A stretch of 64,000 nt of DNA from positions 1,798,001 through 1,862,000 of the forward strand of contig NZ_CP026116.1 of NCBI RefSeq assembly GCF_004101845.1, read 5' to 3'. This DNA comes from Latilactobacillus curvatus JCM 1096 = DSM 20019. GTDB taxonomy: Bacteria; Bacillota; Bacilli; Lactobacillales; Lactobacillaceae. The translations under genes were made by a program, and so were the position numbers. The notes beneath the pieces were generated by a model that had not been told where the DNA came from, did not search any database, and worked only from the letters and a program-made list of their open reading frames with translations. Shown piece after piece: positions 1 to 64,000 of this stretch; within the stretch, counting starts at the first letter, position 1; every line of letters starts with the position of its first letter.

Positions 1-873
1 CACTTCACGGCCACCGACCACATTGCCCAACATTTCAACGCTGTATAAGTGGTTGTATGGTTTGTCGGCAGTTGGTGAGTTAATCAATGAAACGTAATTT
101 TCGAGGTCCCAGCCAACGTATTTTTGATAGAACGTTTGCGGTGTGAGGCCTTTTTCGATGTGATAGTTGTGATCATCATCGCGGTATTCAAAGTCGAATT
201 CAACGGGTGGTTCGCCCAATGCATAAACGAGCATCCGGTAAACTTCGGTTAACATCGCGTCTTTTTTAGCTTGGATGTCGGCTTCGCTAACACCGTCGGC
301 TACTAATTGGCGTAATGTAACGGCATCTTTACGGAGTTTAAGGTTCAAAACGCCGTTGAGTTCGCTTGATTTTTCACTATTATATGTTTCGGGCATGACT
401 GACTTAGGTACAATCCCGTATTTTTCGATGAGTGCGCAGAGCATGTCCCATTGGCCGCCATCTTGTTGGGGCGTTGTCATTAAGAAGTCGACTTTGCGGT
501 CGCCAATTGGTTGGCTGGCAGTCTTCAAGACGTTTTCGTAGAAGTAGTTTGATTTTTCGAATTTGTCCCAGAAGTTGGTGTAGTTTTGGGACAATTCGAA
601 ATCCTTAATTTTGAATTGGTCTTGGAGGCTGTGGCGCATTGTATTTAACGCGGCGAACATCCAGCAACGACCAGATTGCTTTTGATTGGAAACGGCACCG
701 GTATCTAAGTCGATTGAAAAAACGGGGGCCATTTTGGCTTTTGAATCGGTATTAGCACTCGTGGCTAAAAAGCCGTTGTTCATAATGGCATTTTTAATTG
801 TGTTGGATTGTGGTGTTGCCTTGAAATCGGCTTTGAATTGTTGAATATCTTTTGCTGTAATGGGTTGAACCAT
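1..873 (-). CDS. pepC: Aminopeptidase C, partial (runs off window start)
   Basis: This is a papain-type (peptidase C1B, bleomycin-hydrolase family) cytosolic aminopeptidase, which removes N-terminal residues from peptides taken up by the cell. The first 291 codons are present and the C-terminus lies beyond position 1. The motif QSGRCWMFAALN carries the catalytic Cys at residue 70. The catalytic His and Asn would be in the missing part. The start is ATG 873, behind an AGGAGG site at about 880-886. It lies downstream of a second pepC-like gene (1181-2503) on the same strand and is clearly its paralogue: collinear, with Cys at the same residue. Two structured repeat elements separate the two genes. 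Whether this copy is an aminopeptidase or a PepE/G-like endopeptidase cannot be told without the C-terminus. Confidence 0.9.
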   Translation of the reverse strand, partial: MVQPITAKDIQQFKADFKATPQSNTIKNAIMNNGFLATSANTDSKAKMAPVFSIDLDTGAVSNQKQSGRCWMFAALNTMRHSLQDQFKIKDFELSQNYTNFWDKFEKSNYFYENVLKTASQPIGDRKVDFLMTTPQQDGGQWDMLCALIEKYGIVPKSVMPETYNSEKSSELNGVLNLKLRKDAVTLRQLVADGVSEADIQAKKDAMLTEVYRMLVYALGEPPVEFDFEYRDDDHNYHIEKGLTPQTFYQKYVGWDLENYVSLINSPTADKPYNHLYSVEMLGNVVGGREV

Positions 874-942
874 GTGGAAAACCTCCTCTAAAATTTGGTG
901 GGTTAAATTAAATTACCCGGTTTGAATGGCATTATTTTTTTG

Positions 943-1059
943 AAACGTGCTTTCATCAACAACTTCTTCCGCCTTACCTCACTTGCCAAATCGGCGACTG
1001 CATTGCCAATTCGTCAAGTGCTGTAAGTGCTCAGAAGTAACCCGTTGATGGCGCACTCT
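943..1059 (-). repeat. Structured repeat element, copy M1
   Basis: A full copy read on the minus strand: AGAGTGCG at the 5' end (1059) and AAAGCACGTTT at the 3' end. The outer arm CATCAACGGGTTACTTC pairs with GAAGAAGTTGTTGATG. The inner stem pair is CTTAC/GTAAG. It belongs to the same arm subfamily as the copies at 25370, 38982 and 49452. It lies between the two pepC genes. Confidence 0.9.
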
Positions 1060-1065
1060 GATTTG

Positions 1066-1182
1066 AAACGTGCTCCGTAAGCCATATCCTTCCGGTTAAC
1101 CCTGAACGTCAAACGATTGCTGGCGCAATCCTTCGCCGTTCTGTGTTAATCCTCAGGATAAACTCGGCTTACTACGCACTCT
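1066..1182 (-). repeat. Structured repeat element, copy M2, overlapping the pepC stop codon
   Basis: A minus-strand copy whose 5' end TAGAGTGCG includes the TAG stop of the upstream pepC paralogue. The outer arm AGTAAGCCGAGTTTATCC pairs with GGAAGGATATGGCTTACGG. The internal motif is the G/C version: GAGGATTAAC with GTTAACCGG. Confidence 0.9.
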
Positions 1183-2503
1183 ATTGCAGTGCGTCCCATG
1201 GGTCTAGCTTAATTGGGGTTTTTGTGAGTGCGGCTTGTTCTTCTTTTGTAAGGTACGCTTTTTTGACAATTACCTCGTAAACGTAGTCGTCAAACCAAGC
1301 GTCGCTCATACTGAAGTAACCTTTTGTACCGACTTTGGCACTCCATGTGTTTTCGACTTTCCATTTCGTTGGTTGGTCGTTTACGAGGTCGACACCGGTG
1401 AGGGTCATCGCGTGGGAAACAACGCCTTGTCGGTAGTCAAGTCGTTGGTCTTTTGGCATCGTCAAATCGAAACCAAAGAGTCCAGAATAGTCGTAAAGGT
1501 TGCGATCAAGCCAGCCTTTTTGTCGGTCCATATCCGCGAGCACGTCATTGCCAAACCAAATTGTTTCACCGTTTTGTAAGGATTGGATAGCCAGTGCTTT
1601 TAAACGTTCAGGGGGTAAGTTTAAGAGGCGCATTGGGTGACCTTCGACTACCGTGTTTTGCGATTCTAAACTGTAGAGTTGGTTGTATTGTTTACTTGTT
1701 TGGGGGCTGCTGACAACGGTGATGTAGTCGTCAAAGTTGCGATTGAGATATTTTTGATAGAAACTTTGCGGGGTTAAACCGCGGTCTTCATGGTAATTTT
1801 GGTCGTCATCGCGATAGGTGAAGTCAAACGTTTCGACTGGTTCGCCGAATGCGTAAACACATAGCCGATAGATTTCACTTAAGAAACCAGTCCGCGTTTC
1901 ACTGATGGTTGTTTCGCTAGCGTTGTCAGCAACAAGTTGCCGTAATTGAATCGCATCTTTGCGCAGTTTCAAATTAAGAGTGCTGTTGAATTCAGTGGTT
2001 AAGTCACTGTTATAAGTTTCGGGCATGACCGACTTGGGCACAGCACCGTATTTTTGAATCAGTGCCACTGCGTTGTCCCATTGGCCACCGTCAAAATCGG
2101 GACCAGCGAGGGTGAAGGCGACTTCGCGATCCGTAATCGGCTTGTCGGCAGTTGCTAAAATCTTTTCATAAAAGAGGTTCGCCTTTTCGATGCGATCCCA
2201 GAAAGATAGATAATTTTGGGAGAGTTCGAAATTCTTAACGTGATATTTCTGTTCGAAATCGTGGCGTAATGTATTTAGAGTGGCAAATAACCAGCACCGC
2301 CCACTCTTTTTTTGAAAGCTGACATCACCAGTGGGGAGGTCGATTGAGTAGGTTGGATCAAGGGTGACGGCAGCATCGGGGCGTTGACTAACGGCGTTAA
2401 TGCCATTCGTCATCACAGCATTTTTGAGCGTCGTTGCTTGTGGCACGCCAGCTAAAGCGGTCCGCATCTTGATTAAATTATTATGTGTAATTTCTTGGGT
2501 CAT
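1181..2503 (-). CDS. pepC: Aminopeptidase C-like cysteine peptidase (second paralogue)
   Basis: A complete 440-residue peptidase C1B (bleomycin hydrolase/PepC) protein, the usual length for the family. The catalytic triad is visible: Cys70 in KSGRCWLFATLN, His364 in VVSHAMTLTG and Asn385 in KVENTWSAKVG. These enzymes are cytosolic hexamers that trim casein- or meat-derived peptides. The start is ATG at 2503, behind AGGAGTG. The C-terminus ends DPWDALQ. In PepC the last residues plug the active site and set aminopeptidase against endopeptidase behaviour, so this tail is informative. The stop codon is supplied by, or shared with, the 5' end of a structured repeat. It probably forms a transcription unit with the downstream paralogue. 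Confidence 0.93.
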   Translation of the reverse strand: MTQEITHNNLIKMRTALAGVPQATTLKNAVMTNGINAVSQRPDAAVTLDPTYSIDLPTGDVSFQKKSGRCWLFATLNTLRHDFEQKYHVKNFELSQNYLSFWDRIEKANLFYEKILATADKPITDREVAFTLAGPDFDGGQWDNAVALIQKYGAVPKSVMPETYNSDLTTEFNSTLNLKLRKDAIQLRQLVADNASETTISETRTGFLSEIYRLCVYAFGEPVETFDFTYRDDDQNYHEDRGLTPQSFYQKYLNRNFDDYITVVSSPQTSKQYNQLYSLESQNTVVEGHPMRLLNLPPERLKALAIQSLQNGETIWFGNDVLADMDRQKGWLDRNLYDYSGLFGFDLTMPKDQRLDYRQGVVSHAMTLTGVDLVNDQPTKWKVENTWSAKVGTKGYFSMSDAWFDDYVYEVIVKKAYLTKEEQAALTKTPIKLDPWDALQ

Positions 2504-2642
2504 CTAATCACTCCTTAATTTTTGAATTAGTTTAATTCTAGTTGATTAGATGGGAGATGTAAACCGAATAACGGGGATAAAGCTAAAAGAATGGTGATTG
2601 ATAAATGTGAAAGAAAACGATTTATATGAGAGCACGGGACAC

Positions 2643-2671
2643 AAAAAAACGAACCGCTGAGGGTTCGTTTG
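2643..2671 (-). terminator. Intrinsic terminator of rpiA
   Basis: Read on the minus strand: AAACGAACC, loop CTCAGC, GGTTCGTT, then a T run. It lies after the repeat element, so the element is inside the rpiA 3' UTR. Confidence 0.85.
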
Positions 2672-2672
2672 G

Positions 2673-2790
2673 AAACGTGCTTTTTAAAGCTGACGCTTGC
2701 GCTTAGCTACGTATTGCAAACGACCGATTTTGTCGGTCATTTAAAACACTGTGCTAGTGCACAGTGTCAAATCTGCTTTAAACGCACGCT
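2673..2790 (-). repeat. Structured repeat element, copy M3, abutting the rpiA stop
   Basis: A minus-strand copy starting one base after the rpiA TAA and ending just before the terminator. The outer arms TTTAAAGCAG and CAGCTTTAAA are complementary. The inner part contains ACCGACAAAATCGGTCGTTTGC. It shares its arm subfamily with the copy at 49653. Confidence 0.88.
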
Positions 2791-3474
2791 TTATTTTGCT
2801 GTTAAAATCTTCACGCCATCAGGTGCGCCAACCACGACTTGGTCGACGATGTCTAGGAATAGGCCATGTTCAACAACGCCGACTTGTTCACTGAGCCATG
2901 ATGCCAGTAGGTGGGGATGTTGGACTTGGTTGAGGTGTAAATCGATGACGTAGTTTTTAGAATCAGTTAAGACGTGTTGGCCGTCTGCAGTCATCCGGAA
3001 TTCTGGATTTAAGCCTTCTTTAGCCATTTTGTTGAACACTTGTTGGCTGCCAAATGGAATCACTTCAACTGGTAGTGGGAAGCGACCGATTGTATCGACC
3101 ACTTTTTCTTGATCGACAATCCAAATGTTGCGGGTTGAAGTAGTTGCGACTAATTTTTCGAATAAGTGCGCAGCACCGCCGCCTTTAATCCCTTGGAAGT
3201 TGGCATCGACTTCATCGGCACCATCGATGGTTAAATCAATGTGGTCGACATGGTTGAGTGCTTTGACCGGAATCCCAAGTGATTTGGCTTGTTCTTCAGT
3301 ACGAATTGAGGTGCAGACACATGTTAAGTTGAGGTGTTCTGCTTGTACCCGTTTTGCAAGGGCTTCCACCATGTAAACTACTGTTGAACCTGTTCCGAGT
3401 CCTAAAATCATGTTATCTTCGACAAAATCCACTGAGCGTTCAGCTGCCATCTTTTTCATTGCATTCTTATCCAT
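2791..3474 (-). CDS. rpiA: Ribose-5-phosphate isomerase A
   Basis: Interconverts ribose-5-phosphate and ribulose-5-phosphate in the cytosolic pentose phosphate pathway. It is 227 residues, typical for RpiA. Family motifs in order are GLGTGSTV near the N-terminus (phosphate-binding loop), TIDGADEVD (catalytic Asp region), [12 protein letters not shown] and the C-terminal [13 protein letters not shown] chose ATG 3474 because AAGGGGTGT precedes it at a good distance; a TTG lies one codon upstream. It is divergent from dut. A repeat element and a terminator follow. zwf, another pentose phosphate gene, is elsewhere in the window (37.4 kb). Confidence 0.95.
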
Positions 3475-3573
3475 CAAGACACCCCTTTTGTATTAATAAA
3501 TCTATTATACGAAAAAAACGCTTTAATTGGGCGCTTTTTGTTAAATTTTTAATTAAATCAGTCTTAGGCATTA

Positions 3574-3603
3574 TTCACAGCCTCCGCGGTTTCATGGTAT
3601 GAT
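3574..3603 (+). promoter_or_regulatory. Promoter of dut
   Basis: -35 TTCACA (3574-3579), 18-base spacer, -10 TATGAT (3598-3603) with an upstream TGG making an extended -10. Confidence 0.6.
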
Positions 3604-3654
3604 ACAGTGGTACAAAAAGAACCCAAATGGGCGATAATATTAGGAGTTTTAGGA

Positions 3655-4194
3655 ATGAAAAAACGCGGCTTTGAAATTGTGACCAAATACCAAGAGGCGG
3701 GATTGAGTTTACCGGTGCGTTCAACAGCGCATTCGGCGGGCTACGACTTTGCTTGTGCGGAGGACTTCGTGTTGCCATCAATCTGGCATTACAACTTTGT
3801 GCGTTTGTTCCGAATGATTCGAAATGGCAAACCGTTAGTGGATGACGATTTTGAACGTGCATCAAAAACATTGAAACCCTTTCTAGTACCGACCGGGATT
3901 AAGGCTTACATGCAAGACGACGAATATTTAATGATCGCCAATCGTTCAAGCAACCCACTCAAAAAAGGGTTAATTTTACCCAACGGCGTCGGCATTATCG
4001 ATGCGGATTACTACGGCAATGATGCCAACGAAGGTGAAATTTTTATCCAAATGGTTAACTTCAGTCCGCGGGATGTTATCTTGAAAAAAGGTGAACGAAT
4101 TGGACAAGGCATCTTCATGCCATATTTAGTCGCAGATGATGAAGCGACGGTAACCACCAAACGAACGGGTGGGTTTGGCTCATCTGGTCGCTAA
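3655..4194 (+). CDS. dut: dUTP diphosphatase, trimeric type
   Basis: Hydrolyses dUTP to dUMP and pyrophosphate, keeping uracil out of DNA and feeding thymidylate synthesis. It is 179 residues. Trimeric dUTPase motifs are present: motif 1 STAHSAGYDFA; motif 2 ANRSSNP (catalytic Ser/Arg region); motif 3 LPNGVGIIDADYYGN (Tyr/Asp of the uracil pocket); and the C-terminal arm RTGGFGSSGR. An insertion of roughly 35 residues after motif 1 makes it longer than the minimal 145-residue enzymes, as in other lactobacillal Dut proteins. ATG 3655 is preferred over an upstream in-frame ATG at 3607 because TTAGGAG lies just ahead and the homologous region starts here. It sits upstream of radA. Confidence 0.93.
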   Translation: MKKRGFEIVTKYQEAGLSLPVRSTAHSAGYDFACAEDFVLPSIWHYNFVRLFRMIRNGKPLVDDDFERASKTLKPFLVPTGIKAYMQDDEYLMIANRSSNPLKKGLILPNGVGIIDADYYGNDANEGEIFIQMVNFSPRDVILKKGERIGQGIFMPYLVADDEATVTTKRTGGFGSSGR

Positions 4195-4272
4195 ACGTTA
4201 ATCGCTAGGTCGCCGAAAATTCACAAACTTATGTTAAAATAAAACTAATCTCGATAATGAAGGAGAATCTTT

Positions 4273-5637
4273 GTGGCTAAAATTAAGACTCAGTTTGTTT
4301 GCCAAAATTGTGGCTATAGTTCCCCGAGATTCTTAGGTCGGTGCCCGAATTGTGGCGCTTGGAACCAAATGGTCGAAGAACGTGAACAACCTGCAGCTAG
4401 CGCGAAATCAAGTTTTACGATTTCAGGGCGGGCAACTGAACCAGAACAAATCAGCACCGTTAATATTCAAAAGGAACCGCGTATTAAAACTGAATTAAAC
4501 GAACTCAACCGCGTGCTTGGCGGTGGAGTGGTACCGGGCTCATTGATTCTAATTGGTGGGGATCCTGGGATTGGAAAATCAACGTTACTCCTACAAGTTT
4601 CCGGACAACTTGAAAAGGTTGGTAAGATTCTTTATGTTTCTGGTGAAGAAAGTGCATCCCAGATTAAGATGCGGGCTAACCGGCTTGATGTGAATGGCGA
4701 TCAACTTTACTTATATCCTGAAACGGATATGGGCAATATTCGGCATCAGATTGAAACAATGAAACCCGACTTTGTGGTGATTGATTCAATTCAAACGATG
4801 AGCGAACCAGAAGTGACTTCCGCAGTCGGTAGTGTTTCACAAGTGCGTCAAGTCACCGCTGAATTGATGCGCATTGCGAAGACGAACCAGATTACGATTT
4901 TTGTGGTTGGGCATGTCACTAAAGAGGGCGCTATTGCCGGTCCTAAGATTTTGGAGCACATGGTAGATACTGTGTTGTACTTTGAAGGGGATACGCATCA
5001 TACTTACCGCATTCTTCGCTCGGTTAAGAACCGGTTTGGTTCAACCAATGAGATTGGGATTTTCGAAATGCGTGAAGCCGGCTTAAAAGAAGTCGCGAAC
5101 CCATCCGAGATTTTCCTAGAAGAACGTTTGGCAGGGGCGACAGGTTCAGCCGTGGTTGTTTCGATGGAAGGCACGCGACCCATCTTGGTCGAGTTACAGA
5201 CCCTAATTACCCCAACACTATTCGGGAATGCAAAGCGCACGTCTTCAGGGTTAGATCATAATCGAGTCTCCTTGATTATGGCGGTGCTTGAAAAGCGTGC
5301 TAGTCTCATGTTATCGAACCAAGATGCGTATTTAAAAGCAACTGGCGGTGTTAAATTAGATGAACCTGCGATTGATTTGGCGATGGCTGTTTCGATTGCA
5401 TCAAGCTATCGGGATAAAGAAATTCCACCAACTGATTGTTTCGTCGGTGAAATCGGTCTGACTGGTGAAATTCGCCGGGTCAACCGGATTGAACAACGCG
5501 TCAGTGAAGCTGCTAAATTAGGCTTTAAACGTATTTATGTACCAAAGAATAACTTACAAGGGTGGGACGCACCGACGGATATTCAAGTGATTGGTGTGAC
5601 CACGATTGCAGAAACTTTAAAGAAAGTATTCAACTAG
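4273..5637 (+). CDS. radA: DNA repair protein RadA (Sms)
   Basis: A RecA-like ATPase with helicase activity that promotes branch migration and D-loop extension during recombination and transformation. It is 454 residues. The order is an N-terminal zinc finger (CQNCGYSS, then CPNCGAW), a Walker A box [10 protein letters not shown] at about residue 96, the RadA-specific KNRFG motif at about residue 252, and a C-terminal Lon-protease-like domain. The start is GTG 4273 with GAAGGAG 8 bases upstream. It is followed after 30 bases by the PIN/TRAM gene, the conserved radA-yacL order of Firmicutes. Confidence 0.96.
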
Positions 5638-5667
5638 GCATAAGTTGGAGCGAGAGGAGGTTGAACG

Positions 5668-6780
5668 ATGCAACAAAAACGATTTACTAAAAAAAGAATA
5701 TTAGGAATTGTGTTCATTATCTTAGGAGGTGCGCTTGGAATTACGGCGTTCCCAGTATTTTGGCCATTAGTTCATTTGGAAGACATGATGTATCTCAATA
5801 ACGGTATTACTAACGCCATTTTAGGGGCCATTATTTTCTATCTATTATTCTTGGCGCTGGCAACACCAATGTTGAGAGCTATGCACCGGCTTGAAAAAGC
5901 CTTAACGAAACAATCACCTAGTTTTATTTTATTTGGGAGTGTTTTTTCACTAATTGGATTGTTATTAGCAAACGTTGTTTCGATTCCGCTATACCGGATG
6001 CCCATTTTTGCATTAAATACAGTTGTGCCCATTTTATTGATGATTGCCTTAGGGTATCTCGGCTTTCGAATTGGGACAACGCGAATGGAAGAATGGCGCC
6101 GTTTGATGCAACCTAAGAAACGCAATGCTGATGTATTAGAACGTAAAGTCGGCGATAATTTCCGTAAGTATAAGATTCTAGATACGAGTGTGATTATTGA
6201 CGGCCGAATAAAAGAAATTGCTAAGACGGGCTTTATCGAAGGCACATTGATGGTGCCAAACTTTGTCTTACATGAACTACAATTAATTTCAGATTCCGCT
6301 GATAATTTGAAGCGGGCACGTGGGCGCCGTGGATTGGATATCTTAAACGATATTCAAAAAGATGATAGCTTGTCTGTTGAAATGTACGACGGTGATTTCG
6401 AAGATTTAACGGAAGTCGATAGTAAACTCGTTAAATTGGCAAAATTACTTGATGGGATTGTCGTGACGAATGATTATAACTTGAACAAGGTCTGTGAATT
6501 TCAAAACGTACCGGTCTTCAATATCAATCAACTCGCTAATACGTTGAAGCCCGCAGTTTTACCTGGAGAAGCGATGACCGTGACGGTGGTGAAAGCCGGA
6601 ACAGAACGACAACAAGGGGTTGCTTATCTTGATGATGGCACGATGATCGTTGTTGAAGATGGCCAACATTACTTAAATAAACCGCTAGAAGTCATTGTGA
6701 CAAGTGCGCTTCAAACCGCTGCGGGGCGGATGATTTTTGCCAGACCAGCGCATCAACAAAAAGGCTTGAAAGAAAAATAG
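5668..6780 (+). CDS. PIN/TRAM-domain membrane protein (YacL family)
   Basis: A 370-residue protein. Four hydrophobic segments fill about the first 140 residues. A PIN (PilT N-terminus) nuclease-like domain follows, starting ILDTSVIIDGRI near residue 170, with acidic residues typical of the Mg-binding site (D in LDTS, D in VVTNDYNL). A C-terminal TRAM domain (about 290-350) is of the RNA-binding type. The family is membrane-anchored and conserved beside radA; its substrate is not firmly established. GAGAGGAGG precedes ATG 5668. In many Firmicutes gltX and cysE follow, but here the next gene is cysS. Confidence 0.9.
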   Translation: MQQKRFTKKRILGIVFIILGGALGITAFPVFWPLVHLEDMMYLNNGITNAILGAIIFYLLFLALATPMLRAMHRLEKALTKQSPSFILFGSVFSLIGLLLANVVSIPLYRMPIFALNTVVPILLMIALGYLGFRIGTTRMEEWRRLMQPKKRNADVLERKVGDNFRKYKILDTSVIIDGRIKEIAKTGFIEGTLMVPNFVLHELQLISDSADNLKRARGRRGLDILNDIQKDDSLSVEMYDGDFEDLTEVDSKLVKLAKLLDGIVVTNDYNLNKVCEFQNVPVFNINQLANTLKPAVLPGEAMTVTVVKAGTERQQGVAYLDDGTMIVVEDGQHYLNKPLEVIVTSALQTAAGRMIFARPAHQQKGLKEK

Positions 6781-6793
6781 CCACGCAGAACAC

Positions 6794-6822
6794 TTTACAC
6801 GGTCGTCAATAATCTGTATCAT
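6794..6822 (+). promoter_or_regulatory. Promoter of the cysS T-box leader
   Basis: -35 TTTACA (6794-6799), 17-base spacer, -10 TATCAT (6817-6822), immediately ahead of the T-box leader. Confidence 0.6.
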
Positions 6823-6827
6823 GGAGA

Positions 6828-7059
6828 CCAACTAAACCGTTAAAATTGATGAAGAGAAGAAGTAGATGATGCCAATTGTTAAGAGAGCTTTCGAATTGCT
6901 GGAAGAAAGCCGATTGACCCATCGAAATGCACCTCTGAAATGCCAAGTGACTTTGTGACTTAGCCGGGACACCGTTACCTGTTCAAGGCATTTTTGCAAA
7001 GAAAAGTGGAACCACGCTCAATCGGCGTCTTTTGTTAACCAACAAAGGACGCTTTTTAT
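6828..7059 (+). promoter_or_regulatory. T-box leader, tRNA-Cys responsive
   Basis: A T-box riboswitch. The T-box sequence GTGGAACCACG is at 7006-7016. The antiterminator bulge TGGA would pair with UCCA, the acceptor end of a tRNA with discriminator U73, which fits tRNA-Cys. A candidate specifier TGC (Cys codon) is at 6928-6930 in GAAATGCACC. An AGTAGA motif lies at about 6861-6866 in the lower part of Stem I. A terminator, GGCGTCTTTTGTT with AACAAAGGACGC and then T-rich sequence, spans about 7023-7059. Uncharged tRNA-Cys should favour readthrough into cysS. Confidence 0.88.
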
Positions 7060-7064
7060 TTGGA

Positions 7065-7180
7065 AGAGTGCGTTTGAAACGGTTTGACTTCGAGCATTTG
7101 CCTAATACCGTGAGGGAGCGCCACCGGCGATCGTTTGCGGTATGGAGCAAAGCACAGAAGTCAGTTTCAAAAAGCACGTT
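7065..7180 (+). repeat. Structured repeat element, copy P1
   Basis: A full copy lying after the T-box terminator in the cysS leader. The outer arm TTTGAAACGGTTTGACTTCG pairs with AGAAGTCAGTTTCAAA. The internal motif GAGCATTTGC pairs with GCAAAGCAC. Confidence 0.9.
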
Positions 7181-7187
7181 TAGAAGA

Positions 7188-7304
7188 AGAGTGCGACAGC
7201 AGGTGGTTATATTTTGAGCATTAACTGGATTTGACGAATTGGCGATGCAATCGCCGATTGGGCAAATTTGGTTAAGCGCAGAAATAAGCCTGCAAGAGCA
7301 CGTT
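7188..7304 (+). repeat. Structured repeat element, copy P2
   Basis: A full copy immediately ahead of cysS. The outer arm GACAGCAGGTGG pairs with GCCTGCAAG, and GAGCATTAAC pairs with GTTAAGCGC. It is nearly identical to the copy at 51037. Confidence 0.9.
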
Positions 7305-7321
7305 TAAGAAAGGAAGATTCG

Positions 7322-8728
7322 ATGTTAACCGTTTATAATACCCTCACACGTCAAAAAGAAGTCTTCAAACCGATTCAAGCAGACCGCGTTAAAATGTACG
7401 TCTGTGGACCAACTGTGTATAACTATATTCATATCGGGAATGCGCGCAGTGCGATTGCCTTTGATACGATTCGGCGCTATCTCGAATACCGTGGCTATCA
7501 AGTCGATTATGTCTCAAACTTTACCGATGTTGATGACAAGATGATTAAGGCTGCGAATGCGGAACAAATCACGGTTCCGGAATTAGCTGAACGCTATATC
7601 ACCGCTTTTAAAGAAGACACCCAAGCACTTAATATTGAAACGACGACGCTCAATCCGCGGGCGACAGAAAACATTCCAGAAATTATCGCGTTCATTCAAG
7701 ATTTAATTGATAAAGGTTATGCCTATGCCGTTGATGGCGATGTTTACTATCGTGCCCGTAAATTTAAGGACTATGGACATCTAGCTGGTCAAGATATCGA
7801 TCAGCTCGAACAAGGGGCCAGCGAACATACAGCAACCGAAGAAACCCTACGTAAGGAAGATCCAATCGACTTTGCCCTTTGGAAGTCAGAAAAAGGGACC
7901 GACATTGCTTGGGATTCACCTTGGGGTAAGGGTCGACCAGGCTGGCACATCGAATGTTCGGTCATGTCGACCAAATATTTAGGCGATACGATTGATATTC
8001 ATGGCGGTGGCCAAGATTTAGAATTCCCACATCATGAAAATGAAATTGCTCAAAGTGAAGCGAAGACTGGTAAACATTTTGTCAACTATTGGTTGCACAA
8101 TGGCTTTGTGACAGTCGGGGATGATGATCAAAAAATGAGTAAGTCACTGGGCAACTTCGTGACGGTGCATGATTTGATTCAAGAAGTTAATCCACAAGCA
8201 TTACGTTTCTTGATGAGTAGCACGCAATATCGCCGACCAATCCGCTACAGTGAATCATTGTTAGCTGAAGCGCAAACGAATCTGGATCGTTTAAAAACGA
8301 CCCTCGATAACTTAGCGTTCCGCCAAGCGACTGCTGAAGCGGGTGCAGACGCAGACATTGCCGCACAAGCGGCAAGCTTGGAAGACGCCTTTGTGACAGC
8401 GATGGATGATGATTTTAACGTGCAAAACGGGTTAACAGAATTGTATGAACTCGCTAAGCTTAGTAATCAATACCTGGAACGGGCTACCGTCCAAGCTGGT
8501 ACGTTAGTGGATTTAACTACCCGTCTAACGCGCTTGTTAGCCATTTTTGGTGTTGAGTTTAAGGCGGCCCAACTGTTGGACGCAGAGGTCGAAAGCTTGA
8601 TTGAAGAACGCAAAGATGCACGGGCAGCAAAGGATTTTGCCCGCAGCGATGCGATTCGCGATCAATTGAAAGAACAAGGGATTATTTTGGAAGATACACC
8701 ACAAGGAATGAGATGGAGACGCGCATGA
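7322..8728 (+). CDS. cysS: Cysteinyl-tRNA synthetase
   Basis: Charges tRNA-Cys with cysteine; a class I synthetase of 468 residues, the usual length. Visible are [13 protein letters not shown] (Cys28 zinc ligand plus the HIGH-type motif), [10 protein letters not shown] (second zinc Cys) and KMSKSLGNF (the KMSKS loop). ATG 7322 follows AGAAAGGAAG. An upstream in-frame ATG (7268) falls inside the repeat element and is rejected. Transcription is probably T-box controlled by uncharged tRNA-Cys. It heads the conserved cysS-mrnC-rlmB-yacP-sigH block and overlaps mrnC by 4 bases (ATGA). Confidence 0.96.
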
Positions 8729-9132
8729 AAAATGCTTTACAACTAAACGGGATTGCGTTGGCATATATGGGCGATTCAGCCTACGAAGTGTATGTCCGCG
8801 CCCATTTGCTAGAACTCGGTTTAACCAAACCAACGCGCTTGCAACAAGTGGCGACACATTATGTGTCGGCTAAAGCGCAAGCTGCTTTGATTGGTTTGAT
8901 GATCGATGATAATTATTTAACAGAAGAAGAAATGAATATTTTTAAACGCGGTAGAAATGCCAAAAGTTATACGAAAGCCAAGAATACGAGTGTTTCGACT
9001 TATCGGACCTCAACGGGCTTTGAAGCAGTTTTTGGCTATCTATACTTAACTGAACAACAAGAGCGCGTCGCTGAATTAGCCCACTGGTGTATTCAACAAG
9101 TCGACGCTGGGAGGACCCATGAGAAAAAATAA
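8725..9132 (+). CDS. mrnC: Mini-ribonuclease III
   Basis: A dimeric RNase III-like nuclease without the double-stranded RNA-binding domain that matures the ends of 23S rRNA precursor. It is 135 residues. The N-terminal [12 protein letters not shown] carries the catalytic acidic pair of the RNase III signature. GRNAKSYTK and the later [16 protein letters not shown] complete the fold. The start is ATG 8725, overlapping the cysS stop. An in-frame ATG at 8713 with its own AAGGA is an alternative that would add four residues. Confidence 0.93.
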
Positions 9133-10006
9133 TAACCAACCATTCAAACAAAAGAACAACGAATTCAATAGTCGTCGGACGGCCAATAATTCGGCAAAGC
9201 CAACGCGCCGTCCAGCTAACAAGAAACCAGCAGCACCCGTCGAAGAAGCAGTTGTTGAAGAACAAACTGATTTCGTCATCGGAAAACACGCTTCTTTAGA
9301 AACATTGAAGACCAGTGATGCGAAGAAAATCAATAAAATTTTCTTACAAGATGGCTTGAAGGCTGACTTTGTCCACGATGTTGTGAAATTAGCGAAAGAA
9401 AAACGTCTAATCATTCAAAATGTGCCTAAAAATAAGTTGGACTTATTGAGTGACCGTCAAAATCACCAAGGGATTATCTTAGCAATCGCACCGTTTGAAT
9501 ATGCGAGTGTTGATGATATTTTCGCTAAGGCCAAAGCCCGAGAAGAAGAACCGTTTATCTTAATCTTGGATAACTTGGAAGATCCCCACAACTTGGGTTC
9601 AATCATGCGGACAGCTGATGCGGTTGGTGTGCATGGGATTATTATTCCTAAGCATCGTGCGGTGGGGTTAACATCAACAGTTGCTAAGACATCGACTGGT
9701 GCGATCGAACATATCCTAGTGGCGCGTGTCACGAACTTAACACAAGAAATTAAGAAATTGAAGGACCGTGGTCTTTGGATTTTTGGCACCGATATGGCTG
9801 GTACCGACTATCGTAAGTGGGATGCTAAAGGACCAATCGGCTTAATCATTGGTAATGAAGGCAAGGGGCTTTCACCAATTGTTAAAAAAGAAGTTGATCA
9901 AACGTTGACGATTCCAATGGTCGGTCATGTGCAAAGTTTAAATGCGAGTGTCGCTGCGGGGGTTTTAATGTATCAGGCTTATAATAGCCGTCAACCTTTG
10001 GTATAG
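9119..10006 (+). CDS. rlmB: 23S rRNA 2'-O-methyltransferase, RlmB/TrmH (SpoU) family
   Basis: A SPOUT-class, SAM-dependent ribose methyltransferase; RlmB modifies a conserved guanosine in 23S rRNA. It is 295 residues. About 50 N-terminal residues are basic and low-complexity (N, K, P, A rich). Next comes the substrate-binding domain [10 protein letters not shown], then SpoU motifs [17 protein letters not shown] (motif 1), GNEGKGLS (motif 2) and [13 protein letters not shown] (motif 3). GGGAGGACCC precedes ATG 9119, and the gene overlaps the end of mrnC by 14 bases. The low-complexity N-terminal extension is longer than in Bacillus homologues. Confidence 0.93.
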
Positions 10007-10009
10007 CAG

Positions 10010-10543
10010 ATGAAAAAACAGATCTTAATTGCAGATGGTTATAATATCATTGGGAACTGGCCCGAGCTGAATAAGTTGAAACAAAATGATCATCTCGCGG
10101 ATGCGCGTGATCGCTTATTGCAGATATTATCAGAATATCGCAAGTTTCGTGAGATTGAAGTCATCTTAGTATTTGATGCAATGTATGTGCCAGGGATTAA
10201 ACAAAGTTATGTGCAGTATAATTTGGAAGTTGTCTTCACCGATGAGGATGAAACAGCGGACAGTTATATCGAAGGCTTAGCGGGTAAATTAATGTCGCCG
10301 ATTACGCAAGTGACGGTGGTTTCGAGTGATCAAGCTGAGCAGTGGACGATTTTTTCACGGGGCGCATTGCGGGTGTCTTCGCACGATTTTTATCGTGAGA
10401 TTCGCCGAACGCACCGTGAAATTGACCATGATGCCAAGCATTATCATGATCGGACCTTGCAACGGAATATGCCGTGGAATCCGGCGCAACTAGATCAACT
10501 TGCACAGGTGCGAGATGCACTAAGTGCTGAAAAAGATGATTAA
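10010..10543 (+). CDS. NYN-domain ribonuclease (YacP/Rae1 family)
   Basis: A 177-residue NYN (PIN-like) nuclease. The N-terminal ILIADGYNIIGNWPEL and central DEDETADSYIEGL and VVSSDQAEQW hold the acidic residues of the active site. B. subtilis Rae1 (YacP) cuts mRNA in the ribosomal A site. The gene follows rlmB by 3 bases in the conserved order mrnC-rlmB-yacP-sigH. Confidence 0.9.
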   Translation: MKKQILIADGYNIIGNWPELNKLKQNDHLADARDRLLQILSEYRKFREIEVILVFDAMYVPGIKQSYVQYNLEVVFTDEDETADSYIEGLAGKLMSPITQVTVVSSDQAEQWTIFSRGALRVSSHDFYREIRRTHREIDHDAKHYHDRTLQRNMPWNPAQLDQLAQVRDALSAEKDD

Positions 10544-10618
10544 ACAAACGTTCTCTTAATAAATGTACGATAACTTGTTAAGATAAAGGCGTGGGGTTGC
10601 GTGAGAGGTGGTTCATTG

Positions 10619-11176
10619 ATGGAATTAGCAAAACGTGATGCAAACTTAATTCAAGCGGTGGTTGAAAACGATTCTGAGGCGTTGGATGTTTTATTTAAAG
10701 CCTACCTACCAATGGTTTATCGCACCTTTACTCCATATTATATTCGCTTATTTGATGAGGACGATTGGTTACAAGAAGCGCGAATCGTCTGTTATGAGAC
10801 TTGCCAGTGTTATGATCAAAATTGCGGCAAAAGTTTTGGTGGTTTTTATAAATTACGCTTTCACCACCACGTATTAAACTTGATTCGCAAAGAACTTGCT
10901 CAGAAACGACGGGTCGATCAGCAAGCCCTGTTATTTGATTGTTGTCCGGAATGCAATGCGCTCGCTGAAGATACCGTGGCATACTATCAGTCAACGGTTG
11001 AAATGCGGGCGTACTTAGAGACACTATCTGCTTTAGAGTTAGTGGCCTTTCGGGTTTTGACGGGGCAACTAGCAGTTGAGCAAGCGTGTAGCCAGCTAGA
11101 TTGCACGTTTGAACAGATGAAACGGGCACAATCGCGTTGCCAGACAAAATTAAAACGATTCTATACTAAACAATAA
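10619..11176 (+). CDS. sigH: Alternative sigma factor SigH/ComX-like
   Basis: A 185-residue sigma-70-family protein with a region 2-like segment (DEDDWLQEARIVCYE at about 47-61) and a weaker C-terminal region 4-like helix pair. It stands at the sigH position after yacP. In lactobacilli SigH homologues govern late competence genes and are poorly expressed in normal growth. The start is ATG 10619 after GAGAGGTGG. It is Cys-rich in the middle (CCPECN), which is unusual for a sigma factor. An intrinsic terminator follows, so rpmG-secE-nusG do not continue the block here. Confidence 0.85.
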   Translation: MELAKRDANLIQAVVENDSEALDVLFKAYLPMVYRTFTPYYIRLFDEDDWLQEARIVCYETCQCYDQNCGKSFGGFYKLRFHHHVLNLIRKELAQKRRVDQQALLFDCCPECNALAEDTVAYYQSTVEMRAYLETLSALELVAFRVLTGQLAVEQACSQLDCTFEQMKRAQSRCQTKLKRFYTKQ

Positions 11177-11185
11177 AATAGCTAA

Positions 11186-11229
11186 AAGCTGCTAACCGAC
11201 GATTTTTAGGCATTGGTTAGCAGTTTTTT
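11186..11229 (+). terminator. Terminator after sigH
   Basis: AAGCTGCTAACC ... GGTTAGCAG followed by TTTTTT. Confidence 0.85.
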
Positions 11230-11345
11230 GTGTTTAGTAGGGAGCATAAAAAATACTTTTCATGCGATAAAATAACAGGTGACAGGTTAATGATTGGGAT
11301 AGGTCAACAAAATGGGCGGCTTATATATTTTTAAATAACATTAAT

Positions 11346-11405
11346 TGACATTAATAAAGAAAGCGCTTATACTAAAAACATAGAGGAAATGAAAACGCTT
11401 TTTAT
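11346..11405 (+). promoter_or_regulatory. Promoter of the PTS IIB gene with cre-like sites
   Basis: -35 TTGACA (11346-11351), 17-base spacer, -10 TATACT (11369-11374). A cre-like sequence AGAAAGCGCTTATA overlaps the spacer and -10, and a second, TGAAAACGCTTTTT, lies at 11391-11404. Both match the CcpA consensus TGWAANCGNTNWCA with two mismatches, so catabolite repression is likely. Confidence 0.65.
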
Positions 11406-11454
11406 AAGCCTTTTATCGCTTTCTAACCAATTAAAATTTAAGGGGTAATTCATT

Positions 11455-11772
11455 ATGGCAGAAAAAACAATCATGTTATGTTGTGCAGCAGGGATGTCAA
11501 CAAGTTTATTAGTTTCAAAGATGCAAAAGGCCGCTGAAGCACAAGGTTTAGACGCAGAAATTTTTGCAACTGGCGCTTCAGATGCAGACAACCAACTCGA
11601 ATCTAAAAAAATTGACTGCGTACTATTAGGCCCTCAAGTTCGTTTCATGGAAGGTCAATTTAAAGAAAAATTGGCACCAAAAGGAATCGGTGTTGAAGTA
11701 ATTGATATGAAGGCTTACGGCATGATGGACGGCGAAACTGTCTTGAAACAAGCGTTAGCATTAATCGGTTAA
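11455..11772 (+). CDS. PTS IIB subunit, lactose/cellobiose (Lac) family
   Basis: Accepts phosphate from IIA on a cysteine and passes it to sugar on the membrane IIC. It is 105 residues, standard for a free CelA/ChbB-type IIB. The phosphocysteine loop is CAAGMSTS with the active Cys at residue 10. AAGGGGTAA lies upstream of ATG 11455. No IIA, IIC or glycosidase gene is adjacent: the gene stands alone between a strong promoter with cre-like sites and a terminator. It may serve a permease encoded elsewhere or be regulatory. Confidence 0.92.
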   Translation: MAEKTIMLCCAAGMSTSLLVSKMQKAAEAQGLDAEIFATGASDADNQLESKKIDCVLLGPQVRFMEGQFKEKLAPKGIGVEVIDMKAYGMMDGETVLKQALALIG

Positions 11773-11784
11773 AAAAAGATTAAG

Positions 11785-11827
11785 AAAAGCGGTAGCGACC
11801 TATTTTTAGGCGGCTACCGCTTTTTTT
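11785..11827 (+). terminator. Terminator of the PTS IIB gene
   Basis: AAAAGCGGTAGC ... GGCTACCGC and then eight or more T. Confidence 0.9.
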
Positions 11828-11878
11828 GTTTATGAATCAGGTATAATTAAGGTAATCAAGTATAAAGGAGTTTATTCA

Positions 11879-12238
11879 ATGAGTTTAATTGGTACATTAA
11901 TTTGGTGGCTATTCGGGGGATTAGTAGAGGCTATCGGTTGGTTTATTCTGGGGATTGCCTGGAGTATTACGATTATTGGAATTCCAGTCGGGCTACAATG
12001 TTTTAAGATTGGCGCATTGACCTTGATGCCGTTTAACGCAACCGTTGTTTCAACGGGGGGTGCAGGTTCGTTTTTATTAAACATTGTTTGGTTTTTCTTA
12101 GGTGGTCTTGTGATGTGGGCGAGCCATGTCTTTTGGGGGCTATTATTATCAATTACGATTATTGGGATTCCATTTGGCCGGCAACACTTTAAGCTAGCGG
12201 CGTTATCGTTAAGTCCGTTCGGCAAACAAATTAATTAA
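11879..12238 (+). CDS. YccF-domain (DUF307) membrane protein
   Basis: A 119-residue, strongly hydrophobic protein built of two YccF repeats. SITIIGIPVGLQCFKIGALTL (about residues 37-57) and SITIIGIPFGRQHFKLAALSL (about 97-117) are near-copies. Each is preceded by a glycine-rich transmembrane segment. The family is found across bacteria and its function is unknown. AAAGGAG precedes ATG 11879, and a TATAAT lies at 11842-11847. It is a single-gene unit ending at a hairpin shared with the convergent ABC-F gene. Confidence 0.88.
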   Translation: MSLIGTLIWWLFGGLVEAIGWFILGIAWSITIIGIPVGLQCFKIGALTLMPFNATVVSTGGAGSFLLNIVWFFLGGLVMWASHVFWGLLLSITIIGIPFGRQHFKLAALSLSPFGKQIN

Positions 12239-12242
12239 AATG

Positions 12243-12279
12243 CAAAAGGGCAACGATATTGATCGCTACCCTTTTTTAT
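12243..12279. terminator. Bidirectional terminator between the yccF-like and ABC-F genes
   Basis: AAAAGGGCAACGATATTGATCGCTACCC followed by T on the plus strand and by TTTT on the minus strand. It separates convergent genes. Confidence 0.7.
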
Positions 12280-12280
12280 G

Positions 12281-12390
12281 TGGTGCAGGCATATTTCTGT
12301 GCTTAGCTACACAAGTCAAACGATTGCTTGTAGCAAGCATTCGCCTTGTTAGGCTGATGCTCGCAGCATAACCGGCTTTTGACGCACTCT
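12281..12390 (-). repeat. Structured repeat element, copy M4 (degenerate)
   Basis: A minus-strand copy whose 5' end TAGAGTGCG overlaps the stop of the ABC-F gene. The inner stem AACAAGGCGAATG ... and GCTAAGCAC are recognisable. The outer arms (GTCAAAAGCCGG against ATATGCCTGCACC) pair poorly, unlike in the other copies. Confidence 0.7.
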
Positions 12391-14332
12391 ATTGTGTTAG
12401 TTCTTCTAGTGCCATCGCTTGTTCTTCCCAGTCTGATTCTGTTTGAGCGAGTTCAGCTTGGACTTTTTCTAGGTCTTGTTGTAGTTCTTGAAGCATGAGG
12501 GGTTTAGTAATTACGTCTGCTTGGGTCATTTGTTCTTGGATTGCGTTGGCCTTAGTCTCTAGTGCGGCCATTTTTTCTTCTAAAGCAGTAACTTCGCGTT
12601 CTAGTTTCCGTTGTGCACGTTGGTTTTCCTTACTTGCTTTGTAGGCATCTAGTGCATTGGCACTTGGTTGGATAATTGCACTGTTTTGGCTAGCTGCTTC
12701 TGCGTAAGCTGTTTCTTCAGCTTTCTTGGCGAGGTAGTAATCGTAATCACCGAGGTATCGTTTGCTACCAGTATCTGATAGTTCGATAATGCCAGTGGCG
12801 ACTTGATTGATGAAATACCGGTCATGGGAAATGAAGAGGACGGTGCCATCGAATTCACGGAGGGCTTTTTCCAAGACTTCCTTGCTATCAATGTCCAAAT
12901 GGTTCGTTGGTTCATCCATGATTAAGAAATTGTCATGGTTCATCGCGAGTTTCGTCAAGAGTAAGCGGGCTTTTTCACCACCACTGAGTTGTGACACAAC
13001 CTTTAAAACATCGTCACCGGTGAATAAGAAACTACCAAGTAGTGTGCGAATTTCCTTTTCAGGTGTTGTATGGTGTTCATCCCATAATTCGTTGAGGACG
13101 GTTTTGTTAGTGTGTAAATTGCGTTGCTCTTGATCGTAGTAGCCCATTGAAACGTTACTACCGACTTTTTCATGGCCTTTGATGAACGGAATTTGGTGCA
13201 AGATACTTTTGAGAAGGGTCGATTTACCAATTCCGTTAGGTCCGATGATGGCTAAGCGTTCGTGGCGGTTCACTTCAAAATTGATTGGTTGTACCATGAT
13301 TTTATCGGGGGAATAGCCGACAGCGGCATCGCTTACTTGCAATACTTCGTTACCGCTTGGATGTTCGCTTTCGAAATGAAAATGAATTTTACCGGCTTCG
13401 TTTTGCGGCCGGTCTAATTTATCCATCTTTTCGAGTTGACGGCGGCGACTTTGGGCTTGTTTCGTGGTACTTGCGCGCACTAAGTTTTTATCAACAAAGG
13501 TCTGAAGTTTATCGATTTCAGCTTGTTGTTTTTCATAAGCCTTCCATTCGAGTGAGAGGTTAGCTTCTTTTAAACTTAAGAAATGGCTGTAATTACCGGT
13601 ATAATGGGTCAATGTGTGGCGACTCATGTCGTAGACTTCTTTAGTGATTTTATCTAAGAAGTACCGGTCATGCGAGACGGTGAGCAAGGCACCGGGATAA
13701 GTTTGTAAATAATTTTCCAACCATGTTAGTGTTTCGATATCTAAATGGTTCGTTGGTTCGTCCAAAATAAGGACGTCTTTTTTCTCAAGCAATAACTTAG
13801 CAAGTGCGAGTCGCGAGCGTTCGCCTCCCGATAGTGTACTGATTGGCTTTTCAAAGGTGTCTTCTGGAAATTGGAAACCATGTAAGACGCCACGGATTTC
13901 GGCTTCATAGCCGTAACCATTAGCTTCAGAGAAATCGTGTTGGACTTGGTCATATCGTTTTAGTAAGGCTGCATATTCTTCGCTAGCATGGTCAATGGTT
14001 GTGTCCGCAATTGCGGTCTCGAGTTCATGCATTTGGGCTTCCATTTGGCGGAGATCATCGAAAATGGTTAACATCTCCGCATAGATTGTCCGGGTTGAGT
14101 CTAAGCCACTATCTTGCGCTAAGTAACCGACTTGAGCATTTTTGCTAAGAATGATTTGGCCTTCATCAGGCGTTGTGATGCCGGCAATCATTTTTAATAA
14201 GGTTGATTTACCAGCCCCGTTTGGACCAACGAGGGCAACACGGGCGCGGTCTTGTACTTCGAGTTGTGCGTTTTTGAAAAGGTAATCGCCGCCAAAACTG
14301 CGTGCGACTTGTTGAACTTGTAATAATATCAC
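12389..14332 (-). CDS. ABC-F family ATPase (YdiF/YfmR-like translation factor)
   Basis: A 647-residue soluble protein with two ABC cassettes and no membrane domain. Cassette 1 has Walker A GPNGAGKS, signature LSGGERSRLALAK and Walker B LILDEPTNHLD. Cassette 2 has GPNGIGKS, LSGGEKARLLL and LIMDEPTNHLD. A charged linker lies between them and a coiled-coil tail (about the last 90 residues, E/Q/K/A rich) follows, typical of the ABC-F group that acts on ribosomes. I set the start at GTG 14332, with CGAAAGGAT at proper spacing; upstream in-frame ATGs (14407, 14380) have no ribosome site. Nothing marks it as a resistance determinant. Confidence 0.9.
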   Translation of the reverse strand: MILLQVQQVARSFGGDYLFKNAQLEVQDRARVALVGPNGAGKSTLLKMIAGITTPDEGQIILSKNAQVGYLAQDSGLDSTRTIYAEMLTIFDDLRQMEAQMHELETAIADTTIDHASEEYAALLKRYDQVQHDFSEANGYGYEAEIRGVLHGFQFPEDTFEKPISTLSGGERSRLALAKLLLEKKDVLILDEPTNHLDIETLTWLENYLQTYPGALLTVSHDRYFLDKITKEVYDMSRHTLTHYTGNYSHFLSLKEANLSLEWKAYEKQQAEIDKLQTFVDKNLVRASTTKQAQSRRRQLEKMDKLDRPQNEAGKIHFHFESEHPSGNEVLQVSDAAVGYSPDKIMVQPINFEVNRHERLAIIGPNGIGKSTLLKSILHQIPFIKGHEKVGSNVSMGYYDQEQRNLHTNKTVLNELWDEHHTTPEKEIRTLLGSFLFTGDDVLKVVSQLSGGEKARLLLTKLAMNHDNFLIMDEPTNHLDIDSKEVLEKALREFDGTVLFISHDRYFINQVATGIIELSDTGSKRYLGDYDYYLAKKAEETAYAEAASQNSAIIQPSANALDAYKASKENQRAQRKLEREVTALEEKMAALETKANAIQEQMTQADVITKPLMLQELQQDLEKVQAELAQTESDWEEQAMALEELTQ

Positions 14333-14435
14333 GGCTAAAAATCCTTTCGTGCGGTGTTTTTTAAAGTTAATTGCGTTCATTTTTATAATACTACTGTCAA
14401 CTATCATAACAGATTTAAACGATGGACAGTCAAAA

Positions 14436-14505
14436 TTGTAAATATATTGCTTTTCACAAGAAAATTCAGTATGATTTCAGTATGGTACTACACTATTTTC
14501 ACAAG
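14436..14505 (+). promoter_or_regulatory. rex promoter with Rex-like half-sites
   Basis: -35 TTGCTT (14447-14452), 17-base spacer, -10 TATGAT (14470-14475). The Rex-type half-site TTTTCACAAG occurs twice (14451-14460 and 14496-14505), and an inverted TTGTAA is at 14436. This suggests, but does not prove, autoregulation. Confidence 0.5.
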
Positions 14506-14527
14506 CAAATCAAAAAGGAGGTTTCAA

Positions 14528-15175
14528 ATGGTTGAGAATAATATCCCAAGAGCAACTGCAAAACGATTGCCTTTATATTACCGCTATTTAAACTTTTTGA
14601 ACAATTCAGGGAAAACTAAAATTTCCTCTACTGGATTATCTGAAGCAGTTAAAGTAGATAGTGCGACAATTCGTCGTGATTTTTCATATTTCGGTGCACT
14701 GGGCAAACGTGGTTATGGCTATGATGTCGCTTCGTTGCTAGATTTTTTCAAGAAGACCTTGAACCAAGATCGATTGACAAACGTTGCATTGATTGGGGTG
14801 GGGAATTTAGGCCACGCCTTATTGAACTACAACTTTAAGCAAACCAATAATATTCGGATTAGCGCAGCATTTGATGTTAAACCCGAAATGATTGGAACAA
14901 TTCAAACCGGTGTTCCTGTCTATTCAATGGACGAGATGGCCGAACAATTGAAGAACCAACAGATCGAGATTGTCATTTTAACAGTGCCAATTGATGAAGC
15001 TCAAGAAGTCACCGATGAATTAGTGGCCGCTGGGATTAAAGGGATTATGAACTTTACGCCAATTCGAATTTCTGTGCCATCAAACGTGCGGATTCAAAAT
15101 GTTGATTTGGCTAAAGAACTACAAACTTTGATTTACTTCCTCGATAATTATACTGATGAACAAAATCAAGAATAA
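14528..15175 (+). CDS. rex: Redox-sensing repressor Rex
   Basis: A dimeric repressor that leaves DNA when NADH is high, derepressing fermentation and NADH-recycling genes. It is 215 residues. The N-terminal winged helix ([21 protein letters not shown]) is followed by a Rossmann domain with the NAD(H) loop [13 protein letters not shown] at about residue 87-99. ATG 14528 follows a strong AAAGGAGG. Two consensus Rex operators lie upstream of adhE at 33.8 kb in this window. A terminator follows, shared with the convergent CPBP gene. Confidence 0.96.
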
Positions 15176-15180
15176 AAATA

Positions 15181-15229
15181 GCGTTTAAACAAGTTGCTCG
15201 TAGTAGCCGCCTGTTTGAACGCTTTTTTT
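15181..15229. terminator. Terminator between rex and the CPBP gene
   Basis: GCGTTTAAACAAG ... CTGTTTGAACGC and a T run on the plus strand, ending on the stop codon of the convergent gene. Confidence 0.75.
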
Positions 15230-15860
15230 AACGATTGAGATACAGTAAAGTGACGATCAGGTTCATCCCAGCATGGCTGATGATTGTGGTGAAAATCGAA
15301 CCTGTCTTGCGGTACAGCCAACATAGGAAAAGACCGATGGCCGTGTAGATTAACAAATGCCCGTCCTGATGTAAAAAAGCAAACAGTAAACTTGAAATGA
15401 TGGCGGCTAAAATGCGGTTTAAGCGACTGGCTAATCCACCAAAGATTGCTTTGCGAAACGTGATTTCTTCCATAATCGGTGCGGCGATGGTCGTTGCTAA
15501 AATAAGAAACGGTTGTTGTTGCATCATGGTCATCAGTGAAATGGTGTTGAGCGATTTGGCAGTGATGTGGAGAATGTTTTGTTCAATGAAGCCGGCGAGA
15601 ATCTGAATTACTAAGACCAGTACAATGCCACACAACCCCCAAATGATAATGGGTTTGAGTGGGAAAGGCCGCTGCTCAATGGCATTGGCTTGTGTGCGTT
15701 GATTAAGATAGAGTAACCAGGCGGCACCGAGGCAATCAACAATGGTTGTGATTAGAAAAAACGAGGCAGATAGATGACCAAAACGGACGACTGCACTAGG
15801 AATCAATAAAATGAACAAATAGCTAATGATAATTGAAAAATTTTGTTTGTATAGCGTCAT
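15228..15860 (-). CDS. CPBP-family intramembrane metalloprotease
   Basis: A 210-residue membrane protein with six or seven hydrophobic segments. It belongs to the CPBP (CAAX protease and bacteriocin-processing, Abi) family. The motifs are EEITFRKAIFGG (EExxxR) at about 131-142 and the FAFLHQ histidine at about 160. Family members process prenylated-type or peptide substrates or give bacteriocin self-immunity; no bacteriocin gene is nearby, so the role here is open. I chose ATG 15860 because GAGGAG sits 8 bases upstream; ten extra residues from an earlier in-frame start would cover that site. It is divergent from groES. Confidence 0.85.
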   Translation of the reverse strand: MTLYKQNFSIIISYLFILLIPSAVVRFGHLSASFFLITTIVDCLGAAWLLYLNQRTQANAIEQRPFPLKPIIIWGLCGIVLVLVIQILAGFIEQNILHITAKSLNTISLMTMMQQQPFLILATTIAAPIMEEITFRKAIFGGLASRLNRILAAIISSLLFAFLHQDGHLLIYTAIGLFLCWLYRKTGSIFTTIISHAGMNLIVTLLYLNR

Positions 15861-15902
15861 GTGAAAGCTCCTCAAAGGTTGTTGTGACAATAGCTTAGCG
15901 TA

Positions 15903-15929
15903 TTAGCATTCAAATTGCAAAAGTGCTAG
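15903..15929 (+). promoter_or_regulatory. CIRCE operator 1 (imperfect)
   Basis: TTAGCATTC - 9 bases - AAGTGCTAG, an HrcA-type inverted repeat with mismatches in both halves, upstream of the groES -35 box. Confidence 0.75.
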
Positions 15930-15937
15930 CATAATAC

Positions 15938-15965
15938 TTGCAATGTTCTGAAAAAATGCTATGAT
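15938..15965 (+). promoter_or_regulatory. groES promoter
   Basis: -35 TTGCAA (15938-15943), 16-base spacer, -10 TATGAT (15960-15965), lying between the two CIRCE operators. Confidence 0.65.
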
Positions 15966-15976
15966 AAAAATTGTGA

Positions 15977-16003
15977 TTAGCACTTGAGATGATAGAGTGC
16001 TAA
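15977..16003 (+). promoter_or_regulatory. CIRCE operator 2
   Basis: TTAGCACTT - 9 bases - GAGTGCTAA, one base from consensus. It is placed just after the -10, where HrcA would block initiation. Confidence 0.9.
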
Positions 16004-16031
16004 AAAAGTAAAATTGATGGAGGGATTTTAA

Positions 16032-16316
16032 GTGTTAAAACCATTAGAAGATCGCGTGATTATCGCCGTTAAAGACGAAGAAGAACAAACAGTAGGTGGG
16101 ATTGTTTTGGCAAGTAATGCTAAACAAAAACCACAAACCGGCAAAGTAGTCGCAGTTGGTACCGGCACATTAACAAGTGACGGCAAACGAATTCCACTTG
16201 ATATTAAAGAAAACGATGAAGTTATTTACGATAAATATGCAGGTTCAGAAGTTGAATATGAAGGTCAACAATATTTAGTGCTCCATGCTAAAGATATTAT
16301 GGCTATTGTTGAATAA
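16032..16316 (+). CDS. groES: Co-chaperonin GroES
   Basis: A heptameric lid of the GroEL folding chamber. It is 94 residues. PLEDRVII at the N-terminus and the mobile loop ([11 protein letters not shown]) are typical. The start is GTG 16032 after GGAGGG. The groESL operon lies behind a promoter with two CIRCE sites and should be repressed by HrcA; groEL follows after 35 bases. Confidence 0.97.
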
Positions 16317-16348
16317 TAATAAACAAAAAAATTTTTTGAGGTGAATAA

Positions 16349-17977
<1,629 letters not shown>

Positions 17978-17978
17978 A

Positions 17979-18095
17979 GAAGTGCGTTTGAAACGGGTTG
18001 GTTCTGAGCATTAACCTAAAAACGAGCGTTATGGCGGTTTTTGCCATAACGCTCGTTTTGTAGTTAAGCGGAAGTCGTTATAACCAAAAAGCACG
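17979..18095 (+). repeat. Structured repeat element, copy P3 (long inner hairpin type)
   Basis: It lies between the groEL stop and its terminator. Ends AAGTGCG and AAAGCACG are standard and GAGCATTAAC/GTTAAGCGG is kept. The inner part is replaced by a long uninterrupted hairpin, AACGAGCGTTATGGC against GCCATAACGCTCGTT. Confidence 0.85.
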
Positions 18096-18104
18096 ATTAA
18101 ATCC

Positions 18105-18142
18105 AAAGTTCCAAAACTGGCAAAAGTTTTGGAACTTTTTTA
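18105..18142 (+). terminator. Terminator of groESL
   Basis: AAAGTTCCAAAAC, loop, GTTTTGGAAC and T run, located after the repeat element. Confidence 0.9.
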
Positions 18143-18231
18143 TTTTTCAAAAAAAATGCGCATATATAAATTGTGCGCAACCCTATTAATTAATTTTGAT
18201 TGCGGTATAATAATAGTTGGAGGTGTTGACA

Positions 18232-19258
18232 ATGATTTTTCGAAACCGGCGGATACTGATAACCTGTTTAATGTTAGGTGGCTTCTTTTTAGCGCGACCA
18301 CAAACGGTCCAAGCAACGCCTGAAGAAACGCAAACTGCCATTAAGACAGCACAAGATCATCTATCCGAATTGAATAATAATATTAGTAATTTAACGTTAA
18401 AAACAACGCAATTGAACGAACAAATGACTGCAAAACAGGCGGATATTAAAGAAAAACAAGACGAGTTCAGCAAAACATCTGCTGATTATCAAAAGCAAGT
18501 GGCGATTATTGAAGGTAACCTGCGGCAATTACAAACACGAGATAGCAGTTTTAATCTTGATATGATCGATAGTTTATTGTCGAGCCAAAGTTTGAGCGAT
18601 TTATTCCAAAAAGGTTCAATCATCAATCGACTGTTAGACGCTAAGGCGGATAATGCCGCTGAAACGGCCTCATTAGCTGAAAAAAAGCTGAACAAAAGAC
18701 TGAATTAGAAGCGCAACAGGCCAAGCTGGTATCATTATCACAGGAAAATGATGCTGCAATTAAGGACTTAGATCAACAAAAACAACAAGCTAACGACCAA
18801 TTAACGCAACTACAAACGAAGTTCAAGAAAGAATTAGAGGCGCAAGCGGCTGCTCAAAAAGCGGCGAGTGATGCAGGTGCCGCATTAATTACTGGTAACA
18901 AGGATTTAATGAATAATAAGATTATCCAAGAAGCGGTTAAATATTTAGGCGACCCTATGTTTGGGGTGGCACCACACCCGAAGGATTTGACTGTTCTGGC
19001 TTAGTGCAATACGTTTACGCTAAAAATGGGATTAAATTACCCCGTGTTTCACAAGATCAAAGTAAGTTAGGCAAAGATGTACCGCTCAATGAATTACAAC
19101 CAAACGACCTATTATTCTGGGGAGGGGTTGGAACAGCCCACCATGTCGCAATCTACATTGGGGATGGCTACTTTATCCAAGCACCACAACCTGGCGATAA
19201 AGTTCGAATTACTAAAATTTCAGATTACAAACCAGATTTTGCCCGTCGTTTATCATAA
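18232..19258 (+). pseudogene. Secreted NlpC/P60 peptidoglycan hydrolase, broken by two frameshifts
   Basis: It has a signal peptide at the N-terminus (MIFRNRRILITCLML..., cleavage near VQATP), then a long Q/K/A-rich coiled coil. The C-terminal NlpC/P60 domain has catalytic FDCSGLVQYVY, and a His region AHHVAIYIGDG. The three pieces are in three frames. The first break is at an A7 run (18680-18686), where one more A restores the frame; the second is near 18951-18958 (GACCCTATG), where one more base would give the expected Tyr-Val-Trp-Gly-Gly. All catalytic residues survive, so it may be a recent pseudogene or a pair of sequencing errors. GGAGG precedes ATG 18232. Such proteins act as endopeptidases on the cell wall. 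Confidence 0.85.
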
Positions 19259-19263
19259 AAAAT

Positions 19264-19316
19264 AAGAACTGACCAAGGAATCGAGGCGTTTCGATTACCT
19301 TGGTCAGTTCTTTTTT
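19264..19316 (+). terminator. Terminator of the NlpC/P60 gene
   Basis: AAGAACTGACCAAGG ... CCTTGGTCAGTTCTT and T run. Confidence 0.9.
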
Positions 19317-19319
19317 AAA

Positions 19320-19349
19320 TTGTGGTAGTAATTCATGCGTAACTATAGT
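19320..19349 (+). promoter_or_regulatory. Possible promoter of kimA
   Basis: TTGTGG (19320-19325), 18-base spacer, TATAGT (19344-19349). About 140 bases of leader follow before the start codon; I see no recognisable riboswitch in it. Confidence 0.4.
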
Positions 19350-19490
19350 AGAATACGATTTGTTTGAATAAACGGCAATTATTTTTTTAAGTTATAGAGA
19401 AATTCAAAAGTCACTGTGTGGATTGCGACGAATGATATTCACATGAGGGCTTTTTATGTTAGAAATATTATTTAAAGGGGTCATATTGCT

Positions 19491-21320
19491 ATGCAACAGT
19501 TAAAACGGATTTTTATCGGGAAACCGTTAAAATCTTCCGATGAGGGTAATCAAAAATTAGGACGCTTTAAAGCGTTAGCGATGCTATCTTCTGATGCATT
19601 GTCATCAGTGGCCTACGGGACAGAAGAAATCGTCATCGTATTGACGACCCTTTCGGCCGCGGCAATTTGGTATTCAATTCCAATCGCAGCCTTTGTGCTC
19701 GTATTGCTATTGTCATTAACTTTGTCATATCGCCAAGTGATCCACGCCTATCCAGGTGGTGGTGGCGCCTACGTTGTTTCCAGTGAAAATTTGGGGAAAA
19801 ATGCTGGTTTAGTGGCAGGTGGTTCACTGCTTGTGGATTACATGTTAACCGTTGCGGTTAGTATTTCCGCGGGTGCGGAAGCGATCACCTCGGCCATTCC
19901 GGCATTGTATGGGCATCAAGTAGGGATTTCCTTCATTATCGTTTTGATCTTGATGGGAATGAATCTACGTGGGATGCGTGAATCAGCATCATTTTTAATG
20001 GTGCCCGTTTACTTATTCGTCTTGATGATGACTTTAATGATCATCGTTGGGTGTTATAAGATCTTCACAGGTGCGATTCCGTTCCACGCAACATCAACCG
20101 TTGGGGCTGTTGTACCAGGTGTTTCGATGGCGTTGATTTTTAGAGCCTTCTCATCAGGTTCATCATCATTAACTGGGGTTGAAGCCATCAGTAATGCGGT
20201 ACCATTTTTCAAGAAGCCACGTGCAACAAACGCGGCTGAAACATTAGCAATCATGGCAGCCATCTTAGGTTTCTTCTTTGCTGGGATTACATTTTTAAAC
20301 TACTGGTACGGCATTGTACCAGCAGAAAAAGTAACTGTTCTATCACAAGTGGCCCAACACACCTTTGGGAAAGGCTTTTTATTCTATATTGTGCAATTTG
20401 CAACGGCCTTTATTTTAGCCGTCGCTGCGAATACTGGATTCTCCGCTTTTCCAGTGTTAGCGTATAATTTAGCCAAAGACAAATATATGCCACACATGTA
20501 CATGGATCGTGGCGATCGTTTAGGTTATTCAAACGGGATTATTACATTGGCGATTGGTTCAATGGCATTGATTTTCATCTTTAACGGGGATACATCACGC
20601 TTGATTCCACTTTATGCGGTTGGTGTGTTCATTCCATTTACGCTTTCTCAATCTGGGATGTTGCGCAAGTGGTGGGTCGAACGACCAAAGAATTGGTTTG
20701 GTAAATCAATTGCCAATTTTGTTGGCGCTTTGATTTCGTTTGCTATCTTAGTCATTCTCTTCGTTTATCGCTTACCTGATATCTGGCCATTCTTCATCAT
20801 CATGCCTGTTATGATTTGGATTTTCTATAAGATTCATGATCATTACAAGAAAGTGGCGCTTCAACTACGCGTGAGTGCTAAAGAAGCCGTCTTGCATGAT
20901 TATGACGGTTCAACTGTGATTGTCTTGGTCAGCAACGTGACCCAAGTAACCCGTGGTGCGCTAGATTACGCACAATCAATCGGGGATTATGTGATTGCGA
21001 TGCATGTCTCAACGGATGAAAATCCAGCCAAGGAACGTGAAATTCAAGCTGAATTCAAGGAAGATTTTCCGAATGTCCGGTTCGTCGATGTCCATTCATC
21101 ATACCGGTCAATTCAAAAACCAATTGTTCGCTTTGTTGACATTGTTAGCAAGAATGCGCAAAAACGGAACTTTACAACCACGGTCTTGGTCCCACAATTC
21201 GTACCAAGAAAACCATGGCAAAACATTTTGCATAACCAATCAAGTCTAAGACTAAGAACGGCATTTGCAAACCGCGAAAACATTATTATTTCAACATATA
21301 GTTATCACTTAAAACACTAG
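19491..21320 (+). CDS. kimA: KimA-type potassium importer (APC superfamily)
   Basis: A 609-residue protein with about 12 membrane segments and a cytosolic C-terminal domain of about 150 residues (from about 455). The N-terminal signature IGKPLKSSDEGNQKLGRFKA then LSSDALSSVAYGTEE and AYPGGGGAYVVS closely follows B. subtilis KimA (YdaO) from memory. KimA imports K+ with protons and is inhibited by c-di-AMP binding its C-terminal domain. In B. subtilis a c-di-AMP riboswitch precedes it; none is evident here. Older annotations would call it an amino-acid permease. It is followed by four tandem structured repeats and a terminator. Confidence 0.85.
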   Translation: MQQLKRIFIGKPLKSSDEGNQKLGRFKALAMLSSDALSSVAYGTEEIVIVLTTLSAAAIWYSIPIAAFVLVLLLSLTLSYRQVIHAYPGGGGAYVVSSENLGKNAGLVAGGSLLVDYMLTVAVSISAGAEAITSAIPALYGHQVGISFIIVLILMGMNLRGMRESASFLMVPVYLFVLMMTLMIIVGCYKIFTGAIPFHATSTVGAVVPGVSMALIFRAFSSGSSSLTGVEAISNAVPFFKKPRATNAAETLAIMAAILGFFFAGITFLNYWYGIVPAEKVTVLSQVAQHTFGKGFLFYIVQFATAFILAVAANTGFSAFPVLAYNLAKDKYMPHMYMDRGDRLGYSNGIITLAIGSMALIFIFNGDTSRLIPLYAVGVFIPFTLSQSGMLRKWWVERPKNWFGKSIANFVGALISFAILVILFVYRLPDIWPFFIIMPVMIWIFYKIHDHYKKVALQLRVSAKEAVLHDYDGSTVIVLVSNVTQVTRGALDYAQSIGDYVIAMHVSTDENPAKEREIQAEFKEDFPNVRFVDVHSSYRSIQKPIVRFVDIVSKNAQKRNFTTTVLVPQFVPRKPWQNILHNQSSLRLRTAFANRENIIISTYSYHLKH

Positions 21321-21437
21321 AAGTGCGACTCGATCTGAGTAGGCTTTGAGGATTAACAGTAAAATGGGCATTGTGGCGGTTCTTGCCATGATGCTCATTT
21401 TGCAGTTAACCGGAAAAGACTGATCGAGGAGCGCGTT
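21321..21437 (+). repeat. Structured repeat element, copy P4
   Basis: First of four tandem copies, beginning directly after the kimA stop. The outer arm CTCGATCTGAGTAGGCTTT pairs with AAAAGACTGATCGAG. GAGGATTAAC pairs with GTTAACCGG. The long inner hairpin is AAAATGGGCATTGTGGC against GCCATGATGCTCATTTT. Confidence 0.9.
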
Positions 21438-21445
21438 AAAGAAAG

Positions 21446-21553
21446 AAGTGCGTTTAGCAACCGAGCATTAATACAAAATTGGCAGTTATCCCGAGTTGTG
21501 GGATGACTGCCAATTTTAGATTAAGCGGAAGTTGGTGCAACTAAAAGCACGTT
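21446..21553 (+). repeat. Structured repeat element, copy P5
   Basis: Second tandem copy, shorter. Inner hairpin AAAATTGGCAGTTATCCC against GGGATGACTGCCAATTTT, with outer arm TTTAGCAACCGAG... against GGTGCAACTAAA. Confidence 0.88.
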
Positions 21554-21559
21554 AGAAGA

Positions 21560-21675
21560 GAAGTGTGTTTGAAACGGTTTGACTTTGAGCATTAGCCTAA
21601 ATCTGTGAATGAGCGACGGAGTTGATCGTTTGCGGATTGTAGCTAAGCGCAAGAGTCAGTTTCAAAAAGCACGTT
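21560..21675 (+). repeat. Structured repeat element, copy P6
   Basis: Third tandem copy. Outer arm TTTGAAACGGTTTGACTTTG against AAGAGTCAGTTTCAAA, GAGCATTAGC against GCTAAGCGC, and the standard inner hairpin GAGCGACGGAGTTGATCG. Confidence 0.92.
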
Positions 21676-21683
21676 AAAAGAAG

Positions 21684-21798
21684 AAGTGTGTTCAAACCGA
21701 TTATGTTCTGAGGATTAGCAAAATTAGACGAATAAGCGACGAAGTCGATTGGTTGGCTAATTAGGCTAAACGCAGGAACATGGTTTGAAAAGCACATT
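21684..21798 (+). repeat. Structured repeat element, copy P7
   Basis: Fourth tandem copy. Outer arm TTCAAACCGATTATGTTCTG against CAGGAACATGGTTTGAA. It ends AAGCACATT, just before the kimA terminator. Confidence 0.9.
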
Positions 21799-21801
21799 AT
21801 C

Positions 21802-21839
21802 AGCCCCGCTCACCTTTTCGGTGCGCGGGGCTTTTTTTG
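21802..21839 (+). terminator. Terminator after the kimA repeat array
   Basis: AGCCCCGCTCACC ... GGTGCGCGGGGCT with a T run. The four repeats are therefore within the kimA transcript. Confidence 0.9.
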
Positions 21840-21935
21840 TTTTTCTACGGGTACAGCAAAACTTTTTATTCTGGGCAAAAATTGCTACAATAGAAGCTAT
21901 ATCAAAGTCTGAGAAAGAACATTAAGGGGCGCAAC

Positions 21936-22739
21936 ATGCGAATTTTATTTATTGGTGATACAGTGGGCACAATGGGTCAAAAAATGATCAATGATTACCT
22001 ACCAGCATTAAAGCAACAATACAAACCACAGGTGACCATTATCAACGGCGAAAACATCGCGGATGGTAAGGGGATGACTCAAAAGGATTATAAGAATCTT
22101 TTACAAGCTGGGGCCGATGCGATTACGATGGGCAATCATACTTGGAATAAGCGCGATATTTTAGAATTCATCGACGATGCTAAAAAATTAGTGCGGCCGG
22201 CCAATTTTCCGAAAGGAACGCCTGGGCAAGGGATGACAATGATTAACGTCAATCAAGCCAAATTAGCCGTGATTAACTTACAAGGGCGCGCCTTGATGAA
22301 TGAACTACTAATTGATCCGTTTGAAATGTTAGATGAAATGGTGGCTGAAATTAGTAAAGAAACCAACTGTATCTTCGTTGATTTTCATGCCGAAACGACG
22401 AGTGAAAAACTCGCACTTGCTTGGTATCTTGATGGCCGGATTTCAGCGTTAGTTGGGACCCATACACATGTGCAAACAAACGATGCGCGCGTCTTACCTG
22501 AAGGCACAGCCGTTTTAACGGATGCTGGGATGACTGGCCCTTATAACGGGATTCTAGGCGTGAAGCGCGAAAAGATCATTAATCGGTTTAAAACACAACG
22601 GCCAGAACGGTTCGAATTAGTGACTGAAGGACCGGGTCAATTGAATGGCTGTTTAATTGAAATTGATGACAAAACGGGTCATGCTAAATCAATTAAACCG
22701 ATCCAGATTTCACCAGATCACCCCTATACGCAATTTTAA
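21936..22739 (+). CDS. ymdB: YmdB-family metallophosphoesterase
   Basis: A 267-residue protein. Metal-binding motifs run through it: FIGDTVGTMG (D8 region), INGENIADG, TMGNHTWNKRD (His68 region), DFHAETTSEK and GTHTHVQTND. In B. subtilis YmdB is a 2',3'-cyclic nucleotide phosphodiesterase affecting motility and biofilm choice. The start is ATG 21936 with AAGGGGCG upstream; TACAAT at about 21886-21891 is a possible -10. It stands directly ahead of mutS-mutL, a usual neighbourhood in lactobacilli. Confidence 0.92.
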   Translation: MRILFIGDTVGTMGQKMINDYLPALKQQYKPQVTIINGENIADGKGMTQKDYKNLLQAGADAITMGNHTWNKRDILEFIDDAKKLVRPANFPKGTPGQGMTMINVNQAKLAVINLQGRALMNELLIDPFEMLDEMVAEISKETNCIFVDFHAETTSEKLALAWYLDGRISALVGTHTHVQTNDARVLPEGTAVLTDAGMTGPYNGILGVKREKIINRFKTQRPERFELVTEGPGQLNGCLIEIDDKTGHAKSIKPIQISPDHPYTQF

Positions 22740-22784
22740 GCACCTTAGCAGCAGATCAACGTCAATGAGAGAGGGATTAACAAC

Positions 22785-25370
22785 ATGCCACAAAAAACGA
22801 AAGAAACGCCAATGATGGCGCAATATCAAAAGGTCAAGGATCAGTATCCGGACGCTTTTTTATTTTATCGCCTCGGTGATTTTTACGAACTCTTTAATGA
22901 TGATGCTGTCAAAGCTTCACAATTATTGGAACTCACACTAACAGCACGCAATAAAAATGCGGATGATCCAATTCCAATGTGTGGGGTACCACACCATGCA
23001 GCCCAAAATTACATCGATATTCTAGTCGATCAAGGTTACAAGGTTGCTATTTGTGAACAAATGGAAGATCCTAAAACCGCTAAAGGGATGGTCAAGCGGG
23101 AAGTCATTCAACTGGTCACACCAGGAACGATGATGGATGAAAAAGCCGGCCATGCCAAACAAAATAATTACTTAACAGCAGTGGTGGCAGATGGCGATCA
23201 GTTTGGCTTTGCTTATACCGATTTATCAACTGGTGAGATGAAAGTCAGCCAGATTGCGAGTTTGGATTTATTGCTCAACGAAATGTTGAGTTTACAAACC
23301 AAAGAAGTTGTCATTAACCACGGTGTTGCCAGTGAGGTTGTGCACGCGTTTGTTCAACAACAAATTCTCGTGTCGTATCAAGAAGATGGCGATGCAACGG
23401 CCGAAGTCAGTTTCGTTTCACAAAACATCTCCCAGCCCCTTGAACTGGCCGTGATTAAACAATTGGTCTTGTATTTGGCAACGACGCAAAAGCGCCATTT
23501 AGGGCATTTACAACGGGCCCAAGAGTACGAGCCATCCCAATATTTAAAATTAGACCATTCTGCGAAGATGAACCTTGAATTAACGGCTTCTTTACGCACT
23601 GGTCATAAGAGCGGGACATTATTGTGGTTATTGGATGAAACCAAGACGGCAATGGGTGGCCGGTTATTAAAACAATGGTTAGAACGGCCATTATTGGATT
23701 TAAAGGCGATTCAAAACCGGCAACGCCAAGTCGCTAGTTTCATGAACCATTATTTTGAACGGACAAACTTGCAAGACGCCCTCACAAAAGTGTATGACCT
23801 AGAACGGCTAGCAGGTCGGGTCGCATTTGGCAGTGTTAATGGCCGCGATTTAATTCAGTTGAAGACTTCCTTGGAACAAATTCCAACGATTAAAACGATT
23901 TTAACGGGCATTAATGACGATCAGACCTTTGACCGTGCGTTAGACCAACTCGATCCGGTTGATGATGTACGCGAGCTCATTGAAACGGCCATCAATCCCG
24001 ATGCGCCAATTTCAGTGACTGACGGTGGGATTATTCAATCGGGTTACAACGAAACATTAGATGATTATCGCGATGCGATGTCTAACGGGAAACAATGGCT
24101 AGCACAACTTGAAGCTAAAGAACGCGAAATTACCGGGATTCATAATTTAAAAATTGGCTTTAATCGCGTGTTTGGTTACTATATCGAAGTGACACGTGCG
24201 AATTTAGACGCGCTACCTGAAGGGCGTTATGAACGGAAACAAACCTTAACCAACGCCGAACGGTTCATTACACCGGAATTAAAGGCGAAAGAACAATTGA
24301 TTTTAGAAGCCGAAGAACGCTCAACCGCGCTTGAATATGAGTTATTCACGCAAGTTCGCGAAACCGTTAAGTTGGAGATTGAACGGCTTCAAACCCTCGC
24401 TAAAAGTGTGGCGGCCCTTGATGTCTTACAAAGTTTTGCCGTAGTCAGTGAAAACTACCACTACGTTCAGCCGACATTAATGACTGATAGTCGCGAAATT
24501 GATTTAGTGGATGGGCGTCATCCAGTGGTTGAAAAAGTGCTCGGTCGCCAAAAATACATTCCCAACGCGGTTCAAATGGGCACCGATACGGATATGCTCT
24601 TAATTACTGGTCCGAATATGTCTGGGAAGAGTACGTACATGCGGCAACTGGCTTTGACGGTCATCATGGCGCAGATGGGATGTTTTGTACCGGCTAAATC
24701 TGCGAACTTACCGATTTTTGATCAGATCTTTACGCGCATTGGTGCGGCCGATGATTTAATTTCCGGTCAAAGTACCTTCATGGTCGAAATGATGGAAGCC
24801 AATCGCGCGATTATGAACGCGACACAAAATAGCTTGATTCTCTTTGACGAAATCGGACGCGGAACAGCCACCTATGATGGAATGGCCTTGGCCCAAGCGA
24901 TTATTGAATACATTCACGACAACGTGCATGCCAAGACACTCTTTTCAACGCATTATCACGAATTGACCAGCTTAGCGGATTCACTAACCGCATTGAAAAA
25001 CGTCCACGTCGGGGCAGTTGAAGAAAATGGCGAGTTAGTCTTTTTACACAAGATGCTGGCTGGCCCAGCTGATAAGTCATACGGGATTCACGTGGCTAAA
25101 TTAGCGGGGATGCCGACACCGTTGTTGAACCGCGCAGATATCATCTTGGATCAATTAGAAGATAAACCAAAGGCAGCTGTCGTGCCGGCTGCTGAACCGG
25201 TTGAAGAAGTGGATGAACAAATTTCACTATTCGAACCAGAAGTGGCACCACAAGCGGATCCAAAAGCAGCTAAAGTCCTAGCGGCGGTTAAACAATTCGA
25301 CTTAATGAGCGCCACACCACTAGACGCGCTAAACATGCTATACAAATGGCAAAAGGAATTAAACAAATAA
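22785..25370 (+). CDS. mutS: DNA mismatch repair protein MutS
   Basis: Recognises mismatches and small loops in DNA as a sliding-clamp ATPase. It is 861 residues, full length. The N-terminal [15 protein letters not shown] has the mismatch-wedge Phe-x-Glu. The C-terminal ATPase has Walker [14 protein letters not shown], Walker [12 protein letters not shown] and the STHYHEL switch. An acidic linker and the C-terminal tail (about 800-861) follow. GAGAGGG lies ahead of ATG 22785. Two structured repeats sit between it and mutL with no terminator, so the two are probably still cotranscribed. Confidence 0.97.
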
Positions 25371-25485
25371 GAGTGCGTCATCAACGGGTAACTTCTGAGC
25401 ATTTACAGCACTTGACGAATTGGCGATGTAATCGCCGATTTGGCAAGTGGGGTAAAGCGGAAGAAGTTGTTGATGAAAGCACGTT
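25370..25485 (+). repeat. Structured repeat element, copy P8, overlapping the mutS stop
   Basis: Starts at the last base of the mutS TAA. Outer arm CATCAACGGGTAACTTC against GAAGAAGTTGTTGATG, GAGCATTTAC against GTAAAGCGG, and inner GGCGATGTAATCGCC. Confidence 0.93.
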
Positions 25486-25491
25486 TCGGAT

Positions 25492-25609
25492 AAGAGTGTA
25501 TTCAAGCTTGTCCAACTTTTGAGCATTAGCACAGGGAAGCGAATTAGCGACGCAGTCGATGATTTGATTCACAGCGCTAAGCGCAGAAAGTTAGCTTGAA
25601 AAGCACGTT
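25492..25609 (+). repeat. Structured repeat element, copy P9
   Basis: Follows P8. Outer arm TTCAAGCTTGTCCAACTTT against GAAAGTTAGCTTGAA, GAGCATTAGC against GCTAAGCGC. It lies 42 bases ahead of mutL. Confidence 0.92.
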
Positions 25610-25650
25610 TTAGCACTAAATACCCACACGTCAGAAAAAGGAGAACGCTA

Positions 25651-27600
25651 ATGGGGAAAATTCATGAACTGTCAGAAATATTAAGTAACCAAATTGCGGC
25701 GGGCGAAGTAATTGAGCGGCCAGCTTCAGTTGTCAAAGAGTTGGCAGAAAATGCGATTGACGCCAATAGTACTCAAATTGACATCGTGATTGAACAGGCT
25801 GGTTTGCAATTGATTCAAGTCATCGATAACGGCGATGGGATTGAACCGGAAGATGTACCCACTGCATTTAAGCGACACGCGACAAGTAAGATTGCCACGC
25901 GCCAGGATCTTTTCAAAATTCAGTCACTTGGCTTTCGGGGTGAAGCGTTAGCCAGTATCGCGTCAGTGTCCGATTTGACGATTGAAACGGCAACCGCTGA
26001 TTCGTTAGGGACATTTGCTCATTTTAAAGGTGGCGTCTTAGAAGAACAGAAAACTAATCCAATTCGCCCTGGGACGGCAATCACGGTTCGTGATTTATTC
26101 TTCAACACGCCAGCCCGCTTGAAATATGTGAAGACGTTCCAGACTGAATTGGCAAACGTGATCGATATCGTCAATCGCTTGGCGATGAGTCATCCTCAGA
26201 TTGCGTTCACGTTAACCAATGATGATCACCTGCTGTTAAAAACGGCGGGTAATAACGATTTACAACAGACGATTGCCGGGATCTATGGCGTTACAATGGC
26301 TAAGCAACTCTTGCCAGTCAGTGCAGAAGATCTCGATTTTAAATTAACCGGCTATGTATCGCTACCGAAACTAACGCGGGCCAGTCGTAATTACATTTCA
26401 GTGTTGATTAATGGTCGTTATATCAAGAATTATCAATTGAATAAGGCGATTATCAAGGGTTACGGTTCAAAATTAATGGTCGGCCGTTATCCAGTCGTCG
26501 TTTTAAATATTCAAATGGATCCACTGTTAATCGATGTCAATGTCCATCCGACCAAGCAAGAAGTCCGCTTGAGTAAGGAACCTGCTTTGATGGCGTTGAT
26601 TGAAAAAGCAATTCGTGAGCGACTCAGCACCGAGAATTTAATTCCCGATGCAGTGCAGAATCTAAAACAAACGAAACCGGTCGATGTGGACCAGCTTCAA
26701 ATGGATTTAAACCAAATTACGAGTCAACGGCGCAATGCGACTGGTACGGTGCGGCCAATTCAGCCCCAAACAGTTCCTGAAAAGCCGGTTAAAACTGAAA
26801 TGCAAGCGGCAGCGCAAATTGCGGAAACCGAAACACCCCTTAAACGAGAACCAACTGCTAATCCTAATTTAAATAGCCTGCCGATATTTGAACAACCCCA
26901 ACAATTGGCCCGGTGGGATGATAAGTACGAAGCAGAGGCGATCGGAAATCCGTTTGGTGAACAACCTGAAGATGATGCAGCACCCATTGAGCGTTTCCCA
27001 GCGTTACGCTATATTGGACAACTGCACAATACATTCTTATTAGCAGAAGGTGAAGATGGCTTTTACATCTTAGATCAACATGCTGCTCAAGAACGGATTA
27101 AGTATGAATACTATCGCGAAAAAATTGGTGAAGTTAGCAACGACGCCCAGAATTTATTGGTGCCCCTTGTGTTGGAATATCCCAATAGTGATGCGATTAA
27201 GATTCAAGCACAAAAGGAACTCCTTGCCGCAGTGGGTGTGCAGCTAGAGAGCTTCGGCCAAAATAGTTTTGTTATCCATAGTCATCCGACGTGGATTGCG
27301 CAAGGCCAAGAAGAAGCAACGATTCGCGAGATGATTGACACTGTATTGGAAAACGGGAAGTTAGACATTGCCCATTTCCGTGAAAAAACGGCGATTATGA
27401 TCAGCTGTAAACAGTCAATCAAGGCACACCATCACTTAGATGATGCGCAAGCTAAAGCATTGTTGGTTGATCTGGCACAGACGGAAAATCCGTTTAACTG
27501 TCCACATGGCCGACCGGTTTTAATCCATTACACGCAAAAAGATTTAGAAAAAATGTTTAAACGGATTCAAGATCCACACCATAGTTGGGAGGGCGAATAA
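25651..27600 (+). CDS. mutL: DNA mismatch repair protein MutL
   Basis: Couples MutS recognition to strand removal. It is 649 residues. The N-terminal GHKL ATPase has motifs LAENAIDANST, IDNGDGIE, RHATSKI and LGFRGEALASI. A variable linker (about 340-440) contains Gln/Pro/Glu-rich sequence. The C-terminal dimerisation domain has DQHAAQERIKYE (the endonuclease DQHAxxER motif) and CPHGRPV near the end, so it looks like a nicking-competent MutL. AAAAAGGAG precedes ATG 25651. The stop overlaps the maf start. Confidence 0.96.
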   Translation: MGKIHELSEILSNQIAAGEVIERPASVVKELAENAIDANSTQIDIVIEQAGLQLIQVIDNGDGIEPEDVPTAFKRHATSKIATRQDLFKIQSLGFRGEALASIASVSDLTIETATADSLGTFAHFKGGVLEEQKTNPIRPGTAITVRDLFFNTPARLKYVKTFQTELANVIDIVNRLAMSHPQIAFTLTNDDHLLLKTAGNNDLQQTIAGIYGVTMAKQLLPVSAEDLDFKLTGYVSLPKLTRASRNYISVLINGRYIKNYQLNKAIIKGYGSKLMVGRYPVVVLNIQMDPLLIDVNVHPTKQEVRLSKEPALMALIEKAIRERLSTENLIPDAVQNLKQTKPVDVDQLQMDLNQITSQRRNATGTVRPIQPQTVPEKPVKTEMQAAAQIAETETPLKREPTANPNLNSLPIFEQPQQLARWDDKYEAEAIGNPFGEQPEDDAAPIERFPALRYIGQLHNTFLLAEGEDGFYILDQHAAQERIKYEYYREKIGEVSNDAQNLLVPLVLEYPNSDAIKIQAQKELLAAVGVQLESFGQNSFVIHSHPTWIAQGQEEATIREMIDTVLENGKLDIAHFREKTAIMISCKQSIKAHHHLDDAQAKALLVDLAQTENPFNCPHGRPVLIHYTQKDLEKMFKRIQDPHHSWEGE

Positions 27601-28157
27601 TGTTTATCTTAGCATCACAATCACCAAGACGCCGCGAACTTTTACAAAAAGTCGTGCCTGATTTCGAAGTCCAACCCGCAACAATCGATGAACGCCAGGT
27701 ACCAGTGACGGCACCAGCTGACTACGTGCAGATGTTGGCGCAACTTAAGGGTGAATCCATCGCCCAAAAGAATCCTCAGGCCACTGTGCTCAGTGCTGAT
27801 ACTGTTGTCAGTTTTCAGGGCACGATTTACGGTAAGCCACATGATCGTCAAGATGCAGCCGAAATGTTACGGCAATTGAGTGGCAGCACGCATCAAGCTT
27901 ATACAGGTGTTTGGTTATCCATTGATGGTGAAATCCGCAAAACGGTTGTCCAAACTGATGTCACGTTCTGGCCGTTAAGTCATGAAATGATTGAAACGTA
28001 TTTAGACACCGAAGAGTACCGGGATAAGGCTGGTGCTTATGGTATTCAGGGACAGGGAAGTCTGCTCGTTGAGAAAATCAACGGTGACTTTTACAATGTT
28101 GTTGGCTTGCCCATCAGTACGGTGGCTCGGTTGTTAACCGCTAAGGAGGCTGACTAA
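27600..28157 (+). CDS. maf: Maf-family nucleotide pyrophosphatase
   Basis: A 185-residue Maf/YhdE protein, a house-cleaning pyrophosphatase for dTTP, UTP or modified nucleotides, also linked to septum control. ASQSPRRREL at residues 4-13 is the Ser/Arg substrate loop. LSADTVV carries the catalytic Asp and DKAGAYGIQGQG is the C-terminal signature. The ATG shares its A with the mutL TAA; GGGAGGG lies 7 bases upstream. The gene end overlaps the next start by 1 base. Confidence 0.93.
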   Translation: MFILASQSPRRRELLQKVVPDFEVQPATIDERQVPVTAPADYVQMLAQLKGESIAQKNPQATVLSADTVVSFQGTIYGKPHDRQDAAEMLRQLSGSTHQAYTGVWLSIDGEIRKTVVQTDVTFWPLSHEMIETYLDTEEYRDKAGAYGIQGQGSLLVEKINGDFYNVVGLPISTVARLLTAKEAD

Positions 28158-28726
28158 TGGCAACGCAAAACATTGCCGTTTATTGCGGCGCTAGTAGTGG
28201 TAATAAAATAATCTACACGGAAGCGGCTAAGGCGTTAGGCACTTGGATTGCTGGGCGCAATGCGCGCTTGATTTATGGCGGCGCCCAAGTTGGTTTAATG
28301 GGCACCGTGGCCGACACGGTGTTAGCCCATGATGGACAAGTGACCGGCGTCATGCCAGGGTTTATGAGTCAGCAAGAACTCGTCCATCCAGGTTTAACCG
28401 AAATGATTAAGGTTGATACGATGTCAGCGCGTAAAGCCAAGATGATTGAACTGGCAGATGTGTTTATCGCATTGCCGGGTGGTCCCGGTACGCTGGAAGA
28501 AATGAGTGAAGTTATTTCATGGGCGCGAATTGGGCAACAAAATGGTCCCTGCATTTTTTATAATGTCGCAGGCTATTATGATTTGTTACAACAATTTTTA
28601 GCCCACATGGTCAGTGAAGGTTTTTTAACACAGGTCGATTTTGAAAAATACTTATTTACCGATTCGTTCAGTGTGATGGCATCCTTTATCAAGGATTACC
28701 AACCGCCGAAGATTCGTGAATACTAA
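28157..28726 (+). CDS. LOG-family protein (TIGR00730, nucleoside 5'-monophosphate phosphoribohydrolase)
   Basis: A 189-residue Rossmann-like protein. YCGASSGNK at the N-terminus and LPGGPGTLEEMSEVISWARIG (the PGGxGTxxE nucleotide loop) mark the LOG/lysine-decarboxylase-like family. It cleaves N6-modified or plain AMP to base plus ribose phosphate. It is often misannotated as a lysine decarboxylase. The start overlaps the maf stop (TAATG), so it belongs to the mutSL-maf run. Confidence 0.9.
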   Translation: MATQNIAVYCGASSGNKIIYTEAAKALGTWIAGRNARLIYGGAQVGLMGTVADTVLAHDGQVTGVMPGFMSQQELVHPGLTEMIKVDTMSARKAKMIELADVFIALPGGPGTLEEMSEVISWARIGQQNGPCIFYNVAGYYDLLQQFLAHMVSEGFLTQVDFEKYLFTDSFSVMASFIKDYQPPKIREY

Positions 28727-28860
28727 TTGCTAGGGTTTGAGTTGGCCGGGGGTCACTTAGGCCCTTCTTTTACGCTTTTTGGCTGCTGGCTGTTTCACGA
28801 TTCGGATTTTATGTTACAATTTAACAAGCAAATATACGTTCTCGTAAAGTAGGTAAATTT

Positions 28861-29472
28861 ATGTATGAATATTTAAAAGGTTTGGTGACGGCGGTTAGTC
28901 CGTACTATGTCGTCTTAGAAGTTCAAGGCGTCGGCTATCAATTGCAAGTTGCTAATCCGTATCGTTACACCGAATCAACGACCGATATCGTTCAGATTTA
29001 TGTCTATCAAGCGGTTCGTGATACGGATATCACGTTATTTGGTTTTTACGATCTAGATGAAAAGCAAATTTTCCAAAAATTAATCAGTGTTTCTGGAATT
29101 GGTCCTAAGAGTGCCTTGGCCATCTTAGCCAATAGCGATCATTCTGGGTTAATCCAAGCGATTATGAATGATGATGTGAGCTATTTGACCAAGTTCCCTG
29201 GGGTTGGCAAGAAGACTGCCCAACAAATTGTCTTAGATTTAAAGGGCAAGCTCGGTGATTTGGAACAAACCGAAACGCTCGCTGGTCAAACGGCTATCGA
29301 TCTTGGTACGCCTGGTGAATCACCAGAATTAAACGATGCGTTAGCGGCGTTAACCGCGCTTGGGTATTCAGCCCGCGAAGTCAAAGCGATTACCAAAACA
29401 CTGGCTGATTTCAATGCACAAACTACGGATCAGTACTTACGTGAAGGTTTACGCTTATTAATGAAGAAATAA
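28861..29472 (+). CDS. ruvA: Holliday junction DNA helicase subunit RuvA
   Basis: A tetramer that binds four-way junctions and loads RuvB. It is 203 residues. An N-terminal OB fold ([20 protein letters not shown]) is followed by two helix-hairpin-helix motifs ([12 protein letters not shown] and [12 protein letters not shown]) and the C-terminal RuvB-contact domain after about 150. ruvB follows after 14 bases. The 134 bases upstream hold a plausible promoter, TTCACG and TTACAAT, near 28795-28822. Confidence 0.96.
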
Positions 29473-29486
29473 AGGAGGACTAATGG

Positions 29487-30494
29487 ATGGCAGAAGAACG
29501 AATTGTTTCCGCAGAAAACGAAGATTTCGCAGAAACAAGTATTGAAAAGACGTTACGGCCACAAGTCCTCGCGCAATATATCGGTCAAGACCGGGTCAAA
29601 AATGAGTTGGCGGTTTATATTGAAGCCGCTAAAAAGCGGGAAGAGTCGTTGGACCATGTGCTATTATATGGCCCGCCTGGTTTAGGTAAGACGACCTTGG
29701 CGATGGTGATTGCCAATGAACTGCATGTTCAGATTCGGACGACGAGTGGGCCAGCAATTGAACGGCCTGGCGATTTAGTCGCATTGTTGAACGAGTTACA
29801 ACCTGGTGATGTACTATTTATCGATGAAATTCATCGCTTGCCGAAAGTGGTCGAAGAACTACTTTATTCGGCGATGGAAGATTTCTACATCGATATCGTG
29901 GTCGGACAAGGGCCAACTGCGCACCCGGTGCATTTTCCATTGCCACCGTTTACCTTGATTGGCGCAACGACTCGGGCCGGTTTATTGTCGGCACCGTTAC
30001 GTGATCGTTTCGGAATCGTCGAACATATGGCATACTATGATGAAGATGATTTGGTCGATATCGTTGAACGCTCGGCAGATGTCTTTAACATGGCCATTGT
30101 CCAAGAAGGCGCGCATGAGATTGCCCGTCGTTCGCGGGGGACGCCGCGGATTGCGAACCGCTTATTAAAACGGATTCGCGATTACGCTCAAGTGGCGGAC
30201 CAAGCGGCAATTGATCAAGCGATTGCCGACCATGCGCTTAGTCAACTACAAGTCGATGTACGTGGCTTAGATAGTATTGACCGCAAGATTCTCCAGATGA
30301 TGATTGACTATTATCATGGCGGTCCAGTCGGTCTAAAGACGATTGCGGCTAATATTGGTGAAGAAAATGAAACAATCGAAGCCGTTTACGAACCGTATTT
30401 GTTACAGATTGGGTTCTTAAAACGGACACCGCGGGGACGTGTTGTGACGCCCGCTGGTTATGAACATCTCGGCATTCCCTATTCAGAAAATTAG
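29487..30494 (+). CDS. ruvB: Holliday junction DNA helicase RuvB
   Basis: A hexameric AAA+ motor for branch migration. It is 335 residues. Walker A is [11 protein letters not shown], Walker [10 protein letters not shown], sensor 1 [10 protein letters not shown], arginine finger region APLRDRFG, and the C-terminal winged helix ends [24 protein letters not shown] precedes ATG 29487. queA and tgt follow, the standard ruvAB-queA-tgt-yajC order. Confidence 0.97.
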
Positions 30495-30508
30495 AAAGAG
30501 GTTACACA

Positions 30509-31540
30509 ATGGTTTCAACAGAAGATTTTGATTATAATTTACCAGAAGAATTAATTGCTCAAACACCGATGATTGAACGGGCAGCGTCTCGTTTATTGGT
30601 GATGGATCACAAAACAGGCGCACTAGAAGATAAAGTTTTCTACGACATTATCGATGAATTAAATCCCGGCGATGCAGTTGTCATGAACAATACGCGGGTC
30701 TTGCCAGCACGTTTATACGGTGTCAAACCGGATACGGGTGGCCACGAAGAAGTCTTGCTTTTAAACAACACGCATGACGATGAATGGGAAGTTTTGATGA
30801 AGCCAGCACGCCGGGCCAAAGTCGGCACCGAAGTTGTTTTTGGTGATGGTCAATTAAAAGCAGTTGTGACCAAGGAACTCGAACACGGTGGCCGCATGAT
30901 CGAATTTAAGTATGATGGCATCTTCATGCAAATTCTAGAAGCCTTAGGCGAAATGCCTCTACCACCATACATCAAAGAAAAATTAGACGATCCAGAAATG
31001 TATCAAACCGTTTATGCTAAAGAACCAGGTTCAGCTGCCGCACCAACTGCTGGCTTCCACTGGACAGAAGAACTCTTGCAAAAGGTGCAAGATAAAGGCA
31101 TCAAACTCGTGTACTTAACGTTGCATGTTGGGTTGGGAACTTTCCGGCCTGTTTCAGAAGACAACGTGGAAGATCACAAAATGCACAGCGAATTCTACCG
31201 TTTAACAGAAGAAGCTGCTGCAACGTTGAATGAAGTTAAACAAAACGGTGGCCGCATCGTGGCAACGGGGACAACCAGCATTCGGACGCTAGAAACAATT
31301 GCGACGAAGTTTGATGGTGAACTCAAAGCTGATAGTGGCTGGACATCAATCTTTATCAAACCTGGTTATCAATGGAAAGCTGTTGATGCATTCATCACGA
31401 ACTTCCATTTACCAAAATCAACCTTAGTGATGTTGGTCGCTTCATTTACCGGTCGCGAAAACATCTTAAATGCTTATCAACACGCTGTTGATGAACGGTA
31501 TCGTTTCTTTAGCTTCGGCGATGCCATGTTTGTTAAATAA
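30509..31540 (+). CDS. queA: S-adenosylmethionine:tRNA ribosyltransferase-isomerase
   Basis: Builds epoxyqueuosine at tRNA position 34 by transferring the ribosyl part of SAM to preQ1. It is 343 residues. The N-terminal [14 protein letters not shown], central [19 protein letters not shown] and TTSIRTLE, and C-terminal [13 protein letters not shown] are all QueA hallmarks. AAAGAGG lies ahead of ATG 30509. tgt, the preceding step of the pathway, follows a GNAT gene. Confidence 0.97.
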
Positions 31541-31567
31541 TTCGACAAAAATGAGGTGGCAGCATTG

Positions 31568-32089
31568 ATGTATTTGAGAAAAGCAACGTTTACAGATTTA
31601 CCGCGGATTTTAGAGATTATCGAACATGCAAAGGCCGCCTTAAAGGATCGCCAAATAAATCAATGGCAAGCAGGTGAACCTAATCAAACTCAGTTTGAAG
31701 ACGAGATTCGCCAAGAATTATGTTACATTCTGATGGCTGACCAACAGGTGATTGGGGTCGCCTCAATTCTAGCAACTGAAGATCCTGGCTATGCAGCAAT
31801 TACCAATGGTCAATGGCAATCTGGTTCGACACCTTATTTTTCAATTCACCGTGTCGCACTCGATAGTGCCTTCCACGGCCAACATCTCGGGACACAGTTT
31901 TTAACCTTATTGGTGACCGCTGCCAGTTTACGAGGCGCACATGATTTACGCATCGATACGCACCCTGATAACTTGGCGATGCAACATATGATTCAAAAAG
32001 TAGGCTTTCAATATCGTGGTGACATCTTCATTGCAAACGGTCCGTCACCGAAACGCTATGCGTACCAATTATTACTGAACCAACAATAA
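31568..32089 (+). CDS. GNAT-family N-acetyltransferase
   Basis: A 173-residue GNAT-fold protein. The segment IHRVALDSAFHGQHLGTQFL matches motif A (R/Q-x-x-G-x-G/A, acetyl-CoA pyrophosphate loop), and DLRIDTHPDNLAMQHMIQKVGF matches the motif B region. The substrate is unknown. I chose ATG 31568 because GAGGTGG lies 8 bases upstream; a GTG four codons earlier overlaps that site. It lies between queA and tgt, an insertion into the queuosine block. Confidence 0.85.
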   Translation: MYLRKATFTDLPRILEIIEHAKAALKDRQINQWQAGEPNQTQFEDEIRQELCYILMADQQVIGVASILATEDPGYAAITNGQWQSGSTPYFSIHRVALDSAFHGQHLGTQFLTLLVTAASLRGAHDLRIDTHPDNLAMQHMIQKVGFQYRGDIFIANGPSPKRYAYQLLLNQQ

Positions 32090-32111
32090 TCCTAGAATTG
32101 GAGTCGATTAA

Positions 32112-33254
<1,143 letters not shown>

Positions 33255-33325
33255 TGAATCACTGGAAGTTGCTTGATAAGTCTGATAGAGTTAGTAATAG
33301 ACAAAATTGAAAAGAGGTTTTTTAA

Positions 33326-33679
33326 ATGGCAAACTTTGTGTTAGGTGCCGGCGGTTTTAATCCCAGTTTCTTCGTTATCTTAATTTTAATGATGGCAATG
33401 ATGTATTTCATGGTAATGCGCCCACAAAAGAAACAACAACAAAAACACCAAGAAATGGTGAACCAAATGAAAAAAGGCGACGCAGTCATCACAATCGGTG
33501 GTTTACACGGTGTGATTGATTCTGTTAATACAGATACTAAAATCGTTGTCTTAGATTGTGACGGCGTTTACCTCAAGTTTAACTTGAGCGCAATCCGGAC
33601 AGTAACACCAACTGCTTCAGAAGCCGCAACAGTGGTTGAAGAAGAAACGGTTGAAGAAACAAAAGAAGATACAAAATAA
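33326..33679 (+). CDS. yajC: Preprotein translocase accessory subunit YajC
   Basis: A small SecDF-associated membrane protein, 117 residues. One transmembrane helix (about 14-32, FFVILILMMAMMYFMVM) is followed by RPQKKQQQKHQEM and a cytosolic domain with GDAVITIGGLHGVI. An acidic tail (EEETVEETKED) ends the protein. AAGAGG precedes ATG 33326, and a terminator follows. Confidence 0.95.
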   Translation: MANFVLGAGGFNPSFFVILILMMAMMYFMVMRPQKKQQQKHQEMVNQMKKGDAVITIGGLHGVIDSVNTDTKIVVLDCDGVYLKFNLSAIRTVTPTASEAATVVEEETVEETKEDTK

Positions 33680-33686
33680 TTCAGAG

Positions 33687-33723
33687 AGCGCTCGATTGAA
33701 TACTTCAACCGAGCGCTTTTTTA
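33687..33723 (+). terminator. Terminator after yajC
   Basis: AGCGCTCG ... CCGAGCGCT with a T run. Confidence 0.88.
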
Positions 33724-33798
33724 TTTGCATTATATAGTAAATTTATTATCAAATGTAGGCTTTTAAAAGATAAATCGCCTTTAACTAAGAAATAAAAT

Positions 33799-33816
33799 TT
33801 GTAATTATAATCACAA
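33799..33816 (+). promoter_or_regulatory. Rex operator 1 of adhE
   Basis: TTGTAATTATAATCACAA, one base from TTGTGAN6TCACAA, just upstream of the adhE -35. Confidence 0.78.
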
Positions 33817-33821
33817 AACAG

Positions 33822-33850
33822 TTTACAAACAACTCAAAATGCGCTAAACT
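33822..33850 (+). promoter_or_regulatory. adhE promoter
   Basis: -35 TTTACA (33822-33827), 17-base spacer, -10 TAAACT (33845-33850), bracketed by two Rex-type operators. Confidence 0.7.
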
Positions 33851-33854
33851 AACT

Positions 33855-33872
33855 TTGTTAAATAAATCACAA
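33855..33872 (+). promoter_or_regulatory. Rex operator 2 of adhE
   Basis: TTGTTAAATAAATCACAA, a classic Rex box shape (TTGTTAA half-site with TCACAA), located 5 bases after the -10 where binding would block initiation. Confidence 0.85.
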
Positions 33873-33899
33873 TAGTTAATTGGCATGGAGGGAATCGAT

Positions 33900-36485
33900 A
33901 TGGTTAAGAAAGCAGCAGTTGAAACGGTTGAAAACACAGTGAATGAAATGGTCACCGATTTAGTGACGCGTGCACAACGGGCATTAGCAATTTTGGAAAC
34001 ATTCGATCAAGCCAAGATTGATAATATTGTCCATCAAATGGCGATTGCTGGGTTAGACCAACATATGACACTCGCTAAGATGGCGGTTGAAGAAACTGGC
34101 CGTGGGATTTATGAAGATAAAGCCATCAAGAATATTTTTGCAACCGAGGAAATTTGGAATGCGATTAAAGACAATAAAACAGTTGGTGTGATTGAAGAAG
34201 ATCCAGAACATGGCATCACTAAGATTGCAGAACCCGTTGGTGTCATTGCTGGTGTAACACCAGTCACGAATCCAACCTCGACGACGATTTTTAAAGCTGA
34301 GATCGCGATTAAAACGCGGAATCCAATCATCTTTGCTTTCCATCCTAGTGCGCAACGTTGTTCGGCTGAAGCATTGAATGTCATTAAAGCTGCAGCGGTT
34401 AAAGCCGGTATGCCAGCAGATGCACTCTTATATATCGAAGAACCAAGTATTGCAGCTACCCAGGCTTTAATGAACCATGAAGGGGTCGCAACTGTTTTAG
34501 CAACTGGTGGTCCTGGGATGGTGAAAGCCGCTTATTCAACTGGTAAACCCGCACTGGGGGTTGGGGCTGGGAATGCGCCAGCGTATATCGAAGCTTCGGC
34601 GAACATCAAACAAGCCGTCAATGATTTAATCCTCTCGAAATCATTTGATAACGGGATGATTTGTGCTTCTGAACAAGCCGTAATTGTTGATGCTGAAATT
34701 TATACGGCAGTGAAGAAGGAATTCCAAGCACAAGGGGTTTACTTCGCTAAACCAAGCGAATTATCAGCACTCAATGACGCAGTAATCGACCCAGATAAGA
34801 ATGCGGTCCGACCTTCAATTCCAGGCCAATCTGCTGCTAAAATTGCCAAACTAGCTGGGATCGATATTCCAGAAGATACGCCAGTTTTAATTGCTGAAAT
34901 TAAAGGTGTTGGACACCAATATCCACTCTCACATGAAAAATTATCACCCGTACTTGCGATGATTAAAGCTAAAGATCGCGAAGATGGCTTGCAACTCTGT
35001 GAAGCAATGCTAGATCTTGGTGGTCTTGGGCATACGGCTTCGTTGCATACAACGGATGAAGCTTTACCACTCGAATTTGCAAAACGGATGAAAGCATGCC
35101 GGGTCTTAGTGAATACACCATCAGCACAAGGTGGGATTGGTGATTTATACAATGACATGTTACCATCATTAACCTTAGGCTGTGGGTCATACGGCCATAA
35201 CTCAATCTCCCACAACGTTTCAACGATCGATTTGTTGAACGTGAAGACGCTAACCAAGCGCCGGAATAACATGCAATGGGTGAAGTTGCCCAGCAAAATC
35301 TATTTTGAAAAAAATTCAGTCAACTATTTAGAAAAAATGGCGGACTTGCATAAGGTTTTTATCGTCGCTGATCAAGGGATGGTCGACTTAGGTTACGTGC
35401 AAATTGTTGAAGACGTCTTGGCGCGCCGCACAGATCAAGTGCAGGTCCAAGTATTTGCCGATGTCGAGCCAGATCCATCAACCGATACCATTTATAAAGG
35501 CGCCGAAGTGATGAAACGCTTCAAACCCGATACAATTGTTGCTATTGGTGGGGGCTCAGTCATGGATGCGGCCAAAGGGATGTGGTTATTCTATGATTCA
35601 GAAGATGCCGACTTCTTTGGCGCTAAGCAAAAATTCTTAGATATTCGGAAACGGACTTACAAGTTCCCAAACCTCGATCGGACGAAACTAATCTGTATCC
35701 CAACCACTTCTGGAACGGGTTCTGAAGTAACGCCGTTTGCGGTCATTACTGATAGTGAAACGCACATCAAATATCCATTGGCAGATTATGCGTTAACACC
35801 AGATGTGGCAATTGTGGATAGTCAATTCATCGAAAGTGTGCCACCCCGCGTGGTTGCGCATACTGGGATGGACGTTTTATGCCACGCGACTGAAAGTTAC
35901 GTATCAGCGATGGCGTCAAATTATACAAAAGGGCTCAGTTTGCAAGCCATTAAATTAGTGTTTGATAACTTACAAGCGAGTTATGCGGGCGATAAGACAG
36001 CTAAAGCCAATATGCATGATGCGTCAACAATGGCGGGAATGGCGTTTGCCAATGCGCTATTAGGTATCAACCATTCACTGGCGCACAAACTGGGCGGCGC
36101 GTTCAATTTGCCGCACGGATTGATGATTGCCATTACAATGCCGCATGTCATTCGCTATAATGCTAAGACACCAACGAAACGGGCACTCTGGGCTAAATAC
36201 AGTTACTTCAGAGCAGATGAAGATTATGCTGAAATTGCACGTTATCTCGGTTTACCAGGTAAAACGACTGAAGAACTGGTGGCCGCTTACGCAGATGCTG
36301 TGACTGCATTGGCGGAAAGTATCGGCATCAAGATGCGTTTACGTGATAATGGCGTGACAAAGGCCGACTTTGATCGCCACGTTGATGATTTAGCAGAACT
36401 GGCATATGAAGATAACTGTACGGTAACCAATCCAAAAGAACCATTAATTAAAGAATTGAAAGGGATTCTCGAAGCAGAATTCTAG
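33900..36485 (+). CDS. adhE: Bifunctional acetaldehyde-CoA/alcohol dehydrogenase
   Basis: Reduces acetyl-CoA to acetaldehyde and then ethanol, oxidising two NADH; it forms spirosomes. It is 861 residues. The N-terminal aldehyde dehydrogenase domain has the catalytic Cys in FDNGMICASEQ (about 242-252). The C-terminal iron alcohol dehydrogenase domain begins about 450, with GGGSVMDAAKGMW and the metal-binding GINHSLAHKLGGAFNLPHG. ATG 33900 is chosen because GGAGGG sits 7 bases before it; the in-frame ATG at 33885 overlaps that site. The promoter is flanked by two Rex boxes, so expression should rise at high NADH. Confidence 0.96.
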   Translation: MVKKAAVETVENTVNEMVTDLVTRAQRALAILETFDQAKIDNIVHQMAIAGLDQHMTLAKMAVEETGRGIYEDKAIKNIFATEEIWNAIKDNKTVGVIEEDPEHGITKIAEPVGVIAGVTPVTNPTSTTIFKAEIAIKTRNPIIFAFHPSAQRCSAEALNVIKAAAVKAGMPADALLYIEEPSIAATQALMNHEGVATVLATGGPGMVKAAYSTGKPALGVGAGNAPAYIEASANIKQAVNDLILSKSFDNGMICASEQAVIVDAEIYTAVKKEFQAQGVYFAKPSELSALNDAVIDPDKNAVRPSIPGQSAAKIAKLAGIDIPEDTPVLIAEIKGVGHQYPLSHEKLSPVLAMIKAKDREDGLQLCEAMLDLGGLGHTASLHTTDEALPLEFAKRMKACRVLVNTPSAQGGIGDLYNDMLPSLTLGCGSYGHNSISHNVSTIDLLNVKTLTKRRNNMQWVKLPSKIYFEKNSVNYLEKMADLHKVFIVADQGMVDLGYVQIVEDVLARRTDQVQVQVFADVEPDPSTDTIYKGAEVMKRFKPDTIVAIGGGSVMDAAKGMWLFYDSEDADFFGAKQKFLDIRKRTYKFPNLDRTKLICIPTTSGTGSEVTPFAVITDSETHIKYPLADYALTPDVAIVDSQFIESVPPRVVAHTGMDVLCHATESYVSAMASNYTKGLSLQAIKLVFDNLQASYAGDKTAKANMHDASTMAGMAFANALLGINHSLAHKLGGAFNLPHGLMIAITMPHVIRYNAKTPTKRALWAKYSYFRADEDYAEIARYLGLPGKTTEELVAAYADAVTALAESIGIKMRLRDNGVTKADFDRHVDDLAELAYEDNCTVTNPKEPLIKELKGILEAEF

Positions 36486-36543
36486 CAAATTGACCAAGTG
36501 ATTTGCTAGAATAAGTGGTTTGAGAAGCCCGACCACAAATTTA

Positions 36544-36585
36544 AGGCGGTAGACTGAAACAAATCGGTCTACCGCCTTTTTTTGT
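36544..36585 (+). terminator. Terminator of adhE
   Basis: AGGCGGTAGAC ... GTCTACCGCCT with a T run. Confidence 0.92.
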
Positions 36586-36708
36586 TGCTGAAAAGAGATT
36601 AATTTTTTACTATTTAAGGGACTAAATTGAAGCTTAATGGTATGAAAATTATTACAAATAAGGCATAATAGAAAGTAGACATTCATTTAGTTCAGGGATA
36701 ACTAAGAA

Positions 36709-36726
36709 AAGTTTGTCGACAAACTT
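36709..36726 (+). promoter_or_regulatory. Perfect 18-bp palindrome, likely operator
   Basis: AAGTTTGTCGACAAACTT is exactly self-complementary. It ends 14 bases before the DtxR/MntR-type gene and lies downstream of a possible -10 (CATAAT 36664-36669). Its position suits repression, probably autoregulation. Confidence 0.6.
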
Positions 36727-36740
36727 GATTAAGGATCTGG

Positions 36741-37403
36741 ATGGCAATGACACCCAATAAAGAAGACTATTTAAAAATTATTTTTGAACTTGGTGGCGAC
36801 GCAAAGAAAGTTACCAATAAGGAAATACTAGCGGGATTGAACGTTTCGGCGGCATCAGTCACGGAAATGGTCAATAAGTTAGTGAAGGAAAACTACGTCA
36901 ACCACACACCTTACCAAGGAATTCAACTAACAAGTGAAGGCGCCCGCGAAGCAGCCCTATTAGTGCGCAATCATCGGTTATGGGAAGTTTTTTTAGTCGA
37001 CAAGTTACATTATCAATTCAATACGGTGCACCCAGAAGCAGAACAACTCGAACATGTTACTAATCACGACTTGGCTGAACGGTTAGCTGATTTCTTGGGG
37101 CATCCAACGCGTTGCCCGCATGGTGGGATTATACCCAATGCCAAGGGGGAATTCGAACAACAAAGTCACATCGCACTTGAAACATTACAAGTGGGTGAAA
37201 CGGCGATTATCGATCGCGTATTGGATGATAATGACTTATTAAAATATACACTGGAAATCGGCTTGTCAGTCGGTGACAGTGTGACGCTCCAAAAGGTTGG
37301 CCTCTTCGAAAGTCCGTTGACTGTTTTTAATAATACGAGTCAAACAGAAATCCAAATCGGCCTCAAAGCGGCACAACACATCTTTGTGACGCCACAAAAT
37401 TAA
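36741..37403 (+). CDS. DtxR/MntR-family metal-dependent transcriptional regulator
   Basis: A 220-residue protein. The N-terminal winged helix (NKEDYLKIIFEL to NYVNHTP) is followed by the metal-binding and dimerisation domain (HRLWEVFLVDKL, HPEAEQLEHVTN, GHPTRCPHGG) and a C-terminal SH3-like (FeoA) domain from about 145. The layout matches three-domain Mn/Fe-responsive repressors. Presence of the SH3 domain separates it from short B. subtilis MntR. A perfect palindrome lies 14 bases upstream. zwf follows after 23 bases, which is not an expected metal-regulon partner. The start may be ATG 36741 or 36747. Confidence 0.9.
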   Translation: MAMTPNKEDYLKIIFELGGDAKKVTNKEILAGLNVSAASVTEMVNKLVKENYVNHTPYQGIQLTSEGAREAALLVRNHRLWEVFLVDKLHYQFNTVHPEAEQLEHVTNHDLAERLADFLGHPTRCPHGGIIPNAKGEFEQQSHIALETLQVGETAIIDRVLDDNDLLKYTLEIGLSVGDSVTLQKVGLFESPLTVFNNTSQTEIQIGLKAAQHIFVTPQN

Positions 37404-37426
37404 TTTATATGAAAGTGGTGTGAGAT

Positions 37427-38920
37427 ATGCACACAGATTTAGCAGCACTCTTTATTATTTTTGGTGGTTCCGGGGACTTAGCCCAACGGAAATTATACCC
37501 CGCATTATTTAATTTATACCGGAAGGGTTATTTAAAAGAACACTTCGCTGTCATTGGAACAGCACGGCGGCCATGGACGGATGATCATTATCACGAAATC
37601 GTCATGACAGCTTTGGACAACTTTGATGAAGATCAAGCAACTAAAGAAGCTTTCGTAGGTCATTTCTATTATCAATCACATGATGTGACGGACGCCAAGC
37701 ACTACGAAACATTAAAGGCTTTAGCAAGTCAGTTGGATGAACAATACGAATTACACCAAAATCGGATTTATTACATGGCCATGTCACCACGGTTCTTCGG
37801 GACAATCGCAAGTCATCTCGGATCAGAAGCGCTCCTAACGGCGGATGGCTTTAACCGGTTGATTATCGAAAAACCATTTGGTCGCGATTATGAAAGTGCT
37901 AAGGCGCTTAACCAAGAATTGACGCAAACCTTTGATGAAGACCAAATCTACCGGATTGATCACTACCTTGGTAAAGAGATGATTCAAAATATCGTTGCTT
38001 TGCGTTTTGGGAACGGTCTATTGAGTGGTGTATGGAATAATCAATTCATTGATAACGTCCAAATTACGTTGGCTGAATCAGTAGGGGTTGAAGAACGCGC
38101 TGGCTATTACGAAACATCGGGGGCCTTGCGCGATATGTTCCAAAACCATATCATGCAAGTGATCGGAATGCTTGCAATGGAAGTGCCGGTTAACTTTACG
38201 GCAGAAGATGTGCAACGTGAAAAAACACGTCTTTTCAGAAGTATTCAACCTTACTCACCAGCAGAAATCAAACAAAACTTTGTGCGCGCCCAATATGCTG
38301 AAACATCGGTGGATGGCGAAAACAAACCGGGGTATCAACAAGAAACCAACGTTGCGCCTGATTCACAAACCGAAACATTTGTCGCTGGGAAAGTGATGAT
38401 TGATAACGAACGGTGGTGTGGCGTACCATTTTACGTCCGGACCGGTAAACGATTGGCACGTAAAGAAACGCAAATCAATATCGTCTTCAAGAAGACTGGC
38501 GTCAATATTTTTGCTGATGATAAGTCAGATCGTTCAGCAATGGCACCTGATGTCTTAACAATCTATGTCGAACCGGAACAAGGCTTTTCATTAACGATTA
38601 ATGGTAAAGAAGTCGGTCAAGGATTCGCCTTGAAACCTGATCAATTGGCTTACCAATATGATGAACAGATGTTGGCTGACAGTCCAGAAGCTTATGAACG
38701 TTTGATTTTAGAAGCGCTCAATGGGGATGGCACGAACTTCACACATTGGCATGAATTAGCCGCTTCATGGCAATTTGTCGATGCGATTCGTGAAGTCTGG
38801 GATGCGGATCAAACGCCACTACCAGGTTACTCAATCGGTTCAATGGGGCCTAAAGAAGCAACAGATTTACTGGCAACAACAGGGGCCGAATGGATTTTTG
38901 ATCCCACTCAAAATAATTAA
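37427..38920 (+). CDS. zwf: Glucose-6-phosphate 1-dehydrogenase
   Basis: The first oxidative step of the pentose phosphate/phosphoketolase route, producing 6-phosphogluconolactone and NADPH or NADH. It is 497 residues. GGSGDLAQRKLYPAL (coenzyme loop GxxGDLAxxK) is at about 14-28, IIEKPFGRD is in the middle, and RIDHYLGKEM contains the catalytic His of the family signature. Start ATG 37427. A terminator follows. Confidence 0.97.
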   Translation: MHTDLAALFIIFGGSGDLAQRKLYPALFNLYRKGYLKEHFAVIGTARRPWTDDHYHEIVMTALDNFDEDQATKEAFVGHFYYQSHDVTDAKHYETLKALASQLDEQYELHQNRIYYMAMSPRFFGTIASHLGSEALLTADGFNRLIIEKPFGRDYESAKALNQELTQTFDEDQIYRIDHYLGKEMIQNIVALRFGNGLLSGVWNNQFIDNVQITLAESVGVEERAGYYETSGALRDMFQNHIMQVIGMLAMEVPVNFTAEDVQREKTRLFRSIQPYSPAEIKQNFVRAQYAETSVDGENKPGYQQETNVAPDSQTETFVAGKVMIDNERWCGVPFYVRTGKRLARKETQINIVFKKTGVNIFADDKSDRSAMAPDVLTIYVEPEQGFSLTINGKEVGQGFALKPDQLAYQYDEQMLADSPEAYERLILEALNGDGTNFTHWHELAASWQFVDAIREVWDADQTPLPGYSIGSMGPKEATDLLATTGAEWIFDPTQNN

Positions 38921-38935
38921 ATTAAACAAGTCAGC

Positions 38936-38974
38936 AAAGTCTGTGTATGAGATGCTCATGCCAGGCTTTTCTTA
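38936..38974 (+). terminator. Terminator of zwf
   Basis: AAAGTCTG ... ATGAGATGCTCAT ... CAGGCTTTT, a stem with a second inner stem, then T-rich sequence. Confidence 0.7.
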
Positions 38975-38981
38975 TTGAAAG

Positions 38982-39096
38982 AAGTACGTCATCAACGGGT
39001 AACTTCTGAGCATTTACAGCACTTGACGAATTGGCGACGGAATCGCCGATTTGGCAAGTGAGGTAAAGCGGAAGAAGTTGTTGATAAAAGCACGTT
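38982..39096 (+). repeat. Structured repeat element, copy P10
   Basis: Almost identical to P8 (25370), with an A in AGTACG at the 5' end. Outer arms CATCAACGGGTAACTTC/GAAGAAGTTGTTGAT. It lies after the zwf terminator and ahead of dinB. Confidence 0.92.
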
Positions 39097-39101
39097 AAAG
39101 G

Positions 39102-39221
39102 AAGAAGTGCGTTAATTCGCGGTTAGCCTTTGAGCATTTGCCTAATCAGACGGATAAGCGCCAAGGGCGATTATTTGGCTGATGTAGCAAAGCACAGAAG
39201 GTTACGAATTAAAAGCACGTT
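39102..39221 (+). repeat. Structured repeat element, copy P11
   Basis: Outer arm TTAATTCGCGGTTAGCCTT against AAGGTTACGAATTAA, GAGCATTTGC against GCAAAGCAC, and inner GCGCCAAGGGCG. Confidence 0.92.
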
Positions 39222-39228
39222 AAAGAAA

Positions 39229-39271
39229 GAAGTGCGTCAAAAGCGGAACAATGTGCCTGAAAAAGCATGTT
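39229..39271 (+). repeat. Structured repeat element, copy P12 (truncated remnant)
   Basis: About 43 bases with the correct 5' end (AGTGCGTCAAAAGC) and 3' end (TGCCTGAAAAAGCATGTT); the whole interior is deleted. Confidence 0.65.
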
Positions 39272-39293
39272 GAAAAAATTAAGGAGGGGTAAC

Positions 39294-40424
39294 ATGGCAG
39301 AGCTGTTCAAGATTCCATTAGAAAATGATACGAGTCGCAAAATCATTCACATTGATATGGACGCGTTTTACGCATCGATTGAAGAGCGTGAACAGCCCGA
39401 CTTACGCCAAAAGCCCCTCGTGATTGCCCGTAATCCGAGTGATACTGGTGGCAAAGGGGTCGTGACGACCGCGAACTATGTTGCCCGACAATACGGTGTG
39501 CACTCGGCGATGAGTGCGCAAAAAGCAGCTGAACTGATTCCGAATCACCAAGCCGTTTTTAAGGCGCCCAATTTTCCGCTTTATCAATCGGTCTCGGAAC
39601 AGATTCACACGATTTTTCATACGGTAACCGATAAGATTGAACCGATTGCTTTTGATGAAGCGTACCTTGATGTCACGGAAAATAAACTCGGCTTGGCACA
39701 CACAATTGATGTGGTCGCCTACATTCAAAAAGAAATCCTTAAAGAAACCCAACTCGTCAGCTCGGCGGGGATTTCGTACAATAAATTTTTAGCAAAGATG
39801 GCATCGGATTACCGCAAGCCAGCGGGGCGGACACTCGTTTTGCCGGAACAAGCGATTGCCTTTTTAAGTCGCTTGCCAATTGAAAAATTCCGTGGGGTCG
39901 GTAAGAAAACGGCGCCGCGAATGCAAGAACTCGGGATTTTAACGGGGGCGGACTTGCTTGAACAATCAGAAATGATGCTGATGCAAAATTTCGGCAAGCT
40001 TGGCTACGGCTTATATCGGCACGTGCGCGGCATCGATAATCGCCCGGTCGCCTACCAACGTGAACGCAAATCAATTGGCAATGAGAATACTTACGGGCAA
40101 CCCCTAATCAGTGAAGAGCAGGTGCAAGTTGAGTTGAAGAAGTTAGCGATTGAACTTGAACGGCGTTTACGCAAGAATCAAAAACACGGTTTGACAGTTG
40201 TTTTAAAAGTGCGGAATCGCCAATTTGAAACTATTACTAAGCGTAAAACATTTAACGAATATGTCGGCAAGGCAGCTGAACTCGAGGCGATCGCTTGGGA
40301 AATTTGGCAAACCATCGGCCATGCAGAAGATGGCGTGCGCTTGCTCGGGATTACGGTGACTAACTTGGCACCGCAAACATTTGAAAACATCACGTTACCG
40401 TTATACGATTGGGAGCGTGAATAG
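39294..40424 (+). CDS. dinB: DNA polymerase IV (Y family)
   Basis: An error-prone translesion polymerase. It is 376 residues. Catalytic motifs are [14 protein letters not shown] (first metal Asp) and [10 protein letters not shown] (second acidic pair). Further on are [20 protein letters not shown] and the helix-hairpin-helix [12 protein letters not shown]. No clear clamp-binding motif stands out at the C-terminus. ATG 39294 follows AAGGAGGGG; an upstream ATG (39267) overlaps the truncated repeat. No LexA-type box is obvious upstream. Confidence 0.95.
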
Positions 40425-40505
40425 TTGAGTTTCCTTTGTTTTTGTGCGCTAAAACCGATATACTATTAATAACTATGTAAATCTGATAAAGGGTGGTGGC
40501 GTTGA

Positions 40506-41828
40506 GTGGCAACTAAGCATGATCAAATTTTAATGTACATCGAAAATTTACCAATTGGTGACAAGATTTCGGTGCGCTCAATTGCCAAAACACTCTCGGT
40601 AAGTGAAGGAACGGCTTATCGCGCAATTAAAGCGGCAGAAAATAACGGCCTGGTCAGCACAATTGAACGGGTCGGTACCATCCGCATTGAACAGAAGTTA
40701 AAGGGGAAGATTGAAAATCTGACCTTTGAAGAAATCGTTCAAGTGATTGACGGCGAGGTCCTTGGTGGCCGCGCTGGTTTAGACAAGTTGTTGGACAAAT
40801 TTGTGATTGGCGCGATGCAAATCGATGCCATCACGCGCTACATTACGCCAAAGTCATTGATGATTGTTGGTGATCGGACGGATGTGCAACGCTTAGCACT
40901 TGAAAACGGGGCCGCTGTTTTGATTACCGGCGGTTTTGGCACTTCGGCGGACGTCATTGCATTGGCCAACGACTTGGCTTTACCGATTTTGCAAACTGCC
41001 TACGATACCTATTCGGTGGCGGCATTGATTAATCGGGCGTTGACCGATCAATTGATTAAAAAAGAAATCATAACGGTGGCTGATATCTACCACCCACTTG
41101 CTGAAATCCACACGTTACATGCTAATCAAACGGTAGCCGACTACAAGCAATTGAGTGCGGCGGTAAAACAATCGCGTTTTCCAGTCGTCAACGAACATAT
41201 GCGCCTCGTTGGGATTGTGACGGTGAAGGATATTTTAGATAAACCGGCCACGATGACCTTGGATAAAGTCATGACCAAGGAACCCGCGAGCGTTAAAAAA
41301 TACATGAGTGTTGCCAGTGTCGGCCATTCAATGACTTGGAATAGTTTAGAAGTGATGCCAGTGGTGGCGGACAATTTAGAACTAGAAGGGTTAATTACCC
41401 GGCAAGATGTCATGAGCAACATGCAAACGGCGCAACGCCAACCGCAAGTCGCCGAGACGTTTTATGATCAGATTGTCGAACCACTGCGTCCTAGTGAAAC
41501 TGTCCCAGACTTTTATACGGCGGCATATGAATATGAAGTGACGCCCCAGATGACGAATAACTTAGGGACAATTTCGTTTGGTGTACTGACCGAAGCGGTT
41601 TCGGCAGCTTGTCAACAAATGCTCCAGACGCAACATCAGCGCTATTCAATGATTGAACAGATCAACCTCCATTATTTACGGTTGATTCAAATCGACACGC
41701 AGATTCAGATTTTACCACGCTTGCTCGAAATTGGACGGCGTTCAGCTAAAATCGATGTCGATGTTTACGCCAATCATGTGATTGTGGCTAAGGCCCTCGT
41801 CACTGGTCAACTCTTAGAAAGAGGTTAA
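40506..41828 (+). CDS. YtoI-like regulator: HTH, DRTGG, two CBS, hot-dog domain
   Basis: A 440-residue protein with an N-terminal winged helix (KISVRSIAKTLSVSEGTAYRAIKAAENNGLV), a DRTGG domain (about 70-175), two CBS domains (about 190-310; VADIYHPLAEIHTL and VMTKEPASVKKYMS) and a C-terminal thioesterase-type hot-dog fold (about 330-435). B. subtilis YtoI has the same order. CBS and DRTGG domains usually sense adenine nucleotides; the target genes are unknown. GTG 40506 is the start, with AAAGGGTGGTGG upstream. Three bases separate it from nrnA, a partnership seen as ytoI-nrnA in Bacillus. Confidence 0.88.
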   Translation: MATKHDQILMYIENLPIGDKISVRSIAKTLSVSEGTAYRAIKAAENNGLVSTIERVGTIRIEQKLKGKIENLTFEEIVQVIDGEVLGGRAGLDKLLDKFVIGAMQIDAITRYITPKSLMIVGDRTDVQRLALENGAAVLITGGFGTSADVIALANDLALPILQTAYDTYSVAALINRALTDQLIKKEIITVADIYHPLAEIHTLHANQTVADYKQLSAAVKQSRFPVVNEHMRLVGIVTVKDILDKPATMTLDKVMTKEPASVKKYMSVASVGHSMTWNSLEVMPVVADNLELEGLITRQDVMSNMQTAQRQPQVAETFYDQIVEPLRPSETVPDFYTAAYEYEVTPQMTNNLGTISFGVLTEAVSAACQQMLQTQHQRYSMIEQINLHYLRLIQIDTQIQILPRLLEIGRRSAKIDVDVYANHVIVAKALVTGQLLERG

Positions 41829-41831
41829 TAA

Positions 41832-42782
41832 ATGACAACTCCAGAACAAATTATTGCTAAAATTGAAACTTACGATACGATTATCATCCATCGTCATGTC
41901 AATCCTGATCCTGATGCGATTGGCTCACAAGTTGGCTTAGCTGAAGTACTGCGTAACAGCTACCCAGACAAGATGATTTACCAAGTCGGGAGCGACACCG
42001 GTAACTTGGCATGGCTCGCAAACGTTCAAGAAATTGAACCGGCTGCTTATCAAGGTGCATTAGTGATTGTGACTGATACAGCCAACTCACCTCGGATTAG
42101 TGGTGAGACGTTTAACTTAGGCGCTGAATTAATCAAAATTGATCATCATCCCAACGATGATCCTTATGGGGATTTAAACTGGGTGTTACCTGATGCCTCA
42201 AGTACCTCAGAAATCATTATTGACATCGTCAATAACAGCGAAGGCCACTTACAATTCAATCAAGCAGCTGCGCGTGTTTTATATGCCGGGATTGTTGGTG
42301 ATACGGGGCGCTTCATGTTTAATTCAACCAGTCCACATACCATGGAATGTGCCGCCCAAATGATGACGTTTGATATTCACCATGATAAGCTCAATCAAAA
42401 GATGAACGAAATCACGTTGGAACAAGCCAAATTACAAGGGTACTTATTCGATCAACTTCAAGTGAACGACCAACAAGTCGCCTACTTAGTGGTTGATCGC
42501 GCAACCCAGGACCGGTTACATGTTGAACCGCAACAAGTACACTCGATTGTTGGAACACCCGGTCGTTTGAAAGGGGTATTAACGTGGGTCATCTTCGTGC
42601 AACAAGCAGATGACACTTACCGCGTGCATTTCCGCTCAAAGGGCCCAATCATTAATGAACTAGCGAAGCAACATGATGGCGGTGGTCATCCACTCGCTAG
42701 TGGCGCTAAGGCAGCTGATCAAGCTGAAATCGACATAATTATTGCAGAATTATCAGCGCTAGCCGCGCAGTACACTGAATAG
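41832..42782 (+). CDS. nrnA: Oligoribonuclease / pAp phosphatase (DHH-DHHA1)
   Basis: Degrades short RNA (2-5 nt) and dephosphorylates 3',5'-pAp; NrnA homologues also cleave pApA from c-di-AMP turnover. It is 316 residues. The DHH domain has HRHVNPDPDAIGS, TDTANSPRISG and IDHHPNDD. The DHHA1 domain ends with GGGHPLASGAKA. The link to c-di-AMP fits the presence of KimA and CbpB homologues in this window, though those are not neighbours. Confidence 0.94.
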   Translation: MTTPEQIIAKIETYDTIIIHRHVNPDPDAIGSQVGLAEVLRNSYPDKMIYQVGSDTGNLAWLANVQEIEPAAYQGALVIVTDTANSPRISGETFNLGAELIKIDHHPNDDPYGDLNWVLPDASSTSEIIIDIVNNSEGHLQFNQAAARVLYAGIVGDTGRFMFNSTSPHTMECAAQMMTFDIHHDKLNQKMNEITLEQAKLQGYLFDQLQVNDQQVAYLVVDRATQDRLHVEPQQVHSIVGTPGRLKGVLTWVIFVQQADDTYRVHFRSKGPIINELAKQHDGGGHPLASGAKAADQAEIDIIIAELSALAAQYTE

Positions 42783-42829
42783 ACGCAGATCCAGATTTAC
42801 CGGATTCAAACAATAGAAAGCAGGACTTT

Positions 42830-44185
42830 ATGGATAATCAATTTACACAATTTAATCTAAAACCCGAAATCATTGCGGCTTTAGACGACATGCACTTTAC
42901 AAAACCCACGGCGGTTCAACGGCGTGTGATTCCAGCCATCAACGCTGGTAAAAGTGTTATCGGTCAATCACAAACGGGGAGTGGGAAAACCCACGCGTTC
43001 TTATTACCCCTTTTAAATAAACTGGTGCCTGAAAAAGACGAAGTTCAAATCGTCATCACAGCCCCAAGTCGCGAATTGGCTTACCAAATCTATACGGCTG
43101 CCGAATTAATCACTCAACACATGACGGGGGATATTCGGATTGGTCGTTATGTTGGTGGGACTGACAAGCAACGCCAAATCGAAAAACTCGAACAACATCA
43201 ACCACAGATTGTGATTGGGACTCCTGGTCGAATTTTAGATTTAATCAAGAGCAAGGCGCTTAAGATTTATACAGCGAAGATCTTGGTCATCGATGAAGCG
43301 GATATGACACTTGACATGGGCTTTTTGAAGCCAGTTGATGACATCGCTAGTCGTTTGCCAGAAGACTTACAAATGATGGTCTTCTCAGCAACCATTCCTG
43401 ATAAGTTACAACCCTTCTTACAAAAATACATGCACAATCCTGTGATTGAAGAAGTTAAAAACGAAACTGTGATTAGCCCAACAATCGACAACTGGTTAGT
43501 GCCAACGAAGGGGAAAGCCCTCAACCAAACCATTTATTCATTATTGACGATGGGCCATCCTTTCATGGTCTTGGTTTTCGCTAATACGAAGAGCAAGGTT
43601 GATGACATCCACCGTTATTTACAATCACAAGGCTTGAAAGTCGCTAAAATTCATGGCGATATTCCACCACGCCAACGTAAACGGATTATGAAAGAAATTC
43701 ATAACTTAGACTATCAATATGTTGTGGCAACTGATTTAGCGGCCCGCGGTATTGATATCGAAGGGATTAGCATGGTCATTAATGCTGAAGTCCCACGTGA
43801 AGATTTAGAATTCTTCATTCACCGGGTTGGTCGGACTGGTCGGAATGGTCTTAAAGGAACCGCGATTACGCTTTATGGTCCAGATGATGAACAAGCCGTT
43901 GCACAAATTGAAGCAATGGGCATCAAGTTCACACCAAAGACATTTAAAGATGGCGAATTGGTCACATCATATGATCGGAACCGTCGTAAAAAACGGGTAG
44001 CTACCACGCATGAATTAGATGTCGGCATGAAAGGGATGGTCAAAAAGGCCAAACTTAAACGCAAACCCGGTTATAAGAAAAAGATTAAAGCAGCCATTAA
44101 ACAAGATGCACAAAAGAAACGCCGGATTGAACAACGACTTGAATTACGTGAAAAGAAACGTCAAAACAAGAAGCAAAATAGCTAG
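42830..44185 (+). CDS. DEAD-box RNA helicase (CshB-like)
   Basis: A 451-residue ATP-dependent RNA helicase. The Q motif (FTKPTAVQ) is at about 23-30, Walker A SQTGSGKT at about 47-54, DEAD in VIDEADMTL, motif III SAT, motif V ATDLAARGIDIEG and motif VI HRVGRTGR. A lysine/arginine-rich tail (about 385-451) is typical of RNA-binding helicases such as CshB, involved in cold-shock and ribosome biogenesis. AGCAGGAC precedes ATG 42830. It follows nrnA by 47 bases, another RNA-turnover gene. Confidence 0.93.
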   Translation: MDNQFTQFNLKPEIIAALDDMHFTKPTAVQRRVIPAINAGKSVIGQSQTGSGKTHAFLLPLLNKLVPEKDEVQIVITAPSRELAYQIYTAAELITQHMTGDIRIGRYVGGTDKQRQIEKLEQHQPQIVIGTPGRILDLIKSKALKIYTAKILVIDEADMTLDMGFLKPVDDIASRLPEDLQMMVFSATIPDKLQPFLQKYMHNPVIEEVKNETVISPTIDNWLVPTKGKALNQTIYSLLTMGHPFMVLVFANTKSKVDDIHRYLQSQGLKVAKIHGDIPPRQRKRIMKEIHNLDYQYVVATDLAARGIDIEGISMVINAEVPREDLEFFIHRVGRTGRNGLKGTAITLYGPDDEQAVAQIEAMGIKFTPKTFKDGELVTSYDRNRRKKRVATTHELDVGMKGMVKKAKLKRKPGYKKKIKAAIKQDAQKKRRIEQRLELREKKRQNKKQNS

Positions 44186-44210
44186 TTAATTCATAATCGA
44201 GGTGGCTGTG

Positions 44211-45200
44211 ATGCATGAAAATGACTTACAATTACTGAACTGGTTATCGTTATCCGAAGAAGCACGGCGCGCTAATTTTGGCCAGGTGTTGCGCTACTTT
44301 GTTAGCCCGCTGATTCCAATTGAAGCGATTCAGAGTGAGACCGCAACGATTGGCACTCAAGTATTTCAAACTTACAGTGCCCGGCTAGCTGGGCAGCAGT
44401 TTATTTTTATCCCCGGCCAAGCTAATGTGCAGTTGGGATGGCAAGCAGGGGCAGCCCACTTAGCACCGAGTGAGTGGTTTGCACAAACTAAACGTACGTT
44501 ACCAGTTGATCAAGGACTCGTTTGGGCGACGCAAGCGGATGTCGATCAATACGTTGATCAGATGACATCAGAATATCGGATTGTTAATATGGCACCGATG
44601 TTAGTGGCACAAACACCAATTTCAAGTGAGTGGGTACTCCAAGGCGAGTATGAAACGACAACAGGACGTTTTAATGGAAACCAACTAGTTGGGCGTCAGT
44701 TTTTGGCGGAAATCCAAAATACCTTGTTTCGGGCGCGGCGGGAACAAAATTCAGCTGAAACACTTGAAAGTGCGCACCTAATTTTACAAGCGGGTGGGCG
44801 ACCAGATTGTTACCAAGTGTTTGAAAAAACTAATGGTGACGAAAGTGAACTACGCCAGACATTGCGGCGGCGCGGTTTTGATCTGGTGAGTGTTGATCAG
44901 TATGAATGGCTTAAAGGTGCAGGGAGTAAGACGTTGTGGTTAAGTGGTAATCACTTACCACGACCGACTCAGCGCCAGCAGATGCCATTTGGGTTACAAG
45001 CAACAGCCGCTGACGGTTATGAACTTACTCAAGATCCACTTGTTTATAAGGGTGGTGCTTGTGTGACAGGGGGACGGTATAGTTTGGAACAATGGTTGCC
45101 TGAAGCACCCGCCTATGAATCTGGGATTCAAACGGCGGCATTGGGCAATCCGACGCTTCAGTGCTACTATCGGCCTGCGATTACCGTTACCTTGGATTAG
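44211..45200 (+). CDS. Unrecognised conserved-type protein, 329 residues
   Basis: I do not recognise the family. The protein has no signal peptide and no clear membrane segment. It starts MHENDLQLLNWLSLSEEARR. A hydrophobic, Gly-rich core (GQQFIFIPGQANVQLGWQAG) is at about 64-83, and a Trp/Gly-rich C-terminal part (GGACVTGGRYSLEQWLPEAPAYESG) is near the end, somewhat reminiscent of formylglycine-enzyme-like folds, but without the residues to claim it. ATG 44211 is preferred; GAGGTGG is 5 bases upstream and a GTG three codons earlier overlaps it. It lies after the DEAD-box helicase and immediately before the alaS promoter. Confidence 0.8.
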   Translation: MHENDLQLLNWLSLSEEARRANFGQVLRYFVSPLIPIEAIQSETATIGTQVFQTYSARLAGQQFIFIPGQANVQLGWQAGAAHLAPSEWFAQTKRTLPVDQGLVWATQADVDQYVDQMTSEYRIVNMAPMLVAQTPISSEWVLQGEYETTTGRFNGNQLVGRQFLAEIQNTLFRARREQNSAETLESAHLILQAGGRPDCYQVFEKTNGDESELRQTLRRRGFDLVSVDQYEWLKGAGSKTLWLSGNHLPRPTQRQQMPFGLQATAADGYELTQDPLVYKGGACVTGGRYSLEQWLPEAPAYESGIQTAALGNPTLQCYYRPAITVTLD

Positions 45201-45229
45201 TTGACAATTCAGCAAATCTTTTTTATACT
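45201..45229 (+). promoter_or_regulatory. Promoter of the alaS T-box leader
   Basis: -35 TTGACA (45201-45206), 17-base spacer, -10 TATACT (45224-45229). It is close to consensus and starts at the first base after the upstream stop codon. Confidence 0.85.
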
Positions 45230-45235
45230 TTGGAA

Positions 45236-45430
45236 GTGTTGGGATATACGCAACGAACTGACGGAGACAGGAACGCCTTTCTAGACTGAGAGAAGGTGCC
45301 GCCATTGGTTGACGTGCTCCCCAACATCACAAACAATTCAATAAACTCATAAAGAGGTTAACGACTAACATCGTTGCAATCAAGGTGGTACCGCGCTTTT
45401 GCGTCCTTGAAATTGCAGCGGTGTTTTATT
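45236..45430 (+). promoter_or_regulatory. T-box leader, tRNA-Ala responsive
   Basis: Stem I closes with GTGTTGGG (45236) against CCCCAACATCAC (about 45312-45323). The T-box AAGGTGGTACCGCG is at about 45383-45396. The bulge TGGT would pair with ACCA, that is discriminator A73, as in tRNA-Ala. A GCC triplet near 45290 is a candidate Ala specifier. The terminator stem is TGCAATCAAGG against CCTTGAAATTGCA, followed by GCGGTG and a T run. Confidence 0.88.
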
Positions 45431-45447
45431 TTTTTGAAGGAGCAAAC

Positions 45448-48093
45448 ATGATGAAAAAACTAACCAGTGCGCAAGTGCGCCAAATGTTCTTAGATTTCTT
45501 TAAAGAAAAGGGTCATGATGTCGAACCAAGTGCATCGCTTGTCCCAGATGATGATCCGACATTATTATGGATTAACTCAGGGGTTGCGACCCTAAAGAAG
45601 TATTTCGATGGTCGCGTTGTACCTAATAATCCACGGATTACCAATGCACAAAAGAGTATTCGGACCAACGATATTGAAAATGTTGGGAAGACTGCTCGTC
45701 ACCATACTTTCTTCGAAATGCTCGGCAACTTTTCTGTCGGGGACTATTTCAAAGAAGATGCGATTCCATGGGCTTGGGAATTCTTAACCAGCGACAAGTG
45801 GATTGGTTTCGATCCTGAAAAATTATACGTGACGGTTTATCCTAAAGATCAAGATGCGCACCGGATTTGGCATGAAAAAGTCGGTTTGCCAGAATCACAC
45901 ATCATTGAAGTTGAAGATAATTTCTGGGATATCGGTGAAGGCCCCTGTGGCCCCGATTCAGAAATTTTCTACGATCGTGGTCAAAGCTTCAACAACGTTA
46001 GCGAAGATGATCCTGAAAACTATCCTGGTGGCGAAAACGAACGTTATCTGGAAGTTTGGAACATCGTGTTCTCAGAATTCAACCATTTACCAAACGGCGA
46101 ATATGTTGAACAACCCCACAAGAACATTGATACGGGGATGGGCCTCGAACGACTTGTTTCAGTGATTCAAGAAGCCCCAACCAACTTTGAAACAGATTTA
46201 TTCATGCCATTGATCGAAGCGACAGCTAAGATGAGTGACCACAAACAATACGGTCAAAATGCAGCTGATGATATTTCATTCAAGATTATCGCAGATCATG
46301 CGCGGGCTGTGACGTTTGCAATTGGTGACGGTGCAATGCCGGCCAATGAAGGTCGCGGCTATGTACTCCGCCGTTTAATTCGTCGGGCCATCTTAAATGG
46401 TAAGAAACTCGGCATCAACGACGCTTTCATGTACAAGTTAGTACCAATCGTTGGTGAAATCATGCAAAGCTATTACCCAGACGTATTAGCACAAAAAGAA
46501 TTCATCGAAAAAGTCATCCGTTCTGAAGAAGATCGTTTCCGTGAAACCTTGAATGATGGTTTACGTTTATTGAACCAAACGATTGACAGTGTCAAAGCTG
46601 CTGGTCAAAGTGAAATTGCTGGGGCAGATGCTTTCAAGTTATTTGATACGTATGGTTTCCCAATCGAATTGACAACTGAATATGCCGAAGATGAAGGCTT
46701 AACGGTTGATCAAGCTGGTTTCGAAAGTGAAATGGCACAACAAAAATCACGTGCACGTAATGCCCGTAGTGATGAACAATCAATGGGGATGCAAAACGAA
46801 CTTTTAATGGATATCAAAGTGGAAAGTACCTTCACTGGTTATACAACGCTTGAAACAGAAAGTAAGTTAAGCGTCATCTTACAAGATAATGCCGAACAAC
46901 AAACGATTAAGAGTGGTACGGCGCAATTAATCTTCGACCAAACACCATTCTATGCTGAAATGGGGGGCCAAGTTGCTGATCAAGGGATCATTAAGAACCT
47001 AGCTGGGCAAGTAGTCGCTAAAGTGACTGACGTGCAATACGCACCAAACGGGCAACCATTACACACCGTTGAAGTGCTCGAAGAAATGATTAGTGGTGTC
47101 CACTATGTCTTATCAGTTGATCCAACCTTCCGCGGTGGCGTCATTAAGAATCACACCGCAACGCATTTATTGGATCAAGCCTTGCGTGATGTTTTAGGCG
47201 AACATACGCATCAAGCTGGTTCATTGGTTGAACCTGACTACTTACGGTTTGATTTTACGAACCTCGGTCAAGTCACACCAGATCAATTAGCCACTGTGGA
47301 AAAAATTGTGAACGAAAAAATTTGGGCTGCACTACCTGTGAATACTGTTGAAACCGATATTGAAACAGCTAAACAAATGGGGGCCATCGCACTCTTTACC
47401 GAAAAATATGGTAAGACAGTCCGAGTGGTTCAAATCGGTGATTACTCAATGGAACTTTGTGGTGGGACGCATGCTGCTAACACTGCTGATCTTGGTCTAT
47501 TCAAGATTACGAGCGAATCTGGGATTGGTGCCGGGACGCGCCGGATTGAAGCCGTGACTTCAAAGGCAGCCTTCAAGTATTTGAATGACAAACAAGCCTT
47601 ATTAAATGAATTAGCTGGTGAATTGAAAGTTGCTCAAACCAAGGATTTACCTAAGAAGATTCAACAATTACAATCTGACTTAAAAGCAGAACAAAAAGAA
47701 AACGAACAACTCAAAGCAAAATTTGCCCAACAACAAGCTGGCAATGTTTTTGAAAATGTCGAAACAGTTGGTCAATGGCGCTTAGTGGCTGCTGATGCAA
47801 AAGTTGCCGGAATGAACGAATTACGACAATTAGCGGATCAATGGCAACAAAAACAAATTTCAGATGTCTTAGTGCTCGCAACAGTTGCGGGAGATAAGGT
47901 TAGCTTGATTGTCGCGGTCGCACCTGATGCGATTAAAGCGGGGATTAAAGCCGGTGATTTGATTAAACAAATCGCACCACTCGTTGGTGGTGGCGGTGGT
48001 GGCCGTCCAGACATGGCCCAAGCTGGTGGGAAGAATCCAGCTGGGATCGCAGATGCTTTGGCAGCTGCTAAAACAGCTTTAGCGAACGCTTAA
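45448..48093 (+). CDS. alaS: Alanyl-tRNA synthetase
   Basis: A class II synthetase of 881 residues. The aminoacylation core has [25 protein letters not shown] (motif 2) and GMGLERL (motif 3). The editing domain has [11 protein letters not shown] (HxxxH) and [13 protein letters not shown] (zinc Cys/His). The C-terminal oligomerisation region ends with [15 protein letters not shown]. The start is ATG 45448 after GAAGGAG; ATG 45451 is equally usable. Control is by the T-box leader. It is followed by a terminator. Confidence 0.97.
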
Positions 48094-48098
48094 CTTAT

Positions 48099-48148
48099 AA
48101 CGGGATTGTCGTCAATTTTTTATTGATTGCAATCCCGTTATTTTTTTG
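48099..48148 (+). terminator. Terminator of alaS
   Basis: AACGGGATTG ... CAATCCCGTT with a T run. Confidence 0.9.
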
Positions 48149-48222
48149 TTCTTTTTGTTAATCAATTTAGCGAAATGTGTTATAGTTATCTCTCATCCGC
48201 ATTCTGCTAAGAGAGGGGAGAG

Positions 48223-48251
48223 TTGTACTTTGTCCTGTTTTCGAGTAGAAT
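48223..48251 (+). promoter_or_regulatory. Promoter of ireB-ruvX-DUF1292
   Basis: -35 TTGTAC (48223-48228), 17-base spacer, -10 TAGAAT (48246-48251). Confidence 0.6.
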
Positions 48252-48289
48252 ATGGTTGTATAAGTAGCGAAAAGTTGAGGTGTTGAGAG

Positions 48290-48550
48290 ATGAATCTAGA
48301 TAAAACAGTCCATTTTGATTTTGGTAAAAATAGCCCCAAGAATGTTCATGAAACATTAACGACGGTCTATCAGACATTAGAAGAGAAGGGCTACAACCCA
48401 ATTAATCAGATTGTAGGTTATCTGTTGTCCGGTGATCCAGCATACATTCCGCGCTATAATGATGCTCGTAATTTAATTCGCAAGCACGAACGTGATGAGA
48501 TTATCGAGGAATTAGTTAAAAATTATTTGGATAAGGAAACGACGAAATAA
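48290..48550 (+). CDS. ireB: IreB-family regulatory phosphoprotein (UPF0297)
   Basis: A small cytosolic protein, 86 residues, phosphorylated by the PASTA kinase IreK in enterococci, where it lowers cephalosporin resistance. The sequence [15 protein letters not shown] (conserved Thr just after) and [22 protein letters not shown] are the family core. Its stop codon overlaps the ruvX ATG (TAATG). Confidence 0.93.
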
Positions 48551-48987
48551 TGCGCTTAATGGGATTTGATGTAGGATCAAGAACGGTTGGCATTGCGATT
48601 AGTGATCTATTGGGCTGGACAGCTCAAGGGGTCGAGATTATTCGCATCAATGAAGATGAATCAGAATTTGGGTTAGACCGCGTCAAGGAATTGGTTGCAG
48701 AACATCAAGTGACTGGTTTTGTTTTGGGGTTACCCAAGAATATGAATAATTCGATTGGGCCACGGGCGCTTAAAGCGCAAGAATACGGGGCAATGCTGAG
48801 TGAACTTTTCCCAGAGATTCCGGTTGATTACATCGATGAACGCCTAACAACGGTTCAGGCTGAACGCATGTTAGTGGAACAAGCAGATACGTCACGTAAG
48901 AAACGGAAGCAAGTGATTGATAAGCTTGCTGCGGTGATGATTTTGCAGAACTACTTGGACGCGCACGGTCGCTTAACACAAGGCTAA
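48550..48987 (+). CDS. ruvX: RuvX/YqgF-family RNase H-fold nuclease
   Basis: A 145-residue RNase H-like protein implicated in 16S pre-rRNA 5' end processing and Holliday-junction resolution. [16 protein letters not shown] (catalytic Asp), [11 protein letters not shown] and the C-terminal [13 protein letters not shown] plus [14 protein letters not shown] are family motifs. It is the middle gene of ireB-ruvX-DUF1292. Confidence 0.94.
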
Positions 48988-49016
48988 TAAATAAAACAAT
49001 TAAGGAGTTTTGATGA

Positions 49017-49328
49017 ATGACTGAAGATAACAAGAACATCCACCAAGATGAAGAACAACAAATTACACTAATCGACGACCAAGGTAACGAGGAATTATAC
49101 CAAGTGCTCTTTACATTTGATTCAGAAGATTACGGTAAATCATACGTGCTATTGTACCCAACAAGCGCTGAAGAAGATGAAGAAGTTGATATCCAAGCTT
49201 TCTCATTCACATCAGACGATGCAGGCGATGCCAGCAAAGGTGACCTATTCCCAATCGAAGACGACGAAGAATGGGAAATGGTTGAAGAAGTACTAAACAC
49301 ATTTTTGGCAGACGACAACATGAAATAA
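49017..49328 (+). CDS. DUF1292 protein (YrzB family)
   Basis: A 103-residue, very acidic protein whose core is ITLIDDQGNEELYQVLFTFD and YVLLYP, typical of DUF1292. No function is established. It belongs to the conserved ireB-ruvX-yrzB operon. TTAAGGAG precedes ATG 49017. Its TAA overlaps the 5' end of a structured repeat. Confidence 0.9.
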   Translation: MTEDNKNIHQDEEQQITLIDDQGNEELYQVLFTFDSEDYGKSYVLLYPTSAEEDEEVDIQAFSFTSDDAGDASKGDLFPIEDDEEWEMVEEVLNTFLADDNMK

Positions 49329-49441
49329 GTGCGTTCAAACCGGTTATACTTTGAGGACTAGCATAGTCCCGTGAATGAGCGACGAAGTCGATCGTTTGCG
49401 GGACGTAGCTAGCCGCAGAAGTATGGTTTGAAAAGTACGTT
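49327..49441 (+). repeat. Structured repeat element, copy P13
   Basis: Overlaps the DUF1292 stop. Outer arm TTCAAACCGGTTATACTTTG against AGAAGTATGGTTTGAA, GAGGACTAGC against GCTAGCCGC, and inner GCGACGAAGTCGATCG. Confidence 0.93.
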
Positions 49442-49451
49442 AAAGAAAAGA

Positions 49452-49565
49452 AGAGCGTCATCAACGGGGAACTTCTGAGCATTTGCCTAACTTAGCGAAT
49501 TGGCGATGCAATCGCCGATTTGATAAGTGTAGCAAAGCACAGGAAGTTGTTGATGAAAGCACGTT
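49452..49565 (+). repeat. Structured repeat element, copy P14
   Basis: Same arm subfamily as P8 and P10: CATCAACGGGGAACTTC against GGAAGTTGTTGATG. GAGCATTTGC pairs with GCAAAGCAC. Confidence 0.92.
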
Positions 49566-49580
49566 ATCACCATCTATTTC

Positions 49581-49632
49581 AAAAAGGGTCCCGATAGCAA
49601 TTAATTAAATTGCAGTCGGGACCCTTTTTTTA
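49581..49632. terminator. Bidirectional terminator between converging operons
   Basis: AAAAAGGGTCCCGA ... TCGGGACCCTTTTTTT with an inner CAATT/AAATTG stem. It has T runs on both strands and separates the plus-strand copies P13-P14 from the minus-strand copies M5-M6. Confidence 0.92.
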
Positions 49633-49652
49633 TGTGGAGAAGGTGTGGGTTG

Positions 49653-49767
49653 AAATGTGCTTTTTAAAGCTGACTCTTGTGCTTAGCTTCGTATCGCAAA
49701 CGACCGACTTTGTCGGTCATTCACAACACTGTGCTAATGCTCAGAGTCAACCCGCTTTAAACGCACT
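49653..49767 (-). repeat. Structured repeat element, copy M5
   Basis: Minus strand. Outer arm TTTAAAGCGGGTTGACTCTG against AAGAGTCAGCTTTAAA. Its 3' end AAAGCACATTTCA lies just before the shared terminator. Confidence 0.9.
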
Positions 49768-49769
49768 TT

Positions 49770-49887
49770 AAACGTGCTCTTACAGGCATATTTCTGCGCT
49801 TAACTAAATTTGCCAAATCAGCGATTACATCGCCAATTCGTCAAATCCAGTTAATGCTCAAAATATCACCGCCTGTAGTCGCACTCT
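49770..49887 (-). repeat. Structured repeat element, copy M6, overlapping the rnhC stop
   Basis: Minus strand, 5' end TAGAGTGCG on the rnhC stop codon. Outer arm CTACAGGCGG against GCCTGTAAG. Compared with P2/P16 (CAGCAGGCGG/GCCTGCAAG), one base pair has changed on both sides (A-T for G-C). Confidence 0.93.
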
Positions 49888-50809
49888 ATAACAATTTCTT
49901 CGCTTTTTCCGTGTTAATAAAATGCAATTTAGCGAATTCGCCTAGGTAATCGATGCCACCTTGTGCGAGTAAATCTGCGGCGATTTGGTTAACTGCTTGA
50001 TGATTGCCGAGCGGAATTTGGCGGCCCGCTTTTTTAGACAGTTCAAGCATTGATAGGTTGGCTTGGTGGCGCGCAATGATTGAAGCGGCAGCAACGGCGA
50101 GGTGAAATTGTTCCGCCTTGGTTGAGAAATAAACGTTCTCGCGTAAAACAACCGGTTCATTCTTCAAATAGTTGTAGTAAATGCCGCGTGGTTCGAATTG
50201 ATCAATGAGGATGCCAGCGGGTTTTTCGGGTTGGATTTTTTGGAGGACTTTGAGGAGTGCGAAATTATGGCTGATGGCCTTCATTTTTTCGATGTTCATT
50301 GTGGCGTGTACTTCATTGTATTTCGGTGGCATGATGTTGACGATGTGATAGGGGAGTTTAGCCATCATCTTGATTGCCATCTGATCGATTTGTGCATCGG
50401 TTAGCGTTTTGGAATCCGCGACGCCTAGGCTATTGACGAACGCCAGATTTTCTTGGCTGACATAGACGGCGGCGATGGTCAGCGGACCGAAGTAGCTTCC
50501 GTTACCAACTTCATCTGAGCCTAAAACGGACCATTTGGCAAAATCAGCTGGTAAAACATCGCCTTTGGCGGCTTTAGGCTTAGTACGGCTAGCAGATTTT
50601 GCTTTGCTAGGGGTAGCGGTGCCCCACTTAGCAGCTTCTCGTTCGGCACTAGCGCCTTGGAAAAGTACTTTGCCAGATTTATAGCCGGTAATGCTTAGTC
50701 CATTGGCTTGGTGCGCAAAAACGGCCCCCGGCGGTAGTTGACGGTTGGTCGGATAATTTTTTTGAATAGTAGTTAATTGTGAGGGTGTCACTTTAATGAC
50801 TGCTTGCAT
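49886..50809 (-). CDS. rnhC: Ribonuclease HIII
   Basis: Cleaves RNA in RNA-DNA hybrids. It is 307 residues. An N-terminal TBP-like substrate-binding domain (about 1-90) is followed by an Ala/Lys/Ser-rich linker (about 75-105) and the catalytic domain beginning VLGSDEVGNGSYFGPL (D-E pair), with the DSKTLTDAQI and AVAAASIIARHQ segments after it. The genome context is the conserved rnhC/cvpA/mutS2 cluster, here with rnhC divergent from cvpA-mutS2. Its 3' UTR holds two structured repeats and the shared terminator. Confidence 0.96.
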   Translation of the reverse strand: MQAVIKVTPSQLTTIQKNYPTNRQLPPGAVFAHQANGLSITGYKSGKVLFQGASAEREAAKWGTATPSKAKSASRTKPKAAKGDVLPADFAKWSVLGSDEVGNGSYFGPLTIAAVYVSQENLAFVNSLGVADSKTLTDAQIDQMAIKMMAKLPYHIVNIMPPKYNEVHATMNIEKMKAISHNFALLKVLQKIQPEKPAGILIDQFEPRGIYYNYLKNEPVVLRENVYFSTKAEQFHLAVAAASIIARHQANLSMLELSKKAGRQIPLGNHQAVNQIAADLLAQGGIDYLGEFAKLHFINTEKAKKLL

Positions 50810-50856
50810 ACGATTGGCTCCTTAATGAGTGGCAAATGAAGAGATTCGGAGTAAAA

Positions 50857-50886
50857 TTGCCACTTTCCCTTATTTCATGATAAAAT
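50857..50886 (+). promoter_or_regulatory. Promoter of the cvpA-mutS2 unit
   Basis: -35 TTGCCA (50857-50862), 18-base spacer, -10 TAAAAT (50881-50886) preceded by TGA (extended -10). It lies upstream of the three repeats, which would then be in the cvpA 5' leader. Confidence 0.55.
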
Positions 50887-50913
50887 AGTTCAGTTGAACT
50901 AGCAAATAAAATT

Positions 50914-51030
50914 AGAGTGCGACTGCAGATGGTCATACTCTGAGGATTAGTAGCATACCGTGAATGACCGGCAAGGCCGATCGTTTGCGGTATGAAACTA
51001 ACCGGAAGAGTATATCTGCAGGAGTACGTT
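50914..51030 (+). repeat. Structured repeat element, copy P15
   Basis: Outer arm CTGCAGATGGTCATACTC against GAGTATATCTGCAG. GAGGATTAGT pairs with ACTAACCGG, and inner GACCGGCAAGGCCGATCG. Confidence 0.92.
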
Positions 51031-51036
51031 AAAAAA

Positions 51037-51154
51037 AGAGTGCGACAGCAGGCGGTTATATTTTGAGTATTAACTGGATTTGACGAATTGGCGATGCAAT
51101 CGCCGATTTGGCAAATTTGGTTAAGCGCAGAAATATGCCTGCAAGAGCACGTTT
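51037..51154 (+). repeat. Structured repeat element, copy P16
   Basis: Nearly identical to P2 (7188). Outer arms CAGCAGGCGG/GCCTGCAAG, internal GAGTATTAAC with GTTAAGCGC. Confidence 0.93.
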
Positions 51155-51162
51155 CAAAAATC

Positions 51163-51280
51163 AGAGTGCGCAATAAGCTGGGTATCTTCTGAGGATTAGC
51201 ATAGACTCGTGAATAAGCGACGAAGTCGATTGTTTGCGAGGCGTAGCTAACCGGAAGAAGATGGCTTATGGAGCACGTTT
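51163..51280 (+). repeat. Structured repeat element, copy P17
   Basis: Outer arm AATAAGCTGGGTATCTTC against GAAGATGGCTTATGG. GAGGATTAGC pairs with GCTAACCGG, and inner AGCGACGAAGTCGATTG. Confidence 0.92.
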
Positions 51281-51346
51281 CAGAATACTTTATCCAATCA
51301 ATCATACACACATCCACGCCACAAAACGCGTATCTAAGGGGAACTC

Positions 51347-51886
51347 ATGTTAAGTCTAATTATTATCTTAATGCTGTTATATGCCATTTACACAGGGGTC
51401 AGACGGGGGTTTATCATGCAAGCCGTCTACACGATTGGCTACTTTATCGTCTTTTGGATTGCCAAAGCGATGAGCCAAACACTAGGGCCTAAGCTAAGTT
51501 TAATGGTGCCATACCCATCGGCAACTGAAGACAGCTATTTTGCATTTTTCCAAAAGAGTATCGGGTTGTCACTCGATGATGCGTTTTATATCGGCGTCGC
51601 CTTTGTCCTCGTGATGTTTATCGGTGGCTTGTTGGTGCGCTTCATCGGACTATTGTTGAATTCATTGACTTATATGCCAGGTTTGAAGCAATTTAACAAG
51701 GCAGCCGGTGGACTTTTGAGTTTCTTGGTCGTTTACGTGGGGCTCTTTTTGCTCCTCTACGTGCTGGCTTTAGTGCCAGTCGATGGCTTACAGAAGACAT
51801 TGGAAAACTCGACAGTTGCGCGCGTCATTGTCTTACACACACCAGTCCTCACCTCTCAAGTGACGAGCTGGTGGATTGCTGGCTAA
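51347..51886 (+). CDS. CvpA-family membrane protein
   Basis: A 179-residue protein with four hydrophobic segments (about 1-38, 78-105, 118-145 and a C-terminal amphipathic part). The CvpA fold starts IILMLLYAIYTGVRRGF, with the conserved Arg-Arg-Gly after the first helix. E. coli CvpA is needed for colicin V production and envelope stress; the lactobacillal role is unclear. AAGGGGAA precedes ATG 51347. It sits 60 bases ahead of mutS2 as in other Firmicutes. Confidence 0.88.
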   Translation: MLSLIIILMLLYAIYTGVRRGFIMQAVYTIGYFIVFWIAKAMSQTLGPKLSLMVPYPSATEDSYFAFFQKSIGLSLDDAFYIGVAFVLVMFIGGLLVRFIGLLLNSLTYMPGLKQFNKAAGGLLSFLVVYVGLFLLLYVLALVPVDGLQKTLENSTVARVIVLHTPVLTSQVTSWWIAG

Positions 51887-51946
51887 AATGGATAGTGCAG
51901 TTGGGGCTGACGGAAGTCGCCCCTTTTTTAGAAGGAGCTAACTTAA

Positions 51947-54310
51947 ATGAATCATAAAATATTACAAACACTAGAATACGATAAAATTAAACAAATGCTT
52001 CAAGGCCATGCCATCACGGCGTTTGGTCAAGAACAAATCACACAATTAACCCCCGCTAACGATGCGGAATTGATTCAAGAACGCTTGGACCAGACCAAAG
52101 ATGGGGTCGATATTGAACGGCTAAAAGGTGGCATTCCTTTGCCACAGTTAGATAATATTCGTCCGCACCTGAAACGAATCGAAATCGGTGCGACTTTAAA
52201 CGGTACCGAACTCGCGCAAGTTGGGCGGGTTTTACGTGCGACTTCTGCGGTTGTGCGTTTCTTTGATGACTTAGAAAAAGATGAATTAACCTTAAAGGCG
52301 TTGCCAGACTTAGTTGCCCAATTGGTGACTTTACCGCAACTAACTGAAAAGATTAGAAGTTCTGTTGCTGATGATGGCGCCGTTTTAGACACGGCTTCAA
52401 CCAAGTTGCGTGGCTTACGGACTGGTTTAAAACAATTGGAAGGCCAAATCAGATCGCGGATGGCAAGTTATACACACGGTGCTAAAGCTAAATATCTGAG
52501 TGATCCGATTGTCACGATTCGAAATGACCGCTATGTCATTCCTGTTAAACAAGAATACCGTGGCCAATTCGGCGGCGTTGTGCATGATCAGAGTGCTAGT
52601 GGTCAGACCCTTTTCATGGAACCACAAGCCATCATGGAATTGAATAACCGCTTGCGCCAATTACAAATTGAAGAACAACAAGAAATTGAACGGATTTTGG
52701 CGGAATTATCGGAAGCCATCATGCCAGAACGCCACAATATTTTAGCCAACGCTGAATTATTGGGGCAACTCGATTTCGTCAATGCTAAGGCTCAACTTGC
52801 TAAAGCGTTGGAGGCCACTGAACCGCTGATTAATTTAGAAAACCATGTTGAACTCAAACAAGCACGGCACCCATTAATCGACCCAGCTAAAGTCGTTGCT
52901 AATGACATCGCGATTGGGGCGGATTATCAGGCCATCGTTGTTACGGGTCCCAATACCGGTGGGAAAACCATTACGTTGAAAACCTTAGGCTTAGTCCAAG
53001 TGATGGCCCAATCTGGCTTATTTATCACTGCGCGTGAGGAGAGCCAAGTCGGCGTCTTCTCGGATATTTTTGCTGATATTGGTGATGAACAATCAATTGA
53101 ACAGAACTTGAGTACGTTCTCAGCACATATGGAAAACATCATTCAGATTCTCCAACATATCGACGATCGTAGTTTGGTCTTGCTCGATGAATTGGGGGCA
53201 GGGACTGATCCACAAGAAGGGGCCGCTTTAGCCATCGCTATCTTGGATCAAATTGGGATTGTTGGCGCTGATGTCGTTGCCTCAACCCATTATCCAGAAT
53301 TGAAAATTTACGGTTACAATCGGCCACAAACGATTAATGCTAGCATGGAATTCGATGTGGCTACCTTACAACCAACGTACCGTTTATTAATTGGGGTGCC
53401 TGGTCGTAGTAACGCGTTCGATATTTCAACGCGCTTAGGGTTACCAAGCTCAATCGTTCAACAAGCTAAACAATTGATGAACGATGAAAGCCAAGATTTA
53501 AATAATATGATTACCGATCTCGAAAATCAACGTAAGGCAGCCGAAACGGAATACCAAGCTTTGCGGCATGAATTAGCAGAAGCGACTGACTTGCATCAAC
53601 AGTTATCAACTGCTTATCAACAATTCTTCGAAGACCGTGAAACAGAAATGACGAAGGCGAAAGAAAAAGCGAATGCGATCGTCGAAAAAGCTGAAGTTAA
53701 AGCAGACAAAGTGATTACCAAGTTGCGGGATATGCAGATGAATCAAGGCGCCCAGATTAAGGAAAATCAATTAATCGATGCGAAGTCGGAATTAGGGCAA
53801 TTGCACCAAGAAACAACCTTGAAGAAAAACAAAGTATTGCAACGGGCAAAACGACGTCAAACCCTTAAAGAAGGCGATGATGTTTTAGTTACTTCATACG
53901 GTCAACGTGGGACATTAGTCCGGCAAATCGATGCCAAGAACTGGGAAGTTCAAATGGGCATTATCAAGATGAAGATTGCTAACGAAGACCTTGAGAAACA
54001 AAAAGTCGTTGAAGATAACCGACCTCAACGGCATGTGACAACTGTCAACAGCGGTGGAGCGCGGTATGTTAAAGCCCAACTTGATTTGCGGGGCAAACGC
54101 TACGAAGAAGCAATGGCTGAAGTTGATCAATATGTCGATGCGGCCTTGTTAGCGAACTACCAACAAGTGACAATCGTCCATGGGAAAGGGACCGGTGCAA
54201 TCCGCCAAGGTGTCCAGGACTACCTAAAAGGCAATCGCCAAGTCAAGAAATACGAATACGCCCCAGCAAACGCAGGCGGCAATGGCGCAACAATCGTAAC
54301 ATTCAAATAG
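51947..54310 (+). CDS. mutS2: MutS2 (recombination suppressor / ribosome-collision ATPase-nuclease)
   Basis: A 787-residue MutS2 without the mismatch-binding domain. The Walker A GPNTGGKTITLKTLG is at about 330, Walker B LVLLDELGAGTDPQ, and STHYPELK follows. A long coiled coil (about 520-640) comes next, then the KOW-type segment and the C-terminal Smr nuclease domain (LDLRGKRYEEAM, HGKGTGAIRQGVQDYL). In B. subtilis MutS2 splits collided ribosomes; in Helicobacter it suppresses recombination. AAGGAGC precedes ATG 51947. The stop TAG is shared with a structured repeat. Confidence 0.96.
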   Translation: MNHKILQTLEYDKIKQMLQGHAITAFGQEQITQLTPANDAELIQERLDQTKDGVDIERLKGGIPLPQLDNIRPHLKRIEIGATLNGTELAQVGRVLRATSAVVRFFDDLEKDELTLKALPDLVAQLVTLPQLTEKIRSSVADDGAVLDTASTKLRGLRTGLKQLEGQIRSRMASYTHGAKAKYLSDPIVTIRNDRYVIPVKQEYRGQFGGVVHDQSASGQTLFMEPQAIMELNNRLRQLQIEEQQEIERILAELSEAIMPERHNILANAELLGQLDFVNAKAQLAKALEATEPLINLENHVELKQARHPLIDPAKVVANDIAIGADYQAIVVTGPNTGGKTITLKTLGLVQVMAQSGLFITAREESQVGVFSDIFADIGDEQSIEQNLSTFSAHMENIIQILQHIDDRSLVLLDELGAGTDPQEGAALAIAILDQIGIVGADVVASTHYPELKIYGYNRPQTINASMEFDVATLQPTYRLLIGVPGRSNAFDISTRLGLPSSIVQQAKQLMNDESQDLNNMITDLENQRKAAETEYQALRHELAEATDLHQQLSTAYQQFFEDRETEMTKAKEKANAIVEKAEVKADKVITKLRDMQMNQGAQIKENQLIDAKSELGQLHQETTLKKNKVLQRAKRRQTLKEGDDVLVTSYGQRGTLVRQIDAKNWEVQMGIIKMKIANEDLEKQKVVEDNRPQRHVTTVNSGGARYVKAQLDLRGKRYEEAMAEVDQYVDAALLANYQQVTIVHGKGTGAIRQGVQDYLKGNRQVKKYEYAPANAGGNGATIVTFK

Positions 54311-54425
54311 AGTGCGGAAGCAGGCGGTTATACGCCGAGGATTAGCATAGGCAGACGAATGACCAACTTGTTGGTCGTTTGGCTGGTGTAGCTAACCGGA
54401 GGAGTTTGCCTGCTGGAGCACGTTT
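54309..54425 (+). repeat. Structured repeat element, copy P18, overlapping the mutS2 stop
   Basis: TAGAGTGCG overlaps the stop codon. Outer arm GAAGCAGGCGG against TGCCTGCTGG, GAGGATTAGC against GCTAACCGG, and inner GACCAACTTGTTGGTCG. A terminator follows within 5 bases. Confidence 0.93.
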
Positions 54426-54427
54426 AC

Positions 54428-54477
54428 GCCCCCAATCCAACCAGTCCTTTCTGGTTTTGATTGGGGGTGTTTTTTTA
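54428..54477 (+). terminator. Terminator of cvpA-mutS2, after the repeat
   Basis: GCCCCCAATC with an inner ACCAG/CTGGT stem, then GATTGGGGGT and T run. Confidence 0.92.
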
Positions 54478-54538
54478 GGCTTGTTAAATTAAACGGGGAT
54501 AAAATAATCCGTTTGTAACGAATAATAAGCGAGTTAAG

Positions 54539-54567
54539 TTGTTATTTACGCCATATAGGAGTATCAT
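54539..54567 (+). promoter_or_regulatory. Promoter of trxA
   Basis: -35 TTGTTA (54539-54544), 17-base spacer, -10 TATCAT (54562-54567). Confidence 0.55.
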
Positions 54568-54611
54568 GATAAATAATATGTTTTGTACAATTGAATGGAG
54601 GGCGAAGAATA

Positions 54612-54923
54612 ATGGTTGAAGTATTAACAGATAAAAATTACGAAGAAGAAACAAAGAGTGGCGTTGTCTTGACAGACTTCTGGGCAACTTGGTGTGGTCC
54701 TTGTCGGATGCAATCACCTGTTATCGAATCATTGGCAGAAACTAACGACAAAGTTAAGTTCAGTAAAATGGATGTGGATGCTAATCCAGAAACGCCTGCT
54801 AATTTCGGAATTATGGCGATTCCAACGTTAGTGGTTAAAAAAGATGGTCAAGTTGTTGAAAAAATTACTGGCTTCCATAATAAGGAACAACTAGAAACGA
54901 TTTTGGCACAATATACCGACTAA
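54612..54923 (+). CDS. trxA: Thioredoxin
   Basis: A general cytosolic disulfide reductase. It is 103 residues from ATG 54612. The active site WATWCGPCRMQSPVIE (residues about 25-40) and the cis-Pro MAIPTLVV are standard. ATG 54612 is chosen because GGAGGGCGA lies 8 bases ahead; the in-frame start at 54591 overlaps that site. It is a single-gene unit with its own promoter and terminator. Confidence 0.95.
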   Translation: MVEVLTDKNYEEETKSGVVLTDFWATWCGPCRMQSPVIESLAETNDKVKFSKMDVDANPETPANFGIMAIPTLVVKKDGQVVEKITGFHNKEQLETILAQYTD

Positions 54924-54931
54924 TTATGAAA

Positions 54932-54960
54932 ACACCTACTATTTAGTAGGTGCTTTTTTT
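54932..54960 (+). terminator. Terminator of trxA
   Basis: CACCTACT, loop ATTT, AGTAGGTG and T run. Confidence 0.92.
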
Positions 54961-54972
54961 ATGTGACAGCGT

Positions 54973-55002
54973 GTGACAAAAATGTTAGTGGTTGTTTAAT
55001 AA
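54973..55002 (+). promoter_or_regulatory. Possible dlt promoter
   Basis: GTGACA (54973-54978), 18-base spacer, TAATAA (54997-55002). TGTGACA occurs twice (54962 and 54972), a direct repeat that could be a regulator site. Weak support. Confidence 0.35.
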
Positions 55003-55072
55003 ACGTTGTGGTAACTTTAATGATGAACAAAATGATGAAAATCAAAAAGAGAGAGAAAGAGATGGTGAAAAA

Positions 55073-55222
55073 ATGGGTCAAAAAATACTTAATTTTTGGA
55101 ATAAACCGGCCGTCAATTTCATTGGCAAAACCATAATTTATTTTGTTATTCTGCTAATTCTACTTTATTTATATGATTACAGTGGTATCGGTAGTCCTAA
55201 ATTTATCTACAATGAATTCTAA
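55073..55222 (+). CDS. dltX: DltX, small membrane protein of teichoic acid D-alanylation
   Basis: A 49-residue single-pass protein, MGQKILNFWNKPAVN, then a hydrophobic helix (FIGKTIIYFVILLILLYLY) and the conserved C-terminal FIYNEF, which in DltX receives and transfers D-alanine from DltB to teichoic acid. It lies 18 bases ahead of dltA. ATG 55073 is chosen because the family begins here; an earlier in-frame start (54992) would add a charged extension not seen in DltX. Confidence 0.92.
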   Translation: MGQKILNFWNKPAVNFIGKTIIYFVILLILLYLYDYSGIGSPKFIYNEF

Positions 55223-55240
55223 TGAAGGAGCGTCGTTAAA

Positions 55241-56767
55241 ATGAAAAAGAATATCATTCAACAAATTGATGCGATTGCAATTGACCAACCACAAACTGTG
55301 GCTTATCAATTAGGCACGACGCAACACACTTACGCCGACTTAAAGGCTGCTTCAGACCGGATTGCTCATTTCATTCAAAGCCAAGACTTGCCAGCTAAAG
55401 CACCGGTGATTATCTTCGGTGGTCAAAACTTCGAGATGGTAGCAACTTTTCTAGGTGCTGTTAAAGCAGGCCATGCTTATATTCCGGTGGAACAACATTC
55501 AGATCCAGCGCGGATTAAACAGATTGAATCAGTCGCAACGCCGGCTGCTGTCCTATCATGGGCTAGTGAAACAGCAATTGATGTTAATATGCCCGTTTTC
55601 GCAGAAACCCAATTGACAGATGTGATTGCAAACGGAGCAACCGATTATGATGCTAGCCAAAGTGTGCAAGGGAATGAGAATTTCTACATCATCTTCACGT
55701 CAGGGACAACAGGGTTATCTAAAGGCGTCCAAATCAGCGAAAGCAATTTACAAAGTTTCGTTGACTGGGCCAACCCAGCTTTCAACGTTGCGGATAACAG
55801 CCGCGTTCTAATTCAGGCCCCATACTCATTCGATTTATCAGTCATGGATTTATTTCCCGGGTTATGCTCAGGTGCAACCCTCGTCGTTTTAGAAAAAGCT
55901 GTGACGGACAACTTCAAGACGTTATTTGAAGTCTTGCCAACTCTTAAGGTGAACGAATGGGTTTCAACACCATCTTTTGCAGAAATCTGCTTATTATCAC
56001 CAACATTTGATAGTGAACATTTCCCAGAATTAAAACAATTCGTCTTCTGTGGGGAAGAATTAACGCATCAAACAGCAACGAAGTTAATCGAACGTTTCGG
56101 TGATGCGCAAATCTTCAATACTTACGGTCCAACCGAAGCAACGGTTGCGATGACTAGCATCGAAATTACGGCGGAGGTCTTAGCGACTTACGACCGACTC
56201 CCAATCGGCTACACAAAGGCTGATACTCAAACTGTCGTAGTGGACGAACAAAATAATCCAGTCGCAGTTGGTCAACCTGGTGAACTCTTAATCAGTGGCC
56301 CAAGTGTTTCAAAAGGGTACTTGAATAATCCTGAAAAAACAGCTGCAGCCTTCTTCGAAAAAGACGGGCAACGCTTCTACCATTCAGGCGATTTGGTCAC
56401 CCAAAACGAAGATGGCTTGCTCTTTTATAAAGGGCGGACCGACTTCCAAGTTAAGATGCACGGTTACCGGATTGAACTAGAGGAAATCGACCACCACTTA
56501 AGCCAATTAGCAGCCGTTCATCAAGCATGTACCGTACCGCGCTACAACAAAGCCCATCAAGTCACCCAATTGATTGCCTATGTTGTGCCAGCAGACGGTC
56601 AAGAAGCGGGCAATGATTTAACGAAGACGTTAAAAGCAGAACTCGCTGAAAATACGATGGACTACATGATTCCGCAACGATTTGTTTATCAAGAAAAATT
56701 ACCATTATCCGTCAATGGGAAGATTGATCGTAAAGCGTTGATTAAAGAGGTTAATGGCAATGCCTAA
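55241..56767 (+). CDS. dltA: D-alanine--poly(phosphoribitol) ligase subunit 1 (D-alanine:Dcp ligase)
   Basis: Adenylates D-alanine and loads it on DltC. It is 508 residues of the ANL adenylating family. FTSGTTGLSKGVQIS (P-loop) is at about 152, NTYGPTEATV in the middle, YHSGDL, and the C-terminal NGKIDRKAL with its catalytic Lys. AAGGAGCG precedes ATG 55241. It overlaps dltB by 14 bases. The pathway puts D-alanyl esters on teichoic acids, lowering negative wall charge and sensitivity to cationic peptides. Confidence 0.97.
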   Translation: MKKNIIQQIDAIAIDQPQTVAYQLGTTQHTYADLKAASDRIAHFIQSQDLPAKAPVIIFGGQNFEMVATFLGAVKAGHAYIPVEQHSDPARIKQIESVATPAAVLSWASETAIDVNMPVFAETQLTDVIANGATDYDASQSVQGNENFYIIFTSGTTGLSKGVQISESNLQSFVDWANPAFNVADNSRVLIQAPYSFDLSVMDLFPGLCSGATLVVLEKAVTDNFKTLFEVLPTLKVNEWVSTPSFAEICLLSPTFDSEHFPELKQFVFCGEELTHQTATKLIERFGDAQIFNTYGPTEATVAMTSIEITAEVLATYDRLPIGYTKADTQTVVVDEQNNPVAVGQPGELLISGPSVSKGYLNNPEKTAAAFFEKDGQRFYHSGDLVTQNEDGLLFYKGRTDFQVKMHGYRIELEEIDHHLSQLAAVHQACTVPRYNKAHQVTQLIAYVVPADGQEAGNDLTKTLKAELAENTMDYMIPQRFVYQEKLPLSVNGKIDRKALIKEVNGNA

Positions 56768-57968
56768 TTTACAACCGTACGCGAATCCGAACTACTTTCT
56801 CATTCTAGGTGCGGCGTTAATTCCGTTAGTGATTGGCTTACTTAACGGCAAACGTTGGCATGTTTATGAGACACTTGTCTCACTGCTCTTTTTGATCCTA
56901 ATCTTTGACGGGGATAAGGTTCACCAGGGAATTGCCTTGATTGGTTACGTCCTGTTCGAAGGAGCACTGATTTGGGGATACACTGTCTATCGTCAAAAGC
57001 ACAACAACACCTGGCTATTCGATCTGGCTGTTATCTTAGCGATTATGCCGCTAGTGATTGTCAAGTTCGTGCCATTCTTAAATCCGGGTAGTAATTCAAT
57101 TCTTGGCTTCTTGGGGATCAGTTATCTGACATTTAAGTCAGTTGGGATGATTATGGAAACCCGTGATGGCAGTATTAAGAAATTTGAACCATGGTTATTC
57201 TTACAATTTATGCTATTTTTCCCGACGATTTCATCAGGACCAATTGACCGTTATCGTCGTTTCAAAAAAGATTACCTAAAAGTTCCTGATCGTGACCATT
57301 ATCTCGACTTACTGGGCAAGGCAGTCCACAACTTCATGTTGGGCTTTGTGTATAAGTTTATGCTCGGTTACTTATTCGGGACCGTGTTACTCCCTAAAGT
57401 TGCGCATTTAGCAATGGCGAGTCGCGGTGGGTTCCTTGATATCTCATGGGGGCTTGTTGGTTACATGTATGTTTACAGTATGTATTTATTCTTCGATTTT
57501 GCGGGCTACAGTTTATTCGCTGTTGCGACAAGTTATGTGATGGGTGTTGAAACGCCAATTAACTTTAACAAGCCATTTGCATCAACCAATATCAAGGAAT
57601 TCTGGAATAGATGGCATATGACATTATCATTCTGGTTTAGAGATTACATCTACATGCGCTTAGTGTTCTTCTTGATGAAACATAAGATTACCAAGAACAA
57701 GGTCCTCATTGCCAATCTCGGCTATTTAACACTCTTCTTATTGATGGGCTTCTGGCATGGGTTGACATGGTACTACATTGTTTACGGCTTGTTCCACGCC
57801 ATCTGGATCATCCTTACCGATGTCTGGTTGCGTTTCAAGAAGAAACACAAGGATCACATTATCAGCAATCGGTGGACGAACTACTTAGCAATTTTTGCAA
57901 CGTTTAACACCGTTTGTCTCAGTTTTCTAATTTTCTCAGGCTTTTTGGACCGGTTATGGTTCCACTAA
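56754..57968 (+). CDS. dltB: D-alanyl transfer protein DltB (MBOAT)
   Basis: A membrane-bound O-acyltransferase, 404 residues with about 11 membrane segments, that moves D-alanine from DltC across the membrane. The MBOAT signature region FWNRWHMTLSFWFRDYIYM and the catalytic His in MGFWHGLTWYY (about residue 336) are visible. RYRRFKKDYL follows the SGPIDRY motif. The start overlaps the end of dltA, with AAAGAGG upstream. Confidence 0.96.
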   Translation: MAMPNLQPYANPNYFLILGAALIPLVIGLLNGKRWHVYETLVSLLFLILIFDGDKVHQGIALIGYVLFEGALIWGYTVYRQKHNNTWLFDLAVILAIMPLVIVKFVPFLNPGSNSILGFLGISYLTFKSVGMIMETRDGSIKKFEPWLFLQFMLFFPTISSGPIDRYRRFKKDYLKVPDRDHYLDLLGKAVHNFMLGFVYKFMLGYLFGTVLLPKVAHLAMASRGGFLDISWGLVGYMYVYSMYLFFDFAGYSLFAVATSYVMGVETPINFNKPFASTNIKEFWNRWHMTLSFWFRDYIYMRLVFFLMKHKITKNKVLIANLGYLTLFLLMGFWHGLTWYYIVYGLFHAIWIILTDVWLRFKKKHKDHIISNRWTNYLAIFATFNTVCLSFLIFSGFLDRLWFH

Positions 57969-57997
57969 GACCTACACACTAAAGGAGCGATTTAATC

Positions 57998-58234
57998 ATG
58001 GACGTAGAAAATACAGTAGTAGAAATTTTAGCAGATTTAACAGGGAACGACGATATTAAAGACGATATGGATATGGAATTATTCGAATCAGGGACATTAG
58101 ATTCAATGGCAACTGTGCAAATGTTACTTGAATTACAAGGCCAATTAGATATTGAAGTACCTGTTTCAGAATTCGATCGTGAAGCATGGTCAACACCTAA
58201 CAAGATCATTGCTCGCGTAAAGGAATTGCAATAA
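57998..58234 (+). CDS. dltC: D-alanyl carrier protein
   Basis: A 78-residue acyl carrier protein. The phosphopantetheine Ser is in [12 protein letters not shown] (residue about 36). It carries D-alanine from DltA to DltB. AAAGGAGCG precedes ATG 57998; dltD follows after 1 base. Confidence 0.97.
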
Positions 58235-58235
58235 A

Positions 58236-59504
58236 ATGTTTAAACGTTTATGGCAAATTTTCGGCCCGGTTTTAGTGGCCGGTCTCTGCTTAACAGCCTT
58301 ATTACTATCACCTCTTCGATTAGGACGACCTAGCGAAAAGACGTTGTCGACAGCGGCGACGTCATTATCCGCCAATGTGCTAAAAGGGGAAGCCATCAAA
58401 GATGCTGCATTTAACGACAACTACATTCCGATGATTGGTTCATCCGAACTATCCCGAATGGACGCGTTACATCCATCTGTTATGGCAAACAAGTATGATT
58501 GGCAAAATAAGCCATTCCTACTAGGGGCACCAGGGACTCAGTCATTGACCCACTTTTTATCACTTCAAGCGACTGGTAATCACTTGAACGGTAAAAAGGC
58601 CGTCGTCGTTATTTCGCCACAATGGTTTGTACCACAAGGGGTAAAACCTGAGATGTTCGATTTCTTCTATTCACCACTACAAACCAGTTATTTCTTAATC
58701 CACGCGAAGGATTCTGAAAGTACGCGGTATGCAGCGAAACGAATTCTAGAACTCACAAGTGATACAACCAACGGGGTAATGCGGGATGCATTGAAGAACA
58801 AAGCTTTAGGCATACCTTTAACGGAGACGCAAAAAGTATACATTAATAATGTGAAACGCCCAGCGTTACAACATCAAGATCAACTCTTCAGCCAATTATT
58901 CATTCGGGGTCGTGAACGCGAATTGCGTAAAGGCTTGAAGGTGTTACCAAAACAACCTGATAACATGCAACTTGATCAAGTCGCAACGGAATTAGGACAA
59001 AAAGTAACGGGTGATAATCCGTTTGGCATTCAAAATAGTTTTTACAAAAAACGGGTTAAACCCAATGTTGGTAAATTGAAGGGTGAACAAAGTCACTTTA
59101 ACTATGAAAGTTCACCTGAGTTTGCTGATTTCCAATTGATGTTAGATTACTTCGCAGCCCATAAAGTATCTGTTCAATTCATCATTCCACCCGTTAATGC
59201 GCGTTGGGCCGCTTATACAGGGCTCTCACAAGCGATGTTGAATCGTTTTGATAAGAAGATTCAATATCAATTGAGAACGCAAGGCTTCAACAACATTGTT
59301 GATATGACTAACGACGGTAATGAACAATTCTTCATGCAAGATACGATTCATCTTGGCTGGCGTGGCTGGTTGAAAGTTGATCAAAAACTCCAACCATTCA
59401 TGAGAACGAAAAAAGCAAAAGCAGTGCACTATGACATGTCAAACGACTTCTTAAGTCGCGACTGGCAAAACGTCAGCGGCAATAACGTCCATGACTTTGA
59501 TTAG
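58236..59504 (+). CDS. dltD: D-alanyl-lipoteichoic acid biosynthesis protein DltD
   Basis: A 422-residue, single N-terminal membrane anchor (about 5-25) with an extracellular SGNH-like hydrolase/transferase domain. The nucleophile is in IGSSELSRMD (about 68-77), and the late DxxH is in DTIHLGWRGW (about 371-380). It is thought to hand D-alanine to LTA, or to edit it. It is the last gene of dltXABCD. Its TAG is shared with the start of a truncated repeat. Confidence 0.96.
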   Translation: MFKRLWQIFGPVLVAGLCLTALLLSPLRLGRPSEKTLSTAATSLSANVLKGEAIKDAAFNDNYIPMIGSSELSRMDALHPSVMANKYDWQNKPFLLGAPGTQSLTHFLSLQATGNHLNGKKAVVVISPQWFVPQGVKPEMFDFFYSPLQTSYFLIHAKDSESTRYAAKRILELTSDTTNGVMRDALKNKALGIPLTETQKVYINNVKRPALQHQDQLFSQLFIRGRERELRKGLKVLPKQPDNMQLDQVATELGQKVTGDNPFGIQNSFYKKRVKPNVGKLKGEQSHFNYESSPEFADFQLMLDYFAAHKVSVQFIIPPVNARWAAYTGLSQAMLNRFDKKIQYQLRTQGFNNIVDMTNDGNEQFFMQDTIHLGWRGWLKVDQKLQPFMRTKKAKAVHYDMSNDFLSRDWQNVSGNNVHDFD

Positions 59505-59556
59505 AGTGAGACAGAGCCGGTTATCACTTGAGGATTAACACGTTTAATATGCTAAG
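59502..59556 (+). repeat. Structured repeat element, copy P19 (truncated)
   Basis: Only the left half is left: TAGAGTGAGACAGAGCCGG, then TTGAGGATTAAC, followed directly by ACGTTT, the normal 3' end. The inner hairpin and right arm are deleted. Confidence 0.7.
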
Positions 59557-59561
59557 TATTC

Positions 59562-59607
59562 AAAAAGGGTAGGAACAAAATTTAATTTTGTTCCTACCCT
59601 TTTTTTA
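59562..59607. terminator. Bidirectional terminator between dltD and yslB
   Basis: AAAAAGGGTAGGAACAAAA against TTTTGTTCCTACCCTTTTTT, a long, almost perfect hairpin with T runs on both strands. Confidence 0.93.
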
Positions 59608-59617
59608 TAGCACATGC

Positions 59618-60355
59618 TTATCTGTGTTTTCTATGCATTTCTCGTCGACTTGGTAAGTCTGCCACGCGGGTTCTTGTGTAGTGTGGTGTTTCTTCAGAAG
59701 TTGGCTTGTTTTCTGGTTCCACCGGTTCAGGAACAACTGGTGTTTCTGGAACGGATTCTGGTTCTAGTGTGGGAGCAGCCACTTCTTCAGGGGCTGCTTC
59801 AACAGGTTGTGTCATCACAGGTGCTGGTTCTTCTTCAACAGATTCTGATTCACTTGGTACAGATGCGACTTGTGATGCATCAACCGTTAAATGAATGGCT
59901 TCGACTGCTTCGTCTTCAATTGGTGCTTTTGAATCTGTTTGGACGAAAATCGTTACGTTTTTTTTATTTTCAATGGTTGCTTTGGCTTCAGTCACAATCC
60001 GCAATTGTTGTTCGAGGATTTGGGCAACGAAGCCGGCTTCTAATTGGAAGTCAGGAGTATCGAAATCCGCAATCCGTGAAGCGACAATCGGGCCTGTTAA
60101 TTCGAAGAAGTATTGTTCCTTCTTCTGTTTCTTAAGACTGAGATGGCCGAAGTTGATTTGTTCGAAGAAGGCACAGAGGTCTTCGAAAGAATCGAGTGGG
60201 AATTGCAAAGCGAGTTGCTTACCGGCCCAATAGCTGATGGCGTCATTTTCGGCCCCAAGAATTGATGGTAACAAGATATCCCGTAATGTTGCCTGTGTCA
60301 GATATGATGCAGTTTGTGGATTTTGGGCGAGTTGTTCATAGCGTGATTGAGTCAC
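59618..60355 (-). CDS. YslB-family protein (DUF2507) with acidic C-terminal extension
   Basis: A 245-residue protein. The first about 145 residues match DUF2507: LRDILLPSILGAENDAISYWAGKQLALQFPL and FELTGPIVASRI. B. subtilis YslB lies near racE (murI), as here (divergent from murI), and has no settled function. The remaining about 95 residues are an extension rich in Glu, Pro, Val and Ala and probably disordered, ending in a basic tail RTRVADLPSRREMHRKHR. A good -10 (TATAAT read on the minus strand, 60396-60401) lies upstream. Confidence 0.88.
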   Translation of the reverse strand: MTQSRYEQLAQNPQTASYLTQATLRDILLPSILGAENDAISYWAGKQLALQFPLDSFEDLCAFFEQINFGHLSLKKQKKEQYFFELTGPIVASRIADFDTPDFQLEAGFVAQILEQQLRIVTEAKATIENKKNVTIFVQTDSKAPIEDEAVEAIHLTVDASQVASVPSESESVEEEPAPVMTQPVEAAPEEVAAPTLEPESVPETPVVPEPVEPENKPTSEETPHYTRTRVADLPSRREMHRKHR

Positions 60356-60543
60356 AGTGGCACTCCTTTATGGTTCGTTTTTTATAAGTACTCCTATTAT
60401 ACCGCGAAAACTCTTTATTTTTTATAAAAATTAACGCCAACTGTGAATTGCCGGCCGTGCCCGTTGTTTTAGTTGAATTTTGCACCGAAAAAAGAGAAAA
60501 TAGAAGTTACGAGTGTATCCTGAAATGAAAAGAGAAATCTAAT

Positions 60544-61371
60544 ATGCAAAAACAACCCATTGGTTTTATGGATTCAGGTGTGGGGGGCCTAACCCTCTTA
60601 AAAGAGGCGCTTAAACGTCTACCCAACGAAGACATGGTCTTTATCGGGGATCAAGCGCGCCTACCATATGGTGAAAAGCCGGCGGAAACCGTGCGCAAAT
60701 TTGCGTGGCAGATGACCAATTTTCTACGGGGGCAAAATATTAAAGCATTGGTTGTCGCCTGTAATACCGCAACGGCGGCCGCCTTACCTGATTTACAAGC
60801 GCAATTGACGATTCCTGTAATCGGTGTGATTGCACCAGGTAGCCAAGCGGCATTGGCAACGACCCGTAATCGGCATGTCGGGGTAATTGCCACGACCGGA
60901 ACGATTAACAGTGGCGCATATGCCTATCAACTAAAGGCACTCAAACCGGCGACACACGTCACGAGTTTGGCTGCGCCAACTTTTGTACCGATGATTGAAG
61001 CAAACCAATTGAGTGGCGAAACTGTGCAAAACACGGTTGACGAAACCCTCGCGCCATTAAGCGGGACGGGAATTGATACGTTAATTCTCGGCTGTACCCA
61101 CTTCCCATTATTAACCGCGGCGATTCAAAAGACAGTTGGACCGGCAGTCACGCTGGTTGACCCCGCGCATGCCGCTGTTGATAGTTTGATTCAGGCATTA
61201 CAAGATCGCAATCAGTTGGTGGCCGATGCAACAGCTGGGCAACTACACACCTATACGACCGGATCTGTAACCAATTTCGAAGCAATCGCGCGTCAATGGT
61301 TAGCAATCCCAACCCTTGAAGCCCAACAAGTTATCATTAAGGAGGAAAAAAACGATGGTCCGAATGAATAA
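60544..61371 (+). CDS. murI: Glutamate racemase
   Basis: Makes D-glutamate for peptidoglycan. It is 275 residues. GFMDSGVGGLTLL, ACNTATAAALP (first catalytic Cys) and LGCTHFPLL (second catalytic Cys) are all present. ATG 60544 has AAGAGAAAT upstream. The 3' end overlaps the next gene start by 17 bases, with the ribosome site AAGGAGGAA inside murI. Confidence 0.96.
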   Translation: MQKQPIGFMDSGVGGLTLLKEALKRLPNEDMVFIGDQARLPYGEKPAETVRKFAWQMTNFLRGQNIKALVVACNTATAAALPDLQAQLTIPVIGVIAPGSQAALATTRNRHVGVIATTGTINSGAYAYQLKALKPATHVTSLAAPTFVPMIEANQLSGETVQNTVDETLAPLSGTGIDTLILGCTHFPLLTAAIQKTVGPAVTLVDPAHAAVDSLIQALQDRNQLVADATAGQLHTYTTGSVTNFEAIARQWLAIPTLEAQQVIIKEEKNDGPNE

Positions 61372-62572
61372 TCGTGCTGATAATGATTTACGGCCAGTGC
61401 AAGTCACTTGGCGTTTTCTAAAGCAACAACCCGCTTCTGTTCTATGGCAACGCGGTGATACCAAAGTGCTCGCTGCTGTTCAACCTACAGAAGGTTCCTT
61501 GCAAGTCAATGGCAATGGCATAACAGCGCACCAATTAGAATGGTTGCAAACGACATTACGCCCCTTATTGGCAACCGAAGCACTCACTATCACCGTAACC
61601 TGTCTTGAAGATGGTGGCGGCTTATTAGCAGAACTCTTCAACGCTGTTTATTGCGCACTAACCTTATTACCAAAAGGCAAAGGCCCCAAACAAGTCGCTG
61701 CAGCCGTCACAGCAGCGATGGTCGCTGGTGAGTCACTCGGTGACCCAGACGCCGCGGAAAGCGACCTAGCGACTAGCTTGGTGACGATGGTGGCCACACC
61801 GCAGGAACAAATCATCGCCCTTGAACTCGGCGGACAACAAGCAGTCAATAGTAGTGAATTCAACGAACTTATTTTACGTGCAAGCCAAGGTGTGACGCGA
61901 ACCAATGATCAACGTCAAGCCAGTTTTGAACGCGCCGTTCAACCGAATATCCAAGTGGCTGATACCGATGAACAAACAATCGTGATTGCCACGAAGAATC
62001 CAGGTAAGGCCCGCGAATTCGAATCCGTCTTCGCAGCGGAAGGGATTCAAATCAAAACATTATTAGATTACCCAGAATTGCCAAACATTGATGAAACTGG
62101 TTCGACATTTGAAGAAAATGCTCGCCTAAAGGCGGATCAAATTGCAGCGATCTTACACTTACCTGTCTTGGCAGATGATTCTGGTCTAATGGTTGATGAA
62201 CTAGGTGGTCGTCCAGGAATTTATTCTGCACGCTTCTCTGGTGATCATAACGATGCCGGCAACAACGCGAAGTTGCTCTATGAATTAACGGGTGTGCCTG
62301 CTGAAAAGCGGACCGCAACCTTCCATACAACATTGGTTTTTGCTAAACCAGACCGACCAGATGAAGATTTAGTCGTTGAAGGTAACGTGAAGGGCCAAAT
62401 TCTAGGTATTCCTCGTGGGGATAACGGCTTCGGCTATGACCCACTTTTCTACGTGCCAGAATTAGATGCAACGATGGCCCAACTCACGGTGGAACAAAAA
62501 AATAAAATCAGCCACCGCGCAAAAGCAATTGAGAACCTAGAAGATAAATGGAAAGAATGGATCAAAGACTAG
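61355..62572 (+). CDS. RNase PH-like domain fused to XTP/dITP diphosphatase (RdgB/HAM1)
   Basis: A 405-residue fusion. Residues about 1-195 resemble RNase PH (RADNDLRPVQVTW, LWQRGDTKVLAAVQ) but the arginine-rich phosphate site is missing: where RNase PH has DGGTRTAS this has DGGGLLAE, so exonuclease activity is doubtful. Residues about 205-405 are a full RdgB: TKNPGKAREF, LADDSGLMVDELGGRPGIYSARF and GDNGFGYDPLFYVPE, which clears XTP, ITP and dITP. The order rph-ysnA-ysnB is conserved in Bacillus, and here the first two genes are one. ATG 61355 follows AAGGAGG. The TAG is shared with a truncated repeat. Confidence 0.93.
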   Translation: MVRMNNRADNDLRPVQVTWRFLKQQPASVLWQRGDTKVLAAVQPTEGSLQVNGNGITAHQLEWLQTTLRPLLATEALTITVTCLEDGGGLLAELFNAVYCALTLLPKGKGPKQVAAAVTAAMVAGESLGDPDAAESDLATSLVTMVATPQEQIIALELGGQQAVNSSEFNELILRASQGVTRTNDQRQASFERAVQPNIQVADTDEQTIVIATKNPGKAREFESVFAAEGIQIKTLLDYPELPNIDETGSTFEENARLKADQIAAILHLPVLADDSGLMVDELGGRPGIYSARFSGDHNDAGNNAKLLYELTGVPAEKRTATFHTTLVFAKPDRPDEDLVVEGNVKGQILGIPRGDNGFGYDPLFYVPELDATMAQLTVEQKNKISHRAKAIENLEDKWKEWIKD

Positions 62573-62646
62573 CGTGCGACGGCAGGATCACGTTTAGATT
62601 TGGCTGATGTAGCTAGCCGGAAGAATATGTCGGAAGAAGCACGTTT
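62571..62646 (+). repeat. Structured repeat element, copy P20 (internally deleted)
   Basis: Begins in the stop codon of the fusion gene (TAGCGTGCG). A short left arm GACGGCAGGATCACG is followed by TTTGGCTGATGTAGCTAGCCGG and the right arm, ending AAGCACGTTTC. The left internal motif and part of the inner hairpin are missing. Confidence 0.75.
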
Positions 62647-62686
62647 CAAAAAACAACGCCCCTTGGCGCCGAAAGGACTGTTTAGT

Positions 62687-63208
62687 ATGCGTTTTGTTGT
62701 TGTGAGTGATAGTCATGGTGATCGCGATATTCTCGTGCAGTTAGTGGCGCAGTATCAAGATCAACCAGTAACCATGTTACATTGCGGGGATTCTGAATTA
62801 ACAACCGATGATCCCTTGTTTAACCAAATGACCGTTGTGCAAGGCAATATGGATTTCAATGGTCAATTTCCAGCACAAGTTGTTGTCCCAGTTGCAAATG
62901 AACGAATCTTCTTAACGCACGGGCACTTGTATGGTGTAAATGGCGATTTAATGCGGCTTTTATTAGCGGCCCAAGAAAGCCAAGCTAATCTCGCGTTCTA
63001 TGGGCATACACACCAATTGGCCTGTGAAATGCACGAAGGTGTGCTGCTCTTGAACCCTGGCAGCATTGCCCAACCACGGGGGCAGTTCCGTGACTTGAAA
63101 GGGACATACGCCGTTGTAGACGTCACACCTGACCAATATCAAATCCAGTACTACAATCGTCGGTTCGAACCCGTTTCGCAGTTACACTTTACATTTAAAC
63201 GCGCCTAA
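62687..63208 (+). CDS. YfcE/MJ0936-family metallophosphodiesterase (YsnB)
   Basis: A 173-residue calcineurin-like phosphoesterase. Metal ligands are in VVSDSHGDRD (N-terminus), LHCGDSEL, VQGNMDF (Asn), THGHLYGV and FYGHTHQLACEM. The substrate is unknown. ATG 62687 is chosen: the fold starts at MRFVVVSDS and AAAGGAC lies upstream; an earlier in-frame start (62600) would read through the repeat element. It corresponds to B. subtilis ysnB, next to rdgB. Confidence 0.9.
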   Translation: MRFVVVSDSHGDRDILVQLVAQYQDQPVTMLHCGDSELTTDDPLFNQMTVVQGNMDFNGQFPAQVVVPVANERIFLTHGHLYGVNGDLMRLLLAAQESQANLAFYGHTHQLACEMHEGVLLLNPGSIAQPRGQFRDLKGTYAVVDVTPDQYQIQYYNRRFEPVSQLHFTFKRA

Positions 63209-63213
63209 TTCTA

Positions 63214-63252
63214 AAGACTATCCAAAGTTTAGTAGCTATGGATGGTCTTTTG
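63214..63252 (+). terminator. Terminator after the phosphodiesterase gene
   Basis: AAAGACTATCCA ... TGGATGGTCTTTT. Confidence 0.8.
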
Positions 63253-63306
63253 TGTTTGCTCTTTGTTACAATCTAAAAGTAGCATTAGTTTATTGGAGGC
63301 CAAGTG

Positions 63307-63798
63307 ATGATTTCAGATGCATTTTCGAACTTATTATTAGAAAATAAAGAACACTTCTTAATTCCCGGTGAGGTTGTTGCGAGTGTTCAAGAAAGCAACT
63401 CCTTGGAACATGCGTTTATTCTACTAACCACGGTGAAATATTCGAGCATTCCCGTCTTAGACAACCATTCGAAGTTCAAAGGGATGTTGACGATGCCGTT
63501 AATTACCGAGACGATGCTCGGATTGAATAACCTCAGTTTCGAAAATTTGCGGAAGCTGACCGTTAAAGATGTCATGCAAACCGATGTCGTGACGATTAGA
63601 GATCCATATGATATTGAAGAAACGCTCCATCTCTTAGTTGATCACCCCTATCTGCCTGTGATTTCGGATGAAGGGGAGTTCACAGGGATTGTTACCCGGC
63701 GCGAAATGATGAAAAGCTTCAACCGAGTAGCCCATAATATCGAAAAAGAATACCAAATCGAGCCAATAACCACAGAAACAACCCAAAAAGGACAATAA
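63307..63798 (+). CDS. cbpB: CBS-domain protein CbpB/DarB-like (c-di-AMP binding family)
   Basis: A 163-residue protein with a pair of CBS domains (about 15-75, SSIPVLDNHSKFKGML; about 85-145, VMQTDVVTIRDPYD to VTRREMMKSF). Length and layout match Listeria CbpB and B. subtilis DarB, which bind c-di-AMP and, when free, activate the (p)ppGpp synthetase Rel and pyruvate carboxylase. That assignment is by resemblance. The start ATG 63307 is 7 bases after GGAGG; GTG 63304 is one codon earlier. Terminators lie on both sides. Confidence 0.83.
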   Translation: MISDAFSNLLLENKEHFLIPGEVVASVQESNSLEHAFILLTTVKYSSIPVLDNHSKFKGMLTMPLITETMLGLNNLSFENLRKLTVKDVMQTDVVTIRDPYDIEETLHLLVDHPYLPVISDEGEFTGIVTRREMMKSFNRVAHNIEKEYQIEPITTETTQKGQ

Positions 63799-63805
63799 GG
63801 GTGAA

Positions 63806-63856
63806 AAAAGCGTCTTCCAGACACCAACGAATAATGTTTGGAAGACGCTTTTTGTT
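63806..63856 (+). terminator. Terminator of cbpB
   Basis: AAAGCGTCTTCCA ... TTTGGAAGACGCTTTTT. Confidence 0.93.
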
Positions 63857-63946
63857 TTGGACTGAATCCAGCTTAATTACTGGTATATCAACATTTGTAA
63901 GCAAAATTAAGTTAGACGTAATGACTTTAAAAAATCCATGATAGTA

Positions 63947-63970
63947 GGTCATAACTCATGAGTTGTGACC
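63947..63970. repeat. 24-bp near-perfect inverted repeat at the window end
   Basis: GGTCATAACTCA followed by TGAGTTGTGACC, one mismatch in 12 pairs. No gene is visible after 63798 in this window; it may be an operator or part of a terminator for a gene beyond position 64000. Confidence 0.5.
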
Positions 63971-64000
63971 CCTTTAATATAAAACCAGTTTACACCATTA

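Follow-up and report, generated by a model that had tools for sequence, protein, structure and literature searches.

Copies P3, P4 and P5 in the window (the whole 64-kb stretch of DNA that was analysed) are members of a family of hairpin repeats of ~120 nt per element. We consider this family to be, more likely than not, a REP/BOX-like set of 3'-UTR hairpins that stand after stop codons, would tune the mRNA and may be mobile. The family itself, its sense-strand pairing, its docking at stop codons, its centre classes and its mosaics were established computationally.

The host, Latilactobacillus curvatus, is a meat-fermenting lactic acid bacterium. At E <= 1e-5 at least 158 copies were found in the examined stretches of its genome, and a separate search added five more outside this count; on the main contig, 148 copies lie outside coding regions and group as 90 arrays or single copies. 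The spread of the element among Lactobacillaceae is patchy, with 72 of 151 sampled genomes and 19 of 40 genera carrying it, and under strict filters it occurred in none of 31 genomes from the order's other families. In the window no match to an Rfam family attained the gathering score, and none matched the element at 11 loci from other species, where the only hit was a T-box in L144. A low-threshold Rfam run on 17900-21900 returned weak matches far under the gathering scores, which were discarded. The family is apparently undescribed, as a literature search that included analogues found no description of it; in the available part of PMC2267715, L. johnsonii is the sole Lactobacillus matched by name, with a genic family. 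A viral origin was considered and rejected: the array 21318-21800 had no match in the phage collection, and an exact pattern was matched once in viral_contigs.

The copies that gave rise to this analysis, with the hairpins next to them, are as follows.

17977-18099, + strand: copy P3 (R1 match, 81.0 bits), directly after the groEL stop (TAA 17975-17977), class B, mosaic
18016-18062, + strand: class B centre of P3, arms 18021-18035 and 18043-18057
18105-18138, + strand: separate intrinsic-terminator-like hairpin after P3, from the terminator scan, which left the element centres unflagged
21318-21439, + strand: copy P4 (R1 match, 84.1 bits), class B, first of a four-copy array
21358-21404, + strand: class B centre of P4, arms 21361-21377 and 21385-21401
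21443-21555, + strand: copy P5 (R1 match, 79.7 bits), class C, second of the P4 array
21473-21519, + strand: class C centre of P5, arms 21475-21492 and 21500-21517
21558-21677, + strand: third copy of the P4 array (118.5 bits), class A centre
21681-21800, + strand: fourth copy of the P4 array (113.1 bits), class A centre
~21802-21839: GC-rich hairpin and T tail after the P4 array, seen by eye and unflagged by the terminator scan

The initial annotation had described P3, P4 and P5 as keeping the ends and the internal motif around an uninterrupted hairpin, and all six arms indeed lie where it placed them, forming centres of 15-18 bp. The P3 arms (starting at 18021 and 18043) make 15 of 15 Watson-Crick pairs, the P4 arms (21361 and 21385) 14 Watson-Crick and 3 G-U of 17, and the P5 arms (21475 and 21500) 17 Watson-Crick and 1 G-U of 18. 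Folded as whole copies, they reach z-scores of -5.1 (P3), -8.3 (P4) and -7.8 (P5), and none of 200 shuffles did as well. The outer stem of P3 is nearly unpaired, H2 forming half of its pairs and H3 43%, since its 3' arm is similar to that of a different kind of copy, and in P5 the 5' outer arm lacks ~10 nt. P4 begins at the stop codon of an APC-family permease gene (named from strain CACC879).

Other copies in the window were located at the following sites.

942-1184, - strand: two-copy array (109.9 and 98.1 bits)
2672-2792, - strand: single copy (98.3 bits)
7063-7306, + strand: two-copy array (118.9 and 111.0 bits)
12278-12392, - strand: single copy whose 3' arm is shortened (61.5 bits)
25368-25611, + strand: two-copy array between mutS and mutL, from the mutS stop codon (122.4 and 105.4 bits; gene names from CACC879)
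38979-39273, + strand: two copies (116.7 and 109.7 bits) and a 47-nt remnant without a centre at 39227-39273 (17.4 bits, E 0.18)
49324-49567, + strand: two-copy array whose start overlaps the stop codon (124.5 and 114.7 bits)
49652-49889, - strand: two-copy array belonging to the convergent gene, with a 3-nt overlap between the copies (118.1 and 116.2 bits)
50912-51281, + strand: three-copy array (111.0, 117.4 and 114.0 bits)
54307-54426, + strand: single copy (93.3 bits)

Genes were called by a simple ORF rule. Of 76 arrays or single copies, 59 begin no more than 6 nt from the upstream stop codon and 17 begin farther away; uniform placement within the spacer would give 15.2 such starts, with a maximum of 26 in 20,000 simulations. 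Orientation is sense to the upstream ORF for 78 of 90 arrays or single copies and not for the other 12. The stop codon is TAG in 30 of 33 cases at offset -4, compared with 39 of 166 at other offsets. In the named genomes, starts within 12 nt of a stop were counted at 19 of 49 sites; the control side gave 2 of 63.

Such placement could also arise if the element were selfish DNA of a MITE- or foldback-like kind, devoid of host function, which needs its hairpin and ends in order to move and survives after stop codons as the least harmful place. We regard this as possible but less likely, and it can be compatible with the mRNA-tuning reading, so that both may hold. The high copy number and the patchy distribution over genomes speak for it, as do the clean differences between species at sites 38979 and 54307, which are filled here and in one relative (G002) and empty in four others (G004, G001, G005 and G003). 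Some relatives' sites also retain only short remnants with the ends. The gene at 54307 ends in TAG in this genome and in TAA in four relatives that lack the element. However, the clustering within 6 nt of stop codons is far tighter than uniform placement, and no mobiliser was found in a search that covered two domains: the Y1 transposase (PF01797) was detected in 16 of 48 genomes searched and in none of the six genomes of the genus, and the reverse transcriptase domain (PF00078) was absent from the same six. Between two strains of the species, 26 comparable arrays or single copies yielded no insertion and one loss, a count derived from the compared spans, with 6 of 18 stretches lacking a counterpart for comparison.

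Centres in this genome fall into three classes among 150 aligned copies, A (120), B (17) and C (13), by rule-based calls in which four copies were reassigned and three doubtful B calls were accepted by eye. Class A centres are mostly interrupted stems, while those of B and C are mostly uninterrupted: an unbroken centre of at least 15 bp is present in 14 of the 17 B copies, 12 of the 13 C copies and 14 of the 120 A copies. In other genera 18 of 30 copies have such a centre, the other 12 being interrupted. The uninterrupted form is not peculiar to P3, P4 and P5. A GG-TT type loop marks 12 of the 30 class B and C centres and one of the 120 class A centres, and is absent in P5. The proposed kinship of P3 and P4 stands, both being class B, but the P5 centre is not a one-off, since it belongs to class C.

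The initial annotation had further suggested a modular element with an exchangeable centre, and proposed independent assortment of inner and outer modules as the check. The suggestion is correct in part. Among 146 distinct copies, neither free assortment nor full linkage was found; the centre is exchangeable but rarely exchanged, and its class is mostly tied to the outer arms. In Mantel comparisons, outer and inner identity correlate at r = 0.30-0.31 and one outer arm with the other at 0.56, neither value being reached in any of 500 permutations. Of the 0.649 nats of information on outer family that centre class could carry, it carries 0.557 (permuted mean 0.25, 0 of 1000 as high), so the centre classes are largely lineages. 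Four-combination sets of outer and inner families number seven, where ~128 would be expected under free assortment.

That binding of centre class to outer family, together with class B and C copies that by eye have the same kinds of outer arm in other species of the genus, would suit a history without any exchange, in which the three centres mark three old lineages that diverged as wholes. As a general account this is unlikely, and it is contradicted in part, although it holds for most class B and C copies. It does not accommodate the outer family of the TTTGAAACGG type, whose 18 copies comprise 15 with class A and three with class B centres, nor the seven four-combination sets, nor the finding that, of 157 pairs whose centres share 85% identity or more, 74 have outer arms below 60%. 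Exchange of centres thus does happen, rarely, and the recombinant nature of P3 is a further point against strict divergence.

The origin of P3 was traced at the groEL site of species G005, which has three adjacent copies. The left part of P3 matches copy 2 at 32 of 33 informative sites and its right part matches copy 3 at 8 of 10, these copies being relatives of the parents of P3 and not the parents themselves; only 1 of 20,000 permutations gave an equally good mosaic. On these matches, the best reading of P3 is that a deletion fused a class B copy to the next one along, of class C. Copies are often tandem, and 58 of 59 neighbour pairs within 30 nt share their orientation (the exception being 92542+/92676-). 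Strain CACC879 is missing two units at 38991-39225, a loss that represents recombination of an array within the species.

The junctions within arrays have a pattern of their own. The ends of the element are short and paired (GTGC/GCAC), and the nucleotide right after GCACGTT is alike in all 51 scored pairs of array neighbours (58 pairs in total), where 60% would be expected. The bodies of neighbours are barely more alike than random copies (median 0.573 vs 0.557). Linkers have a median identity of 0.80 within arrays (16 comparisons) versus 0.63 between them. Neither the linkers nor the empty sites displayed a consistent target-site duplication, and by eye no flanking repeat of constant length was seen. 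Pairs from different sites share the end nucleotide little more often when their bodies are alike: in 62% of 29 cases when bodies are at least 90% identical, in 74% of 115 at 80-90% and in 56-66% below.

Integron attC sites are imperfect hairpins of ~60-140 nt with conserved ends, extrahelical bases and a variable centre, and lie directly after a gene in the orientation of that gene. The elements are likewise imperfect post-gene hairpins with conserved ends and a variable centre, and they might be cassettes whose bodies a site-specific process inserts, removes or replaces on a folded single strand, docking at the stop codon. From the junction pattern, the ends would then be part of the site, and the bodies would come from a mobile pool. 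We hold this to be quite improbable. Unlike cassette arrays, the tandem copies have no genes between them, and gene order in the region of the window is largely kept between species.

Pairing is preserved through compensatory change. In total, 95.3% of cells are paired, compared with 69.0% after shuffling and 32-40% with slid partners, figures to be read with the bias of CM-fitted alignments towards structure; two-sided changes affect 37 of 40 pairs and 1559 cells. At paired positions of the L. curvatus copies, G-U outnumbers the A-C mismatch by 520 to 99, and by 248 to 90 once four G-U-rich columns are removed; the ratio is 67:9 in 30 copies of other genera and 76:12 in an alignment built without structure. 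Given this excess, the mRNA strand is probably the one that folds, although mutation that is biased by strand could also raise G-U relative to A-C. Sequence is conserved at the ends, in the CGG-TA bulge and in the internal loop (UGAG-A opposite CG-A); in the stems, the centre included, the constraint is mainly on pairing. The UGAG/CG-A loop was not taken for a kink-turn, as its strands do not fit the consensus of that motif. A perfect outer stem is not essential, since in 18 of 146 copies the pairing of the outer arms is no better than in the strongest quarter of random arm pairs.

Long unbroken centres and abundant two-sided changes could be produced by quasi-palindrome correction, in which template switching during replication copies one arm onto the other, and not by selection. 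We find this very unlikely: such correction would erase the bulge and the internal loop, yet both persist across genera; it would also erase the interruptions still found in centres from other genera, and would not yield the G-U excess. Hardly credible is the capture of ordinary intrinsic terminators as centres B and C, for despite their position after stop codons and an A-tract, stem and run of about four or five T, this T run is itself within the stem, further copies come after P4 and P5, and the scan (a GC-containing stem, then at least 5 T in 8) flagged 18105-18138 and not P3-P5, a weak negative, as it also missed the evident bulged terminator after the P4 array.

Under the favoured reading of mRNA-tuning 3'-UTR hairpins, most copies, sense at or just after a stop codon, would be transcribed and fold into one long hairpin in the 3' untranslated region of the mRNA. 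The hairpin would form behind the terminating ribosome and tune the mRNA. REP elements have stop-codon and 3'-end effects, and the likeliest consequence here may similarly be shielding from 3'-to-5' decay or slower termination of translation. The conserved loop and ends may be read by a putative factor, and recombination between tandem neighbours yields the mosaics.

Known repeats offer partial counterparts, here compared by description. BOX elements of Streptococcus pneumoniae, from the same order, are high-copy intergenic repeats with a predicted RNA fold, some transcribed as 3' extensions of operons, in which conserved ends (boxA, boxC) surround a variable central boxB (PMC3049150). The present family is also high-copy and has conserved ends with a variable centre, three classes occurring within one set of ends; however, boxB varies in presence and number, whereas here one centre stands in for another of about the same length. 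BOX is overrepresented between convergent and slightly between divergent genes, and stop-codon docking is not reported in the passages covered (PMC3049150). SPRITE repeats of S. pneumoniae are likewise structured and enriched near gene 3' ends, but with their 18-bp duplex and U-rich tract they are terminator-like (PMC3049150), in contrast to the unflagged P3-P5. REP/BIME of enterobacteria and pseudomonads are clustered extragenic palindromes with more than 100 copies per genome (PMC2817692). The high copy number outside coding regions is shared, but the elements described here are ~120 nt long and in direct tandem, whereas REP/BIME neighbours alternate, and the REP-associated Y1 transposase was not found in the six genomes of the genus.

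If this reading is true, the hairpins of this food bacterium, more than 150 in number and mostly placed after stop codons, would constitute a large uncatalogued layer of 3'-UTR structure. The organisms concerned are industrially used, and about half of the sampled Lactobacillaceae genomes carry the element. The shared groEL site provides a worked case of a structured repeat that recombines, losing or restoring its pairing, and docking at stop codons predicts effects on translation termination or mRNA decay.

The hairpins that the initial annotation placed in P3 (after groEL), P4 and P5, three window copies of the ~120-nt repeat, agree with the sequence letter for letter, and the fold of each copy is far better than those of its shuffles. 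The covariance model of the element (R1), built from 21 window copies, listed 22 strong copies in the window, and a genome-wide R1 search added one more (49769-49889, minus strand). Altogether we found at least 150 copies in the L. curvatus genome, all 150 candidates scored being matches, and at least 158 at E <= 1e-5; the 158-copy set and the class counts are without five copies that share 3 nt with a neighbour (1013440, 1319573, 1590348, 1760348 and 1847769). The 150-copy alignment omits the 8 lowest-scoring of the 158.

The centres of the 150 aligned copies were assigned by rule, with four copies reassigned and three doubtful B copies accepted by eye, to class A (120, mostly interrupted stem), B (17) and C (13), the last two mostly uninterrupted. 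Class B contains an A-tract, a variable middle and mostly TTATGGC ahead of the loop, and class C contains ACAAAATT, a variable middle and mostly AATCC at that place. P3 and P4 belong to class B and P5 to class C; by eye, B-like and C-like copies are also present in other species of the genus. All three copies do have the uninterrupted centre ascribed to them, but an unbroken 15-bp helix is reached in 14 of 120 A, 14 of 17 B and 12 of 13 C copies as well as in 18 of 30 copies from other genera, and such centres are therefore common across the family and not peculiar to P3-P5. Interruption of the centre is graded rather than absolute.

The proposal of a modular element with an exchangeable centre stands in part. 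Swaps occur, with seven four-combination sets between outer and inner families, but centre class largely follows outer family (0.557 of 0.649 nats; 0.25 when permuted). About 128 sets would be expected under free assortment; inner and outer modules are neither freely assorting nor fully linked. The correlation between outer and inner identity is r = 0.30-0.31, and that between the two outer arms r = 0.56; 0 of 500 permutations reached either value. Both outer arms are at least 85% alike in 90 pairs; among these, the centres are less than 60% alike in 18 and of different class in 4, and the B copy L064:1501-1623 is a member of all four. Centre exchange between outer families is real. One outer family contains 15 A and 3 B centres, and by eye an A copy (L065:1625-1746) and a B copy (L082:1625-1748) differ in their centres but are largely alike in outer arm, motif and inner stem.

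Downstream of groEL, the related genome G005 carries three adjacent copies: a B with GACTCGAG arms, a B with TTTGAAACGG arms, and a C. The left side of P3 agrees with the second of these at 32 of 33 informative sites and its right side with the third at 8 of 10, a mosaic fit equalled in 1 of 20,000 permutations. By eye, the groEL site holds a different mosaic in G001 and a class C-like centre with B-like flanks in G002; no element was seen at this site in G004. The NlpC/P60-type gene after groEL (window 18217-19258) looks broken, and its counterpart in a second L. curvatus strain, CACC879, is annotated as two pieces, a hypothetical protein and a C40 family peptidase.

Neighbouring copies have bodies about as dissimilar as random copies, but their ends are alike: the letter after GCACGTT agrees in 51 of 51 scored neighbour pairs (58 pairs in total; 60% expected), and the 5' end type is common to neighbours in 87.5% of 56 (64% expected). 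We therefore read copy ends as belonging mainly to the site. The letter, T or A, is uniform inside arrays of this genome and weakly tied to body similarity; at different sites the rate of agreement is 62% where bodies are 90% or more alike (29 pairs), 74% where they are 80-90% alike (115 pairs), and 56-66% for less similar bodies. An array contraction at 38991-39225 distinguishes the two strains, as the single difference among 26 comparable arrays or single copies. Window 39227-39273 is a 47-nt centre-less remnant retaining both ends, and G002 and G004 contain short remnants resembling it at several sites. The array of P4, P5 and two further copies (21318-21800) matches CACC879 at 99.6%. The matching record, CP117684.1 (L261; 592 kb), filed as plasmid p1_CACC879, carries groEL, mutS and mutL across this region, besides ruvAB and further housekeeping genes, and therefore looks like a chromosome piece. 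The 18-kb second contig holds two copies (G000:C2:11055-11293) whose scores equal those of the pair at C1:1590348-1590586, which suggests a common or duplicated stretch.

Among 146 distinct copies of this genome, standard pairs make up 95.3% of paired cells, compared with 69.0% after shuffling of the 3' letters and 32-40% after sliding of the partners. Changes on both sides are seen at 37 of 40 pairs. G-U pairs outnumber A-C mismatches by 520:99 at paired positions (248:90 once four columns with at least 30% G-U are omitted), with more G-U in 28 pair columns and more A-C in 7; the ratio is 67:9 in 30 copies from other genera and 76:12 in a structure-free alignment. Because a G-U on one strand would be an A-C mismatch on its complement, constraint probably acts on the strand that reads as mRNA. 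Across the copies from other genera, the letters that vary least are those of the ends (AGAGTG-G and A-CACGTTT), the CG--TA bulge and TGAG-A-TA opposite TA--CG-A, while the centre is nearly without constant letters.

Under strict filters, R1 matches were found in 23 of 80 genomes of relatives, including the present one, with none in the 31 of these that come from other families of the order, and in 72 of 151 genomes and 19 of 40 genera of Lactobacillaceae, with copy numbers per genome being lower bounds in both surveys. An exact pattern run over named genomes gave at least 120 stretches with the element. Among the matches listed (80 of these), 79 are titled Lactobacillaceae, including Levilactobacillus, Lactiplantibacillus, Lapidilactobacillus, Paucilactobacillus, Lacticaseibacillus and others, and four of the 79 are MAG contigs named uncultured Lactobacillus. 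One listed match is a 4.4-kb MAG contig (L218) labelled Chryseobacterium gleum, which is probably lactobacillus contamination. The exact pattern also occurs on one viral contig in IMG/VR (L260). Neither in the window nor at 11 other loci did the element score up to the gathering threshold of any Rfam family.

When the 148 main-contig copies were merged into 90 arrays or single copies, with genes taken as longest ORFs, the upstream ORF was on the same strand in 78. For 76 of these a downstream neighbour permits a null comparison: 59 begin no more than 6 nt from the stop codon, compared with 15.2 expected under uniform placement and a maximum of 26 in 20,000 simulations. An offset of -4 is the most frequent (33 cases), and 30 of these 33 genes end in TAG, compared with 39 of 166 background genes; thus the element's own first letters contribute to making the stop codon. 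The gene stop at 54307 is TAG in this genome, with the element, and TAA in four relatives without it. In the named stretches of the exact-pattern set (three from Latilactobacillus fuchuensis), the 5' end was parsable in 56 of 88 pattern matches; among the 49 that have a same-strand ORF upstream, 19 begin at most 12 nt from its stop, and some of the more distant starts may belong to later copies of arrays. The control (other end, other strand) gave 2 of 63. A 174-aa minus-strand ORF at window 50793-51317, overlapping a three-copy array (50912-51281), is unlikely to be a gene.

We infer transcription of the element with the upstream gene from the orientation of the copies and from the strand asymmetry. 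The best-supported mechanism is a hairpin in the 3'-UTR just past the stop codon, which would tune mRNA decay or termination. REP elements are an analogue for such tuning by post-stop hairpins. For BOX elements, PMC3049150 suggests 3' stem-loops as a possible obstacle to 3'-to-5' exonucleases, a role that parallels the one proposed here. The main rival is a selfish element docking at stop codons, and this reading is compatible with a 3'-UTR hairpin that would tune the fate of the upstream mRNA.
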